Source of the DNA: Bacteroidales bacterium
GTDB taxonomy: Bacteria > Bacteroidota > Bacteroidia > Bacteroidales > UBA932
Reading direction: 5' to 3'
DNA: 64,000 nt
Assembly (NCBI GenBank): GCA_012839605.1
Contig: DUNA01000031.1
Span: forward strand, 1-64,000
Below the pieces are notes generated by a model. That model made no database searches. It was not told the origin of the DNA and was given only the letters and a program-made list of their open reading frames with translations. Of this stretch, positions 1 to 64,000 are shown piece by piece. Within the stretch, counting starts at the first letter, position 1. Every line of letters begins with the position of its first letter. The position numbers were made by a program, and so were the translations under genes.

Positions 1-651
1 GGAGCTGGCAAAACTTACGTCTGCACCTGTAAGCAGAGAAGATACGGCAGTTGCCGTAATGGAAGCCGTCAACAAAGGAATGATGGAACCCAATGTCAAA
101 TTGAACAAGAGAATTTCAAAGCAAAACAAGACACCGGCCAAGGGAGCCTTGAAGATGCCGGCAATGGCTGCCGCAGCCCCGCAACAAACGAGCAAGGTGA
201 CGCTGCGGTAGTTCATGCCCAGTTTCCTACCCACATTGGATCCAATGGCAGCTCCCGTATATACGATAGGTGCCTCGGCTCCCACACTGCCTCCAAAACC
301 AATGGTCATGGCACTGGAAATGACAGACGTATAACAATTGTGTCCTTTGATCTGTGATTGATTGCAAGAAATGGATTCCAGCACGCGCGTGACACCGTGC
401 GAAATGTTGTCTTTTACAAAATATTTTACAAACAACAGGGACAACAACATGCCCAGACCGGGCAACAGGAAATACGCCAAACTCTCTGCAGGCAAACTTA
501 CGTGTGTTGTCAGCAAGTCTTTGATGAACTGTATAAACAGCTTAAGCAGTACAGCAGCCAATCCACTGAGTAGCCCAATGACCAATGATAACACCAAAAG
601 GAGTGTGGACTCGGGTAAATGCTTAATCTTCGTCCATATCTTCTGCAACAT
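1..651 (-). CDS. ClC-family chloride channel, N-terminal part (runs off the window start)
   Basis: Reverse-strand translation MLQKIWTKIKHLPESTLLLVLSLVIGLLSGLAAVLLKLFIQFIKDLL...ISSAMTIGFGGSVGAEAPIVYTGAAIGSNVGRKLGMNYRSVTLLVCCGAAAAIAGIFKAPLAGVLF matches ClC selectivity-filter-like motifs. Absent from the ORF track because it is incomplete. Confidence 0.88.
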   Translation of the reverse strand, partial: MLQKIWTKIKHLPESTLLLVLSLVIGLLSGLAAVLLKLFIQFIKDLLTTHVSLPAESLAYFLLPGLGMLLSLLFVKYFVKDNISHGVTRVLESISCNQSQIKGHNCYTSVISSAMTIGFGGSVGAEAPIVYTGAAIGSNVGRKLGMNYRSVTLLVCCGAAAAIAGIFKAPLAGVLFCFEILLFNLTLGSIIPLLTASITATAVSSLLTGADVSFASS

Positions 652-988
652 CTGTAAATCGCGCATCTGCGGTATCCGGGAAGTCGACGTTGTCGTCGTC
701 TCCTTGATCTTCATCTTCCGAACCAAAGATGTCTTTCTCAACTTCGTCGTAATCGTCAATCTTGACTTCAACCTTTACCAGGTAAATGGCTTCCGGAATT
801 TCAAACGTTACGGCGTAAAAGTACGTACCGTCCGGTTTGTTCACCTTCATAATATCCCCCATATAATCTGCGTACCCGCGAGGATATTTTTCTCTCCAAA
901 TACTTAAGAGTTGTGGCGGCATGTTTGTGTAGCCAATTACCAATCTTTTTTTATCGACCTGAGGTCTTTTCACCGGCGTCTTTTTCAT
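623..988 (-). CDS. Conserved hypothetical protein with acidic C-terminal tail
   Basis: ORF 623..1021; the likely start is the internal Met (MKKTPVKRPQVDKKRLVIGYTNMPPQLLSIWREKYPRGY...). C-terminus is Asp/Glu-rich and overlaps the ClC start by 29 bp. Confidence 0.7.
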   Translation of the reverse strand: MKKTPVKRPQVDKKRLVIGYTNMPPQLLSIWREKYPRGYADYMGDIMKVNKPDGTYFYAVTFEIPEAIYLVKVEVKIDDYDEVEKDIFGSEDEDQGDDDNVDFPDTADARFTDVAEDMDED

Positions 989-1048
989 AAGAAAAACAAG
1001 AGAAAAAAGATTTTGATGCAATAATACAACAATATTTTGAAATGCAAA

Positions 1049-2827
1049 TTACATTCTTTCCGGTAATACAATACCAAGAATATCCATAGCCCGTTTTAGC
1101 AGACCGGCCACTTGTTTGAGCAAAGCCAAACGTTGGTCTCTAAGGACTGTGTCTTCTTCGTGAAGAACAGTCACTTCGTGGTAATATTTGTTGAACTCTT
1201 TAGCCAAGTCGTAGCAAAAATTGGCTACTTGTGCCGGCGAATAAGAGGTTCCTGCTTCTTCCAACACGTGTGGATACGAAGCCATGATTTTTATCAATCC
1301 GTACTCCGTTTCTTCCATAGGCCGGCCCGACATCCGGGCTTTGTATCCTCTTTCTTCGGCTTTTCTCAATATGGATTGAATGCGTGCGTAGGTATATTGA
1401 ATGAACGGTCCCGTATGGCCGTTAAAGTCTATGGACTCTTTTGGATTGAAGAGCATGGTTTTTCTGGGGTCTACTTTTAAGATGAAATACTTGAGAGCAC
1501 CCATGCCCAACGTTTCATACAGCCGCTCTTTTTCTTCCGGCAACATGTCTTCCAACTTGGCCGATTCTCCGGATGTGATACGCGCCGTCTCTACCATTTG
1601 GTCCATCAAATCGTCCGCGTCTACCACCGTGCCTTCGCGCGATTTCATTCTTCCGTCCGGCAATTCAACCATGCCGTAAGACAAGTGTATGAGATTGTCT
1701 GCCCAAGGATATCCCAGTTTTTTGATAAGGACTTTCAACACTTGAAAGTGGTAATTTTGTTCGTTCCCAACCACATAGATGTGCTTGTTGAAGGCGCTTT
1801 CATCGTAACGACTCACGGCCGTTCCCAAATCTTGCGTCATATATACAGAAGTACCGTCCGAGCGCAGCAGAAGCTTTTGATCCAAACCTTCTTCTGTCAA
1901 ATCGCACCATACAGAACCGTCTTGCTTTTGGAAAAACACACCTTGCTTCAAACCCTCTTCTACCAATTGTTTCCCCAACAGGTACGTGTCCGATTCGTAA
2001 TATATCTTATCAAAAGACACCCCCATACGTTCGTACGTTTGGTCAAAACCTTCGTACACCCACCCGTTCATTTTCTTCCACAAATCCAGCACGTCTTTGT
2101 CTCCTTGCTCCCATTTGATCAACATCTCCTGTGCTTGGCGGATAAGCGGTGCTTCTTTTTCCGCTTCTTCCACAGACTTGCCCTGTTCTTCCAATGCCTT
2201 TATCTGCTCTTTGTATTTGTCATTGAACAGCACGTAATAATCGCCTACAAAGTGGTCTCCCTTTTTTCCGGAAGATTCCGGCGTTTCGTTTTCTCCGTAC
2301 TGTTCCCACGCCAACATAGATTTGCTGATGTGGATGCCGCGGTCGTTTACCAAATTTACCTTGATGACCTTGTGGCCGTTGGCTTCCATAATGCGTGAAA
2401 CGGACCAGCCCAACAAGTTGTTACGAATGTGTCCCAAATGAAGAGGCTTGTTTGTATTGGGAGAGGAGTATTCTACCATCACCGTTTTCCCCGAGGGACC
2501 TTTCTGTCCGTAATCGGGTGTGTGGGCTATGTGCTCCAACATTTGCAACCAAAACGGCCCGGACATTTTCAAGTTCAAAAACCCCTTGATGACTTGATAC
2601 GATGCAATCCGTTCTTCCAATTGCACCATGTGTTTGCCCAATGTTTCGGCTGTTTCTACAGGCGATTTCTTGCTTATTTTCAACAACGGAAAGACGACGA
2701 TTGTGAAGTCGCCTTCAAATTCTTTTCTTGTTTCTTGTATTTGCAGCACTTCAGGAGAAGGTGTTACGCCGTACAGCTGCCGGATGGTTTTCTCAAGTGC
2801 TTGCGATATGATGGTATGGGCGTTCAT
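1049..2827 (-). CDS. argS: Arginine--tRNA ligase
   Basis: 592 aa; VEYSSPNTNKPLHLGHIRNNLLG class I aaRS HIGH region and ArgRS C-terminal domain. Confidence 0.97.
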   Translation of the reverse strand: MNAHTIISQALEKTIRQLYGVTPSPEVLQIQETRKEFEGDFTIVVFPLLKISKKSPVETAETLGKHMVQLEERIASYQVIKGFLNLKMSGPFWLQMLEHIAHTPDYGQKGPSGKTVMVEYSSPNTNKPLHLGHIRNNLLGWSVSRIMEANGHKVIKVNLVNDRGIHISKSMLAWEQYGENETPESSGKKGDHFVGDYYVLFNDKYKEQIKALEEQGKSVEEAEKEAPLIRQAQEMLIKWEQGDKDVLDLWKKMNGWVYEGFDQTYERMGVSFDKIYYESDTYLLGKQLVEEGLKQGVFFQKQDGSVWCDLTEEGLDQKLLLRSDGTSVYMTQDLGTAVSRYDESAFNKHIYVVGNEQNYHFQVLKVLIKKLGYPWADNLIHLSYGMVELPDGRMKSREGTVVDADDLMDQMVETARITSGESAKLEDMLPEEKERLYETLGMGALKYFILKVDPRKTMLFNPKESIDFNGHTGPFIQYTYARIQSILRKAEERGYKARMSGRPMEETEYGLIKIMASYPHVLEEAGTSYSPAQVANFCYDLAKEFNKYYHEVTVLHEEDTVLRDQRLALLKQVAGLLKRAMDILGIVLPERM

Positions 2828-4165
2828 TTATTTAAAATATTGTTTGATGGCCACTTTCACTTTAGGCGACAAATACACCATGGTAAACACGGTGCAAAAC
2901 GCCATGAAAGCATACGCAATATCTATAATATCCACTACCGCTGCTAAGGGAATGACGGCTCCCATAACCAATGTTCCCAAGAACAAGTAGTTGTAATAAT
3001 GCGCTCTGTGGGCTCCAAACAGAAAGTTTGTACATTTTGTACCGTAATACGAATAGGAAAACATGGTGGAAAAGGCAAAGACAAGGACTACAAGGAGCAA
3101 CAGATAGCTGCCCCATCCGGGAATGGATCGTTCAAAAGATTCCATAACCATTTGCATACCTTGCAAGTCCGATACGTTGTATCTTGCGTTGACAAGTACA
3201 GCCAATGCCGTTAAGGTACATACCAGACCTGAGTCTATAGAGGGAGCAATCATAGCCACCAACCCTTCCCGTACAGGTTCTGTAGTTCTTGAAGCCCCAT
3301 GCATCATAGAAGCCGTTCCTACTCCGGCTTCGTTGACAAAAGCCGCTCTTCTGGCTCCAATGACAATGACGGACCCCACAAAACCTCCTGCTCCTGCTTT
3401 CAAATTGAAGGCATTTTGGAAAATGGAAGCAAATACACCGGGAACTTCTCCCAAATTGGTCAGAATGATGTACAATACCAGCAAGAAATAATAGCCTACC
3501 ATAAAAGGCACGATACGCGAAGCCACCCTTCCTATACGGGAAATACCTCCCAATACGACTATGGCTACGATACCGGCTATAGCAAGCCCTGTTACAAAAC
3601 GCAATCCTATGGTGTTTTCAATCCCTGCAGGTGTGTATATGACCGTTTGCAACGCTTCTGTAAGTTGGTTGGATTGCATCAGACAAAAGGTTCCAATCAG
3701 ACCGAACGTGGAAAAGAATACGGCCAACGGCTTCCATTTCTTACCCAAGCCTTCTGTTATCATGTACATGGTTCCTCCTTGTATCTCTCCCGCACTGTCT
3801 TTTCCCTTATACATCACAGCCAGCGTACCTTCAAAAAACTTGGTAGCCATTCCCACTATGGCACTGACCCACATCCAAAAAATGGCCCCGGGGCCTCCCA
3901 AAGTGATGGCTACGGCCACACCGGAAATATTACCCAAGCCTACGGTGGCCGCAATGGCCGAGGTAAGCGCCTGGAATGAACTCAACTGTCCGGCTGCCTT
4001 TTCTTCTTTTACCCCTACTGCTTTAAGGGCCCTGCCGTAATAACGAAGCGGAATGAAACCGGAATATACCATGAAAAACAAACCTCCTCCTATGAGCGTC
4101 AGAAACAGAGGAAGGTTCAGCCAAGAGCTGAAGGTGTGGAGCAGGTCGCCTATCTTTTCAAACAT
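2828..4165 (-). CDS. Alanine/glycine:cation (sodium) symporter family protein
   Basis: 445 aa polytopic; AGCS-type motifs (ALTSAIAATVGLGNISGVAVAITLGGPGAIFWMWVSAIVGMATKFFEGTLAVMYK). Confidence 0.95.
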   Translation of the reverse strand: MFEKIGDLLHTFSSWLNLPLFLTLIGGGLFFMVYSGFIPLRYYGRALKAVGVKEEKAAGQLSSFQALTSAIAATVGLGNISGVAVAITLGGPGAIFWMWVSAIVGMATKFFEGTLAVMYKGKDSAGEIQGGTMYMITEGLGKKWKPLAVFFSTFGLIGTFCLMQSNQLTEALQTVIYTPAGIENTIGLRFVTGLAIAGIVAIVVLGGISRIGRVASRIVPFMVGYYFLLVLYIILTNLGEVPGVFASIFQNAFNLKAGAGGFVGSVIVIGARRAAFVNEAGVGTASMMHGASRTTEPVREGLVAMIAPSIDSGLVCTLTALAVLVNARYNVSDLQGMQMVMESFERSIPGWGSYLLLLVVLVFAFSTMFSYSYYGTKCTNFLFGAHRAHYYNYLFLGTLVMGAVIPLAAVVDIIDIAYAFMAFCTVFTMVYLSPKVKVAIKQYFK

Positions 4166-4168
4166 AGA

Positions 4169-5029
4169 CTAGCCTAAATATGTTTTTAATAATTTGCTTC
4201 TGGCGCTGTGACGCAGCCTTCTGATGGCTTTCTCTTTGATCTGACGAACGCGCTCCCGCGTCAAGCCAAATTCTTCTCCAATCTCTTCCAAAGTCATTTC
4301 TTGGGTACCGATTCCAAAGAAGTATTTTACGATATCTCTTTCTCTCTTGGATAGAGTAGACAAGGCGCGTTCAATTTCTTTATTCAAACTCTCATTGACC
4401 AACCCCCTGTCTGCATTTGGGGAATCGTTGTTTACCAACACATCCAACAGGCTGTTGTCTTCCCCGTCTATAAAGGGGGCATCTACAGATACGTGACGTC
4501 CCGAAACACGGAGGGTATCTGAAATTTTTTCACTGGGAATATCTAATATCTCTGACAATTCGTCCGGAGAAGGCATCCGCTCATGCTCTTGTTCAAATTT
4601 TGAAAGAGCTCTATTGATTTTATTTAAGGACCCTACTTGGTTCAAAGGCAAACGAACAATACGGCTTTGTTCTGCCAAAGCTTGTAGTATGGATTGCCTG
4701 ATCCACCAAACGGCATAAGAAATAAATTTGAAACCGCGTGTTTCATCAAATTTTTCCGCCGCCTTGATCAAACCCAAGTTTCCTTCGTTGATCAAATCCG
4801 GGAGACTCAACCCCTGATTCTGATACTGTTTTGCAACAGACACCACAAACCTCAGATTGGCTCGAGTCATTTTTTCAAGAGCCAATTGGTCTCCTTTTTT
4901 GATGCGTTGCGCCAATTCCACTTCCTCTTCCACAGAAATCAGCTCTTCCCTGCCTATTTCTTGCAAATACTTATCCAGAGAAGCACTTTCTCTGTTAGTA
5001 ATTGATTTTGTAATCTTTAATTGTCTCAT
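4169..5029 (-). CDS. rpoD: RNA polymerase primary sigma factor (short Bacteroidetes type)
   Basis: 286 aa; regions 2-4 of sigma-70 ([62 protein letters not shown]). Confidence 0.96.
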
Positions 5030-5110
5030 CTAATAATAAAAAATTCTAACTGCCTTCTTATACGTAAAAAGACAGTTAAAGTTTCATTTCCCAAAAAATA
5101 TTTTCAGGAA

Positions 5111-6556
5111 TCAGTTGCCCAAAGCATAGTAATAGACAGATCCGTCTGGATATTTCCCCTCAATAAGTACACCACGCTCAGCCATTTGTACCATTTGGGC
5201 CAACTGCTGAACACTGGTAACGGGCTTCTGGTTTACGTGCGTTATGACAAATCCTTTTTTGATACCGGCTCTTCTGATTTTTCCGTCTTCCAAAGAAACG
5301 ATTTCAATCCCGGAACGAATTTTCAACTTCTCACGCAATGCTTTATCGGCCGGGCGCAACGAAGCTCCCAGGAAATGCGTTACGTCTCCATCACTTTCCG
5401 TTATCAATTGCGTATCTCCCGATCTGCTTTGCAAGGTGGCGGTCACAGTCATCTGTTTTCCTCCTCTGAGCAAAGTGAGTTTTATGTTGTCCCCGGGACT
5501 GTAGCTGTTTATTTGTTCTTGCACGGCCGTTCCCGTATTTACGACTACATCTTCAATTTGTATAAGAATATCACCCGTCTTTACTCCGGCCTTCTCTGCC
5601 GCTCCGTTTTTCGTTACCTCATGAATATACACACCCTTAATTTCTTTGATGTCTTTTTCTTTGGCCAAATCTCCCGTTACGTCTTGCATGCTGATACCCA
5701 ATAGGGCCCTTTGGACGATTCCGTACTTGCGGATATCTTCCACTACTTTTCGAGCCATATTGGAAGGTACGGCAAACGAGTATCCGTCATACGAGCCTGT
5801 ACGTGTGGCAATGGCCGTATTGATGCCTACCAATTCACCTTTGACGTTTACCAAGGCCCCTCCGGAATTGCCGGGATTTACGGCTGCGTCTGTCTGTATG
5901 AAAGCTTCTATTTTAAATTCTTCTCTGTGAGAAGGCAAACTGCGTCCTTTTGCACTTACAATACCGGCTGTGATGGTGGAGCGCAAATCATAGGGATTGC
6001 CTATGGCCAGGACCCATTGGCCCAAGCGCAAATCGTCTGAATTGCCGTATTTCATATACGGCAAACCGGTAGCCTCTATCTTTAGCAAAGCGATATCTGT
6101 ATCCGGGTCCTTCCCTACTACTTTTCCATCATACTGTCTTTTGTCGTCCAGCGTAACGACTACTTCTTCTGCACCGTCAATGACGTGTGTAGCTGTAATG
6201 ATGTACCCGTCAGGGCTTATAATGACTCCCGAACCGGCTCCCACTTGAGGCCGCATTTGAGGTGAATCGCCGTATCCAAAGAAAAAATCAAGAAAGCTTT
6301 GAGGTCCTTGCATGGATTGGCCTCTTTTAACAACCTTCACGTGTACAACGGATTTGACACCTGTTTCTGCAGCAAATGTAAAATCCGGATAGGACGATTC
6401 TGCCAGAGAAACTTTATGAATAACCGGCTCTTGTCCCTGAGTCACGTATACTTTTTCCATTTGCTTGGATGTATTTGCCACATGGTTTACCAACAAAGTT
6501 GTCCCAACACTAACGAGTGCCGTAATGATAATCACAAGTCCAATTCTGTTTTTCAT
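5111..6556 (-). CDS. Do/HtrA-family serine protease with PDZ domains
   Basis: 481 aa; catalytic motifs TATHVID, DTDIALLKI and NPGNSGGALVN; two PDZ-like regions. Confidence 0.95.
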   Translation of the reverse strand: MKNRIGLVIIITALVSVGTTLLVNHVANTSKQMEKVYVTQGQEPVIHKVSLAESSYPDFTFAAETGVKSVVHVKVVKRGQSMQGPQSFLDFFFGYGDSPQMRPQVGAGSGVIISPDGYIITATHVIDGAEEVVVTLDDKRQYDGKVVGKDPDTDIALLKIEATGLPYMKYGNSDDLRLGQWVLAIGNPYDLRSTITAGIVSAKGRSLPSHREEFKIEAFIQTDAAVNPGNSGGALVNVKGELVGINTAIATRTGSYDGYSFAVPSNMARKVVEDIRKYGIVQRALLGISMQDVTGDLAKEKDIKEIKGVYIHEVTKNGAAEKAGVKTGDILIQIEDVVVNTGTAVQEQINSYSPGDNIKLTLLRGGKQMTVTATLQSRSGDTQLITESDGDVTHFLGASLRPADKALREKLKIRSGIEIVSLEDGKIRRAGIKKGFVITHVNQKPVTSVQQLAQMVQMAERGVLIEGKYPDGSVYYYALGN

Positions 6557-6616
6557 TGTTCTATCTCTTAAAATTTATCTACTTTTGAAAATTATTTCAA
6601 AATTCATACCAAAATC

Positions 6617-7408
6617 ATGAAACTGCCATTTTGTAAATACCACGGTGCCGGCAACGATTTTATTCTCATAGACAACCGCAAGGGTGGCATCAAACTGAAA
6701 TCAAAACAGATACAGGCACTCTGTCACAGAAGGTTTGGCGTGGGTGCAGACGGGCTGATCTTATTGGAGAGCGCCCAAGCGCCGTTCCAATACTACATGG
6801 CTTTTTACAATTCTGACGGTACAGAGGGAACCATGTGCGGCAACGGCGGACGCTGCCTGGTGGCTTTTGCAGATAAACTGGGTATTACAAACCATCATTT
6901 CTTGGCCATTGACGGTGAACACAACGCGTTCGTACTGGAAAAATCAGGCAACAACACGTTGGTAAAACTACAACTGGGCGATGTCAAAGAAGTCCTGACT
7001 TATGACGAAAACAGCTACATAGTTCAAACAGGTTCGCCGCATTTGGTACGCTTTGTACCCGATGTGCAAGCCATAGACGTACATACTGAAGGAGCCTACT
7101 GGCGTAGCCATCCTGACTTTGGAGCCAAAGGCGTCAATGTGAACTTTGTGGAAATTTTAGACCAAGGATGTCTTTATGTACGGACGTTTGAAAGAGGTGT
7201 GGAAGCGGAAACGTGGGCATGCGGAACGGGTTCTGTAGCCAGTGCTTTGGCAGCGCGTGTTCACACAAACAGCCAATTGGTCCATTGGTCCATCCAAACA
7301 AAAGGGGGAAATCTACAAGTAGATTACATCCCGGAAGAAAAAGGCTTTCAAAAGGTGTTTCTGACCGGCGGAGCCGTTTTGGTTTTTACAGGCCATGCGG
7401 ACCTGTAG
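6617..7408 (+). CDS. dapF: Diaminopimelate epimerase
   Basis: 263 aa; KYHGAGNDFILIDNR, MCGNGGRC and ERGVEAETWACGTGS motifs. Confidence 0.97.
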   Translation: MKLPFCKYHGAGNDFILIDNRKGGIKLKSKQIQALCHRRFGVGADGLILLESAQAPFQYYMAFYNSDGTEGTMCGNGGRCLVAFADKLGITNHHFLAIDGEHNAFVLEKSGNNTLVKLQLGDVKEVLTYDENSYIVQTGSPHLVRFVPDVQAIDVHTEGAYWRSHPDFGAKGVNVNFVEILDQGCLYVRTFERGVEAETWACGTGSVASALAARVHTNSQLVHWSIQTKGGNLQVDYIPEEKGFQKVFLTGGAVLVFTGHADL

Positions 7409-8057
7409 CTCTTGGAGGGAAAATGGCACTGCCTATACGCAACATAGTGCTTCCTTGCTCCAAAGCTGTTTCATAATCTCCCGTCATACCCATAGAACAA
7501 TGTACAAACGCCGGGTTGTCTGCAAACCGGCCTTGTTTTAAGGTGTCAAACAGCTGCCGCAGTTGTTTGAACTCTCTGGCAACCACTTGCTTATCATCCG
7601 TAAACGTAGCCATCCCCATGACTCCGCATAGGGTCACGTTGGGGTACATGTCTTTGTCCACTTGCAACACCTCTTCCGGAAGGTAGCCTTGCTTTGTTTC
7701 CTCTTGTGCAATGTGTACTTGCAAGAGCACATCTTGAACCACACCCAACCTTTCCGCCTGTGTCTGTATGGCACGCAACAACCTGTCTCTGTCTACCGAT
7801 TGAATGAGTTTGGCGTATCCTACTACTTCTTTTACTTTGTTCGTTTGTAAACGGCCGATGAAGTGCCATTCGATATCTTTGGGCAACAAAGGAATTTTCT
7901 CTGCCATTTCCCGCGATCTGTTTTCTCCAAAGACCCGTTGTCCTGCATTGTAAGCGCGTTGAATAAGGTCTGTGGATTGAAACTTGGAAACGGCTACCAA
8001 AACAACATCAGGTGGAAGCAAGTCATGCAGATGTCTTACATGTTCTTCAATCATCAT
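7386..8057 (-). CDS. YggS-family pyridoxal phosphate-dependent protein
   Basis: 223 aa; LVAVSKFQS, FGENR, WHFIGRLQTNK and CSMGMTGDYETAL motifs. Confidence 0.95.
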   Translation of the reverse strand: MMIEEHVRHLHDLLPPDVVLVAVSKFQSTDLIQRAYNAGQRVFGENRSREMAEKIPLLPKDIEWHFIGRLQTNKVKEVVGYAKLIQSVDRDRLLRAIQTQAERLGVVQDVLLQVHIAQEETKQGYLPEEVLQVDKDMYPNVTLCGVMGMATFTDDKQVVAREFKQLRQLFDTLKQGRFADNPAFVHCSMGMTGDYETALEQGSTMLRIGSAIFPPRATGPHGL

Positions 8058-9913
8058 CTCTTCTTTTTCATCTGTTGCTGCTGTTGTCGCTGCATCTCTT
8101 CCAAACGTTGTTGGAACTTTGATTTTTTGGGTGCCGTGGTGGAGGCTTTGGCTGCTTTTTCTTTCAATTGTTTATACAACTCTTCTTCGTTCACGAAAAA
8201 CCTTTGAATAATCCACGTTTGCAGCATGGTGGTCAAGTTGGACAACAAGTAGTAATAACTAAGAGCTGCCGACAAGTTGTTGGCCACGGTAAGCATCATC
8301 AAAGGCATGAAATAGAGCATCATCCCTTGCATGCCGGGCATTTGCTGGTTGCTTGACTGCTGTTTCATGTTCATTCTGGAATACAGGAACATGGAAATGG
8401 CCATGAGCAAAGCAAACAAGCTGATGTGGTCTCCGTACAAAGGAATTTTGAATGGCAATTCCAAAATGGAGTCGTATCCGCTTAAGTCATCTGCCCACAA
8501 AAAGCTTTGTTGCCTAAGTTCTATAGACCCCGGGAAGAAACGGAACATGGCAAACAAGATGGGCATCTGGAAAAACATGGGCCAACACCCTCCCATCATC
8601 TTTACCCCCGTTTTTTTGTACAAATCCATGGTCTCTTGCTGCTTCTTAAGCTGGTCTTCTTTTTTGGGGTATTTTTCGTTGATTTTGTCTATTTCCGGTT
8701 TGAGCACACGCATCTTCGCGGAAGACATATAAGATTTAAACGTAAACGGAAAGATGAGGAGCTTGATGAAAATAGTCATCAATAAAATGATCAAACCAAA
8801 GTTTGCTATATACTTGTTTAGGAAGTTAAACGTAGGAATAATCAAGTAGCGGTTGATCCAGTTGATCAGCATACCGCCCAAGGGAATGATTTGTTCAAAG
8901 GAACGTCCGTATTCCTTCAGCGAATAGTATCCGTTGGGACCAAAGTAAAATTGAAGTTCGACTGTTTGCTCCTTGTCCGATTGGTAGGGAACCTGCATAA
9001 ACGCATGGCATTCCATCAAAAGCGTATCGGCGTTGTTGGGCTCATAAAAACGGAAAGACAAATCTCCGCTATTGAACGATTCTTCCGCTATCAAAATGGC
9101 GGAAAAGAACTGCTGCTGAAAAGCCATCCACTCTACGCGCGTTTTGACAGACTGCGAAGCCTCGGCTTTCCTCATTCCCAATTTTTCCACATCGTCCGTA
9201 TTGGGGTATTTGTAGGCAACGGTAGAATAGTTCTTTTCGTTGTTAAATCCTTTCTCCAAATGGCGTATATTCACGTCCCAGTTCAAGTCCATTTGCGTTA
9301 CGTTCCTTGGAATGAATCGATCCATTCCAATCATGTTTATATGGAAGTTGAGCAAATAAGACTCTTCTTCCAGCAAATAGACATATTCTATATAGGCGTT
9401 GTCATCAAAATGCAAGGTAAAGGACAAGGTGTTTTCTTCCCCTGTTGCTTGAGTATCAAAGTAAAAGTGTCCCGTATTGATTTGCTCTCCTACAAACAAA
9501 TCCAATCCCAATTTGTTGGAAGCTCCGTCAAACAGCAGCAAGCTATCTCCTGAGTACGTCTTGAAGTTCTTTATTTGTACGCTGTACGGTCTGCCTCCCA
9601 AGTTGGAAAAGACGATTTTCAATTTGTCGTTTTCCAGTATGTGAAAAGATTCCTCTCCTTCGTATGCGCGGTTCAAGAGAGCATTCGTAAAAGTGCTTGT
9701 AGGCGTGGTGCTAACGCGTTCGACGGGTTTTTCCTCAACCGATTCTACACCTGCATCCGGCAGTTGTATAGCCTTCAAGGCTTGTTCGCGTGCAATGGAA
9801 TCGCTTACAAATTGTGCTCTTTGCTGCTCCTTGGCCGCTTTAGAATTGTACAGGCTGAATCCCACTAAAATGGCACCGATTAGCAAAATGGCCCAAACTG
9901 TATTCTTATTCAT
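8054..9913 (-). CDS. yidC: Membrane protein insertase YidC
   Basis: 619 aa; Oxa1/YidC C-terminal domain (LLIFPFTFKSYMSSAKMRVLKPEIDKINEKYPKKEDQLKKQQETMDLYKK) and large periplasmic domain. Confidence 0.96.
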   Translation of the reverse strand: MNKNTVWAILLIGAILVGFSLYNSKAAKEQQRAQFVSDSIAREQALKAIQLPDAGVESVEEKPVERVSTTPTSTFTNALLNRAYEGEESFHILENDKLKIVFSNLGGRPYSVQIKNFKTYSGDSLLLFDGASNKLGLDLFVGEQINTGHFYFDTQATGEENTLSFTLHFDDNAYIEYVYLLEEESYLLNFHINMIGMDRFIPRNVTQMDLNWDVNIRHLEKGFNNEKNYSTVAYKYPNTDDVEKLGMRKAEASQSVKTRVEWMAFQQQFFSAILIAEESFNSGDLSFRFYEPNNADTLLMECHAFMQVPYQSDKEQTVELQFYFGPNGYYSLKEYGRSFEQIIPLGGMLINWINRYLIIPTFNFLNKYIANFGLIILLMTIFIKLLIFPFTFKSYMSSAKMRVLKPEIDKINEKYPKKEDQLKKQQETMDLYKKTGVKMMGGCWPMFFQMPILFAMFRFFPGSIELRQQSFLWADDLSGYDSILELPFKIPLYGDHISLFALLMAISMFLYSRMNMKQQSSNQQMPGMQGMMLYFMPLMMLTVANNLSAALSYYYLLSNLTTMLQTWIIQRFFVNEEELYKQLKEKAAKASTTAPKKSKFQQRLEEMQRQQQQQMKKKR

Positions 9914-11681
9914 TACTGTCTATTTGTTTGATCTTTTCTTCCAACTCGGCCAGTTCCAATCTGGCTTCTTCTATTTTCTTACGTGTATCTGCAAGGATTT
10001 TGTCTGCGTTTTTAGATTTGGCAAAAAATCCCATGTTGTTTTCCCATACGGCAATTTCAGATTCCAATTGACGGAACCGTTGGATGTGTTTGTCACGTCC
10101 GCTACGCGCCTCGTCGTAGTGCCCTCTGCTCCTGCGGTAAGAACCTCTTTTTTCTGCAGAAAACGGATCCAAATGTCCAAAGTGCTTAGTTATTAGTTCC
10201 TTATATTTGTTTTGGACGGTGTCTTTTTGTTTTATGGGCACAAAGCCTATGGCGTTCCATCTGCTTTGAAACGTCCTTAATTGGCTTGCGTGTTGGCTCT
10301 CATTACCGGGCACAAAGCTTTCCAGTTCCTTAAGGATGGCTTCTTTGGCTTTTAAGTTTGCTTCATAAGAAGCGTCTTGTTTTGAGAAATGGTCTGCTTT
10401 GCGCGTAAAAAACACATCGCAAGCAGAACGAAAACGTTTCCAGATAATGTCTGCTTGTTTTCTTGGTACAGGCCCTATTTCTTTCCATTGTTTTTGCAAA
10501 TGGATCAGCTGGTCCGTTGTTCTACGCCAATCGTCGCTCATGTTCAAGGCCTCTGCCTGCTCACACAAAGCCGTTTTGCGCTCCAAGTTGTCCTGCATCT
10601 CTTTTTTGAAGTCTGCATAAAACTCTCGTTTTTCTCCGTAGAACGTATCGCAAGCCGCGCGAAACCTATCGTATACCCTTTGGTTCTCTTTCTTAGTGGC
10701 AAACCCTATGGATCTCCATTCCTTTTGGAGGGCCTCCAATTCTTTTGCTTTTTTGTTCCAGTTGACCCCTTCTTGGTCTATAAGAGCCACTATGGCCTCG
10801 GCTTTTTCACAGAGACTCAACTTCTGCTCTAAATTTTGCCGTTGTTCTTTCTTTTGTTCTTCAAAATGTTTTTGATGCCTGATATTGATGGCCGTTGTAC
10901 TGGTTTTAAAACGTTCCCACATGGGTTCCCTCAAGTTGCGTGCGATAGGACCCGTTTCTCTCCATTCCTCATGCAGTTTCTGCAATTTGTGGAAAGCAGA
11001 CACAATGTTGGGTTCGTCTACCAGCTCTTCCGCCCTTTCACACAACTTTTCTTTGATCTCCAGATTGCGTTTGAAATCCAGATCTCTAAGCTCGTTGTTG
11101 ATTTTTACGTAGTCGTAAAATTTTTCAACGTAATGTTGGTACGTTTCCCAAACTTCTTTTGTCCTGGACAAAGGTACGGGACCGACTTCTTTCCAATGAA
11201 GCTGGAGCGCTCTGAATTCCGGGAAGGTATGGTTGATATCTTCTTGCTTCTCCAACAGCGCTTTTATGCCTTCAATGATGGACAGTTTTTCTTCCAGATT
11301 CCTTTCTTTTTGGAGCTCGATATTTCTAAGCAAGTCTGCTCTAAGTACTTTGTAGCGTGCATAGAGTTTCTTAAAAGCTTCCTCCTGCGCGTCTGCCGGG
11401 GTTTCCTCAGGTGTTTTTGCCGAGGCTTCTGCCGGTGCTTCTACCGAGGTTTTTGCCGAGGCTTCTGCCGGTGCTTCTGCCGAAGCTTCTGCCGAAGCTT
11501 CTTCCGGTGTTTCTTTTTCTTTTTTTAACAATTTGTAAAAATGAGACTTGATTGTTTCTGCATGTTTGTGCATCTCAGTCTTGTCTTCGGCTTCAATGAG
11601 CTGTTCAAAAACAGATAGAAGTCCGGAAATATCCAGATTTGAAAAATCTGTACTATCAGAGTACTTAATATCAGGATCCAT
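9906..11681 (-). CDS. DUF349 domain-containing protein
   Basis: Repeated W-(K/R)-x-(I/V)-G-(P/F) coiled-coil units typical of DUF349. The ORF track begins at 11834, but MDPDIKYSD at 11681 is the likely start; the longer version would overlap trmD. Confidence 0.88.
   Translation of the reverse strand: MDPDIKYSDSTDFSNLDISGLLSVFEQLIEAEDKTEMHKHAETIKSHFYKLLKKEKETPEEASAEASAEAPAEASAKTSVEAPAEASAKTPEETPADAQEEAFKKLYARYKVLRADLLRNIELQKERNLEEKLSIIEGIKALLEKQEDINHTFPEFRALQLHWKEVGPVPLSRTKEVWETYQHYVEKFYDYVKINNELRDLDFKRNLEIKEKLCERAEELVDEPNIVSAFHKLQKLHEEWRETGPIARNLREPMWERFKTSTTAINIRHQKHFEEQKKEQRQNLEQKLSLCEKAEAIVALIDQEGVNWNKKAKELEALQKEWRSIGFATKKENQRVYDRFRAACDTFYGEKREFYADFKKEMQDNLERKTALCEQAEALNMSDDWRRTTDQLIHLQKQWKEIGPVPRKQADIIWKRFRSACDVFFTRKADHFSKQDASYEANLKAKEAILKELESFVPGNESQHASQLRTFQSRWNAIGFVPIKQKDTVQNKYKELITKHFGHLDPFSAEKRGSYRRSRGHYDEARSGRDKHIQRFRQLESEIAVWENNMGFFAKSKNADKILADTRKKIEEARLELAELEEKIKQIDSNE
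11378..11514 (-). repeat. Degenerate tandem repeat encoding Ala/Glu/Pro/Ser/Thr-rich linker
   Basis: Repeated DNA word 'gcttctgccggtgcttctgccgaggcttctgcc...' encoding EEASAEASAEAPAEASAKTSVEAPAEASAKTPEETPADAQ. Confidence 0.85.
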
Positions 11682-11766
11682 TTTAATTAGAAAGGATTTA
11701 GTATTTATAGCTTGCAAATGTAATGAAAAACTACCATATATTGAATAATGATTACTTTTGTAGCGT

Positions 11767-12453
11767 ATGAGAATTGATATTATAACGGTTCTTCCGGCTT
11801 TATTGGAAAGTCCTCTTTCGCATTCCATTGTCAAAAGGGCGCGGGAACGTTCCCTGGTAGATATCGTAGTTCACGACCTCAGGCCGTATGGAAAGGGAAC
11901 GTACAAGCATACGGACGACTATCCCTTTGGAGGCGGTGCGGGTATGGTGCTGATGATTGAACCCGTATACCGGCTGATTGAAGATTTGAAAAAGGAGCGT
12001 ACGTACGATGAAATCATCTACACGTCTCCGGACGGACTGGCTTTTACGCAAAAAGAAGCCAACCGCATCTCTTGCCTAAAAAACATTATACTCTTGTGCG
12101 GCCATTACAAAGGCATTGACCAAAGAATACGAGACCATTTGATTACTCTTGAATTGTCTATTGGTGACTATGTCTTGACAGGCGGAGAATTGGCCGCTGC
12201 CGTCATCACAGATGCCGTCGTCAGGTTGTTGCCGGGTGCCCTATCAGATGGAGAATCTGCCCTTACAGATACATTTCAAGACAACTTGCTGGCACCCCCT
12301 ATTTACACGCGTCCGGCTTCTTTTCATGGCTGGGAAGTACCCCAAGTGCTGTTGAGCGGAGATCCTGTTAAAATTCAGCAATGGCAAGAAAAAGAAAGCC
12401 TGAGCCGTACAGAACGACTCAGGCCCGATTTACTAACCGATCTTTCAGAATAA
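11767..12453 (+). CDS. trmD: tRNA (guanosine(37)-N1)-methyltransferase
   Basis: 228 aa; [35 protein letters not shown] and [15 protein letters not shown] motifs. Confidence 0.97.
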
Positions 12454-13332
12454 AGGCATATCTCTTAGCTTGGCAGCCTGCATGGTGTTTTTCAACAAAG
12501 ATACACGCGTCATGGGACCTACACCTCCGGGAACGGGTGTGATGTAACTGCAACGCGGAGCCACTTCGTCAAAATCAACGTCTCCTACCAATTTATAACC
12601 TGTTTTTGTTCTGTTGTCTTCTACTCGGTTTATACCTACGTCAACGACAACGGCTCCTTCTTTTACCCAATCTGCTTTTATCAAAAGAGGCTGCCCTATG
12701 GCAGCTATCAGGATGTCCGCTCTGCGCGTAACTTCCGGTAAATCAACCGTTCTTGAGTGGCAAAGCGTTACGGTACAGTCTCCTCTGTATCCTTTCCTGG
12801 AGAGGAGGTTGGCCAACGGCTTGCCTACAATGTTGCTTCTGCCTATAATCACGCACTCCTTGCCTTGAAGAGGGATGTGGTAATAATCCAACAAATCTAC
12901 AATACCGGCCGGAGTAGCCGCCACAAACGACGGAAGCCCAATCATCATACGTCCCATGTTGATGGGATGAAAACCATCTACGTCTTTGTTGGGGTCAATG
13001 GCTTCAATGACTTCTTGTTCATTCAAATGCTCAGGTAAAGGCAGCTGTACAATCAAGCCGTCCACTCCCGCGTCTTCGTTTATAGATTTTACGCACTCAA
13101 TGAGCCCTTCCTGGCTAATGGTAGAAGACAGTTTGTACAGTATGGATTCCATACCTACTTGCCTGCAATCTTTTTCTTTACTTTTAACGTACGAGTGGCT
13201 GGCCGGGTCGTCTCCTACGACGATAGCGGCCATACGTGGTTTTCTTCCAAATTCTCTACTCCAACGATCCACATCACGTACAATATCTTTTTTTAGGGCT
13301 TCAGCCACCCATGTTCCATCCAAAATTTTCAT
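12445..13332 (-). CDS. folD: Bifunctional methylenetetrahydrofolate dehydrogenase/cyclohydrolase
   Basis: 295 aa; [29 protein letters not shown] and [12 protein letters not shown] motifs. Confidence 0.97.
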
Positions 13333-13350
13333 ACTTGTTCCTCCCTTAAT

Positions 13351-14688
13351 TTATATAGACATTCCGCCTCTTCTGAGCGACTGCATCATAGAGGCGCCGC
13401 CGCCCTTTCTCAGGTTTCTCATCATTTTTCTTGTTTCACTAAATTGTTTGATCAAACGATTGACCTCTGTCAAAGAAGTACCGCTGCCGTATGCTATTCT
13501 TTTGCGTCTGCTTCCGTTGAGTATGGAGGGGTTTTCCCTCTCTTGTGGAGTCATGGAACCAATGATGGCTTCTATTTCTTTGAACGCATCATCATCTATG
13601 TCCATATCTTTTACGGCTTTGGATGCTCCGGGAATCATGGCAGCCAAATCTTTGATGTTTCCCATCTTTTTCACTTGTGTGATTTGCTTTAAGAAGTCGT
13701 CAAAATTGAAGCTGTCCTGCGCCAATTTCTTCCTAAGCTTCTTGCTTTCCTCTTCATCAAACTGCTCTTGAGCTCTCTCCACAAGCGTGACGATGTCTCC
13801 CATGCCCAAGATACGGTCTGCAATACGTGTGGGATGAAAGACGTCCAATGCATCCATTTTTTCGCCGGTACCTACAAATTTTATAGGCTTATTGACTACG
13901 GCTCGTATAGATAAGGCTGCTCCTCCCCTTGTGTCGCCATCCAGTTTTGTAAGAACGACTCCGTCAAATTGCAACTGTTCATGAAAAACACGGGCCGTTT
14001 CCACAGCATCTTGACCGGTCATGGAGTCCACTACAAAGAGCGTTTCTGTAGGATTTACAGCTTTTTTTATGGCAGTGATTTCTGCCATCATTTTCTGGTC
14101 TACCGCCAAACGGCCGGCCGTATCCAAAAGGACTACGTTGTGTCCGTTCTGACGGGCATGTTTTATGGAATGTTCTGCAATCTGTACAGGATCCTTGTTT
14201 CCTTCCTCTGTATATACATCAACACCAATCTGTTGACCAAGCACTTTCAATTGTTCAATAGCTGCAGGCCTGTATACGTCTCCGGCAACCAACAGCGGTT
14301 TCATACCTCTTTTTTGCTTGAGCAGCAACGCCAGTTTGCCTGAAAACGTCGTTTTTCCCGACCCTTGCAAGCCGGCTACGAGTACGATGCCGGGACTCCC
14401 TTTGGTGTTTATACCTACTGCCTCTCCTCCCATCAATTCCACCAACTTGTCGTGCACAATCTTAGTCATCATTTGACCGGGACGTACAGACTTGAGAACT
14501 TGTTGACCTAAGGCTTCCTCTTTTACATTGTCACAAAAATCTTTGGCTACTCTATAGCTTACGTCGGCATCTAGCAGAGAACGACGTACTTCTTTTAATG
14601 TTTCTGCAACGTTTATTTCAGTAATTCTTCCTTCTCCCTTAAGCAAGGAAAAGGAACGCTCCAATCTTTCTGTAAGATTCTCAAACAT
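13351..14688 (-). CDS. ffh: Signal recognition particle protein Ffh
   Basis: 445 aa; GLQGSGKTTFSGKLA, DTAGRL, TKLDGDTRGGAALS and Met-rich M domain. Confidence 0.97.
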   Translation of the reverse strand: MFENLTERLERSFSLLKGEGRITEINVAETLKEVRRSLLDADVSYRVAKDFCDNVKEEALGQQVLKSVRPGQMMTKIVHDKLVELMGGEAVGINTKGSPGIVLVAGLQGSGKTTFSGKLALLLKQKRGMKPLLVAGDVYRPAAIEQLKVLGQQIGVDVYTEEGNKDPVQIAEHSIKHARQNGHNVVLLDTAGRLAVDQKMMAEITAIKKAVNPTETLFVVDSMTGQDAVETARVFHEQLQFDGVVLTKLDGDTRGGAALSIRAVVNKPIKFVGTGEKMDALDVFHPTRIADRILGMGDIVTLVERAQEQFDEEESKKLRKKLAQDSFNFDDFLKQITQVKKMGNIKDLAAMIPGASKAVKDMDIDDDAFKEIEAIIGSMTPQERENPSILNGSRRKRIAYGSGTSLTEVNRLIKQFSETRKMMRNLRKGGGASMMQSLRRGGMSI

Positions 14689-14705
14689 AGGTTAATACAA
14701 ATTTA

Positions 14706-15320
14706 TTATGTCAATAACGGCTTAGGCCCTTCTCTCAAAATTTCCGGTTCAGTTCCCGTACAATCAATAATGGCAGAAGGATCCAATCCTCCGGGTCCTC
14801 CATCAATAACCAAGTCTACTTGCTGTCCAAAACGCTCGTATATAAGTCCTGGATCGAAAGAATAACCGGGTTCGTCTTCATCCCACGGCAAGGAAGTGGA
14901 AATAATGGGTACGCCCAATTCTTTGAGGATTACCTGCAAAATGGGATGATCGGGAACACGTATGCCCACGGTGCGTTTTTTTCCTTGAAACAGTTTGGGG
15001 ACCAAATTGTTTGCTTTGAGCAAAAAGGTAAACGGCCCCGGAAGGTTTTTTTTCATCATCCTAAAGACATTGTTATTCAACGGCCTGCAATAATTGGACA
15101 ATTGCGACAAATCATGGCACAAGAAAGAGAGCCTTGTAGAAGGCGTGTAATAGCCCTTGATTCTTTCCATGATGGGCACCGATGATAGAAATTCAATAGA
15201 ACACCCCATACCGTACACGCTATCTGTAGGGTATATAATTACACCACCCTTTTCCAGAGCCAATATGACTGTCTGTATCAATCGGTCCTGAGGGGTGTCG
15301 GGATGGATTTTAAGCAACAT
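14706..15320 (-). CDS. YciO/Sua5-family L-threonylcarbamoyladenylate synthase
   Basis: 204 aa; GGVIIYPTDSVYGMGCS and VGIRVPDHPI motifs. Confidence 0.93.
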   Translation of the reverse strand: MLLKIHPDTPQDRLIQTVILALEKGGVIIYPTDSVYGMGCSIEFLSSVPIMERIKGYYTPSTRLSFLCHDLSQLSNYCRPLNNNVFRMMKKNLPGPFTFLLKANNLVPKLFQGKKRTVGIRVPDHPILQVILKELGVPIISTSLPWDEDEPGYSFDPGLIYERFGQQVDLVIDGGPGGLDPSAIIDCTGTEPEILREGPKPLLT

Positions 15321-15326
15321 AGTCTA

Positions 15327-16484
15327 TCAAAGCTCAGGCGAATAATAAGCCTGTGCCAATTCTTTTTGGTTGTACCGCATGCTCATGACTTGCCCGTATG
15401 CCCCGGCAGAACAAATGGCCAAAAGGTCTCCGCGTTCCGTTATAGGCAGTTTGGCAAATTCGTCAAACCTGTCTGAAGATTCACATACAGGGCCTACCAC
15501 ATCGTATATTTTTTTCCGCTTTGCCTTAGATGTGATATTGTACATCACATGTTTGGCTTGATACAATGCCGGTCTTATAAGATCGTTCATACCGGCGTCT
15601 AAGATGACAAATTCTTTCCCTTGGCCTTTCTTAACATACAGAACACTGGAAATAAGAAAACCTGATTGAGCTACCAATGACCTTCCCGGTTCAAAATGTA
15701 CCTTTTGTCCTTTCCTTACTTCCAAATTGTTATGGATGGTCTCAAAATACGTTTCAAAAGGGCTGATGGGATTCCCAAGGGGGTTTTCATAGTCTATGGC
15801 CACTCCACCGCCCATATTGATATGTTCCAGGTTCACATTCCTTTGTTCAAACCATTTTTGAAACGTGTTCATTTTTTCACACAGTTTCACAAACACATCC
15901 ATATCTGTAATTTGTGAGCCAATATGTATGTGTATTCCCAACAGCTTTACATGTGGGCAATCGTTGACTACATTCAAGGCCTCTGTCAAGTCTTTCCCTG
16001 AAATACCAAATTTGTCTTTGGAACGACCTGTAGTTATTTGTTTGATGGTTTGTGCATCCAAATCGGGGTTGAGTCGTAACGAAATACCGGCCGTTTTACC
16101 CATTTGAGCAGCCAGGTCGTTGATGACTTGAATTTCCTGAACAGATTCACAGTTGAAAGAAAAGATGCCTCCTTGTAGGGACATTTTTATTTCTTTATCT
16201 GTTTTGCCTACTCCGGCAAAAACAATGGTGTCCGGGTCAAAGCCCAGGTCCAATGCCAATTGGACTTCGTTGCCGCTTACGCAATCGGCGCCCAATCCGG
16301 CCCTGTGAATAATTTCTAAGATTTGAGGGTTAGCATTGGCTTTCATAGCATAATGCGCATGGTAGCCGTATTTCCTGGTAATCTTTGTGTACAACCTGAG
16401 GGTTTGGTCCAGGATGTCTAAGTCGTAAAAATAAAAAGGCGTTTCCAGACGTTTAAACGCATTTACAAAACGTGTCAGTTGCAT
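15327..16484 (-). CDS. lysA: Diaminopimelate decarboxylase
   Basis: 385 aa; HYAMKANANPQIL, HIHIGSQITD, EPGRSLVAQSG and CSAGAYGQVMSMRYN motifs. Confidence 0.95.
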   Translation of the reverse strand: MQLTRFVNAFKRLETPFYFYDLDILDQTLRLYTKITRKYGYHAHYAMKANANPQILEIIHRAGLGADCVSGNEVQLALDLGFDPDTIVFAGVGKTDKEIKMSLQGGIFSFNCESVQEIQVINDLAAQMGKTAGISLRLNPDLDAQTIKQITTGRSKDKFGISGKDLTEALNVVNDCPHVKLLGIHIHIGSQITDMDVFVKLCEKMNTFQKWFEQRNVNLEHINMGGGVAIDYENPLGNPISPFETYFETIHNNLEVRKGQKVHFEPGRSLVAQSGFLISSVLYVKKGQGKEFVILDAGMNDLIRPALYQAKHVMYNITSKAKRKKIYDVVGPVCESSDRFDEFAKLPITERGDLLAICSAGAYGQVMSMRYNQKELAQAYYSPEL

Positions 16485-16517
16485 ATTGATTTAAACAAAA
16501 TACCGGACAAAATTAGC

Positions 16518-16550
16518 AAAAAAAAACCGGAGGCGCTGCAGCACTTCCGG
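16518..16550 (-). terminator. Intrinsic terminator downstream of the 51-aa small ORF
   Basis: Minus-strand CCGGAAGTGCTGCAGCGCCTCCGG followed by T9; imperfect stem with UGCA loop. Confidence 0.75.
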
Positions 16551-16572
16551 CTTTTCTTAAAGGTCCTGGTTG

Positions 16573-16728
16573 TTAAGCATCTCCCTCTGGTGTGAGAAAA
16601 GCAACAATACCGGCAATGATAGCTGCTAACAAGGCTCCTAATCCCATAAAAGTGAAAACATAGTCCATTCCACTCATATTTTTAAAGCCTGCAACAATGC
16701 TATTCCAGATAACTGTAAAGACGTCCAT
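16573..16728 (-). CDS. Small (51 aa) predicted single-TM membrane protein
   Basis: Manual reverse translation MDVFTVIWNSIVAGFKNMSGMDYVFTFMGLGALLAAIIAGIVAFLTPEGDA*; below the ORF-track length cut-off. Followed by a terminator. Confidence 0.65.
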   Translation of the reverse strand: MDVFTVIWNSIVAGFKNMSGMDYVFTFMGLGALLAAIIAGIVAFLTPEGDA

Positions 16729-16784
16729 ATTTAATTCGAATTAATTGTTAATATTTAAACCTATTTTGCCTATAAGGCTGGTAA

Positions 16785-16931
16785 TTAGCTCACAGTAGGC
16801 TTCTTAAACAGTTGGTCTGAAAAGAAAAACATACCTACACCAAATAGAGCAACAAGAAGAGCCACCCACCAATTTTCTTGCAAATCTTTGATGAGAGCTA
16901 GAATTTGATCAATAAGCGTTTGTAATACCAT
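16785..16931 (-). CDS. Small (48 aa) predicted single-TM membrane protein
   Basis: Manual reverse translation MVLQTLIDQILALIKDLQENWWVALLVALFGVGMFFFSDQLFKKPTVS*; preceded by a near-consensus Bacteroidetes promoter. Confidence 0.65.
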   Translation of the reverse strand: MVLQTLIDQILALIKDLQENWWVALLVALFGVGMFFFSDQLFKKPTVS

Positions 16932-16976
16932 GGTTTTATTTTAATGTTAAATGGTTAAAATTTCAATCAACAAGGG

Positions 16977-17007
16977 CAAAGTTAAAAATCTTTTTTTAAC
17001 TACCAAA
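16977..17007 (-). promoter_or_regulatory. Bacteroidetes-type promoter (-33 TTTG, 19-nt spacer, -7 TAACTTTG)
   Basis: Minus strand TTTG-GTAGTTAAAAAAAGATTTT-TAACTTTG, matching the published TTTG/TAnnTTTG consensus; start codon of the 48-aa ORF lies about 45 nt downstream. Confidence 0.7.
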
Positions 17008-17017
17008 CACTGTCTGT

Positions 17018-18487
17018 TTAATTGTTATGTTCCTTACGCAATAAATCGATTGCCGTTTTTACGGGATTAAAGGTGCTAAGAGGCACTTCAACAAACACCG
17101 TATTCCAGCGACTCATGGCACCATTCCACAATCCCGGCCATTCTAAAGCTCGCAATTCTCTGCCCTCCATGGTTTTATGCGATATAAAGCCTGTCTTTGG
17201 GTCTGCAAACTTTTGCAAGTCATACAAATTGCCCATTGGATTCTTAATGGAACACACAATATCTACCGGATTAAAATGTGTAGACGGATATTTTTTTCCT
17301 CCCAATTGTACTTCTTCCAAAATTTGGAGTGAAATGCTGCCGTCTTCTTCTCGTACTTTGAAAGGACCGCCACCGGGCTCTCCGGAGACCGGAACCATGC
17401 CGCACACGCGAATGGGCCTATCCAAAACAGCAATCAACGCAGAGGCACACTCCGGAATGTTGTCGTAATTCAAGGGCAACCGGGTAATACAAAACGTTTT
17501 TTTCAGAAAATCAACTACTTCATGAACCAGGTCTTTGTCTGCCTTATTTTTTTTCAATATCCTTATATAATCATGTGCTTGGTGCTGACAGTCCAAAAGA
17601 AATCCCGCCAATACTTTCCTCCAAAAAAGTACCGGTTCCAACCTTGTTTCAGGTACTACGTTGTCTATGTTTCTGATGACTATCAGATCTTCCTTCAAGG
17701 TATGTAAATTCTTTAAAAGCGCTCCGTGTCCGCCCGGACGAAATAGCAGGCTTCCGTCGTCATTCCTGAACGGCGTGTTGTTCATCTGTACGGCCAAGGT
17801 GTCTGTAGACGGGCTTTGATTGGAAAAACTGACGGCAAAGGTCAAACCAAAACGGAGGGTGACAGCCTCTTGTATTTGCTCCCACAATGCCTTGAAAAGA
17901 GGTTCGTGTTCTTCCGATACTGTAAAATGAACAGCTGCCGTTCCGTCGGGATTGGCCGTTGATAACGCTGCCTCTGTCAGGTGTTCTTCAAAAGGCGTTT
18001 TGGGACCTTCCGCGTATTTGTGAAAAGGAATCAATCCTTTGGGCAATTGAGCGTAACCCAACCCTTCATCTGTAAGCAAACTGCGTAAGACTTGTTGTTT
18101 GTCGGAAAGATCTATGGGTTGTTTTTCCAAAAGGGGATAAAACGCAAATTCTTTTAGTCTCTCAAAAAACAGAAGGGCGTTGGCGTTCAAGGCTTGCTTG
18201 CCGCCTGTTTGCAGTTCTTCTTGCGCTTGAAACAGGTGGCTGAACATCCGGCTGGCCGCTCCCGATGCCGGCACAAATTTTACGCGCGTTCCCTTCCATC
18301 CTTCATAACGCGCTGCGTACCGGTTTTGCTCGGCTTGGTCCAGTTGTGTGATGCCGTTACCGGGAACAGCCGGTTCTACGATATCCAAAGGGGGAAACCC
18401 TTCTTGAAAATGTGCCAGCTGTTCTTCTATTGCGGAAACACTCAGGCCTCGGCTCTCTATGGTTTCTTTGTCTTGTTTGGTAAACAT
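17018..18487 (-). CDS. DUF4301 family protein
   Basis: 489 aa; FVPASGAASRMF, FRPGGHGALLKNL and RVCGMVPVSGEPGGGPF resemble DUF4301 nucleotidyltransferase-like proteins. Confidence 0.82.
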   Translation of the reverse strand: MFTKQDKETIESRGLSVSAIEEQLAHFQEGFPPLDIVEPAVPGNGITQLDQAEQNRYAARYEGWKGTRVKFVPASGAASRMFSHLFQAQEELQTGGKQALNANALLFFERLKEFAFYPLLEKQPIDLSDKQQVLRSLLTDEGLGYAQLPKGLIPFHKYAEGPKTPFEEHLTEAALSTANPDGTAAVHFTVSEEHEPLFKALWEQIQEAVTLRFGLTFAVSFSNQSPSTDTLAVQMNNTPFRNDDGSLLFRPGGHGALLKNLHTLKEDLIVIRNIDNVVPETRLEPVLFWRKVLAGFLLDCQHQAHDYIRILKKNKADKDLVHEVVDFLKKTFCITRLPLNYDNIPECASALIAVLDRPIRVCGMVPVSGEPGGGPFKVREEDGSISLQILEEVQLGGKKYPSTHFNPVDIVCSIKNPMGNLYDLQKFADPKTGFISHKTMEGRELRALEWPGLWNGAMSRWNTVFVEVPLSTFNPVKTAIDLLRKEHNN

Positions 18488-18497
18488 GTCTTTGTAA

Positions 18498-19538
18498 TTA
18501 ACAAAATGTCAGTGCATTGTATTGTTCCCGAGTCCACTCTCTTCTATATACGTAGGCATTTCTTTGTTCTTCAAACAGATCCGGTGCAGACCTCAACCGC
18601 TTGTCTTCTTCCATAATGGGAAAACATTGCGTAAACAGTGCATGGGAGGGAACTTCTTCCACGGACGGCAAGGTCACTGCGTATTGCAGCAATTCTTCCC
18701 ATTGAAAATGAGCGGCCAGTGCTCGGACAACCGTTTCTGTGGCATTCCTTTTTCCTTCCATGGAATACCCGGCAATGTGCGGCGTGGCTATGTGTGTCGC
18801 ATCTAATGTCTTCTTGTCTATATGCGGTTCGTTCTGCCAGACGTCCAAAACAACAGCACCCAAACCGGGTGCAGCTGCTTGCAAAGCCTGCTCGTTTGTA
18901 ACGTCTCCACGCGATGTATTAATAAAGAAGGCGCCTTCCTTCATTTTGTCAAAAAAGGATCTATCAGCCATTCCTCTTGTAGTAGCGTCCAAGGGTACGT
19001 GCAGCGTAACTACATCTGCTTTTGAAAGCAAAAAATCAAGCGAACAAAAAGAATCGACTCCTTCTTGTGCTGCTCTGGGAGGGTCGTTCAGCAACGTTTT
19101 CATACCTAAGTGTCCGGCCAACCGTTCTACCCTGCTCCCTACATTTCCAACTCCTACAATACCGATTGTTTTGTCTGAAAGACACATGTTTTTCTGCGTA
19201 GCCGCAACGGCCAGAGCTGTAAAAACATATTGCATCACGGCCCCTGCATTGCATCCCGGAGCGTGTGCCACCGCAATGTTTGCCGTAGCACAGTAATCCA
19301 AATCAATATGGTCTGTGCCAATAGTAGGTGAACCGACAAAAGTCACGGAACTGCCTTGAAGCAATTCCTTGGAACAAAGGGTACGCGTACGTACCAACAA
19401 AGCATCTGCACAGCGCAAAGCCGATGCATCTATCCGGTGATAGGGCATGCGAACTATACGTGCGTAACGCTCGGGAATTCCTTCCAGGTAAGGTATTTGG
19501 TTGTCTGCTATGATGAGCGGCTTTTTACGCATATTCAA
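18498..19538 (-). CDS. pdxB: Erythronate-4-phosphate dehydrogenase
   Basis: 346 aa; D-2-hydroxyacid dehydrogenase fold (GIVGVGNVGSRVERLAGHLGMKTLLNDPPRA; TPHIAGYSMEGK) with PdxB-like C-terminal region. Confidence 0.92.
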   Translation of the reverse strand: MNMRKKPLIIADNQIPYLEGIPERYARIVRMPYHRIDASALRCADALLVRTRTLCSKELLQGSSVTFVGSPTIGTDHIDLDYCATANIAVAHAPGCNAGAVMQYVFTALAVAATQKNMCLSDKTIGIVGVGNVGSRVERLAGHLGMKTLLNDPPRAAQEGVDSFCSLDFLLSKADVVTLHVPLDATTRGMADRSFFDKMKEGAFFINTSRGDVTNEQALQAAAPGLGAVVLDVWQNEPHIDKKTLDATHIATPHIAGYSMEGKRNATETVVRALAAHFQWEELLQYAVTLPSVEEVPSHALFTQCFPIMEEDKRLRSAPDLFEEQRNAYVYRREWTREQYNALTFC

Positions 19539-19825
19539 CGAATAATGATTTCTTGAACGGAATCATTCCCTAAGAGTATGTTCAACCTTTCCTTTAAAAA
19601 GATCTTTTGCATATCCAACTGGCAGCGGAGTACAGAAGACGCTACATGTACTGTGTACCTGCCGCTGCGGAACGTACGTTTTGTACATTCTTGAGCAGCC
19701 GACTTTCCTATGACCTCATCCCAAGCTTTATGGATTTTCAATGTTTCCAAACCTTCTGCCAATCCCGACTCTTGCAATGTTTGGTCAATGATGTCTTTCA
19801 ATACTCTTGCCTGCTTCCTCTTCAT
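19535..19825 (-). CDS. DUF721 (DciA-like) protein
   Basis: 96 aa directly downstream of recF; RSGRYTVHVASSVLRCQLDMQKIFLKERLN. Confidence 0.85.
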   Translation of the reverse strand: MKRKQARVLKDIIDQTLQESGLAEGLETLKIHKAWDEVIGKSAAQECTKRTFRSGRYTVHVASSVLRCQLDMQKIFLKERLNILLGNDSVQEIIIR

Positions 19826-20912
19826 TTGTAAACCCTCCGTCTTTAACTCTGAATATTTTACGTGAACCGCCTAAATTCTGAATGATTTCTTCTATGCGTA
19901 CTTTGTTGCTGTCTGTTAGAAAAATCTGTCCAAAACCGTCTTCCACCACCAAATGCAACAAACGCGAAACCCTTTGTGCATCTAGTTTGTCAAACACATC
20001 ATCCAACAACAAAATGGGAGCCACCTCTTTCATTTGCTTTATCAAAGCAAATTGCGCCAGTTTGAGGGCCAGCAGATACGTTTTCTGCTGCCCTTGCGAT
20101 CCGCACGACTTCAAAGCATGACCGCCTAATGAAAAATAAATATCATCACGTTGAATGCCCACACTAGTATACATAAGGACTCTGTCTTTTTCAAAAGATC
20201 GGGCCAACAATTCTTTCATGGGAGCGCGATTCAAATCGGAATCGTACCTTAAATCTACTTGTTCTTTACCGGAAGACAGCAAATTGTAGTACTTCGTTAC
20301 CTGAGGACCCAATAAGCGACACAAACGGCTGCGGTGTTCATGAATGGCATCTGCTCTGACAGAAAGACCTGCATCTATAGCTTCCAATACGTTTTGAGAC
20401 CCTCCGTCCGATTTCAACCACCTGTTTCTTTGGTGAAGCAGTTTGTTGTATTCCATAACCGTCAACAAGTAGTCCGGTATGGTCTGCGAAAGAAGAAAAT
20501 TCATGTACTTACGACGCTCTTCCCCGGGACCGTACACAAGCGTTGTGTCTTGTGGAGAAACCATGACAACGGGCAGCAATCCTACATGCAAAGACAATTT
20601 CTCATATTTTTTCCCGTTCCTTTGAAATGTTTTTTCCGTACCGGGTGTCACGGAACAGGAAATTTTTTCTGTCAATCCGGAAGTCACATCGTATTCACCA
20701 AACAAAGAAAAAGTTTGAGCGTTGTGACGGACAACCTCTCTGTCCCGGATAGATAAGGCACTTTTACACAGGCTCAAATAATAGATGGCGTCCAACAAGT
20801 TGGTTTTTCCCTCTCCGTTATCTCCGTACAAAACGTTAATTCCCGGAGAAAATTCCAATTGAGCTTGAGCAATGTTTTTAAAATCAGAGATCAACAATCG
20901 AACTAAATGCAT
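19785..20912 (-). CDS. recF: DNA replication and repair protein RecF
   Basis: 375 aa; NVLYGDNGEGKTNLLDAIYYLS, SCGSQGQQKTYLLALKLAQ and ILLLDDVFDKLD. Confidence 0.96.
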   Translation of the reverse strand: MHLVRLLISDFKNIAQAQLEFSPGINVLYGDNGEGKTNLLDAIYYLSLCKSALSIRDREVVRHNAQTFSLFGEYDVTSGLTEKISCSVTPGTEKTFQRNGKKYEKLSLHVGLLPVVMVSPQDTTLVYGPGEERRKYMNFLLSQTIPDYLLTVMEYNKLLHQRNRWLKSDGGSQNVLEAIDAGLSVRADAIHEHRSRLCRLLGPQVTKYYNLLSSGKEQVDLRYDSDLNRAPMKELLARSFEKDRVLMYTSVGIQRDDIYFSLGGHALKSCGSQGQQKTYLLALKLAQFALIKQMKEVAPILLLDDVFDKLDAQRVSRLLHLVVEDGFGQIFLTDSNKVRIEEIIQNLGGSRKIFRVKDGGFTNEEEAGKSIERHH

Positions 20913-20982
20913 GCAGATTCCTTGTGTAAGTGTGCAAAAATAGCAAAAAATACGTATATTTGCCGCCTTAAAACAAAGACCT

Positions 20983-21678
20983 ATGTCAAAAAAGAAAAGC
21001 AGATCTAAGCATACTCAGAAAAAAGAAGAAATGGCCGTAGTAGCCGAAGCCATTAGCAAATCAGAAGAGTTTCTGAACAAATACAAAAACCATATTTTGT
21101 ATACCGTTTTAGGTGTTGTAATCCTGCTGGGATTGGTGTTTGCCTATATGAGGCTCATTCGAGACCCCAAACGGGAAGAAGCCTTGGCGCAACTGTTTCC
21201 CGCAGAACAATACTTCCGTATAGATTCCTTTGACCTAGCACTAAACGGAGACGGCAACATCTTAGGTTTTAAAGACATCATAAAAGATTATAAAAAGAAA
21301 GCCGGTCCTCTGGTATATTTTTACGCAGGTGTTTGTGAGCTCCAACTGGAAAACTACACAGAAGCTATTGACTTCCTGAGAAAGTACAAAACAGGAGATG
21401 AAATCATACAAGCAAGGGCGTATGCCAACATAGCAGATGCCTACGTGGGGCTTGATCAATTGGACAAAGGGTTGTCCTGGTATATGAAAGCCGCCACCTA
21501 TAAAGACAATGCGTACGCTGCAGGATATTATAAAAAGGCAGCCATCCTCATGGAAGAAACAGGCGACTACGAAGGCGCCTTGTCTATCTACAATATGATC
21601 AAACTCAAATACCCTCAAACGATAGAGGGCATGGATATTGACAAATACATTTCACGCATTGAAGTGTTGATGCAATAA
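20983..21678 (+). CDS. Tetratricopeptide repeat membrane protein (YfgM-like)
   Basis: 231 aa; N-terminal TM (ILYTVLGVVILLGLVFAY) followed by TPR units. Confidence 0.8.
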   Translation: MSKKKSRSKHTQKKEEMAVVAEAISKSEEFLNKYKNHILYTVLGVVILLGLVFAYMRLIRDPKREEALAQLFPAEQYFRIDSFDLALNGDGNILGFKDIIKDYKKKAGPLVYFYAGVCELQLENYTEAIDFLRKYKTGDEIIQARAYANIADAYVGLDQLDKGLSWYMKAATYKDNAYAAGYYKKAAILMEETGDYEGALSIYNMIKLKYPQTIEGMDIDKYISRIEVLMQ

Positions 21679-21690
21679 AACAATTCTATT

Positions 21691-22413
21691 ATGGGCAGGG
21701 CTTTTGAATACAGAAAGGCCAGAAAATTAAAGCGCTGGGGCAGTATGTCCCGCACCTTTACCCGTTTGGGTAAAGAGCTGACTATTGCAGCCAAAGAAGG
21801 CGGAACAGATCCCGAAAACAATCCGCGTTTGCGGGCCGTTATCCAAACAGCCCGGTCTGAAAACATGCCTAAGGATAATATAGAAAGAGCCATCCGAAGG
21901 GCAGAGGAAAAAGACAAAGGCGATTACAAAGAAGTGGTGTACGAAGGATACGGGCCGCACGGTATTGCCATTTTGGTAGAAACGGCTACAGACAATACTA
22001 CGCGAACGGTAGCCAATGTCCGCTCCTATTTCAACAAACACGGAGGCAGTTTGGGTACTTCCGGCAGTGTAGATTTCTTATTTGATCATACTTGTGTTTT
22101 TCGTATAAAAGAGACACCGGGATTGGACTTGGAAGAGTTGGAACTGGAATTGATTGATTACGGAGGAGAAGAAGTCTTCAAAGACGAGGACGAAGACGAT
22201 GTCATAGTCATTTACGGTGCCTTTGAAGCCTACGGCAGTCTGCAAAAATTTATTGAAGAAAAGCAATTGGAATTGGTCAGCGGCGGATTTGATCGTATCG
22301 TCAACGGTCCCTTAAAAGAATTGACGCCTGCTGAAAAAGAAGAAATAGAAAAGTTGGTAGAACGTATAGAGGAAGACGACGACGTACAAAACGTGTTCAC
22401 CAACATGGCTTAA
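21691..22413 (+). CDS. YebC/PmpR family protein
   Basis: 240 aa; GRAFEYRKARKLKRWGSMSRTFTRLGKELTIAAKEGG and MPKDNIERAIRRA. Confidence 0.96.
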   Translation: MGRAFEYRKARKLKRWGSMSRTFTRLGKELTIAAKEGGTDPENNPRLRAVIQTARSENMPKDNIERAIRRAEEKDKGDYKEVVYEGYGPHGIAILVETATDNTTRTVANVRSYFNKHGGSLGTSGSVDFLFDHTCVFRIKETPGLDLEELELELIDYGGEEVFKDEDEDDVIVIYGAFEAYGSLQKFIEEKQLELVSGGFDRIVNGPLKELTPAEKEEIEKLVERIEEDDDVQNVFTNMA

Positions 22414-22421
22414 CGGCGTAT

Positions 22422-24275
22422 TCAGTCTTCTGCTGTTAAGCGATCGTCCAAAAGTCTGTTGTTGTACTGCTGTCTGAAAGCTTTTAGAAAGAGCTCGTTG
22501 GATGACGGATTGTTTGCCACAAAGGGAATGGTAGAGGTATCGCGTATGTTTCTTCCAAAGGCAAAATAGCTGTGCGGGTAATCCAACCACTCCAAAACGG
22601 TAGGCATAATATCAATTTGCTGTGTTGTGTGTTCAAACCTTTCTCCTTTAGGTATAAGCGTTCCTGAAGGATCGTAGTACAACAAAGGAATGGCCATACT
22701 TTCTGTAGCTGACTGGTATTGGGGGTTGGTGCGGGAAAAAATTCCGTGATCAGCTACCAAAACAAACAACGTATGTTCATACCAACTGCTTTTGGCAACG
22801 CGTTCAAAAAACCGTTGGATTGCATAGTCTGCATATCCAATGCATGGGTGAACGGGATCTGTCCCTTCAGGAAATTTGCCTTTGTACTCTTTAGGTATCA
22901 CAAAAGGGTGATGAGAAGAAAGGGTAAACAGGGCAGCAGCAAAAGGCTCGGGAAAAGAATCTAAAGTAGCCGCAAAAAATTGCAAAAAGGGCTCGTCCCA
23001 TATACCCCAGTACCCATCGTAAAAAGCTTTGTCACCAAATTCGTTCATACCGTAATACGCATCAAAACCAAAATGACGCGCCATTCCGTCCAATCCCATA
23101 GAACCGTTTGGAGCCCCATGAAAAAATGCCGTAGCATATCCCCTCTTTTTTAATGCATTACCCAATCCTTCTACCTTATTAAGTGCGTACGGCGTAAGAG
23201 CAAACGATTGTTCCAAAGAAGGGATGCTACCCAGAATAGAAGGAATGGCATCTACCGATTTCCGACCGTTTGCATAAGCCTTTGTACAAGAAAACGAATG
23301 CATCATCAAAGAATCCAGAAAAGGCGTATAGGACGGACCTGTTCCTTCGTTCAGGCTCCCTATGTATTCTTTGGAAAAACTTTCCAGAATAAGAATGACC
23401 ACATTTTTTTCCACATCCTCTGCAGAATCTGGCCCCATTCGATCTTCACCCTCTTTTTTTCTATGAATAGGTGTGTAAATACGTTCCAATTCCTCCTCTG
23501 AGGGGAAATAATTCAGCCTTTCCAAAGAAGGTTTTCCCACCGTTCGTATGATGCAAAACGGAGTATTCAAAACCAACCCGGTCTGTATGGGGTCTCTTAC
23601 ATAAGCCGTAGCATTGCTCAAGGTGATGGGGCGTGTGGTTCTGTCCATACCACCCCGGATGGCTATTACGGCAAGTCCTGCCGTCAAGCACCAAACCAGC
23701 AATCGGGTTGCAAAAAAACGAACCGTTAACGCAGGACGAGACGGCTCTTTGGACGGCTTGTAACTTATACGTCCGTATCCAAACCAAAGCAATCCCATAA
23801 GAATGAGCCACAAAAGTACCACAAAGGGATGTTCCGTTACGGCACGGAGCACAATGGGTCCCAGGTTTGTTTCATTAGAAAATTCACGAAAGAAAGTAAA
23901 ATCCGTTCTCCTAAGAGTGGTCCGAAAAAATACAAAATCAAACAATTGAGCCAAAAAACCGGCTCCGTTCGTTACCATAAAAAGGACCTTTAAAAAAAGC
24001 TGCCATCCCTTTGAGAAAACAAACGGCAACGGCAAAAGAGCCAGCAGCAGATAAGGCCCGTTCAGATAAAACAAGGCAGCCAAATCAAAACGCAGGCCTC
24101 CACGCAAAATCTCTAACCACGAAGCCGTAGAAATTTCCGGAAACAAATATTGGTTGTATGCATAAAAACCCATTCTTGTCAAAAAAAACAAGAGCAGAAT
24201 CAAAGCCATCAGTTTTATCAAGCCAAGAAAATAACGAATTTCGGTATGGTTTTTGATTGTTTTCATCATTTCCAT
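22422..24275 (-). CDS. LTA synthase family sulfatase
   Basis: 617 aa; N-terminal TM helices, VVILILESFSKEYIG, SSHHPFVIPKEY and VLVADHGIF sulfatase motifs. Confidence 0.92.
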   Translation of the reverse strand: MEMMKTIKNHTEIRYFLGLIKLMALILLLFFLTRMGFYAYNQYLFPEISTASWLEILRGGLRFDLAALFYLNGPYLLLALLPLPFVFSKGWQLFLKVLFMVTNGAGFLAQLFDFVFFRTTLRRTDFTFFREFSNETNLGPIVLRAVTEHPFVVLLWLILMGLLWFGYGRISYKPSKEPSRPALTVRFFATRLLVWCLTAGLAVIAIRGGMDRTTRPITLSNATAYVRDPIQTGLVLNTPFCIIRTVGKPSLERLNYFPSEEELERIYTPIHRKKEGEDRMGPDSAEDVEKNVVILILESFSKEYIGSLNEGTGPSYTPFLDSLMMHSFSCTKAYANGRKSVDAIPSILGSIPSLEQSFALTPYALNKVEGLGNALKKRGYATAFFHGAPNGSMGLDGMARHFGFDAYYGMNEFGDKAFYDGYWGIWDEPFLQFFAATLDSFPEPFAAALFTLSSHHPFVIPKEYKGKFPEGTDPVHPCIGYADYAIQRFFERVAKSSWYEHTLFVLVADHGIFSRTNPQYQSATESMAIPLLYYDPSGTLIPKGERFEHTTQQIDIMPTVLEWLDYPHSYFAFGRNIRDTSTIPFVANNPSSNELFLKAFRQQYNNRLLDDRLTAED

Positions 24276-24377
24276 AAGTAATACCTACAAAAGTAAAGAA
24301 TCTATGATTATATTAGACTTTTCAGATAAATTTCATACTTTTGTGGGATTAAAAATTATAATTTGACTCAATAAACT

Positions 24378-24785
24378 ATGATCAAACATATTGAGCATAT
24401 AGGCATAGCCGTAAAGTCACTGGAAACAGCTATTCCCTTTTATGAAAATGTTCTTGGTCTTACTTGTTATGCTATAGAAGAGGTAAAGGACCAAAAAGTA
24501 AAAACAGCTTTTTTCCAAGTAGGAGAAACAAAAATTGAACTACTGGAAAGCACAGATCCGGAAGGCCCCATTGGAAAATTCATTGAGAAAAGAGGAGAAG
24601 GGGTACACCATATTGCTTTTGCCACAGAAGGCCTGCCGGAAAAACTGGAAATATTGGAAAAGAAAGGCATACGTCTGATTGATAAAACACCGCGTAAAGG
24701 AGCAGAAGGACTACAAATTGCTTTTCTACACCCAAAAGATACCCTTGGGGTATTGACAGAGCTGTGTGAAAACCCTGGTAAATAA
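24378..24785 (+). CDS. mce: Methylmalonyl-CoA epimerase
   Basis: 135 aa; glyoxalase fold, IEHIGIAVKSLETAIPFYENVLGL, GEGVHHIAF. Confidence 0.95.
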   Translation: MIKHIEHIGIAVKSLETAIPFYENVLGLTCYAIEEVKDQKVKTAFFQVGETKIELLESTDPEGPIGKFIEKRGEGVHHIAFATEGLPEKLEILEKKGIRLIDKTPRKGAEGLQIAFLHPKDTLGVLTELCENPGK

Positions 24786-24821
24786 TTTTTTATTCTATAA
24801 TTTTAAATACACTGTATAAAA

Positions 24822-26375
24822 ATGAGCAAGCAGTTGGAACAGGTCAGGGAGTTGATACAGCTCCGTGAAAAAGCCCGCCTGGGTGGTGGACAAAGACGTA
24901 TTGACGCACAACATGCTAAAGGAAAATTGACGGCTCGCGAACGCATAACCATGCTTCTTGATGAAGGCAGCTTTGAAGAGTTTGATATGTTCGTGACGCA
25001 CAGAAGTACCAACTTTGGCATGCAGGATAACGTCATCATGGGTGACGGCGTTGTTACGGGATATGGGACCATAGAAGGAAGGCTCGTGTATGTATTTGCA
25101 CAGGATTTCACCGTTTTTGGCGGTTCCCTCTCTGAAACCATGGCCCTGAAAATTACTAAAATCATGGAACAGGCCATGAAAGTAGGTGCTCCTCTCATCG
25201 GAATCAACGACTCCGGAGGCGCACGAATTCAAGAAGGTGTGAATGCCTTGGCAGGATATGGCGATATTTTCCAGAAAAACATCTTGGCATCCGGTGTGAT
25301 TCCACAAATTTCAGCCCTGTTTGGCCCTTGTGCCGGCGGTGCTGTGTATTCCCCTGCACTTACAGACTTTACAGTCATGATGAAGGGATCCAGCTACATG
25401 TTCTTGACAGGCCCAAAAGTAGTCAAGACCGTAACGGGAGAAGACGTTACTCAGGAAGACCTGGGTGGAGCACAAGTACACGCCAGCAAGAGCGGTGTGG
25501 CACACTTTGCCGTTGAATCGGAAGAAGATGGCATTGAGTTGCTTCGCGACCTGCTCAGCTACCTGCCTCAGAACAATATGGAGGAACCTCCGCATATAGA
25601 ATGCTCCGACCCCATTGACAGGCTGGAAGACTCTTTGAACGAAATCATTCCGGACAGCCCCAACAAACCGTACAACATGTACGATATCATCCACAACATT
25701 GTGGACTACGGCAAGTTCCTGGAAGTACATAAAGACTACGCTACCAATATCATTACGGGGTTTGCTCGTTTTAACGGAACATCTGTAGGTATTGTAGCCA
25801 ACCAGCCTCGCGTATTGGCCGGTGTGTTGGATATCAACTCTTCCAGAAAGGCGGCTCGTTTTGTACGTTTTTGCGATGCTTTCAACATTCCCATCATTAC
25901 CTTGGTAGACGTTCCCGGATTCTTACCCGGAACACAACAAGAATACGGCGGAGTGATTTTACACGGAGCCAAATTGCTGTACGCGTACGGAGAAGCCACA
26001 GTACCTAAAATCACCGTAATCCTTAGGAAAGCTTATGGAGGCGCCTACATTGTAATGGGATCCAAGCATCTGGGTGGAGACCTCAACTATGCATGGCCTT
26101 CTGCAGAGATTGCCGTTATGGGACCGTCCGGTGCTATTGAGGTATTGTACGGAAAAGAACTGGCTAATGTAGAAGATCCGGCCCTTTTTGTGGCAGAAAA
26201 AGAAAAAGAATACCGCGACAATTTTGCTAACCCCTATAATGCGGCACGGTACGGGTACATTGATGACGTAATAGAACCTAGGAATACGCGTTTCAGGATT
26301 ATACGGGCCTTGCAGTTGCTCTCCAACAAAAAACAAAGTCTGCCTCCCAAGAAGCACGATAACCTTCCTTTATAA
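24822..26375 (+). CDS. mmdA: Methylmalonyl-CoA decarboxylase alpha / acyl-CoA carboxylase carboxyltransferase subunit
   Basis: 517 aa; carboxyltransferase motifs [32 protein letters not shown] and [17 protein letters not shown]; clustered with BCCP and OadB. Confidence 0.95.
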
Positions 26376-26387
26376 CCCTACATTACA

Positions 26388-27302
26388 ATGAAACATTTCT
26401 ATAAATGCTTACTTACCGTATGGGTGTTGCTCTTAGCCGTCGGGCTCTATGGCCAAAATCCAAACGAGTTAAGACTGAATGAGCTTTTGATTATCAATAC
26501 GGAAGATTTTCAGGATGATTTTGGTGTACACAGTGCTTGGTTTGAAATTTTCAATACCGGTTATGGAACGGTGGATATTGGAGGTTGCTACTTGAGTAAC
26601 GATCCCGACAACTTGAAGAAATACACCATTCCGCGTGGCGACGTGTTGACAAAAATCAGGCCCAGACAACACATCTTGTTCTGGGCAGACAGCAAGCCCC
26701 ACAGGGGATCTTTTCATGTCAACTTCACGCTGGAGGAATCGGAGGTGCTTATTTTAACAAGCGGTGACGGAACTACCATCATCGACCAGGTCACCTTGCC
26801 TAAAGATTTGGAACCCAATCAATCCTATGGTAGAGCAGTGGATGGAGAAGGTACGTATGGAGTAGATGCCGATAATACAGGATGGGAAATCTTACCCAGA
26901 ACATCGCCCAGTACCAACAACTTTTCATTAGACGGGAAATCACGTAGCGACCTGATGAAAGAAACAGATCCATACGGGTGGATTATGGCCCTTTTAGCTA
27001 TGTCCGTAGTGTTTTTGGCACTCGTCCTTTTAACATTTGTATTTAAAGGAACAGGGAAAATAGCCTTAAACTTGACACAGAGGAAAGCAGATGCCTATGG
27101 CAAAACTAGAAAAGTATCGATGGCAGAAACTTCAGGAGAAGTGTTTGCAGCCATTGCCACGGCACTGCATATGTATGCACGTGAAAATGAAGTGCACGAT
27201 ATTGAAACAACCATCTTGACCATTGAGCAAGTCAGGAGAAATTATTCTCCATGGAGTTCCAAGGGTCAATCCATGAGGAAAACTCCCTCTGCAAGAAAAT
27301 AA
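26388..27302 (+). CDS. Secreted lamin-tail-like domain fused to OadG-like membrane subunit
   Basis: 304 aa; signal peptide, ELRLNELLIINTEDFQDDFGVHSAWFEIFNTGYGTVDIGGCYLSND (LTD-like), then TM WIMALLAMSVVFLALVLLTFVF and OadG-like tail; sits between mmdA and BCCP. Confidence 0.8.
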   Translation: MKHFYKCLLTVWVLLLAVGLYGQNPNELRLNELLIINTEDFQDDFGVHSAWFEIFNTGYGTVDIGGCYLSNDPDNLKKYTIPRGDVLTKIRPRQHILFWADSKPHRGSFHVNFTLEESEVLILTSGDGTTIIDQVTLPKDLEPNQSYGRAVDGEGTYGVDADNTGWEILPRTSPSTNNFSLDGKSRSDLMKETDPYGWIMALLAMSVVFLALVLLTFVFKGTGKIALNLTQRKADAYGKTRKVSMAETSGEVFAAIATALHMYARENEVHDIETTILTIEQVRRNYSPWSSKGQSMRKTPSARK

Positions 27303-27327
27303 TAAAACCGATAACACATCTACAATC

Positions 27328-27762
27328 ATGAAAGAATATAAATTGATCATTAACGGGAACAATTACAACGTTGTCATTAATGAACTGGAAGATACCTTAG
27401 CAGAAGTGGAGGTTAACGGAACTCCCTACCAGGTGACCATCGACAAACCTATTAAAAAAACTTCTGTACCCACCGTTTCCCGCTCACCGCGTGTATCTGC
27501 CCCCACCCCCAAGTCTCAAGCAGCCAAAGCTCCTTCAGCAGGCGGTGCCACACATACCATCAATTCACCGCTACCGGGAGTAATCTTGGAAGTAACGGTA
27601 AAAGAAGGTGATACCGTTAAATCGGGACAAAAACTGGTTGTACTGGAAGCCATGAAAATGGAAAACAATATTGAAGCCGACAGAGACGGAGTTGTAACTT
27701 CTATCAAAGTAAGTAAAGGAGACTCTGTACTGGAAGGTGCACCCTTGATAATTTTGAATTAA
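27328..27762 (+). CDS. Biotin carboxyl carrier protein of the decarboxylase complex
   Basis: 144 aa; biotinylation motif VVLEAMKMEN, Pro/Ala linker. Confidence 0.96.
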   Translation: MKEYKLIINGNNYNVVINELEDTLAEVEVNGTPYQVTIDKPIKKTSVPTVSRSPRVSAPTPKSQAAKAPSAGGATHTINSPLPGVILEVTVKEGDTVKSGQKLVVLEAMKMENNIEADRDGVVTSIKVSKGDSVLEGAPLIILN

Positions 27763-27763
27763 C

Positions 27764-28906
27764 ATGGATCAAATCATCAATAACCTACAACAATTCTGGG
27801 AATACACAGGATTTGCCAATACCACTTTTCAACACATCTTAATGATATGTATAGGTATTGGATTTATTGCCATGGGAATTATCAAGGAGTGGGAACCGCT
27901 CCTGCTCATTCCCATTGGATTTGGAATGATTATAGGGAATATCCCCCTATACCCAGGTCTGAGTGTTGGTATTTACGAAGAAGGTTCTGTACTTAACATC
28001 TTACACCACGGTGTACAGAACGGTTGGTATCCCCCGCTTATCTTTATGGGTATTGGAGCCATGACAGACTTTTCTTCTCTCATATCCAACCCCAAATTGC
28101 TTTTAATAGGCGCTGCCGCTCAGTTTGGTATTTTTGCGGCTTATGGAGCATCCCTCTTCTTAGGGTTTGAACCACAAGCTGCCGGTGCCATCGGCATTAT
28201 TGGAGGCGCTGACGGTCCTACGGCCATTTTCTTATCATCAAGATTGGCTCCGGACTTATTGGGCGCCATTGCCGTATCTGCCTATTCTTATATGGCGTTG
28301 GTACCGCTTATTCAACCCCCTATTATGAAGTTGTTTACAACAAAACAGGAGCGGTTGATTAAGATGAAACCGGCACGTGCCGTTTCCAAAACAGAAAAAA
28401 TCATTTTCCCCATTGTGGGATTGTTGTTGACGGCTTTCATAGTACCGTCGGGATTGCCCTTGCTGGGTTTGCTCTTCTTTGGCAACTTGCTGAAAGAAAG
28501 TGGAGTGACAAGACGCCTTGCAGAAACGGCCCGCGGACCGCTCATTGACGTAGTCACCATCCTGATTGGATTGACCGTAGGAGTTTCTACACAAGCAGAT
28601 AAATTCCTTCAAGTGGAATCCGTCCTCATTTTTGGACTGGGAGCCATGTCCTTTATTGTTGCAACAGCAGCCGGTGTACTTTTTGTCAAGGTCATGAACC
28701 TGTTCTTAAAACCGGGGAACAAAATCAATCCGCTCATTGGAAACTCGGGTGTATCTGCAGTCCCCGACTCGGCCCGTGTATCTGAAATCGTTGGCTTGCA
28801 ATACGACCGGACCAACCACTTGCTTATGCACGCCATGGGCCCGAACGTAGCCGGAGTCATTGGTTCTGCTGTAGCCGCAGGAATTTTACTTGGATTCTTA
28901 TCATAA
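27764..28906 (+). CDS. Sodium ion-translocating decarboxylase beta subunit
   Basis: 380 aa; IGIIGGADGPTAIFLSSRLAPDL, GNSGVSAVPDSARV and GPNVAGVIGSAVAAG. Confidence 0.96.
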   Translation: MDQIINNLQQFWEYTGFANTTFQHILMICIGIGFIAMGIIKEWEPLLLIPIGFGMIIGNIPLYPGLSVGIYEEGSVLNILHHGVQNGWYPPLIFMGIGAMTDFSSLISNPKLLLIGAAAQFGIFAAYGASLFLGFEPQAAGAIGIIGGADGPTAIFLSSRLAPDLLGAIAVSAYSYMALVPLIQPPIMKLFTTKQERLIKMKPARAVSKTEKIIFPIVGLLLTAFIVPSGLPLLGLLFFGNLLKESGVTRRLAETARGPLIDVVTILIGLTVGVSTQADKFLQVESVLIFGLGAMSFIVATAAGVLFVKVMNLFLKPGNKINPLIGNSGVSAVPDSARVSEIVGLQYDRTNHLLMHAMGPNVAGVIGSAVAAGILLGFLS

Positions 28907-28934
28907 AACAACCATACAATCACAATACAAACCT

Positions 28935-29549
28935 ATGGAAAACAAACTGCAAGAACTTACAAATAAGCTGTACCAAGAAGGTTTGGCTAAAGGCAAGGAA
29001 GAAGCGGATATTCTTCTAGAAAAAGCCAAAGAAGAAGCCCTGACAATTGTTCAAGAAGCCAGAAAGGAGGCTACCTGGATTGTTGATCGGGCTGAACAAG
29101 AAGCTGCCGAACACAAAGAGCAGGTAGAGAATGAAATCAAGATGGCCTCACGCCATACCATCTCGGTATTAAAAAAGAAAATCAAGGACATGGTAGTGTT
29201 TAAAGCACTGGAAGGCCCTACTAAGAAAGCAATGGAAGACGATGTCTTTGTTCAGGATATCATAAGCACCTTGGTACAGTCTTTTAAACCGGAAGATGCC
29301 GGGTCTATGGCCTTGGAGCTGGTATTACCACAGTCCAGGAAAGAATCATTTGCAGGGTTCCTCAAATCCAGAACATCAGAAATATTTGACAAAGGTCTGA
29401 AAGTTACCTTCACTGAAGATATGGAAAACGGATTTGTTATAGAGCCTGCCGGCGGAGGATACCAAATCCGGTTCACAGACAAGGATTTCATGGCTCTATT
29501 CAATAAATACGTAAGTCCGGGAACACAATCGCTTCTCTATGATGAATAA
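28935..29549 (+). CDS. V-type ATP synthase subunit E
   Basis: ATG at 28935 (MENKLQELTNKLYQEGLAKGKEEADILLEKAKEEA); coiled-coil stator subunit, first gene of the V-ATPase operon. Confidence 0.85.
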   Translation: MENKLQELTNKLYQEGLAKGKEEADILLEKAKEEALTIVQEARKEATWIVDRAEQEAAEHKEQVENEIKMASRHTISVLKKKIKDMVVFKALEGPTKKAMEDDVFVQDIISTLVQSFKPEDAGSMALELVLPQSRKESFAGFLKSRTSEIFDKGLKVTFTEDMENGFVIEPAGGGYQIRFTDKDFMALFNKYVSPGTQSLLYDE

Positions 29550-30180
29550 TTACGAGTTCATTATTGCAGGATTGCCACAACTAGCTCTGGATTTTCAATC
29601 GGGTAGCTTTGATTTTCAAGAACTGACCGGATCCCTGAGAAACATGTTGAGCAAAAAGGACAACCGCTTGCTCGACTGGATAGAAAAGGGCCTGGAAGCC
29701 AGGTTCATGAATATTCATTTTTACCGGGCAGCTCAATGTCACAGCAATTTTTTCATTCGGGATTATTTTTCCTTTGACCAGGAAATCCGCAATATCATAG
29801 CAGCATATACTGCCAGGAATTACGGAACAAGCCCCGATGACCACCTGATTGGCGACAGCATCCTTACCCAACAGTTGAAGCAATCTAAGGCAGAAGATTT
29901 TAAACTTGAATTCATTTCGGAATATGCAACAGTCCTGCACAGGATCATGCAATTAAAAGATCCCTTGGAAAGGGAACAGAAAATTGATAGTCTCCGGTGG
30001 CAGAAAGTCTCAGAGCTGAGCATATTTCATTATTTTGATATACATGTTATACTCGCTTTTTTTCTTAAGGCTTCCCTCGTTGCCCGCTGGGCACGTCTGG
30101 ACAAAGAAACAGGGACAAGAATGTTCAGGGAACTGGTAGATGAAGTAAAAGGCACATACAAAGCAGATAAAGAAGAATAA
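29539..30180 (+). CDS. DUF2764 family protein (V-ATPase-associated, putative C-subunit analogue)
   Basis: 213 aa; between E and A subunits as in chlamydial/spirochaetal V-ATPase operons. Confidence 0.82.
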   Translation: MMNNYEFIIAGLPQLALDFQSGSFDFQELTGSLRNMLSKKDNRLLDWIEKGLEARFMNIHFYRAAQCHSNFFIRDYFSFDQEIRNIIAAYTARNYGTSPDDHLIGDSILTQQLKQSKAEDFKLEFISEYATVLHRIMQLKDPLEREQKIDSLRWQKVSELSIFHYFDIHVILAFFLKASLVARWARLDKETGTRMFRELVDEVKGTYKADKEE

Positions 30181-30185
30181 TAATT

Positions 30186-31949
30186 ATGCAAACACAAACT
30201 ACCGGTAAAGTAAGGGGCATCATTGCCAACCTGGTTACCATTGAAGTTGACGGACCGGTTGCTCAAAACGAAATTTGTTTCATCCATCTGGCAGATACAC
30301 GCCTGATGGCAGAAGTCATCAGAGTGTCGGGTAAAAGCGTCTCGGCACAAGTCTTTGAAAGCACAAGAGGATTGCGCGTTGGTGACCATGTGACCTTTGC
30401 AGGTCATATGTTGGAAGTTCAATTGGGTCCCGGCTTGCTATCTAGCAATTACGATGGACTTCAAAACAACCTGACTACCATGGACGGTGTCTTCCTGAAA
30501 AGAGGAGAATATACCGACCCGTTGGACAGAGAAAAAACCTGGGATTTCAAACCTTTGGTTCGTACCGGCGACACAGTTACAGCCGGAGATTGGCTGGGAG
30601 AAGTCATGGAAGGCTGGCTAGTACACCGTATTATGGTTCCTTTTGTCATGACAGGTACGTATTCCGTAGAAAAAATCACTGTAGAAGGATCGTACACGGT
30701 AGATGAAACGGTAGCCGTACTCAAAGACGAAAAAGGTACCAGCATCCCCGTTACTATGGTACAAAGATGGCCTGTCAAACGGGCCATCACCGCTTACAAA
30801 CAAAAGCCCAGACCTTACAAAGTAATGGAAACAGGTGTGCGTACCATAGATACGTTCAATCCCATTGCAGAAGGAGGTACGGGATTTATTCCCGGGCCTT
30901 TTGGATCTGGGAAAACCGTTTTACAGCACGCCATTGCCAAGCAAGCAGAAGCCGATATTATTATGGTAGCAGCCTGCGGCGAACGTGCCAACGAAGTAGT
31001 GGAAATATTTACAGAGTTCCCCAAACTGATAGACGCCCGTACAGGACGCCACCTGATGGAACGTACCACTATTATCTGTAATACATCCAACATGCCGGTA
31101 GCCGCCCGTGAAGCCTCTGTATATACGGCTATGACCCTCTGCGAATATTACAGAGCTATGGGACACAGAGCCTTGTTGTTGGCAGACTCTACTTCTCGTT
31201 GGGCACAAGCCCTCAGGGAAATGAGTAACCGTATGGAAGAGTTGCCCGGACAAGACGCGTTCCCCATGGACCTTCCGGCTATTATTTCCAGTTTCTACGC
31301 TCGAGCAGGAATTGTAGAACTGAACAACGGAGAATTGGGATCGGTCACTTTTATTGGAACGGTATCTCCTGCCGGAGGAAACCTAAAAGAACCCGTTACG
31401 GAATCTACACAAAAAGCCACTCGTTGCTTCTATGCATTGTCGCAAAACAGGGCCGACAGAAAACGTTACCCTGCTATAGATCCTATGGACAGCTATTCCA
31501 AATACCTGGAATATCCGGAAATCATAAAGTACTATGAAGAAAAATTGGGACCGGAATGGATAGACTCCATTTGGGAGGGCAAGAACTACGTCAGACGTGG
31601 TAAAGAAGCATACGAACAAATCAACATCCTGGGAGACGACGGAGTACCCTTAGAGTACCATATCAACTATTGGAAATCTGAATTGATTGACTTCATCATC
31701 TTACAACAAGATGCTTTCGATTCCATTGACGCGTCTACCCCCATGGAACGACAACAATACATGTATACAAAAATCATAGAAGTTTGCAGACAAGCTTTTG
31801 AATTTGAAGACTTTGAGGAGTGCTCTGCCTTTTTCAAGAGATTGATCAACATCTTCCGTCAAATGAACTATTCCGAATACATGTCCGAAGAATTTAAACG
31901 CTACGAAACCGATATTGAAGAACTCCTGAGCCAAAAGGTTCAGGCTTAA
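30186..31949 (+). CDS. V-type ATP synthase subunit A
   Basis: 587 aa; P-loop GPFGSGKTV, ERANEVVEIFTEFPKL and LADSTSRWAQALREMSNRMEELPGQDAFP. Confidence 0.97.
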   Translation: MQTQTTGKVRGIIANLVTIEVDGPVAQNEICFIHLADTRLMAEVIRVSGKSVSAQVFESTRGLRVGDHVTFAGHMLEVQLGPGLLSSNYDGLQNNLTTMDGVFLKRGEYTDPLDREKTWDFKPLVRTGDTVTAGDWLGEVMEGWLVHRIMVPFVMTGTYSVEKITVEGSYTVDETVAVLKDEKGTSIPVTMVQRWPVKRAITAYKQKPRPYKVMETGVRTIDTFNPIAEGGTGFIPGPFGSGKTVLQHAIAKQAEADIIMVAACGERANEVVEIFTEFPKLIDARTGRHLMERTTIICNTSNMPVAAREASVYTAMTLCEYYRAMGHRALLLADSTSRWAQALREMSNRMEELPGQDAFPMDLPAIISSFYARAGIVELNNGELGSVTFIGTVSPAGGNLKEPVTESTQKATRCFYALSQNRADRKRYPAIDPMDSYSKYLEYPEIIKYYEEKLGPEWIDSIWEGKNYVRRGKEAYEQINILGDDGVPLEYHINYWKSELIDFIILQQDAFDSIDASTPMERQQYMYTKIIEVCRQAFEFEDFEECSAFFKRLINIFRQMNYSEYMSEEFKRYETDIEELLSQKVQA

Positions 31950-31959
31950 CACATAGATT

Positions 31960-33276
31960 ATGGCACAAGCTTTTCAACGCATATACACACGTTTAGAAGG
32001 AATTACTAAAGCAACGGTCGCTTTAAACGCACAGCGCGTCATGAACGACGAACTGGCTACCGTTGATGGCCGCCTGGCTCAAGTGGTAAAAATCAGCGGA
32101 GACCTTGTTACCCTACAAGTTTTTGGAGGAACAGAGGGGATTGCCACCAATTCCGAAGTTGTTTTCTTTGGAGAAGCCCCTTCGCTTCATGTCAGTGATG
32201 ATTTGTCAGGTCGTTTTTTCGACGCATACGGACGTCCCATTGACGGAGGCCCCGAGGTAGAAGGAGAACACCGTGAAATTGGAGGACCTTCCGTAAACCC
32301 ATACCGCAGAATACAACCTTCACAAATTATTCCCACAGGAATTGCGGGGATTGACTTGAACAACACATTGGTGTCCGGTCAAAAGATTCCTTTCTTTGCC
32401 GACCCCGACCAACCGTACAACCAAGTGATGGCTACCGTTGCGCTACGAGCAGACGTAGACAAAATCATCTTGGGAGGTATGGGACTGACGAACGACGACT
32501 ATTTGTTTTTCCGCCAAACTTTTGAAAACGCAGGAAAATTATCACGTATTATCAGTTTTGTAAATACTACGGACGACCCGCCGGTAGAGCGTTTGCTCAT
32601 TCCCGATATGGCCCTTACGGCTGCCGAATATTTTGCTGTAGATAAAAACGAAAAAGTACTGGTACTGCTTACCGACATGACGCTTTATGCAGACGCATTG
32701 AGTATTGTAAGCAACCGAATGGACCAAATACCGTCTAAAGATTCTATGCCCGGATCACTGTATTCTGACCTGGCTAAAATCTATGAAAAGGCTGTACAAT
32801 TGCCTTCAGGAGGCTCTATCACCATTATTGCCGTTACAACTCTTAGCGGCGGTGATATTACCCACGCCATTCCCGACAACACCGGATATATTACAGAAGG
32901 TCAGCTTTTCCTACGCCACGACACAGATACCGGTAAAGTAATTGTGGACCCCTTCCGTTCCTTGTCACGACTCAAACAATTGGTCATAGGAAAACAAACA
33001 AGAGAAGACCACAACCACGTGATGAATACAGCTATCCGTTTGTACGCAGACGCAGCCGATGCCAAGACAAAACTGGAAAACGGTTTTGATTTGAGCGACT
33101 ACGACTTACGTGCACTGGATTTTGCAAAAGAATATTCATTCCAGCTCCTTTCTATTGACGTAAATATAAACGTAACGGAAATGCTGGAACGTACCTGGAA
33201 ATTGTTTGCTAAGTACTTCACAAAAGAAGAATTGAGTATTCGTGAAGATTTAGTTGAGAAATATTATGGCAATTAA
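31960..33276 (+). CDS. V-type ATP synthase subunit B
   Basis: 438 aa; V-ATPase B motifs (QKIPFFADPDQPYNQ; LVLLTDMTLYADALSIVSNRMDQIPSKDSMPGSLYSDLA). Confidence 0.97.
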   Translation: MAQAFQRIYTRLEGITKATVALNAQRVMNDELATVDGRLAQVVKISGDLVTLQVFGGTEGIATNSEVVFFGEAPSLHVSDDLSGRFFDAYGRPIDGGPEVEGEHREIGGPSVNPYRRIQPSQIIPTGIAGIDLNNTLVSGQKIPFFADPDQPYNQVMATVALRADVDKIILGGMGLTNDDYLFFRQTFENAGKLSRIISFVNTTDDPPVERLLIPDMALTAAEYFAVDKNEKVLVLLTDMTLYADALSIVSNRMDQIPSKDSMPGSLYSDLAKIYEKAVQLPSGGSITIIAVTTLSGGDITHAIPDNTGYITEGQLFLRHDTDTGKVIVDPFRSLSRLKQLVIGKQTREDHNHVMNTAIRLYADAADAKTKLENGFDLSDYDLRALDFAKEYSFQLLSIDVNINVTEMLERTWKLFAKYFTKEELSIREDLVEKYYGN

Positions 33277-33868
33277 ATATCAGTTTAACAAAACGTCCCT
33301 CCATAATCTGGGGAAACAGCTCAAAATTAGGGAGAGAGCCCTCCCTACGCTGAAAAACAAAGAAAGTGCCCTGCGTATGGAAGTAAAACGTGCCAAAGAG
33401 CGGTCCGACGAGTTACTGGAGAAACTGGACAAATCCTTGTCTTCTTACAGGAATATGGCTGCCTTATGGAATGAGTTTACCCCGGGGCTGATTGCCGTTA
33501 AAGATGTGAGGCTTGAAACGGTTAAAATTGCCGGTATAAAAACCCCTGTCCTCAAGGAAGTTCTATTTGAAGTAAAACCTTTCTCACTTTTCGCTGAGCC
33601 CCAGTGGTATGCCCAGGGGGTTCAGATTCTGCAAGATCTTGCACAGATTGGGATAGAAAGTGAAATTTACCTGCAGAAGAAAAACATGCTGGATTTTGCA
33701 CGTAAGAAAACTACACAAAAGGTAAATCTTTACGAAAAGGTTCAAATTCCCGGGTACGAAGAAGCCATTCTTAAGATCAAACGGTTTTTAGAGGACCAGG
33801 AAACGCTGTCCAAAGCCAGTCAGAAAATTGTTAAAACACGTAAAAAGAACGAGGAGGAGCTGCTATGA
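33266..33868 (+). CDS. V-type ATP synthase subunit D
   Basis: Likely start at MAIKYQFNKTSLHNLGKQLKIRERALPTLKNKESALR; coiled-coil central stalk subunit overlapping the end of the B gene. Confidence 0.92.
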   Translation: MAIKYQFNKTSLHNLGKQLKIRERALPTLKNKESALRMEVKRAKERSDELLEKLDKSLSSYRNMAALWNEFTPGLIAVKDVRLETVKIAGIKTPVLKEVLFEVKPFSLFAEPQWYAQGVQILQDLAQIGIESEIYLQKKNMLDFARKKTTQKVNLYEKVQIPGYEEAILKIKRFLEDQETLSKASQKIVKTRKKNEEELL

Positions 33869-35661
33869 TTACCAAAATGACAAAGTATTCCTTTGTTTTG
33901 CTTAATGAGCAGACACCAGACTTTTTAAACAAATTGCAGGATTTGGGAATGGTTGACATCAACCGTCAGGAAAAAGCGGTGGACCAACATTCCAAGGATC
34001 TTTCAGACAAACTTTTTCAGATCAATCAGGTCGTAAACAAACTCAGCATAGTTGCCAAAGAAAAAAAGGATGAGAAGGCGGAGCCTTATCAGGACCATGG
34101 TGCTTTACTGCTAAAAGAAGCGGAGGAGTTGTTCTCCACACGGGAATCCCTGAAAACAACCATTCATTCTTTATCAGAGCAACTGAAAGCAGCAGAACCG
34201 TGGGGACCTTTTACCCTGCAGGATGTGGAAAAAATCCAGGATATGGGTTATGTTATCCATGCTTATATACAGCCTGCACGCCGTTTCAATCCTGAATGGG
34301 AAAAACAATATCCTTTGTTTGTTGTGGAAAAGACAGAGAAGCAAATTAGTTTCATAGTTCTGGAAGTTCCGGGAGAATCCTATGATTTTCCGGGAAACGA
34401 GGCTGTGTTTCCGACTATTCCATGCAATGTGCTTCAGGAAGAACTTCGTGAAAAAGAAGCTGAGCTGCAGCTATGTACTGACCGGTTGGAAATACTTTCG
34501 GACCACATCGGGGTACTTACATCATATGCCAATGAATTGTCATCAAAATTGGATCTTTACCTGGCAGGAGCTTCGGCAGATAAACAGGTGGAAGGTCGTA
34601 TTGATTTATTGACAGGATTCGCTCCCACAGACAGAGCTACAGAGCTGGAATCTTTCTTGGAAAAAGAAGGTCTGTATTATTTATCTGCACCTGCAGAAGG
34701 CAGCGACGACCCGCCAATAAAGTTGAAGAACTCCTGGTTTTCAAGTCTTTTCGAACCCATAGGAAAGATGTATATGCTACCTGTCTACGATGAATTGGAT
34801 CTTACCCCGTACTTTGCTCCATTCTATATGCTTTTCTTTGGTTTTTGCCTAGGAGATATGGGATACGGGCTACTGCTGGTACTTATTGGATTATTGGGGC
34901 GGTTTTTCCTTCCAAAAATGAAGGGATACCTTAACCTTGTCTTTTTCCTGGGACTTGGATCTATTATCATAGCTACCCTGCCCGGTGGTTTCTTTGGCAT
35001 GAAAATCTCAGAAATTGCACCATCACTTGTAAAAAACCAGAATTTTTTCTTCCAGTTCAACGATATGAATATGTTCTGGTTTGCCATACTTTTTGGCTTG
35101 TTCCAAATAGTTTTTGCCCGCATACTTACGGCCGTCAATTCCATCATAAGAAAAGGCTGGCAGCATGGGATGGCTCCCATTGGCTGGGCAATTCTTATTG
35201 TATGGGCGACCATTGCCTACGCTTCCACAATGGTGGAGGATCTGAATATGTCAAAACCCGTTTCAACAACCATGCTTGTTGTAAGCATTTCTCTGATCGT
35301 ATTGTTTTCCAAGCCGGAAGGGCCTGTACACAAGCGTTTGGGGAAAGGCCTCTGGTCAATGTATGACATAACCGGTGTCTTTGGCGATATGCTTTCATAC
35401 ATACGGCTCTTTGGACTGGGTACCTCGGGAGGTATCCTGGGGCTGGTGGTTAACACCCTCGCATTGAGCCTTGCAGGAGTACCCTACGTGGGATGGCTGC
35501 TGGCTTTGGTGCTCTTACTTTTCGGGCATGCCCTGGTTTTGGGACTGAGTGCACTCGGCGCTTTTGTGCACCCCATGCGTCTGACTTTTGTGGAATTTTT
35601 CAAAAATGCAGATTTTACCGGTGGCGGACGCGAATACAAACCGTTAAAAATAAAAGAATAA
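33865..35661 (+). CDS. V-type ATP synthase subunit I
   Basis: 598 aa; soluble N-domain plus C-terminal TM domain (FYMLFFGFCLGDMGYGLLL; GDMLSYIRLFGLGTSGGILG). Confidence 0.95.
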   Translation: MITKMTKYSFVLLNEQTPDFLNKLQDLGMVDINRQEKAVDQHSKDLSDKLFQINQVVNKLSIVAKEKKDEKAEPYQDHGALLLKEAEELFSTRESLKTTIHSLSEQLKAAEPWGPFTLQDVEKIQDMGYVIHAYIQPARRFNPEWEKQYPLFVVEKTEKQISFIVLEVPGESYDFPGNEAVFPTIPCNVLQEELREKEAELQLCTDRLEILSDHIGVLTSYANELSSKLDLYLAGASADKQVEGRIDLLTGFAPTDRATELESFLEKEGLYYLSAPAEGSDDPPIKLKNSWFSSLFEPIGKMYMLPVYDELDLTPYFAPFYMLFFGFCLGDMGYGLLLVLIGLLGRFFLPKMKGYLNLVFFLGLGSIIIATLPGGFFGMKISEIAPSLVKNQNFFFQFNDMNMFWFAILFGLFQIVFARILTAVNSIIRKGWQHGMAPIGWAILIVWATIAYASTMVEDLNMSKPVSTTMLVVSISLIVLFSKPEGPVHKRLGKGLWSMYDITGVFGDMLSYIRLFGLGTSGGILGLVVNTLALSLAGVPYVGWLLALVLLLFGHALVLGLSALGAFVHPMRLTFVEFFKNADFTGGGREYKPLKIKE

Positions 35662-36153
<492 letters not shown>

Positions 36154-36156
36154 ACC

Positions 36157-37590
36157 ATGAGTCTGATTACATCCATTTCAGGAATAAGGGGTACTATCGG
36201 CGGAAAGCCGGGCGTATCCCTTTCTCCTTTAGATATAGTACGTTTTACTTCTGCTTATGCACGACTGATAACCGAACAAAGCAAAAAGTCAATACGTACC
36301 GTTGTGGTGGGACGCGACGCACGCCTGTCCGGTGAAATGGTCAGGCAGATGGTATGCGGCACCTTACAGGCCTGTGGCATGGATGTAATAGATATTGGAT
36401 TGGCCGCTACACCCACTACACAAATGGCTGTACTTTCCTTACAAGCCTGCGGTGGAATTGTCATAACGGCCAGCCACAACCCAAAAGAGTGGAACGCACT
36501 GAAGTTGCTCAACAACAAAGGAGAGTTTCTCAACGCCCGACAAGGGGAGGAAATTCTTGAAATTATTGAAAAAGAGGCTTTTGAATACGTTCCTGTAGAA
36601 AAACTGGGTACGTACGACGTCCTCGACTTTACAGATCAACACATAGAAGCTGTCGTAAACCATCCACTGGTCAATAAAAAGGCTATTGCACAAGCCGGTT
36701 ACAGCGTTGTGGTGGACGGCATCAATTCAGTTGGCGGCGTAGTCATACCCAAGTTGCTGGAGGCTTTAGGTGTTGCCTGTCACAAAATCCATTGCGATCC
36801 CACCGGACGCTTTGCCCACAACCCGGAACCGTTACCGGAACATCTCACGGATTTATCAAAAACCGTTGTAGAGAAAAAAGCCGCTTTGGGCATTTCAGTA
36901 GATCCCGATGTGGACCGCTTGGCGCTCATATGCGAAGACGGCAGCCCTTTTGGAGAAGAATATACGTTGGTGGCCTGTGCTGATTACGTGTTGAATTTCT
37001 ACGCAAAGAAACATCCTGAAATCTCTTTGCATACCGTATCCAACTTGGCTTCTACACGTGCTCTTAAAGACATTACGCTTGTACACAAAGGAACGTACAC
37101 ATCATCGCCCGTTGGAGAAGCCCACGTAGTGGCGGAAATGAAACGCACAGGAAGTATTATAGGCGGAGAAGGTAACGGCGGTATAATTTTGCCTTCCTTA
37201 CATTACGGCAGAGACGCCCTTATTGGAACGGCTCTCTTCCTCTCTGCGTTGGCAGAAAAACAAGTATCGGCCGGCAAACTCAGAAGTACGTACCCCACGT
37301 ACCACATAAGCAAAAACAGAGCAGACCTTCCTGAAAATTCTTCTGTGCAAATCTTATTTGACACAATAAGAGCGGCCTTCCCCCATGCAATCGTCGATGA
37401 AAGAGACGGTTTACGTCTGGATTTTGAAGAAGAAAAACAATGGGTAAGCTTGCGTACATCAAATACAGAACCCATCATGCGCGTCTATAGTGAAGCGCCC
37501 ACAGCTGCAGTTGCAGATGCATTGGCTCAAAAAGTTTTGACGTACCTAAAAAAATGTATACCTTTGCAGCCCGATAAAACGAAAGATTAA
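36157..37590 (+). CDS. glmM: Phosphoglucosamine mutase / phosphohexomutase
   Basis: 477 aa; GGIVITASHNPKEWNALKLL active site, DPDVDRLALI metal loop, RTSNTEPIMRVY. Confidence 0.9.
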   Translation: MSLITSISGIRGTIGGKPGVSLSPLDIVRFTSAYARLITEQSKKSIRTVVVGRDARLSGEMVRQMVCGTLQACGMDVIDIGLAATPTTQMAVLSLQACGGIVITASHNPKEWNALKLLNNKGEFLNARQGEEILEIIEKEAFEYVPVEKLGTYDVLDFTDQHIEAVVNHPLVNKKAIAQAGYSVVVDGINSVGGVVIPKLLEALGVACHKIHCDPTGRFAHNPEPLPEHLTDLSKTVVEKKAALGISVDPDVDRLALICEDGSPFGEEYTLVACADYVLNFYAKKHPEISLHTVSNLASTRALKDITLVHKGTYTSSPVGEAHVVAEMKRTGSIIGGEGNGGIILPSLHYGRDALIGTALFLSALAEKQVSAGKLRSTYPTYHISKNRADLPENSSVQILFDTIRAAFPHAIVDERDGLRLDFEEEKQWVSLRTSNTEPIMRVYSEAPTAAVADALAQKVLTYLKKCIPLQPDKTKD

Positions 37591-37603
37591 AAAACACAAT
37601 ACA

Positions 37604-37855
37604 ATGAAACAAGGAATACACCCGGAGAACTACAGACTGGTCGCATTCAAAGATATGTCCAATGATCATACGTTCATTACCCGCTCCTGTGTGAATACGA
37701 AAGAAAACATCACTATTGACGGAGTAGAATATCCTTTATACAAGCTGGAAATTTCCAATACTTCGCATCCCTTCTATACAGGTAAGATGAAGCTTGTAGA
37801 CACGGCCGGACGTGTAGATAAATTTAGGAGCCGTTACGGTGAAAGAAAAAAATAA
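37604..37855 (+). CDS. rpmE2: 50S ribosomal protein L31 type B
   Basis: 83 aa; MKQGIHPENYRLVAFKDMSNDHTFITRSC...HPFYTGKMKLVDTAGRVDKFRSRYG. Confidence 0.96.
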   Translation: MKQGIHPENYRLVAFKDMSNDHTFITRSCVNTKENITIDGVEYPLYKLEISNTSHPFYTGKMKLVDTAGRVDKFRSRYGERKK

Positions 37856-38633
37856 CGGAACTAAAAATGCATCTAAAAGCTGTCCCCAAAAGGACAGCTT
37901 TTTTGCTGTAGAGACTACGGCAGACGGTTCCCCAACAGTAAGGGGACCTTTGGGTGAAACATACCATTCTTTACACGGTGCCCTTCTGGAATCTGCATAC
38001 GTATATAGAGATTCCGGGCTGCGCTATTTCATTGATCAACATGCACCTTCCGGTACGCTCCCTTCTTCCATACATATATTGGAGGCAGGATTGGGAACGG
38101 GGCTGAATGCATTGCTTGCATATCAAACAGTTAGGGATGCCACCCCTCCTATTCATTTGTTTTATAGTGCCATTGAAAAATATCCGTTGCCAAAAGCTGT
38201 GACGGACCCATTGGAATACACTCCCCATGCACGGGAGAAAGAAGTATTGGAAACCATCCATTCTTGTCCATGGGATATTCCGTTTGCTGTAGACGATCGT
38301 TTTACGATCCTAAAACACCGGACGGATATACTGGATTACGCCCTGCACTCCGGCAATCCGCGCGCCGGTGTACCTGAAAAAATTCATGTGGTATATTACG
38401 ATTTGTTTTCTCCGGCTGTACAGCGGGAATTGTGGACAGAAGAAGTATTGCTTGGGATTGTTCCCCACCTGGAAACAGGGGCCGTACTTACGACGTACAG
38501 TTGTACCGGGTTTTTCAGACGTTTGTTGGAGAAGTTGGGTTTTATAACAGAACGGCTCCCGGGACCGGGCACCAAACGCCAAATCCTGAGAGCCGTTTAC
38601 CAAGAACCGTATGGTAGCGGTTCCGTTACCTAG
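37839..38633 (+). CDS. MnmD-like tRNA 5-methylaminomethyl-2-thiouridine methyltransferase
   Basis: 264 aa; ILEAGLGTGLNALLAYQ SAM-binding motif and DLFSPAVQRELWTEEVL; overlaps the rpmE2 stop region. Confidence 0.88.
   Translation: MKEKNNGTKNASKSCPQKDSFFAVETTADGSPTVRGPLGETYHSLHGALLESAYVYRDSGLRYFIDQHAPSGTLPSSIHILEAGLGTGLNALLAYQTVRDATPPIHLFYSAIEKYPLPKAVTDPLEYTPHAREKEVLETIHSCPWDIPFAVDDRFTILKHRTDILDYALHSGNPRAGVPEKIHVVYYDLFSPAVQRELWTEEVLLGIVPHLETGAVLTTYSCTGFFRRLLEKLGFITERLPGPGTKRQILRAVYQEPYGSGSVT
37875..37904 (+). terminator. Intrinsic terminator-like hairpin inside the mnmD 5' coding region
   Basis: AAAAGCTGTCC-CCAAAA-GGACAGCTTTTTT: perfect 11-bp inverted repeat (7-bp core), 6-nt loop, T6. Confidence 0.75.
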
Positions 38634-39205
38634 TAGTTTTCTTTCTTTTCTTCAAAGTATGCTTTGGAATGCAAACAGGCAGGACACAATTCCGGAGCCG
38701 TTTTTCCTTGTGTAATGTAGCCGCAATTCCTGCATTGCCAGAAAATTTCGTCTTCTCTATTAAAGAATTTTCCGGCCTCTACGCGAGCCAGCAATTGGCG
38801 GTAGCGTCTTTCGTGCTCTACCTCTACAGATGCAATGGCCAAGAACGCAGCGGCTATTTTTGGGAAACCCTCTTCCGCAGCTGTTTTGGCAAATGCCGGA
38901 TACAATTCTGAATGCTCTTCCAATTCTCCTTCGGCAGCAGCCAATAAGTTCTCTGCCGTTGTTCCAATAACACCGGCCGGATAAGCAGCTGTAATCTCTA
39001 CCATGCCTCCTTCCAAAAATTTAAAGAACCGTTTGGCGTGTTCTTTCTCTTGGTGCGCTGTTTCTTCAAAAACAGCGGCTATCTGCTGATATCCTTCTTT
39101 CTTAGCAGTAGAAGCAAAGTACATGTAGCGACTGCATGCTTGTGATTCTCCGGCAAAAGCTGCCAGCAAATTTTGTTCTGTTTTTGTTCCTTTCAAAGAT
39201 TTCAT
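38630..39205 (-). CDS. Rubrerythrin
   Basis: 191 aa; ferritin-like ESQACSRYMYFASTAKKEG and rubredoxin-like WQCRNCGYITQGKTAPELCPACLH. Confidence 0.96.
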   Translation of the reverse strand: MKSLKGTKTEQNLLAAFAGESQACSRYMYFASTAKKEGYQQIAAVFEETAHQEKEHAKRFFKFLEGGMVEITAAYPAGVIGTTAENLLAAAEGELEEHSELYPAFAKTAAEEGFPKIAAAFLAIASVEVEHERRYRQLLARVEAGKFFNREDEIFWQCRNCGYITQGKTAPELCPACLHSKAYFEEKKENY

Positions 39206-39233
39206 AATGTATTTTGTATATGTGTTGTTGGAG

Positions 39234-39305
39234 TAGCCCCACCAGGACTCGAACCTGGATCTGAAGTTTAGGAAACTTCCGTTCTATCCCTTGAACTATA
39301 GGGCT
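39234..39305 (-). tRNA. tRNA-Arg (anticodon CCT)
   Basis: Minus strand AGCCCTATAGTTCAAGGGATAGAACGGAAGTTTCCTAAACTTCAGATCCAGGTTCGAGTCCTGGTGGGGCTA; cloverleaf arms complete, anticodon loop TTCCTAA; CCA not encoded. Confidence 0.95.
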
Positions 39306-39321
39306 TTGCCTTTATCTAACG

Positions 39322-39504
39322 TCAGACAATGGTTTTTTCAATAATTTGTCTGCCGCGGTAGAATCCGCACTCGGGACACACCCTGTGGTACATAACCGTT
39401 GCACCGCAATTGGAACAAGTAGCCAAGGTGGGTGTTTTTAATTTATAATGCGTTCTGCGTTTGTTTCTTCTTTGTTTAGAAATCTTGTTTTTTGGATGTG
39501 CCAT
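39322..39504 (-). CDS. rpmF: 50S ribosomal protein L32
   Basis: 60 aa; MAHPKNKISKQRRNKRRTHYKL and Cys4 zinc ribbon. Confidence 0.97.
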   Translation of the reverse strand: MAHPKNKISKQRRNKRRTHYKLKTPTLATCSNCGATVMYHRVCPECGFYRGRQIIEKTIV

Positions 39505-39524
39505 ATCTTTATCTCCTGATTATA

Positions 39525-40016
39525 TTATTTTTTTATCAAATCTTTCAGCCCGCTAAAAGCAGTATTTGTTGTTCTTTCACTTTCTTCCTGCTCCTTCCAT
39601 AGGGCAGGTACTTCTTGACTGCATATTTCTTCTGAAGGGTGTACACGTCTGATGGGCAACGCCAAACACACATGGTCGTATACGTATTGCGTCAAGTCAA
39701 TCCTTCCGGTAGGTTCGTGCGTACATTCTTCTATTTCTTCAAGGTCTAAAGCGCCTTTATAAAAAACAGGAACTGTCAGATTGCCTAGACAACGATCACA
39801 CAAAAGTACAACTTCTCCTGTGATTTGTACGGAAACGAAGGGTGTATCTTCTACCGTTTTGTTTACTTCTACATCTGTAGTTAGATTTGCCTGCAGTATT
39901 TCCGCGTTTTCAAACGTTTGGAAAAAACCATCGGTCACCTGAAACGTAAAGTTATGTATTCCTTTGGGTAAGGACTTTGTTTCTATGACCGGTCTGCTAT
40001 GTGCTTTCTGTTTCAT
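39525..40016 (-). CDS. DUF177 (YceD-like) protein
   Basis: 163 aa upstream of rpmF; VLLCDRCLGNLTVPV motif. Confidence 0.92.
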   Translation of the reverse strand: MKQKAHSRPVIETKSLPKGIHNFTFQVTDGFFQTFENAEILQANLTTDVEVNKTVEDTPFVSVQITGEVVLLCDRCLGNLTVPVFYKGALDLEEIEECTHEPTGRIDLTQYVYDHVCLALPIRRVHPSEEICSQEVPALWKEQEESERTTNTAFSGLKDLIKK

Positions 40017-40108
40017 CTACCCACAAAATGAGCCGACAAAGTTAAACAAATATTTTAAATAATCGTTGTTTTATTATACTTTTGCACATCCTTCCAACCT
40101 GTCTACCT

Positions 40109-41344
40109 ATGCACGAAACAATCCTCATCATTGACTTTGGCTCACCATATTCTCAGCTAATTGGCAGAAGATTGCGTGAGATAAACGTGTATTGTGAAGT
40201 ACATCCGTATACGCACATCCCCACCCTGCACGACCGGGTGAAAGGTATGGTGTTGTCCGGTGATTCCAAGCCTTTCAACCTGAAAGAACTTGAACAGCGT
40301 GTTCCCGTATTTCACGTTGCTCCGGAAGAGGGAACTCCCGATGCGTCGCAGCTTGCCCATTTTGCCAAGGAAGTATGCGGTTGCAGCGGAGACTGGACTC
40401 CGGGTAATTACATAGCGTCTACCGTTTCTCAGTTGAGAGGACAAATTGGAGAAGAGCACGTCATCATGGCCATTTCAGGTGGCGTAGACAGCACGGTGGC
40501 TGCCGTTCTCCTGCACAAAGCCATTGGGAAACAACTCCACTGTATTTTTGTAGACAACGGACTGTTGCGGGAAGAGGAATTCGCCTCTGTTTTGGAAAAG
40601 TATCGGGACATGGGCTTGGAAGTGGAAGGCATTGACGCCTCGGCCCGTTTTTTTAAAGCACTCCAAGGAATTACAGATCCGGAAGCCAAACGGAAGGCTA
40701 TAGGAGGTACGTTTATTGATGTGTTTGCGGAAGGAGCCAAAAGCATTCAAAACGCTACGTGGCTGGCACAAGGCACCATCTATCCGGATGTTATAGAATC
40801 TGTGGTTGTTCCGGGAGGAAAAACGGCCGTAAAATCCCACCACAACGTGGGAGGATTGCCGGATTACGTACCGCTCAAAATAGTAGAACCGCTACGCATG
40901 CTCTTTAAAGATGAAGTGCGGCGTATAGGACTGGCCTTGGGCATTGAAGAATCTATGATTTCCAGGCACCCTTTCCCGGGACCCGGCTTGGGGATACGAA
41001 TCTTGGGAGAAGTCACCCCGGAAAAAGCAGCCATCTTAAGGCAGGCAGATGGCCTTTTTATACGGTTGCTCCGCCAACACGGGCTTTACCACAAAGTCTG
41101 GCAAGCCGGAGCCGTGCTGCTGCCGGTAAAAAGTGTAGGAGTCACGGACAACAAACGTACGTATGCATATACGCTGGCACTACGTGCCGTAACGTCTGTA
41201 GACGGCATGACGGCAGATTGGGTACATCTTCCGTACGATTTTTTAATGGATGTGTCCCATCAAATTATGGAACACGTACCGGCTATCAACCGCGTTGTAT
41301 ACGATATTTCCTCCAAGCCTCCCGCAACTATTGAGTGGGAATAA
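40109..41344 (+). CDS. guaA: GMP synthase with internally truncated glutaminase domain
   Basis: ATG at 40109 (the ORF-track start at 40082 is a TTG). 411 aa: intact ATP pyrophosphatase ([19 protein letters not shown]) and C-terminal dimerisation domain ending [14 protein letters not shown]. The N-terminal GATase domain jumps from [13 protein letters not shown] to VFHVAPEEG and lacks GVCYG. Confidence 0.93.
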
Positions 41345-41849
41345 CACGCGCCAACGTTTCTTGAAGCACCCGCTCGTCTTTTTCACTAAAGGCCATCAAC
41401 ACGACCTTTTGGATGGAATCGTCGGATTTCAAAAACTCGGCAATCGTTTGAACGGCGATGGCAGATGCTTCCTCAATGGGATAGCCGTACACTCCGGTAC
41501 TAATGGAAGGGAAAGCCAGCGTTTTGACACCGTGCTCTACGGCCAGCTTCAAGCTGTTCAAATAGCAGGAAGCCAAAAGCCGAGGTTCCCCTGCCCTTCC
41601 TCCTCGCCAAACAGGCCCTACCGTATGAATAACATGCCGAGCCGGCAGGTTGTAGCCTTTCGTGATTTTTGCTTCTCCCACAGGACATCCGCCCAAGGTG
41701 CGGCACTCTTCCAACAAAGCGGGACCGGCCGCTCTGTGAATGGCTCCGTCTACGCCTCCGCCTCCCAACAGCGTTGTGTTGGCTGCATTGACAACGGCAT
41801 CTACCGATAAGGTGGTGATATCACCTTGAACAACAGCTATTCTTTTCAT
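41328..41849 (-). CDS. Macro domain protein (YmdB-like O-acetyl-ADP-ribose deacetylase)
   Basis: 173 aa; [37 protein letters not shown] and ISTGVYGYP. Confidence 0.95.
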
Positions 41850-42424
41850 AATACTTCTTCAAACAATTGTTTATAAAAAAGGGCCTTCTTCTCCAGGCTC
41901 ATAGGATAAGCTCTTGAAGTGGAAGGCATCCTGTGGAGCTTCATTTTTCTTGTTCCGTAATCAAAAGGTACAAAGCCGCCTACTTTGGGAAGATCCGGCG
42001 TTTGTCCAAAGACGGGAGAAGCCAATACGTCCAAAAGAATTTCAGCCGCCTTTTGTCCCGTTACGGCCACGTGGGCACACGTTGAAATGCGGGAAAGGAT
42101 CCCTGCCAAATCCACCGGCTCCAATACACGCAAATATTTATCAGATGCGTTTCCTTTTTCTCTGATAACCCGGTGCGCCGTATCATACAGTGCTATGCCT
42201 TTTTCCTTGCAAAACGCTTTGATGCCTTCCTTGTCAAACGATTTTTCTCTTACAAAATGGGCTTTGTCGTTAAAAAACACATGCCCGATAATACGCCACA
42301 TATCGTTCTGAAAGTTGGGGTAATAAAATTCCATAGACCAGCGGGCGGCAGGCGGAGGAAAACTACCCATCATGAGAAGACGAGCTCCATCGGGTAGAAA
42401 GGGTTCCATAGGATGTGTTTCCAT
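41846..42424 (-). CDS. Uracil-DNA glycosylase family protein
   Basis: 192 aa; [32 protein letters not shown] and [11 protein letters not shown] typical of the UDG-like superfamily. Confidence 0.82.
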
Positions 42425-42471
42425 ACAGTACGATTTTTCTTAACTTTGCTTTTTAAAAATAAAGGAACTTT

Positions 42472-43041
42472 ATGAATAAAGCAATAGTTAAAAACATAGC
42501 TGTCTTGGTAGGAAGTCTTAGAAAAGAATCCTTCAGCCGGAAAATGGCAGAAGCCATGAAAGCATTTGCCCCGGAGACATGGAATATCCAAATTGTTGAA
42601 ATAGGAAATTTGCCATTATATAATGAAGACCTGGAAGGAAATGATGTGCAGGCTCCTTCTTCCTGGGTCGCTTTCAGAGAGCAAATAGAAAAAGCACATG
42701 CAGTACTTATTGTCACACCCGAATACAACCGTTCCACTTCTGCAGCCCTTAAAAACGCCATTGACGTAGGATCACGTCCCTACACCAAAAACGTATGGAG
42801 CAACAAACCGGCTGCCGTTGTATCTGTTTCTCCGGGAGCCATAGGAGGCTTTGGGGCCCACCACCACTTGAGGCAGTCCTTGGTGTGTCTGAACACACCT
42901 GTACTTCCGGCACCGGAAATGTACATTGGAAACGTACACAAATTGTTTGACAAAAACGGAAAACTTCTTGAGGATTCAGGAATAGATACCCTTCTAAGCC
43001 GCTTTTTCCGTTCCTTTGAACGTTGGATAGGAAGATTTTAA
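42472..43041 (+). CDS. NAD(P)H-dependent FMN reductase
   Basis: 189 aa; VLVGSLRKESFSRKMAEAM and VTPEYNRSTSAALKNAIDVGSRP. Confidence 0.94.
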   Translation: MNKAIVKNIAVLVGSLRKESFSRKMAEAMKAFAPETWNIQIVEIGNLPLYNEDLEGNDVQAPSSWVAFREQIEKAHAVLIVTPEYNRSTSAALKNAIDVGSRPYTKNVWSNKPAAVVSVSPGAIGGFGAHHHLRQSLVCLNTPVLPAPEMYIGNVHKLFDKNGKLLEDSGIDTLLSRFFRSFERWIGRF

Positions 43042-43787
43042 AATACAGTATTGTACCCCAGCTCGTACATTTCGTCTTTATACTTTAAGTCAAAGGTGTT
43101 AAACTTGGCCATCTTCTTATCTTCTATCACCAGATCTGCCTGTTGCAGGTCTGCTCTTGCTCCTGCACGAAACAGCATAGAAATACTGCGATCCGCTATG
43201 TAACGGATAGATTTGTTATAGGCAAGATCTGTTTCCGGTGCCGGAAACAGATTGATGGCGTATACGTTTTTACAGTAATCGCGGATGGGGATTACCGGTA
43301 CGTTACGCACAACACCGCCGTCTACGTAATGCTTTCCCTCTATTTCAACAGGAGGGAAAAGTACGGGAATACTGCACGAAGCCAATACGGCATCGGCAAG
43401 CGGTCCGCTATCAAACACTACTTCTTTGGCTGTTTCCAGGCAAGTAGTTACAATTTTCACAGGCACCTGCAACTCTTCAAAAGTATGCACCCGGAACGTT
43501 TCTTCAAAGATTTTATGTATCGGTTGAGAATCTATCAAGTATTCTTTGGAAAGTCGGTGTCCAAAAAAATCTTTCACTGTCAGGTGTTCAAATGCCTGTA
43601 GCATTTCTTCAATGGTAAATCCTTGACCATAATACGCTGCTACAATGGAACCTACACTCGTTCCCGAAACCATTTCAGGAATATGCCCCATTTCCATCAA
43701 ACGCTTTAATACGCCAAGGTGGTAATAGCCTTTGGCACCGCCGCCACCAAAAGCTATTCCTAATTGATGTGTTCGTTTTCTTTTCAT
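43038..43787 (-). CDS. Patatin-like phospholipase family protein
   Basis: 249 aa; GGGGAKGYYHLGVL, GTSVGS (GXSXG) and DGGVVRNVPV catalytic motifs. Confidence 0.95.
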   Translation of the reverse strand: MKRKRTHQLGIAFGGGGAKGYYHLGVLKRLMEMGHIPEMVSGTSVGSIVAAYYGQGFTIEEMLQAFEHLTVKDFFGHRLSKEYLIDSQPIHKIFEETFRVHTFEELQVPVKIVTTCLETAKEVVFDSGPLADAVLASCSIPVLFPPVEIEGKHYVDGGVVRNVPVIPIRDYCKNVYAINLFPAPETDLAYNKSIRYIADRSISMLFRAGARADLQQADLVIEDKKMAKFNTFDLKYKDEMYELGYNTVF

Positions 43788-46264
43788 AATACTCCTTCTC
43801 TTGTACCGGTAGAAAGTGCTTCAGAGGGATTGATACGCGACGCTTCTTCCAGATCCCCTACTCTTCTGGATCGAGCCGCTTTCCCTTGTCCAAAACGAAT
43901 GCTGAAACTCAACCTGACTTTTTGCATGTGCATCCCTTCGTTTAACGTATAACGGATGGCATCATCTGACTGCAAAGCCAGTTTGCTTTCAAAAGTCCTG
44001 AATATGTCGTTCACGTTCAAGCTTATGGTGGCCTTGTTGTTCAGGAAATTTTTCTTGATGCCCCCGTTGGCAAAAAACATAGGGTCTACTATGAAGTACC
44101 CAAACGGAATCTTTCCCTGGTACATAGTCATCAACTCAATTTTCCAGTCTTTAGGCAACACAAATGTGATTTGTCCGTACACGTTGGTAAACAAACCGTT
44201 GTTGCTGTATGCGTCTGTCTGTCCCACCTCTTTTTTGGCCACGTTGGACAAATAGAGGCACGTACCGTTCAATGTCAGATACAACCACTTGGTAAGGGGC
44301 AATTCACTGATGGCCAGTACGCCACCGGCCATGCTTTGTGTTCCGAAGTTTTCATAAATCAACAACTTGTTGCCCTCCAAATCGTAATGCGGGTTCTGGA
44401 TGATTGTCTTTCTTGTGTGTGAATACAAAAGGATCAGGTTGTAGTGGGTCTTAAAGTTCACACCCAAAGCAATCTGATCTGCCAATTGCGGGTCCAAATT
44501 GGGATTTCCTTCAATACTGGAGTGTGCGTCTATATAGGATCTGAAAGGATTCAATTGGGTAAAAGAAGGCCTGCCTATGCGGCTGGAATACGACAAAGTC
44601 AGCCTCCACAAAGAAGAGGGGTTGTACCCTAAAAAAACAGTTGGAAACACATTGAAATAGTCTTTGCTCGATACTTCGTTTGCAGAAATCCATTCTCCTC
44701 TGGCTCCCGTATATTCCGACCTGACTCCTACTTTAAACATCCACTTGACACCCAGCATTTTACCAACAGACGCGTACGCAGCCCCAATATGCTCTGTGTA
44801 ATTGAAAACATTGGACAGGTCGCGATTGGGCACCCATTGCGCGTCTGCAAAATCTTCCCTCAACAAATTGTTATCCGTTTGCGTGGTAGCCCATTTGATA
44901 CCTGTTTCCAACATGCCTGTTTTCCAAAACGTTTGTTGGTAATCCACTCTTCCTGAAAACAAATTGATGTACTGATGGCTTTTTTGGCGAAAAATCTGAT
45001 CCAACCCAAAACCACTCACAAGGATGTTTTCTTGATGGTTTTGTGAGAGAATATCGTAATACGCATAGTCTGCATTAAACGTCAATTCTTGTGCTTTATC
45101 CTCCTGAAACATCCCCGTGTAGTTGATATTGGAAATGACATTTTTAAAAGCACTTCCGTTCTTGATGGTACTTTTTGTTTTGCTCAGCATCTGTCCGCCC
45201 AGGTACACATCTGTAAAGTTTTCGTTACCAAAACTATCTAGGTCTTGGTCTTGAAACACCGTTGTCACAATGAAACCTACCGTATGTTTTTTTGTCAAAG
45301 ATATGTCTTGAGCCAACTTGGCCGTATGGCTGACTACGTGAGCCATCAAGTCTGTATGAGCTCTGTGTTCTGTCTGTATTTCTTCTCCCATAACGGTGAC
45401 GCTGTTCATATCCAGTCCCGTATTCTCCACTCTGCCGCTGTACGTAAAAAGTGTATTGCTCTTGTCTGTTCTCAAGTTCAACATAGTGCCTCCGCCGCCT
45501 TCTTGCTCAAATACGTTGTGTTTCATACCGCCGTAAAAAGCATTGGCAGAGCCGCTCAATCCTTTCAGCAAGTTTTTCTTCATTTTGATGTTGATGATAC
45601 CACCGGACCCTGCCGCATCATAACGGGCCGAGGGATGAGCCATCAATTCAATTTTGTCAATGGTCGTTCCGTCTGTGGCACGTAAAAGAGCTTCCAATTC
45701 CAAACCGCTCAGGTATGAAGGGCGTCCATCTATCCATACGCTTACCGGCTGTCCGTTCAACTTTACGTTCCCGTCCATATCTATGGTCACCCCCGGCGCT
45801 TTGCGCAATACTTCCAAAGCGTTGCTGCCCTCCGTTGAAACGGCCTCGGCCACATTCATAACAATCTTGTCTATTTTGTGTTCAATGAGCGGCACTTTGG
45901 CTGTTATGACAGCCGTCGTGAGTGTCTGAACGTCTTCTTCCATTTCCAAAACCCCCACATGGCATTGGGCTTGGTCAAGCAAAAGAGCGGTTGTGTGATT
46001 TTTATAACCTATAAAAGTAGCTAACAATGTGTACGTTCCGTAAGGAATGTTTTCCAACAGAAAGGTTCCTTCCTCCGAGGACGTGGTGACCGCCACGGCA
46101 TACTCCATACTATCTAAAACAGAAAGTGTTGCATATGCAAGCGGCGTTCCGGTTTCCTTATCTACCACAATCCCCTTGACGGCAGCCGCATCTGTAGACA
46201 GGGCTGCCGAAAAAGAGATGGACCCAAAAACAAATAAAAATAAAAACCCTATTCTTTGTATCAT
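43784..46264 (-). CDS. TonB-dependent receptor-like outer membrane protein with CarboxypepD_reg-like domain
   Basis: 826 aa; signal peptide, VKGIVVDKETGTPLAYATLSVLDS, plug-like VIDGRPSYLSG/GSGGIINIKMKK, C-terminal beta-barrel. Confidence 0.92.
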   Translation of the reverse strand: MIQRIGFLFLFVFGSISFSAALSTDAAAVKGIVVDKETGTPLAYATLSVLDSMEYAVAVTTSSEEGTFLLENIPYGTYTLLATFIGYKNHTTALLLDQAQCHVGVLEMEEDVQTLTTAVITAKVPLIEHKIDKIVMNVAEAVSTEGSNALEVLRKAPGVTIDMDGNVKLNGQPVSVWIDGRPSYLSGLELEALLRATDGTTIDKIELMAHPSARYDAAGSGGIINIKMKKNLLKGLSGSANAFYGGMKHNVFEQEGGGGTMLNLRTDKSNTLFTYSGRVENTGLDMNSVTVMGEEIQTEHRAHTDLMAHVVSHTAKLAQDISLTKKHTVGFIVTTVFQDQDLDSFGNENFTDVYLGGQMLSKTKSTIKNGSAFKNVISNINYTGMFQEDKAQELTFNADYAYYDILSQNHQENILVSGFGLDQIFRQKSHQYINLFSGRVDYQQTFWKTGMLETGIKWATTQTDNNLLREDFADAQWVPNRDLSNVFNYTEHIGAAYASVGKMLGVKWMFKVGVRSEYTGARGEWISANEVSSKDYFNVFPTVFLGYNPSSLWRLTLSYSSRIGRPSFTQLNPFRSYIDAHSSIEGNPNLDPQLADQIALGVNFKTHYNLILLYSHTRKTIIQNPHYDLEGNKLLIYENFGTQSMAGGVLAISELPLTKWLYLTLNGTCLYLSNVAKKEVGQTDAYSNNGLFTNVYGQITFVLPKDWKIELMTMYQGKIPFGYFIVDPMFFANGGIKKNFLNNKATISLNVNDIFRTFESKLALQSDDAIRYTLNEGMHMQKVRLSFSIRFGQGKAARSRRVGDLEEASRINPSEALSTGTREGVL

Positions 46265-46620
46265 TGTGTGTGCTTGTTATAAAAATCTTCAATTTCTTTT
46301 ATCGTAATCCCCAACAAATCCAATTTCTTAAAAAACCCGGGCAATTCTTCCTGTAAAAATTGTTTCCTCTGGGAGGTCAAAATTTCCCTGCGGGCGCCCG
46401 GCGTCACAAAAAAGCCAATGCCTCTTTTGTTATAAATGATTTCCCTTTGCTGCAAATGTTCGTACGTTCTGGCTACTGTGTTGGGATTGACACCCAGCGT
46501 TGTACCCAGTTCTCTTACAGAAGGGATTCTGTCTTCTTCCTTCCATATCCCATTCAGGATTTTTTCGCATACAGATTCTGCTATTTGAAGGTAAATGGCC
46601 TGATGGTCTTTAAATTCCAT
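46261..46620 (-). CDS. GntR-family (YtrA-like) transcriptional regulator
   Basis: Short GntR with wHTH (IPSVRELGTTLGVNPNTVARTYEHLQQREIIYNKRGIGFFV). Probable ATG start MEFKDHQ; the ORF track uses an upstream TTG. Confidence 0.93.
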   Translation of the reverse strand: MEFKDHQAIYLQIAESVCEKILNGIWKEEDRIPSVRELGTTLGVNPNTVARTYEHLQQREIIYNKRGIGFFVTPGARREILTSQRKQFLQEELPGFFKKLDLLGITIKEIEDFYNKHTQ

Positions 46621-46625
46621 AAAAC

Positions 46626-47432
46626 TCAATATTTAGTTGTTTTAATCAACCGGTACGTACCAAGCCAGCAAGAAGCCACAACTAGTCCTCTTACTATATC
46701 TGTTATAATAACAATGTTTCGAATCAATGGGCTTTCTGCTGTCCACAATCGAAGACCTCTCATTCCCACAATCCGGCCGGGCTCTATTTCCTGCGGAAAA
46801 TCCTTTAGCACTGTTTCTATCCAGCGTTCAACCACCTCTATTCCTATTGCTTTTACTATAAGACCCATGACAAAACTCAGCAAAAAAACAAACCCTATGA
46901 GAACCGCAAATGTTTTGACTACTTTCTGCCGCTTGAACACCATATTACCCAAAACAAACAGCGACTGGATCACAAACAAATCAAAAAATGTTTTTACAGA
47001 AAACATACTGTAGCTGCCGGTCAACAGAAAACCGGAGGAATGCGAAGGGAACAACAGATAAAACAACGTGTCCACCGCAAACAAGGATACAAGCATAGAG
47101 AGAGTCACAAAAAGGTAACTGACCACAAACATGCTGAGCGTTTTTTCCAGAGCAGAAGACGGAAGCTGTACATAAGACAGACCCATCTTTTTGTGGTTTG
47201 CCGTTCCGTACACTTTGGAAGGAGCAAAAACAAGGGCAAAACCCGTCCAGACAATTATAAGGGACAACCTGGATAAAATACCGGGAGGAGAGGAGGACAA
47301 CAAAGATGCAAGCAAATAGATTACATAAGTTCCCGTCAAGCTCAAAACAGTCAAACCAAAATTTCCAAAGAACTCGCGGCACTCTTTCCTGACAAGTGCA
47401 CCAAAACGTTTAATAGCAAATACGTTGTTCAT
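46626..47432 (-). CDS. ABC-type transport membrane (permease-like) protein
   Basis: 268 aa with about 6 TM segments, between ABC ATPase and GntR genes. Confidence 0.75.
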   Translation of the reverse strand: MNNVFAIKRFGALVRKECREFFGNFGLTVLSLTGTYVIYLLASLLSSSPPGILSRLSLIIVWTGFALVFAPSKVYGTANHKKMGLSYVQLPSSALEKTLSMFVVSYLFVTLSMLVSLFAVDTLFYLLFPSHSSGFLLTGSYSMFSVKTFFDLFVIQSLFVLGNMVFKRQKVVKTFAVLIGFVFLLSFVMGLIVKAIGIEVVERWIETVLKDFPQEIEPGRIVGMRGLRLWTAESPLIRNIVIITDIVRGLVVASCWLGTYRLIKTTKY

Positions 47433-48265
47433 TGTTTTCCGTTTTTAAAATGTTCTTTAAACCACTCCTTATACTGCATAGCAGCGTTAAATAGAAGTTC
47501 CAGATCCACCTTGGTATCGGCTCCGTTCGTGTTGGCTTTCACCATGGAGTAACCCAACGGCGTTTGTTCTGAATACAATACTCCTTCCTGTTCCTTGGAA
47601 GCCGTTATGAAGGAAAGCTTTTTAGTGATTTCCTCAATAGAAGCATGCAGCAGTACTTGTTTTTGATCCAATATAATGACCGGATCAATGAGGTTCTCTA
47701 AATCTCTTACCTGATGTGTAGAAATGATGATCACCTGTTCGTCGCTTATATGTCCTGCCACTATGCTGCGAAACACAGATTTGGAAGTAATATCCATACC
47801 GTTGCTGGGTTCATCCAAAAGCAACACTTTTGTATTGAGCGCAAGAGCATAGGAAATACATGCCTTCTTTTGCTGTCCTGCAGAGAGGTTTTTGAATCTT
47901 TCTTCCGGATTTACCTCAAAGCGGTCCATCATGATAAGGAATTGTGTGTAATCAAAATCCGGGTAAAAGGGACCGTTGGCTAGTACAAACCGGTTGACCG
48001 TTCCCGTTGGGCTTTCCGGATCTTCAGGCAGATAGAACACATCCTGCAAAAATTCCGGCTGTCTGTCGTACGGATGAAATCCGTTCACCACGCAAGCCTC
48101 TTTCGTGCTTTTCTGCAACCCTGCCAGAAGTTTAAGCAACGTGGTCTTCCCCACGCCGTTCTGTCCTAACAGCCCGTACACATTCCCCTTGGTCAAAGAA
48201 AGAGTCAAATCTTCAAAGACGTTATTCTTTGAGTAACTGAATGTTAGGTTGTTTATATCGATCAT
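47429..48265 (-). CDS. ABC transporter ATP-binding protein
   Basis: 278 aa; Walker A GLLGQNGVGKTTLLKLL, LSAGQQKKACISYALAL and VLLLDEPSNGMD. Confidence 0.96.
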   Translation of the reverse strand: MIDINNLTFSYSKNNVFEDLTLSLTKGNVYGLLGQNGVGKTTLLKLLAGLQKSTKEACVVNGFHPYDRQPEFLQDVFYLPEDPESPTGTVNRFVLANGPFYPDFDYTQFLIMMDRFEVNPEERFKNLSAGQQKKACISYALALNTKVLLLDEPSNGMDITSKSVFRSIVAGHISDEQVIIISTHQVRDLENLIDPVIILDQKQVLLHASIEEITKKLSFITASKEQEGVLYSEQTPLGYSMVKANTNGADTKVDLELLFNAAMQYKEWFKEHFKNGKQ

Positions 48266-48381
48266 TGTTTAATGTATTAGTATATTAGCACACCGCAAAG
48301 GTAGTAATCCTTTCTTACTTTCCAAAAGTTTTTCACTTTTTTTAATTTTTCGTTTTCGTATCTTTGTTTAAAACTTGTACA

Positions 48382-49089
48382 ATGGCTCTCATTCAACTCT
48401 CCGGGATAGATGTCATAAAAGACAACAACCTGATTTTGACGGACGTTCATCTTACTCTTGAAAAAGGAGATTTTATATATCTGGTAGGACGTGTAGGCTC
48501 CGGCAAGACGTCTCTGATCAAAACGCTGATTGGAGAATTTCCTTTACAAAAAGGAGAGGCTGTTGTTGCCGGATTTGACCTGGTTGCTTTAAAAAGAAGG
48601 CAAATCCCTTTTTTAAGAAGAAAAATAGGAGTTGTCTTTCAAGATTTTCAGTTGCTTCAAGACCGATCAGCCTACGACAACTTAGATTTTGTGTTGCGAT
48701 CTACCGGCTGGAAAAACAAAAAAGAAATACACCAACGCATAGAAGAGGCCCTCGACAGCGTAGGCATGCTTCACAAAAGTTATAAACTTCCGCATCAATT
48801 GTCGGGTGGAGAACAGCAACGCGTTGCCATTGCCAGAGCCGTTCTGAACAACCCGGAAATCATCTTGGCAGATGAACCTACCGGCAATTTGGACAGCGAC
48901 ACGCAACAAGAAATCATGGAGCTTTTTATGAAAATCCATCGGGAGCAACAACCGGCCATGCTGGTAGTCACACACAATTTGAATCTGCTAAACCGCTACC
49001 CCGGACGGATCTTTAAATGCGAAACGGGATATTGTACAGAAATGGCCAATCGCCGCGAAATTGACTTATCTGTTTTTATGGAATCATGA
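48382..49089 (+). CDS. FtsE-like ABC ATPase
   Basis: ATG at 48382; [50 protein letters not shown]. Confidence 0.9.
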
Positions 49090-49727
49090 AAAACAAAAAA
49101 GACATAGCCCCCATCATTGACTGGTTTCAGAAAAACATGCCCAACCCGGAATCGGAACTTCATTACAAAGACACCTTCAGTTTGCTGGTAGCTGTCGTAT
49201 TGTCTGCCCAGTGTACGGACAAAAGAGTCAATATGGTCACCCCTGCCCTTATGGAACGCTTTCCCACAGCTGCAGCTATGGCAGAAGCCACGGCGGAAGA
49301 GATTTTTCCCTATATCCAATCGGTGACATACCCCAACAACAAATCAAAACATCTGGTAGGGATGGCCAAGATGGTCCAAGAAATGTACAGCGGAAACGTG
49401 CCCACAACAGCAGAAGAACTGCAAAAACTACCGGGCGTAGGCCGCAAAACAGCGCACGTAATCGCTTCGGTCGCCTTCGATGCACCTCTGATAGCCGTTG
49501 ATACACATGTGTTCCGCATCTCACGCAGATTGGGCCTCTCCGACGGAACAACGCCTTTGGCCGTTGAGAAAGATTTAAACGACCATTTTCCGCCGGAACT
49601 ACGAGCCAAAGCGCACCATTGGCTCATCTTACATGGCAGGTATGTATGTACGGCCAGGAAACCAAAATGCGACACATGCGGTCTTGCTCCGTATTGCGAT
49701 ACGTACAATAAAGAAAACAAACTATGA
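49086..49727 (+). CDS. nth: Endonuclease III
   Basis: 213 aa; LPGVGRKTAHVIASVAF (HhH), VDTHVFRISRRLGL and 4Fe-4S cysteines CTARKPKCDTCGLAPYC. Confidence 0.96.
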   Translation: MKNKKDIAPIIDWFQKNMPNPESELHYKDTFSLLVAVVLSAQCTDKRVNMVTPALMERFPTAAAMAEATAEEIFPYIQSVTYPNNKSKHLVGMAKMVQEMYSGNVPTTAEELQKLPGVGRKTAHVIASVAFDAPLIAVDTHVFRISRRLGLSDGTTPLAVEKDLNDHFPPELRAKAHHWLILHGRYVCTARKPKCDTCGLAPYCDTYNKENKL

Positions 49728-50653
49728 AATGGCCGGAAGGTACCGCCGCCGCCTGGCAAGACGCCACAAATCAGTTTCTCATGTATTTGCGTCTGGAGCG
49801 CGGACTGTCCGTGCATACACAAAAGGCGTACCTTCAAGACATCAAATTGTTTCTGAACCACCTCTACGCCGAACAAAAGGAGCATCCTCCGCAAAGTCCG
49901 GAAGAGGTCCTTCCTGAACACATAGAATCGTTTCTTTCCTTTGTGGCCCATTCGGGGCTTTCTGCAAAAACACAAGCCCGTGCGCTATCGGGATTGAATG
50001 CTTTTTACCGTTTTCTGCTCATGGAAAAACGCATCACCACCAACCCTTGTACACGCGTACATACACCAAAAACAGGCAAATCTTTGCCCGTAGTACTCTC
50101 TGTTGAAGAAGTGGAATCCCTCTTGCAATCTGTTGATTTGAGCAAACCGGAAGGCCACAGGAACAAAGCCATCTTGGAAGTGTTATACGGTTGCGGTTTG
50201 CGTGTGAGCGAACTTACGGCATTAAAATATTCACAAATATTCTCAAAACAAGGATTCCTGCGTATTACGGGAAAGGGGAACAAACAAAGATTGGTTCCCA
50301 TAGGATCTTATGCCCTGAAAGCGTTGGACCAATATGCCCACTGGCGAAATACCCTTGCTATACGACCGGCACATGAAGATTTCGTGTTTCTAAACAGATA
50401 CGGAAGGCCCATCACTAGAAACATGATTTTTCTGATTGTCAAAGAATTGGCTCAAAAAGCCGGTATCAAAAAAAATGTTTCTCCCCACACGTTCCGACAT
50501 TCTTTTGCCACCCATTTGATAGAAAACGGAGCCGATTTACGTGTTGTACAAGAGATGTTGGGTCATAGCAGCATCTTGACTACAGAGATTTATACACACG
50601 TAGATACTTCCTTCTGGCAGCATTCTGTGCTAAAACACCATCCACGCCTGTAA
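49724..50653 (+). CDS. Site-specific tyrosine recombinase XerC/XerD
   Basis: 309 aa; LYGCGLRVSELTAL, SPHTFRHSFATHLIENGADLRVVQEMLGHSSILTTEIYTH. Confidence 0.95.
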   Translation: MKWPEGTAAAWQDATNQFLMYLRLERGLSVHTQKAYLQDIKLFLNHLYAEQKEHPPQSPEEVLPEHIESFLSFVAHSGLSAKTQARALSGLNAFYRFLLMEKRITTNPCTRVHTPKTGKSLPVVLSVEEVESLLQSVDLSKPEGHRNKAILEVLYGCGLRVSELTALKYSQIFSKQGFLRITGKGNKQRLVPIGSYALKALDQYAHWRNTLAIRPAHEDFVFLNRYGRPITRNMIFLIVKELAQKAGIKKNVSPHTFRHSFATHLIENGADLRVVQEMLGHSSILTTEIYTHVDTSFWQHSVLKHHPRL

Positions 50654-50673
50654 AAAAACAGTATATTTGCTAC

Positions 50674-53640
50674 ATGATACGGTTCTTACGTGTTTTCTAT
50701 CTTTTTTGCCTGTTTTCAGGTGTTTCTTTGCTGTATGCCCAAGAAAAAACGCTTGATGCTCACGAGCAATATCAAACGGCTGTCAATTTGTACCAACGCG
50801 GACAATATTGGAGTGCCTATCAAATATTCAACCGGTTTGACAAAGAGCCAATAGGTGGATATACCCATTGGGTAGCTTCCTACAAATTGCTTTGTGAAAT
50901 AGGTCTGGACGATGCCGCCGTAGATGACAAAGCCCTTCGCTGGGAGCAAGAATACCCGGCTGCTCCGTTAAAGCACCTGGTATACTTTACATTGGGTACC
51001 TACTACTCCAACAAAGGCAGATTTAAAGAATCCCTGGCTGCATTAGAAAAAGTACACATCAAGAGGCTTCCGATTTTGGAAAGAACGGCCTTTCTTTTTC
51101 GTAAAGGATACGCAGCCATGCAGACAGCAGATGTGGAAAAGGCCATGCGTTGTTTTGTGGAGACGGAACAATCCGAGGGAAAAGAATCGTACAAATGGAG
51201 CGCCCTTTATTACAGAGGCTATTTACACTATGCCGGCGGCCGCTTTCAAGAAGCCATTCCGCTGCTGGAACGGTTGACTACCGTTCCTCAATATGCGGAA
51301 CTATCTACCACGTATTTGCTGCAATCCCTCTTCTATTTAAAAGAATACGAACGGGTAATCAAAACGGGAGTTCCTCTATACGAACATGCAGACCGGGCGT
51401 TACGTACCACATTGGCCAAAACGCTGTCGGAAGCGTTTTTTGCCCTTGACCAAACCAAAGAAGCCCGCGCTTTTTTTGATGATTATTTGACAGAAGCCCA
51501 ATCGTTGACCCTTACCGACAGGTATTATTCAGGCATCCTGTATTTTAAATTGGAAGAGTACCAGCAAGCAGCGGAACAACTGGCTGTTGTAGGTGAAAGA
51601 GAAGACAGTTTGGGACAAAACGCCCTCTACCATTTGGGAGAGTCTTACATCAGATTGAAAAACAAAGTAAACGCCAAAGAAGCTTTCAGAAGAGCCAGCG
51701 CGTTGCCCTTTGACCCGGTCCTTAAAGAAGACGCTTTCTTCAATTACGCCAAACTTTCCTTTGATTTGAACAGAGACATTCAGGTGCTGTCTGCCTACCG
51801 CAAAGAATATCCTCAGTCACCCAAGTTGGATGAAATCCAGAATTACATGGCTGCAAACCACTTCTTGAATCAAGATTACGCCATGGCCGTTGAAGCACTC
51901 TTGGATTTGAGAAATCCCACAAAAGAAAACACGGCCGATCTTCAAAAAGCCGCCTATCTGAGAGGCATTCAATTGTACAAAACAGGCTCTTTCAGAGAGG
52001 CTGAAAGATATTTCACTTTAGCCAAAGAGCCGTATTGGGTAGCCGAATGTCTGTACAGAAGCAACCTCTACAAAAACGCCATCAATACGTGGAATACCTT
52101 TATCAGAGAAAGCGGTGCTTACGCCCATCCTGAAAAATACAGAACAAGCCATTACAACATAGCTTATGCCTATTTTAAACAAAGGGATTACAAGAGAGCA
52201 GAAGAATGGTTTCACAAGTATTTGAAATTGGGCCGAGGCGATAAGCGGCTGATTGCAGACACATACTTAAGACTGGGCGATTGTTCTTTTGCACAATATG
52301 CACACGGGCAGGCTTTGATAGAATACCAACACGCGTTGGACAACCGTACGGTAGCTCCGGATTACGCCCTCTATCAAATGGCGATGGCACAGGGCGTCTT
52401 AAACAAAGACCCTGAAAAGATCCATACGCTGGACAAGCTGATGGCAGATTATCCGGGATCGGGATTTTTCTCATCGGCACTTTTTGAACAAGGACGTACG
52501 TTTGTACAAACAAACCAATACGAAAATGCCGAAGACCGCTTTTCAACCATTCTCTCTTTTGCGCAACACAGCGCCTTCCATGCCAAAGCTCTGGTAGAAC
52601 TGGGACTTATACGCATCAACACGCAAAAACCCGATCAAGCCTTGGAGTATTACAAAGAAGTGCTGCAACGGTACCCCGGTTCTCCCGATGCAGAAAACGC
52701 ATTGGCCGGTATTGAAAACGTTTATATGGCACGCAACGACTCAAAGGGTTTCTTTGAGTACTTGGAAAGCTTAGGCATTGATTCCGGCAAAAGTCCGGGA
52801 GAAAAAGAAATGCTTTTTTTCTCATCTGCAGAACAATTGTATTTAAACAGCTCCTATGCCGCTGCCGTGACGGCCCTCAATCAATTTATCAGAGAGTTTC
52901 CGGAAAGCACAAAACAACCGGCGGCGCATTTTTACTTGGGAGAATGTTATTCGCAGTTGGATAGAATGCAACTTGCGGCAGATGCGTATCTGGTAGTTAT
53001 GAAGAGCCCGTCCGGTTCCTACACAGAGTTGGCTACCAAACATTACGCTGCCATACAATACCAACTGGAACAATACGGCAATGCAGTAGATGCCTACATG
53101 AGTCTGAGCGATATTGCCCGCATTGAAAACAACAAACTGGATGCTCAAAAAGGACTCATGTGGTCTTTTTACAAAAACAAACAGTACAGAAACGCACTCG
53201 TTCAATCAGAGAAAATAATAGACAATCCTTCTTTTGAAAAGGACGTACAAAAAGACGCCGTTTACGTAAAAGCCAAAAGCCATCTGGTGTTGGGAGAAAG
53301 GGAGCAAGCCAATATCTTGTTGGAACAGTTGAAGCATGACAGCCATACGGCTGCCGGAGCCGAGGCGTTCTTTCTGCTATGCAAAGATGCTTTTGACATA
53401 GGAGATTTTGATAAAGCAGAAACCATGATTTATGATTTTGCAGACACGGATACTCCACAACAGTATTGGATAGCCCGATCTTTCGTGCTGTTGGGAGATA
53501 TTTTTGCAGAACGCGAAGAATGGGTACAAGCCAAGGCTACGTACGAAAGCATACAAAAAGGATACAAATCGGAAAAGTCGGATGATATAGAACAAATGGT
53601 TACGCTACGATTAAAAAAATGTGAGGAGGAATTGCCATGA
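50674..53640 (+). CDS. Large secreted tetratricopeptide repeat protein
   Basis: 988 aa; N-terminal signal peptide and multiple TPR units across the length. Confidence 0.88.
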   Translation: MIRFLRVFYLFCLFSGVSLLYAQEKTLDAHEQYQTAVNLYQRGQYWSAYQIFNRFDKEPIGGYTHWVASYKLLCEIGLDDAAVDDKALRWEQEYPAAPLKHLVYFTLGTYYSNKGRFKESLAALEKVHIKRLPILERTAFLFRKGYAAMQTADVEKAMRCFVETEQSEGKESYKWSALYYRGYLHYAGGRFQEAIPLLERLTTVPQYAELSTTYLLQSLFYLKEYERVIKTGVPLYEHADRALRTTLAKTLSEAFFALDQTKEARAFFDDYLTEAQSLTLTDRYYSGILYFKLEEYQQAAEQLAVVGEREDSLGQNALYHLGESYIRLKNKVNAKEAFRRASALPFDPVLKEDAFFNYAKLSFDLNRDIQVLSAYRKEYPQSPKLDEIQNYMAANHFLNQDYAMAVEALLDLRNPTKENTADLQKAAYLRGIQLYKTGSFREAERYFTLAKEPYWVAECLYRSNLYKNAINTWNTFIRESGAYAHPEKYRTSHYNIAYAYFKQRDYKRAEEWFHKYLKLGRGDKRLIADTYLRLGDCSFAQYAHGQALIEYQHALDNRTVAPDYALYQMAMAQGVLNKDPEKIHTLDKLMADYPGSGFFSSALFEQGRTFVQTNQYENAEDRFSTILSFAQHSAFHAKALVELGLIRINTQKPDQALEYYKEVLQRYPGSPDAENALAGIENVYMARNDSKGFFEYLESLGIDSGKSPGEKEMLFFSSAEQLYLNSSYAAAVTALNQFIREFPESTKQPAAHFYLGECYSQLDRMQLAADAYLVVMKSPSGSYTELATKHYAAIQYQLEQYGNAVDAYMSLSDIARIENNKLDAQKGLMWSFYKNKQYRNALVQSEKIIDNPSFEKDVQKDAVYVKAKSHLVLGEREQANILLEQLKHDSHTAAGAEAFFLLCKDAFDIGDFDKAETMIYDFADTDTPQQYWIARSFVLLGDIFAEREEWVQAKATYESIQKGYKSEKSDDIEQMVTLRLKKCEEELP

Positions 53641-55265
53641 GAAAAACACTTACAATCCTCTTGTGTTTCACCGCCGGCCTGTTGGCCGCTCAAGAGCAAA
53701 TTCATCCTGTAATACAAGTTGAGAGGCTTTACGACGCAGACCTTATAGAAGTAAGCAAACCGACTTTAGACACGTCTATTCCCGATTCACTACGTACATT
53801 CCACACACTTTTTGAATACAAGATTTTTGACAAACCTTTGGTAGATCTGTACGATTTCGCCCCCTTGCCTCCTGCGTTGGCGCGAGCCGCTCGAGGACCT
53901 GAAAAACAGTACGGATATATAAATCTGGGGACGGGTTACCCGTGGACTCCCAAAGCAGATGTATTTTTGCAAGCTCCCCTTCCCTCCGGTTGGTACGCAG
54001 GATTGCAAGCAAACCACAGGTCCCTGCTAAGTACCGACACGCGGTTGACCACTACGGGACTGCTTGCCTTGGAACACAGAGGGAAGAACAACACGTTCAG
54101 ATTGTATGCGCCGGCAGAAGTACTCTCCCATTCTTTCACAGGACCGGGAAATGCGTTTTACTACAAGACAGGTGGCGGATTGGAAACGTTTTCGCACAAA
54201 AGCGCTCCGGGAGATTGGCATTACTATTGGAAATCTGAGTACCTCCACGCGATAAACAACGTCACAGAAACAGTAGACAACATCCCAAAAATACGTGAAA
54301 ACGTACTCAATCTAAAAGCGCTTGCCGGCTACAACATGTCTGAAAAATTCCGTATCAATTTAGGGATGTCGGCGCAGTTTGCCAGCGACAGGTGGTCACC
54401 GGACAGCGTTTCTGTTTCGGGTGCTACGGCTCATCTTTTTCCACACGTTGTTTTAAACGGTGCGCGTTATAAAGTTGCGGCAGGTATCAAAATAGGATAC
54501 CTCTTAAGACCCGACAACAACAAGTTGGGCTTCTTTCCTTGGTTTGACACCCATTTGGTCCTAGCCAAAGACGTACTTACCCTCTTTGCAAGAGTAGACG
54601 GATACCAAAAACTGAACACGTTCCAAGATCGGATATCTGAAAATCCCTGGGTAACAGCTAACGAACTGTATGATGCCTATGTGCCATGGGACGTACAAGC
54701 CGGAATTACAGGCACCGTAGCCGATCGTTTCCAATACAAGATATACGGGGCGTACCGTTATATGAAGAACAGAGTTTATTACGGAGCACAACCCTCTGTC
54801 GTTGACTTTACGGGTATGTACCGCACCACGGGTATGTACCGCATTTCGTACGCAGATGAAACCAGGTATTCTGCCGTAGCCTTGTTGTCTTTTCAAACAA
54901 AACCCATTATGGCAGGTATATCCGGAAGCTGGCACAAATATGCACTCAACACAGGCAACCCGCCGTGGCACGAACCGGAGTGGGAAGTACAAGCCTATGT
55001 CAGGTATAACATAAGGGAACGTATTGTATTTTCTGTAGATGCGCACTGGCAAGCTGCCTGTTTTGCTCCCGACTGGATAGCAGACAATCCCCCTGTAGAA
55101 ATCCCCTCTTTCATCAATTTGAGGGCACAAGCAGAATACGTATTGCACAAAGGTTTTTCCGTATACGTATTTGGTGATAATCTTTTAAATAAAAAGATCT
55201 CTTTATTTTACTTGTATCCTAATCCAGGCTTGACTTTAGGAGGTGGAATAACCCTTCGTTTCTGA
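53637..55265 (+). CDS. Outer membrane beta-barrel protein (TonB receptor-like barrel)
   Basis: 542 aa; signal peptide MRKTLTILLCFTAGLLAAQ, alternating amphipathic strands, C-terminal aromatic residue (GGGITLRF), FGDNLLNKKI motif. Confidence 0.75.
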   Translation: MRKTLTILLCFTAGLLAAQEQIHPVIQVERLYDADLIEVSKPTLDTSIPDSLRTFHTLFEYKIFDKPLVDLYDFAPLPPALARAARGPEKQYGYINLGTGYPWTPKADVFLQAPLPSGWYAGLQANHRSLLSTDTRLTTTGLLALEHRGKNNTFRLYAPAEVLSHSFTGPGNAFYYKTGGGLETFSHKSAPGDWHYYWKSEYLHAINNVTETVDNIPKIRENVLNLKALAGYNMSEKFRINLGMSAQFASDRWSPDSVSVSGATAHLFPHVVLNGARYKVAAGIKIGYLLRPDNNKLGFFPWFDTHLVLAKDVLTLFARVDGYQKLNTFQDRISENPWVTANELYDAYVPWDVQAGITGTVADRFQYKIYGAYRYMKNRVYYGAQPSVVDFTGMYRTTGMYRISYADETRYSAVALLSFQTKPIMAGISGSWHKYALNTGNPPWHEPEWEVQAYVRYNIRERIVFSVDAHWQAACFAPDWIADNPPVEIPSFINLRAQAEYVLHKGFSVYVFGDNLLNKKISLFYLYPNPGLTLGGGITLRF

Positions 55266-55269
55266 TTAG

Positions 55270-58532
<3,263 letters not shown>

Positions 58533-58544
58533 ACTTTATTCCTA

Positions 58545-60023
58545 TTAGAGCAGCGGGCTAAGTAACCGGACCAATTGTTCGCTCCATTTTTGGCGTCGTG
58601 GTCTCTTGTTCCACGTTTTGGCTACAATCAATTTGGAATGCTTCAAGTCTGCATCAAATGTTGCTTCCAATTGAGCACTTACCTGAGGATTGTACACCAA
58701 AGCCCCTACTTCAAAATGGTGCTCCATACTTCTGATATCTAAATTGGCCGATCCTATCAGACAACATTTGCCGTCAATACTGATGGTTTTGGAATGTACA
58801 AACCCTTTTGTGTACAAATAGATATGAACTCCGGCATCCAATAAATCGTTGACGTAAGAGAGGCTGGCAAAATGTACAAACCGGCTGTCGGCTTCCTCCG
58901 GCAGCATGATACGTACTTCTATCCCTCCCAGAGCGGCCGTTCTCAAGGCATTCAAGATGGATTCGTTGGGAATGAAATACGGTGTGGTGATGCTGATTCG
59001 TTCCCGGGCCTCTGTGATAAGGGTCAGATACAACTGCATGATATCTGCCCAATCGCTATCGGGACCGGAACTGACAATTTGCATGTAACACGTTTCCGGA
59101 ACAGAATCTTCCGGCAGCTGAGGCAGACTGTATTTGTAATGCTTCCGACGGCGCAAGTTCTTGTTGGTGATGAAGTACCAGTCCATCAAAAAGCTCGATT
59201 CCAGTTGCTTTACCGCCTCTCCTCGGATGCGCATTTGCGTATCGCGCCACTCAATGCTTTTTCCTCCGTCGTAATACCTATCGGCAATGTTTATTCCGCC
59301 CAGAAAACCTTCTTCTCCGTCCACAATCAGCAATTTCCTGTGGTTTCTGTAATTGATCATAGCCCGAATACCGGCAAAACGCACCTTTCCAAAGGGTTCT
59401 ATACGCACACCTGCCTTTTTCATTTCTTTGATAAAAGCGCGCGGCAAATTCCAGCTGCCAAAATCGTCGTAAATGACGCAGACGTCAACTCCCTGTTTGG
59501 ATTTTTCTATGAGCAGATTTTTCCAACGCGTACCTACGGCATCGTTTTCTATGATAAAGCTCTGCAGATGGATATGGTGTTTGGCGGTTTGGGCAGAGGC
59601 GTACATAGCCATCAACGCATCCTTCCCCGTGTAATAGATTTCTGTGCTGTTGTGTTCCGTCAAGATGCTGTGGCTGTTGTTCAGAGCCAAGAGCACCAGT
59701 TTTTTGTAAGGAGCCAAATCCGCGGGCAATTGGCTGCCGGCCCGGTTCATTCGTTCTGCCTGAAGCGTACTCTTCTCCTTTTTCAATTTTTCATCGTGCA
59801 ATCCTTTGCGGCTGTACATTTTGATTTTCCTAAAATCCCTTCCAAAATACACGTACAAAATCAACCCCACATAAGGCAACAACAACATGAGCACTATCCA
59901 TGTCAACGATTTGGTAGGATTGTGTTTTTTGAAAATCAGATCGTATATAAAATACAGGGCCAGCCCCAAATAGAAAAAGTAGAGCGTAAGACTGAACCAC
60001 GAACTAAAGTTAAAAACTGACAT
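58545..60023 (-). CDS. cls: Cardiolipin synthase (phospholipase D family)
   Basis: 492 aa; two N-terminal TMs and two HKD motifs (NHRKLLIVDGEEGFLGG; VHSKTISIDGKCCLIGSANLD). Confidence 0.95.
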   Translation of the reverse strand: MSVFNFSSWFSLTLYFFYLGLALYFIYDLIFKKHNPTKSLTWIVLMLLLPYVGLILYVYFGRDFRKIKMYSRKGLHDEKLKKEKSTLQAERMNRAGSQLPADLAPYKKLVLLALNNSHSILTEHNSTEIYYTGKDALMAMYASAQTAKHHIHLQSFIIENDAVGTRWKNLLIEKSKQGVDVCVIYDDFGSWNLPRAFIKEMKKAGVRIEPFGKVRFAGIRAMINYRNHRKLLIVDGEEGFLGGINIADRYYDGGKSIEWRDTQMRIRGEAVKQLESSFLMDWYFITNKNLRRRKHYKYSLPQLPEDSVPETCYMQIVSSGPDSDWADIMQLYLTLITEARERISITTPYFIPNESILNALRTAALGGIEVRIMLPEEADSRFVHFASLSYVNDLLDAGVHIYLYTKGFVHSKTISIDGKCCLIGSANLDIRSMEHHFEVGALVYNPQVSAQLEATFDADLKHSKLIVAKTWNKRPRRQKWSEQLVRLLSPLL

Positions 60024-60028
60024 TCTCT

Positions 60029-60784
60029 CTATTTTACTCCCGTATATAAAACAGCTACGCCCGGAAAAAACCGTGTATACGTAACGTCGTTAAATCCTGC
60101 CTCTTTCATTTCATCCCTGATTTGCCGAGGATGTGGAAACGTTTCCACAGAGTCCCGCAAGTAATCGTAAGCCGCCCTCTCTCCCGTTCCCAACCACCCC
60201 ACCAAAGGCAACACATACCGAATATATCCTTTTACCCCTAACCAAAACAGCCTGCCTCTTTTTTTCTGTGCATCTTCCGGCTGCATGGAAAATTCCAGAA
60301 CGTACAACCGTCCCTCCCGTTTCAACACCCGGTACATCTGTTGCAAAGCCCGGCTCCGGTCCGCCATATTCCTCAATCCGTACGCGACGGTCACTACTTG
60401 GAAACTTTCTTCCTCCAAAGGCAGATCTTCTGCATAGCCCTTCTTGTACAAAGGCGCTTGGCACTCCGGCCGCTGTCCTTGCCGAGACTTTGTTTTGAGA
60501 TGTCTCTTTTTGGCTACAGCCAGCATAGCGTCGTTGGGGTCTATACCGGTCACATGCACTCCCTCCAAACAAGCCAGTTGCTCTGTCAAAGCTCCCGTCC
60601 CGCAAGCCACATCCAGTATGTATTCATGAGGTATGTTCCGAATTTTTCTTACCAGCTTTCGCTGCCATTTTTTATGCATGCCCAGCGACACCAAACAGTT
60701 TGTCCTGTCGTATTTGCCGGCTATGGCTTGAAACACCCGGTACGTCGGGTCAGATGTCACGGATGTTCCCGTAAGAGTAGTCAT
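60029..60784 (-). CDS. Ubiquinone/menaquinone biosynthesis C-methyltransferase
   Basis: 251 aa; ILDVACGTGALTEQLA, GIDPNDAMLAVAKKR, YGLRNMADRSRALQQMYRVLKREGRLYVLEFS. Confidence 0.93.
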   Translation of the reverse strand: MTTLTGTSVTSDPTYRVFQAIAGKYDRTNCLVSLGMHKKWQRKLVRKIRNIPHEYILDVACGTGALTEQLACLEGVHVTGIDPNDAMLAVAKKRHLKTKSRQGQRPECQAPLYKKGYAEDLPLEEESFQVVTVAYGLRNMADRSRALQQMYRVLKREGRLYVLEFSMQPEDAQKKRGRLFWLGVKGYIRYVLPLVGWLGTGERAAYDYLRDSVETFPHPRQIRDEMKEAGFNDVTYTRFFPGVAVLYTGVK

Positions 60785-61259
60785 CTATCCGAATGTCTCC
60801 TTTTGTCACGTGCCCCAAAGTCATGACCGTTATGTTGTTATCAAACAAGAAACGCACCAGGTCTTCATCCTCGTCTATGGATACGGTCACCACTGCGGCT
60901 ACTCCATGGTTCTCAAATAAAAATTCTTCTTCAGGAATCTCTGAATCGGTAGTGATATCGAATCCCAGTCCGGAAGGCAAGGCTACTCTCAACAACGCTT
61001 CCAACAACCCTTCTTGCGTAATTTCTTGTACACAGGAAAGCAGGTTTTTGCGCATGGCAGAAAGTATCACTTTATTCATACGATACGCATTGTCCAGGTT
61101 CACATCTGTAGCATGCACTTCTCCTATCAGGTAAATCATATCTCCTTTGTAGTCCAACATACTAAAGGCTTCTTCCGGATTGGGCTTGTCGGCTCCCTGG
61201 CTTTTAAGGGATGCTACTATTTCATAGACCCTCTTCTTGATCAAACTGTTAGTATCCAT
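60750..61259 (-). CDS. Truncated PurL/AIR-synthase-C-like protein (FGAM synthase C-terminal remnant)
   Basis: 169 aa; GDMIYLIGE...EGLLEALLRVALPSGLGFDITTDSEIPEEEFLFENHGVAAVVTVS...TLGHVTKGDIRIDDYSYG resembles the C-terminal domain of Bacteroidales PurL; N-terminal catalytic domains absent. Confidence 0.7.
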   Translation of the reverse strand: MDTNSLIKKRVYEIVASLKSQGADKPNPEEAFSMLDYKGDMIYLIGEVHATDVNLDNAYRMNKVILSAMRKNLLSCVQEITQEGLLEALLRVALPSGLGFDITTDSEIPEEEFLFENHGVAAVVTVSIDEDEDLVRFLFDNNITVMTLGHVTKGDIRIDDYSYGNIRDI

Positions 61260-61327
61260 ACATCGGTTTTTAATGAAACAAATATAGGAAGAATACCGAA
61301 ATTTGTCTTATATTTGCCCCGCAAATT

Positions 61328-61411
61328 GCCCAGGTGGTGGAATTGGTAGACACGCCACTTTGAGGGGGTGGTGCCGGTTACGGTGTGCAAGTTCGATCCT
61401 TGTCCTGGGCA
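61328..61411 (+). tRNA. tRNA-Leu (anticodon GAG)
   Basis: GCCCAGGTGGTGGAATTGGTAGACACGCCACTTTGAGGGGGTGGTGCCGGTTACGGTGTGCAAGTTCGATCCTTGTCCTGGGCA; class II tRNA with variable arm, anticodon loop TTGAGGG. Confidence 0.95.
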
Positions 61412-61419
61412 CAAAAAAA

Positions 61420-61456
61420 AAGTCAAGTTGCTGCATATTAGCAACTTGACTTTTTT
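61420..61456. terminator. Bidirectional intrinsic terminator between tRNA-Leu and the small-ORF operon
   Basis: AAAAAAAAAGTCAAGTTGCT-gcatatt-AGCAACTTGACTTTTTT; 13-bp perfect stem flanked by A-tract and T-tract. Confidence 0.9.
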
Positions 61457-61460
61457 ATAG

Positions 61461-61556
61461 CTAGTGAAAGTAGCAGTCCCAAAATAAATAAATTACAATA
61501 CCGACAATGCCTGTTACGAAAGCAATCATCAATACTTTTTGCCAATCTATTGCCAT
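61461..61556 (-). CDS. Tiny (31 aa) predicted single-TM peptide
   Basis: Manual translation MAIDWQKVLMIAFVTGIVGIVIYLFWDCYFH*; start overlaps the upstream ORF stop by 10 nt. Confidence 0.55.
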   Translation of the reverse strand: MAIDWQKVLMIAFVTGIVGIVIYLFWDCYFH

Positions 61557-61657
61557 GTTACTAAAGCATAGAAAACTACAATAAGCCATATTGCAGCAAA
61601 ACCCGCCAATCCCAGGAGGATACCTGTCAGCCATTCAGAACCAGTTACGTTTTTCAT
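61547..61657 (-). CDS. Tiny (36 aa) predicted single-TM peptide
   Basis: Manual translation MKNVTGSEWLTGILLGLAGFAAIWLIVVFYALVTWQ*; ATGA overlap with upstream ORF. Confidence 0.6.
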   Translation of the reverse strand: MKNVTGSEWLTGILLGLAGFAAIWLIVVFYALVTWQ

Positions 61658-61776
61658 ACAGTTTTGATAAAATTAAAATAAGAAAACAGGGCTATGAGTA
61701 CCATAATAACCTGCAGTACGCCCAAAACAATACCTGAGCCGGCCAGTCCTGAAAAAACACCTATTATCCATTCCAT
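61654..61776 (-). CDS. Small (40 aa) predicted single-TM peptide
   Basis: Manual translation MEWIIGVFSGLAGSGIVLGVLQVIMVLIALFSYFNFIKTV*; starts 7 nt after the lipoprotein stop codon. Confidence 0.6.
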   Translation of the reverse strand: MEWIIGVFSGLAGSGIVLGVLQVIMVLIALFSYFNFIKTV

Positions 61777-61783
61777 AATACTA

Positions 61784-62509
61784 TCAGTCTTTAACACAAC
61801 GGACAGAAAATCCACAAATCTTATTTCCGGTGCTTTGCACTACCTGCTCCATGTTATAAAGTATGCGCCGGATATAAATAAATTCAGTGCTACTCTCTGT
61901 AGCGCTCCACCAATGGCCACAAATACCCAGGTTTTTAAAAGGGGTATTTGGAGAACAATACCCACCCGGCAAAGCAGAAAAACGGGATTTGTTCCTATAC
62001 GGCGGATAATCGTCATTTCCCACAGCACCTTCTTCTGACGATTCATTCCACCCGTACATACTTGCCAGAGATTTGGCAACCTTGGCACGTCCACCACCTG
62101 TTGACCCGTCGTAGTTGAAACCGTTGTCTGCCAGATAGTTTGTCAGTTGGTCCCATTCGTCGTCACTAGGAAGATGCCAGCCTTTGGGACAAATACCTTC
62201 CTCTTTCATGAGGGCTGACCAATTGTACAGCACACCATACTTTTTGTAGTTCTCTGTGTTTTTTGCTTCTTTAACGTCAGTGCCTTCGTAACCGTACACG
62301 TAATAATAAGGTTCGGTCCAGGAACCATCTGTTGACAAACTTACAGAAGGCAGATAGGCCAGGTTTTCTGCCATCCATGTCTGCTCACCAATAGTGATTG
62401 TTTTGTAGATTTTGTAATCGCGACTATCTATACATATACAAGGAATTATATGTGGTGTACAGGAATACAACAAGATACCCGCTAGCAAGATAAGGATCGT
62501 GTTTTTCAT
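61784..62509 (-). CDS. FISUMP-domain (Fibrobacter succinogenes major paralogous domain) lipoprotein
   Basis: 241 aa; lipobox-like MKNTILILLAGILLYSC, TITIGEQTWMAENLAYLP, YGVLYNWSALMKEEGICPKGWHLPSDDEWDQLTNYL, FSALPGGY and WWSATES motifs. Confidence 0.88.
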   Translation of the reverse strand: MKNTILILLAGILLYSCTPHIIPCICIDSRDYKIYKTITIGEQTWMAENLAYLPSVSLSTDGSWTEPYYYVYGYEGTDVKEAKNTENYKKYGVLYNWSALMKEEGICPKGWHLPSDDEWDQLTNYLADNGFNYDGSTGGGRAKVAKSLASMYGWNESSEEGAVGNDDYPPYRNKSRFSALPGGYCSPNTPFKNLGICGHWWSATESSTEFIYIRRILYNMEQVVQSTGNKICGFSVRCVKD

Positions 62510-62578
62510 CTCTGTAAATTTTAAGTTAGTATTTAGTAGTAAATGTATGTATAATAATCCGAATACCTACCTTTGTAC

Positions 62579-64000
62579 ATGCGCCATTTTATTACACTAA
62601 TCTTATTTACCGTATTGCTCCTGCCGGGATGTACTTCCAAAAAGGACCTCCTGCAGCCGGGCGTGAGCCTGCAGCTGGCCTGTGAGCGGAAAGAGCATAT
62701 TGCCGAGGTACATTACACCCTCTTTTTCAACCTGCCTGCAGAGTTCCGGGAGCCTGTGGAAGCCCGGCAGACCGTTACCTTCCGCCTGGAAAAGCCGAGG
62801 CGAATAATACTCGATTTCTCAGGAAAGGAATCCGATATCCATGCGGTAAACATTAACGGGCAACCCATCTATCCGGAAGGAAAATTGTCTCTGCTAAACG
62901 AACATCTGGTATTTGAGCGCAAATATTTTCAGCGGGGAGAGAACTACATAGAGATTGCGTTTTGTGCCGGAGACCAATCGCTCAACAGAAACGAAGATTT
63001 CCTGTACACATTGCTTGTTCCGGACCGGGCACGTACCTTGTTTCCCTGTTTTGACCAACCCAACCTCAAGGCCGTTTATTCGCTCTCGCTGGAAATGCCG
63101 GCCCACTGGCAGGCCGTATCCAATACCCCTGTGGAACACGAAACCGTATGGAACGAGGTTAAAACAATTGCATTTGGGACTACCGAACCGCTGAGCACGT
63201 ACCTGTTCTCTTTTGTTGCCGGCGATTTTCAAAAAGAAACGGAATGCCGCAACGGAAGGTGCATTGCTATGTACCACCGGGAAACGGACCCGGACAAAAT
63301 TGCCCAGGCACCTATTCTGTTTGACCAAGTTTTTGCGTCGCTGCAATGGATGGAAGAGTACACCGGCATTCCCTACCCGTTTGCCAAGTACGATTTCATC
63401 ATCTTGCCGGGGTTCCAGTACGGAGGCATGGAGCATACGGGAGCCACGCTCTACAACGACAAACGCCTGTTCCTGGGAGCGCATCCCACGACAGCCGAAG
63501 AACTGGGCCGCATGTCACTCATTGCACATGAAACAGCCCACATGTGGTTTGGCGACTACGTGACCATGGAATGGTTTGACGAAGTCTGGCTCAAGGAAGT
63601 CTTTGCCAACTACTTTGCAGCTCTTATGACGCAACCGCAATTCCCGCAGGTGAACCACCGGCTCAACAACCTTCACACGTTTTTTGCCTCGGCTTACAGC
63701 ATAGACAGAACACAAGGTACGCACCCCATTGCGCAGCCGCTGGACAACCTGGCCCTTGCAGGACTTATTTACGGGAACATTATCTACAACAAAGCCCCCG
63801 TGGTAATGGATATGCTGGCCGAACAAATGGGAGCCCAAGCGTTCCAAGAAGGGTTGCGCCGCTACTTGCGTACGTATGCCTACGGGAACGCCACCTGGGA
63901 CCAGCTGATTGCCATTCTGGATGACCTGACACCCCGCAACTTAACGGACTGGAGCCGCGTTTGGGTGTATGAAGCCGGTATGCCGCACATCCGTGCCACA
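62579..64000 (+). CDS. M1-family aminopeptidase lipoprotein (runs off the window end)
   Basis: Manual translation from 62579 MRHFITLILFTVLLLPGCTSKK..., GGMEHTGATLYND, zinc motif LIAHETAHMWFGDYVTMEWFDEVWLKEVFANYFA (HEXXH-X18-E). Confidence 0.94.
   Translation, partial: MRHFITLILFTVLLLPGCTSKKDLLQPGVSLQLACERKEHIAEVHYTLFFNLPAEFREPVEARQTVTFRLEKPRRIILDFSGKESDIHAVNINGQPIYPEGKLSLLNEHLVFERKYFQRGENYIEIAFCAGDQSLNRNEDFLYTLLVPDRARTLFPCFDQPNLKAVYSLSLEMPAHWQAVSNTPVEHETVWNEVKTIAFGTTEPLSTYLFSFVAGDFQKETECRNGRCIAMYHRETDPDKIAQAPILFDQVFASLQWMEEYTGIPYPFAKYDFIILPGFQYGGMEHTGATLYNDKRLFLGAHPTTAEELGRMSLIAHETAHMWFGDYVTMEWFDEVWLKEVFANYFAALMTQPQFPQVNHRLNNLHTFFASAYSIDRTQGTHPIAQPLDNLALAGLIYGNIIYNKAPVVMDMLAEQMGAQAFQEGLRRYLRTYAYGNATWDQLIAILDDLTPRNLTDWSRVWVYEAGMPHIRAT

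Follow-up and report, generated by a model that had tools for sequence, protein, structure and literature searches.

Three putative small membrane protein genes form an overlapping chain behind a FISUMP lipoprotein gene in a small clade of Bacteroidales

The DNA analyzed here, a 64-kb stretch that we refer to as the window, carries on its minus strand a gene for a FISUMP lipoprotein that is followed by three short, overlapping open reading frames (ORFs), sm1, sm2, and sm3, and by an intrinsic terminator. Sequence comparison points to these ORFs as a genuine, previously unannotated, and narrow orphan set, restricted to one clade within what was searched. We lean toward the reading that they are three genuine small-protein genes, co-transcribed with the FISUMP gene and translated by termination-reinitiation, and that the products of sm1 and sm2 would oligomerize in the inner membrane.

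Results

The first gene of the operon (61784..62509, minus strand) encodes a 241-aa protein with the lipobox LLYSC that is a clear member of the FISUMP (Fib_succ_major) family. It matches Pfam family PF09603 (E = 3.1e-37; 129.1 bits against a curated cut-off of 33.9) over positions 1 to 187 of the 187-position profile, and it also matches TIGR02145 (E = 9.4e-39; 133.9 bits, cut-off 41.65). A PDB sequence search found no relative of this protein, and its predicted fold had a pLDDT of 37. The sm1 ORF (61654..61776, minus strand) starts 7 nt past the FISUMP stop codon and encodes a 40-aa single-helix peptide (MEWIIGVFSGLAGSGIVLGVLQVIMVLIALFSYFNFIKTV). The sm2 ORF (61547..61657, minus strand; 36-aa single-helix peptide MKNVTGSEWLTGILLGLAGFAAIWLIVVFYALVTWQ) shares an ATGA overlap with sm1, and the sm3 ORF (61461..61556, minus strand; 31-aa single-helix peptide MAIDWQKVLMIAFVTGIVGIVIYLFWDCYFH) overlaps sm2 by 10 nt (ATGGCAATAG). 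Each ORF sits in the -1 frame of the preceding one. This succession of a 7-nt gap, an ATGA overlap, and a 10-nt overlap had been reported in a preliminary description of the sequence, and all of its coordinates and junctions were confirmed. The start of sm3 is not certain, because the same frame can also be read from an ATG farther upstream, at 61634; the resulting 57-aa ORF (61461-61634, minus strand) overlaps sm2 and is likewise open in the relative UBA5433, which is described below.

The stem of the terminator (61416..61456, minus strand) begins 4 nt past the end of sm3. It consists of 17 bp closed by a 7-nt loop and is followed by a T run, with a fold z score of -5.6, in agreement with the strong terminator originally proposed after the third ORF. 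A tRNA-Leu(gag) gene (61328..61412, plus strand) converges on the operon, and its 3' end touches the terminator. Because the terminator is symmetric, with A and T runs on the two flanks of its stem, it may end both the FISUMP-operon transcript and the tRNA-Leu transcript, and it is probably used by the latter as well. The neighborhood, as named by eye from ORF lists, comprises an M1-type aminopeptidase, FISUMP, tRNA-Leu, a 169-aa protein, and a UbiE-like methyltransferase. About 30 nt ahead of the FISUMP start lies TACATTTA (62540-62547, minus strand), which is close to the Bacteroidales -7 promoter consensus TAnnTTTG; the block that can be aligned between the window and UBA5433 begins downstream of it.

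Each of the tiny ORFs encodes a hydrophobic helix, as had been noted at the outset, with a best 19-residue mean hydropathy of 2.57 for sm1, 2.47 for sm2, and 2.53 for sm3. In size and hydropathy they match bacterial single-helix small membrane proteins (<50 aa, one spanning helix), and we predict that their products are single-helix inner-membrane proteins. The AlphaFold2 model of sm1 is a helix over residues 2 to 39 (pLDDT 88), a result that any such sequence would be expected to give. Glycines fall at positions 6, 10, 13, 15, and 19 of sm1 and at positions 12, 16, and 19 of sm2, and such spacing favors close packing in other membrane helices. The two peptides have the motif EW[IL]xG[IV]xxGLAG in common, and their alignment score was matched by only 1 of 5,000 shuffles, which argues that sm1 and sm2 are paralogs that arose by duplication. 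When sm3 was compared with either of them, shuffles equaled its score about half the time, and by this measure sm3 is unrelated to both.

Searches of the peptides against Pfam, NCBIfam, PHROGs, and PADLOC gave no significant family match. The sm3 peptide reached only E = 0.0075 and 16.6 bits against FixQ/CcoQ (PF05545; cut-off 29), no oxidase gene was recognized nearby, and we set this candidate aside as what looks like generic helix similarity. In size and in having a single helix, sm1 to sm3 do resemble the small membrane-enzyme subunits CydX, CcoQ/FixQ, and KdpF; unlike those, they have no recognized oxidase or transporter gene beside them. Two reports describe bacterial single-helix small membrane proteins such as Escherichia coli YohP (27 aa) as shorter than 50 aa and lacking a catalytic domain (PMC12719787, PMC7549839). 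Within that description sm1 to sm3 are alike, each having fewer than 50 aa, one hydrophobic helix, and no catalytic domain, whereas they show no sequence relation to these proteins and form an overlapping chain of three behind a lipoprotein gene.

Three short helical peptides encoded consecutively, with glycine-spaced helices and a mobile, clade-limited distribution, could also represent a membrane-active toxin set, either a multipeptide leaderless bacteriocin or type I-like depolarizing peptides, directed against competitors or the producing cell itself. The coupling to a lipoprotein gene counts against such a role, since it does not resemble the arrangement of type I toxins, and an Rfam search found no antisense RNA family. 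Leaderless bacteriocins such as aureocin A70 and garvicin KS are likewise encoded as three or four consecutive peptides of 30 to 40 aa; however, the aureocin A70 peptides have a net charge of about +4 to +5 and a GRAVY of 0.5 to 0.7 (PMC6131525), whereas sm1, sm2, and sm3 have net charges of about -0.5, -0.5, and -1.4 and, with a GRAVY of 1.25 to 1.70, are far more hydrophobic. The set also has no leader, no recognized exporter, transport, or immunity gene adjoining it, and no match in Pfam, NCBIfam, PHROG, or PADLOC. The bacteriocin-like role floated in the preliminary description is thus disfavored for want of net positive charge, leader, exporter, and immunity gene, and we give the toxin reading as a whole little credence; subunits of a membrane complex and regulators, the other roles suggested there, are still candidates.

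The chain is more than chance would be expected to give: when the 323-nt trailer was shuffled 20,000 times with its dinucleotides preserved, three chained hydrophobic ATG ORFs never occurred (two chained ORFs occurred 74 times), and a second chain of such ORFs was not found on either strand of the window. For comparison we used 13 genomes of the genus, including the window's own, and two of the others carry all or part of the trailer: Bacteroidales bacterium UBA5433 (a metagenome-assembled genome; contig DIRP01000003.1) and isolate AS18jrsBPVS_13 (JAAZIA010000025.1), both known from metagenome assemblies only. UBA5433 has the same FISUMP gene followed by three ORFs of the same lengths, with both overlaps and the terminator stem intact, and its peptides are 95% (sm1), 86% (sm2), and 94% (sm3) identical to those of the window. 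There are 19 substitutions between the two trailers in 316 nt, and all three frames remain open. The codon changes comprise 9 synonymous and 9 nonsynonymous ones (dN/dS of ~0.25 overall); most of the nonsynonymous changes exchange one hydrophobic residue for another, and sm1 and sm3 show no second-position change. When the same substitutions were placed randomly, the frames stayed intact with as few amino acid changes in 1.5% of trials. This p value is modest, and the selection test is limited to 19 substitutions, because all three ORFs are present in only two genomes. The pattern, which comes from one genome pair, supports coding, and the low divergence may itself keep the frames intact if the block was exchanged recently. 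The claim that the ORFs belong to a real, translationally coupled operon gains support from the three frames and both overlaps kept in UBA5433 and from the codon-like change.

The trailer showed no RNA structure beyond that of shuffles (z = +0.34), and in an Rfam search of it only the adjoining tRNA matched, so that a structured noncoding RNA is disfavored. A single three-helix protein made by programmed -1 frameshifting was also considered and rejected. No slippery heptamer was found by eye at the junctions, and there is no excess fold in the trailer; on these grounds, reinitiation is preferred over -1 frameshifting.

In AS18jrsBPVS_13, a loss of ~100 nt between the GAATGG...GG segments that sm1 and sm2 have in common has joined the two into a single in-frame hydrophobic ORF of 30 aa (MEWITGILLGLAGLAAIWLIVVFYALVTWQ), which starts 7 nt past the FISUMP stop; this in-frame fusion also implies that sm1 and sm2 are paralogs. 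The sm3 ORF is broken there by a stop around codon 6 (TAA after MAIDW) and is divergent beyond. The aminopeptidase gene of this genome is 92% identical to that of the window, compared with 78% for UBA5433. Because this places AS18jrsBPVS_13 beside the window's genome, the simplest reading is that the common ancestor of all three had the three ORFs and that the state in AS18jrsBPVS_13 is a secondary loss. Frame-disrupting variation, which had been named beforehand as speaking against the ORFs, is therefore present in this relative and absent in UBA5433. The partial loss suggests either that one helix of the sm1/sm2 type is enough in AS18jrsBPVS_13 or that the set is decaying.

Decay could also have produced the set itself, if a longer gene for a three-helix membrane protein had been split by frameshifts into three ORFs. 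The -1 frame of each ORF relative to the preceding one, the three consecutive helices, and the further decay in AS18jrsBPVS_13 are all compatible with such an origin. Against this, an ATG lies exactly at each ORF junction, all junctions are kept in UBA5433, and sm1 and sm2 are a duplicated pair. Nor did searches of the genus, of the sampled order genomes, or, with sm2, of 85,462 species genomes turn up a longer gene that could be an intact parent. A split gene is thus an improbable source of the three ORFs.

Beyond these relatives, the trailer was not found in the other ten genomes of the genus, though FISUMP genes are common there, which ties it to a single FISUMP gene within a small clade. 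The four-gene order, whose conservation the preliminary description had proposed as a check, is accordingly kept in UBA5433, partly lost in AS18jrsBPVS_13, and missing from those ten genomes. Among the FISUMP genes of the genus examined with their downstream DNA, only the one at 61784-62509 carries a peptide chain; the leading gene belongs to PF09603 and the trailer does not, and one genome of the genus (G008) has a FISUMP gene adjoining the same tRNA with none of the trailer. The small ORFs are not general companions of FISUMP lipoproteins, and with a single such gene bearing the trailer, any functional link to FISUMP as such would be weak. No relatives of sm1 to sm3 were found in ~390 genomes of the order, sampled genomes of the family, or viral contigs, and a search with sm2 only found none outside the clade among 85,462 species genomes. 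Searches of plasmids (with sm1), phages (with sm2), viral contigs (with all three), 60 relatives, and the ~390 order genomes gave weak matches only. Each match that was inspected proved to be either a helix within a larger protein or a short stretch of open frame that had no FISUMP gene in its neighborhood.

The block that aligns between the window and UBA5433 runs from ~16 nt ahead of the FISUMP start codon to the 3' end of the tRNA. Within it, the trailer has a dS of 0.15, and the FISUMP alignment has a dS of 0.14 over its first 60 columns and 0.085 over its fourth 60 (180-240), far below the 0.43 to 2.9 of nearby genes; the simplest reading is that the FISUMP gene and its trailer were exchanged between lineages as a block, as seems to have happened here. 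Selection on synonymous sites could instead account for the low dS of the block. Recent exchange would also allow a trailer that is translated and functionless, its peptides born by chance or hitchhiking and kept along with the FISUMP gene. The narrow distribution, the loss of sm3 and fusion of sm1 and sm2 in one of three species, and the low dS of the block fit this reading, which we nevertheless consider unlikely given the three-helix chain in 0 of 20,000 shuffles, the dN/dS of ~0.25, and a rearrangement in AS18jrsBPVS_13 that keeps a hydrophobic ORF open at the corresponding position.

Between its conserved ends, the middle of the FISUMP gene differs strongly between the two genomes (dS of 2.5 and an 11-residue indel), which suggests segmental conversion among paralogs. 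Such a diverged middle is what conversion would be expected to leave in a genus with many FISUMP paralogs, where there are 1 to 17 FISUMP domain matches per genome. Some Fib_succ_major lipoproteins are targets of diversity-generating retroelements (PMC4159848). No RVT_1 match indicative of a diversity-generating reverse transcriptase was found in the window's genome (92% complete), and none above the cut-off was found across the genus; we do not assign this FISUMP protein to that class of targets.

The surroundings of the tRNA-Leu gene vary among the relatives. In AS18jrsBPVS_13, FISUMP genes form a tandem array adjoining it (L116:2000-9433). In UBA5433, a tyrosine-recombinase-like ORF (519 aa; L115:5437-6996), which directly follows the terminator and the final 3' bases of the tRNA-Leu, and a transposase-like ORF (405 aa; L115:7328-8545), both named by eye, stand in place of the tRNA-Leu body. 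The 3' end of the tRNA-Leu gene looks like an integration site.

Discussion

In the explanation that we favor, translation of the FISUMP gene would continue by reinitiation at the junctions through sm1, sm2, and sm3, and the resulting peptides would insert into the inner membrane. Because the glycine-spaced helices of sm1 and sm2 are suited to tight packing, they would most likely assemble into a helix bundle, either as homo- or as hetero-oligomers, and be made together with the surface lipoprotein. The sm3 peptide would be an accessory that can be lost, and the set as a whole would be young and clade specific, moving or being exchanged with its FISUMP gene. Against this explanation, sm3 is broken in the sister species, and no functional domain or partner was found. 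More adventurously, and as a long shot, the three peptides might make up a new heteromeric inner-membrane complex, acting as a small channel or as a helix bundle by which export of the co-translated FISUMP protein is sensed or gated, in a cassette that is exchanged with a variable surface protein.

The three ORFs appear to be ordinary in kind and reveal no new mechanism. What they would provide is a clean case, argued from sequence alone, of small-protein genes that fall under the usual gene-calling limits; the argument for their reality draws on the overlapping junctions, on the terminator, and on two related species, one of which conserves the frames while the other has lost part of the set. 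They would also be a tractable case of membrane peptides that are young and confined to one clade, with a duplication linking two of the three.
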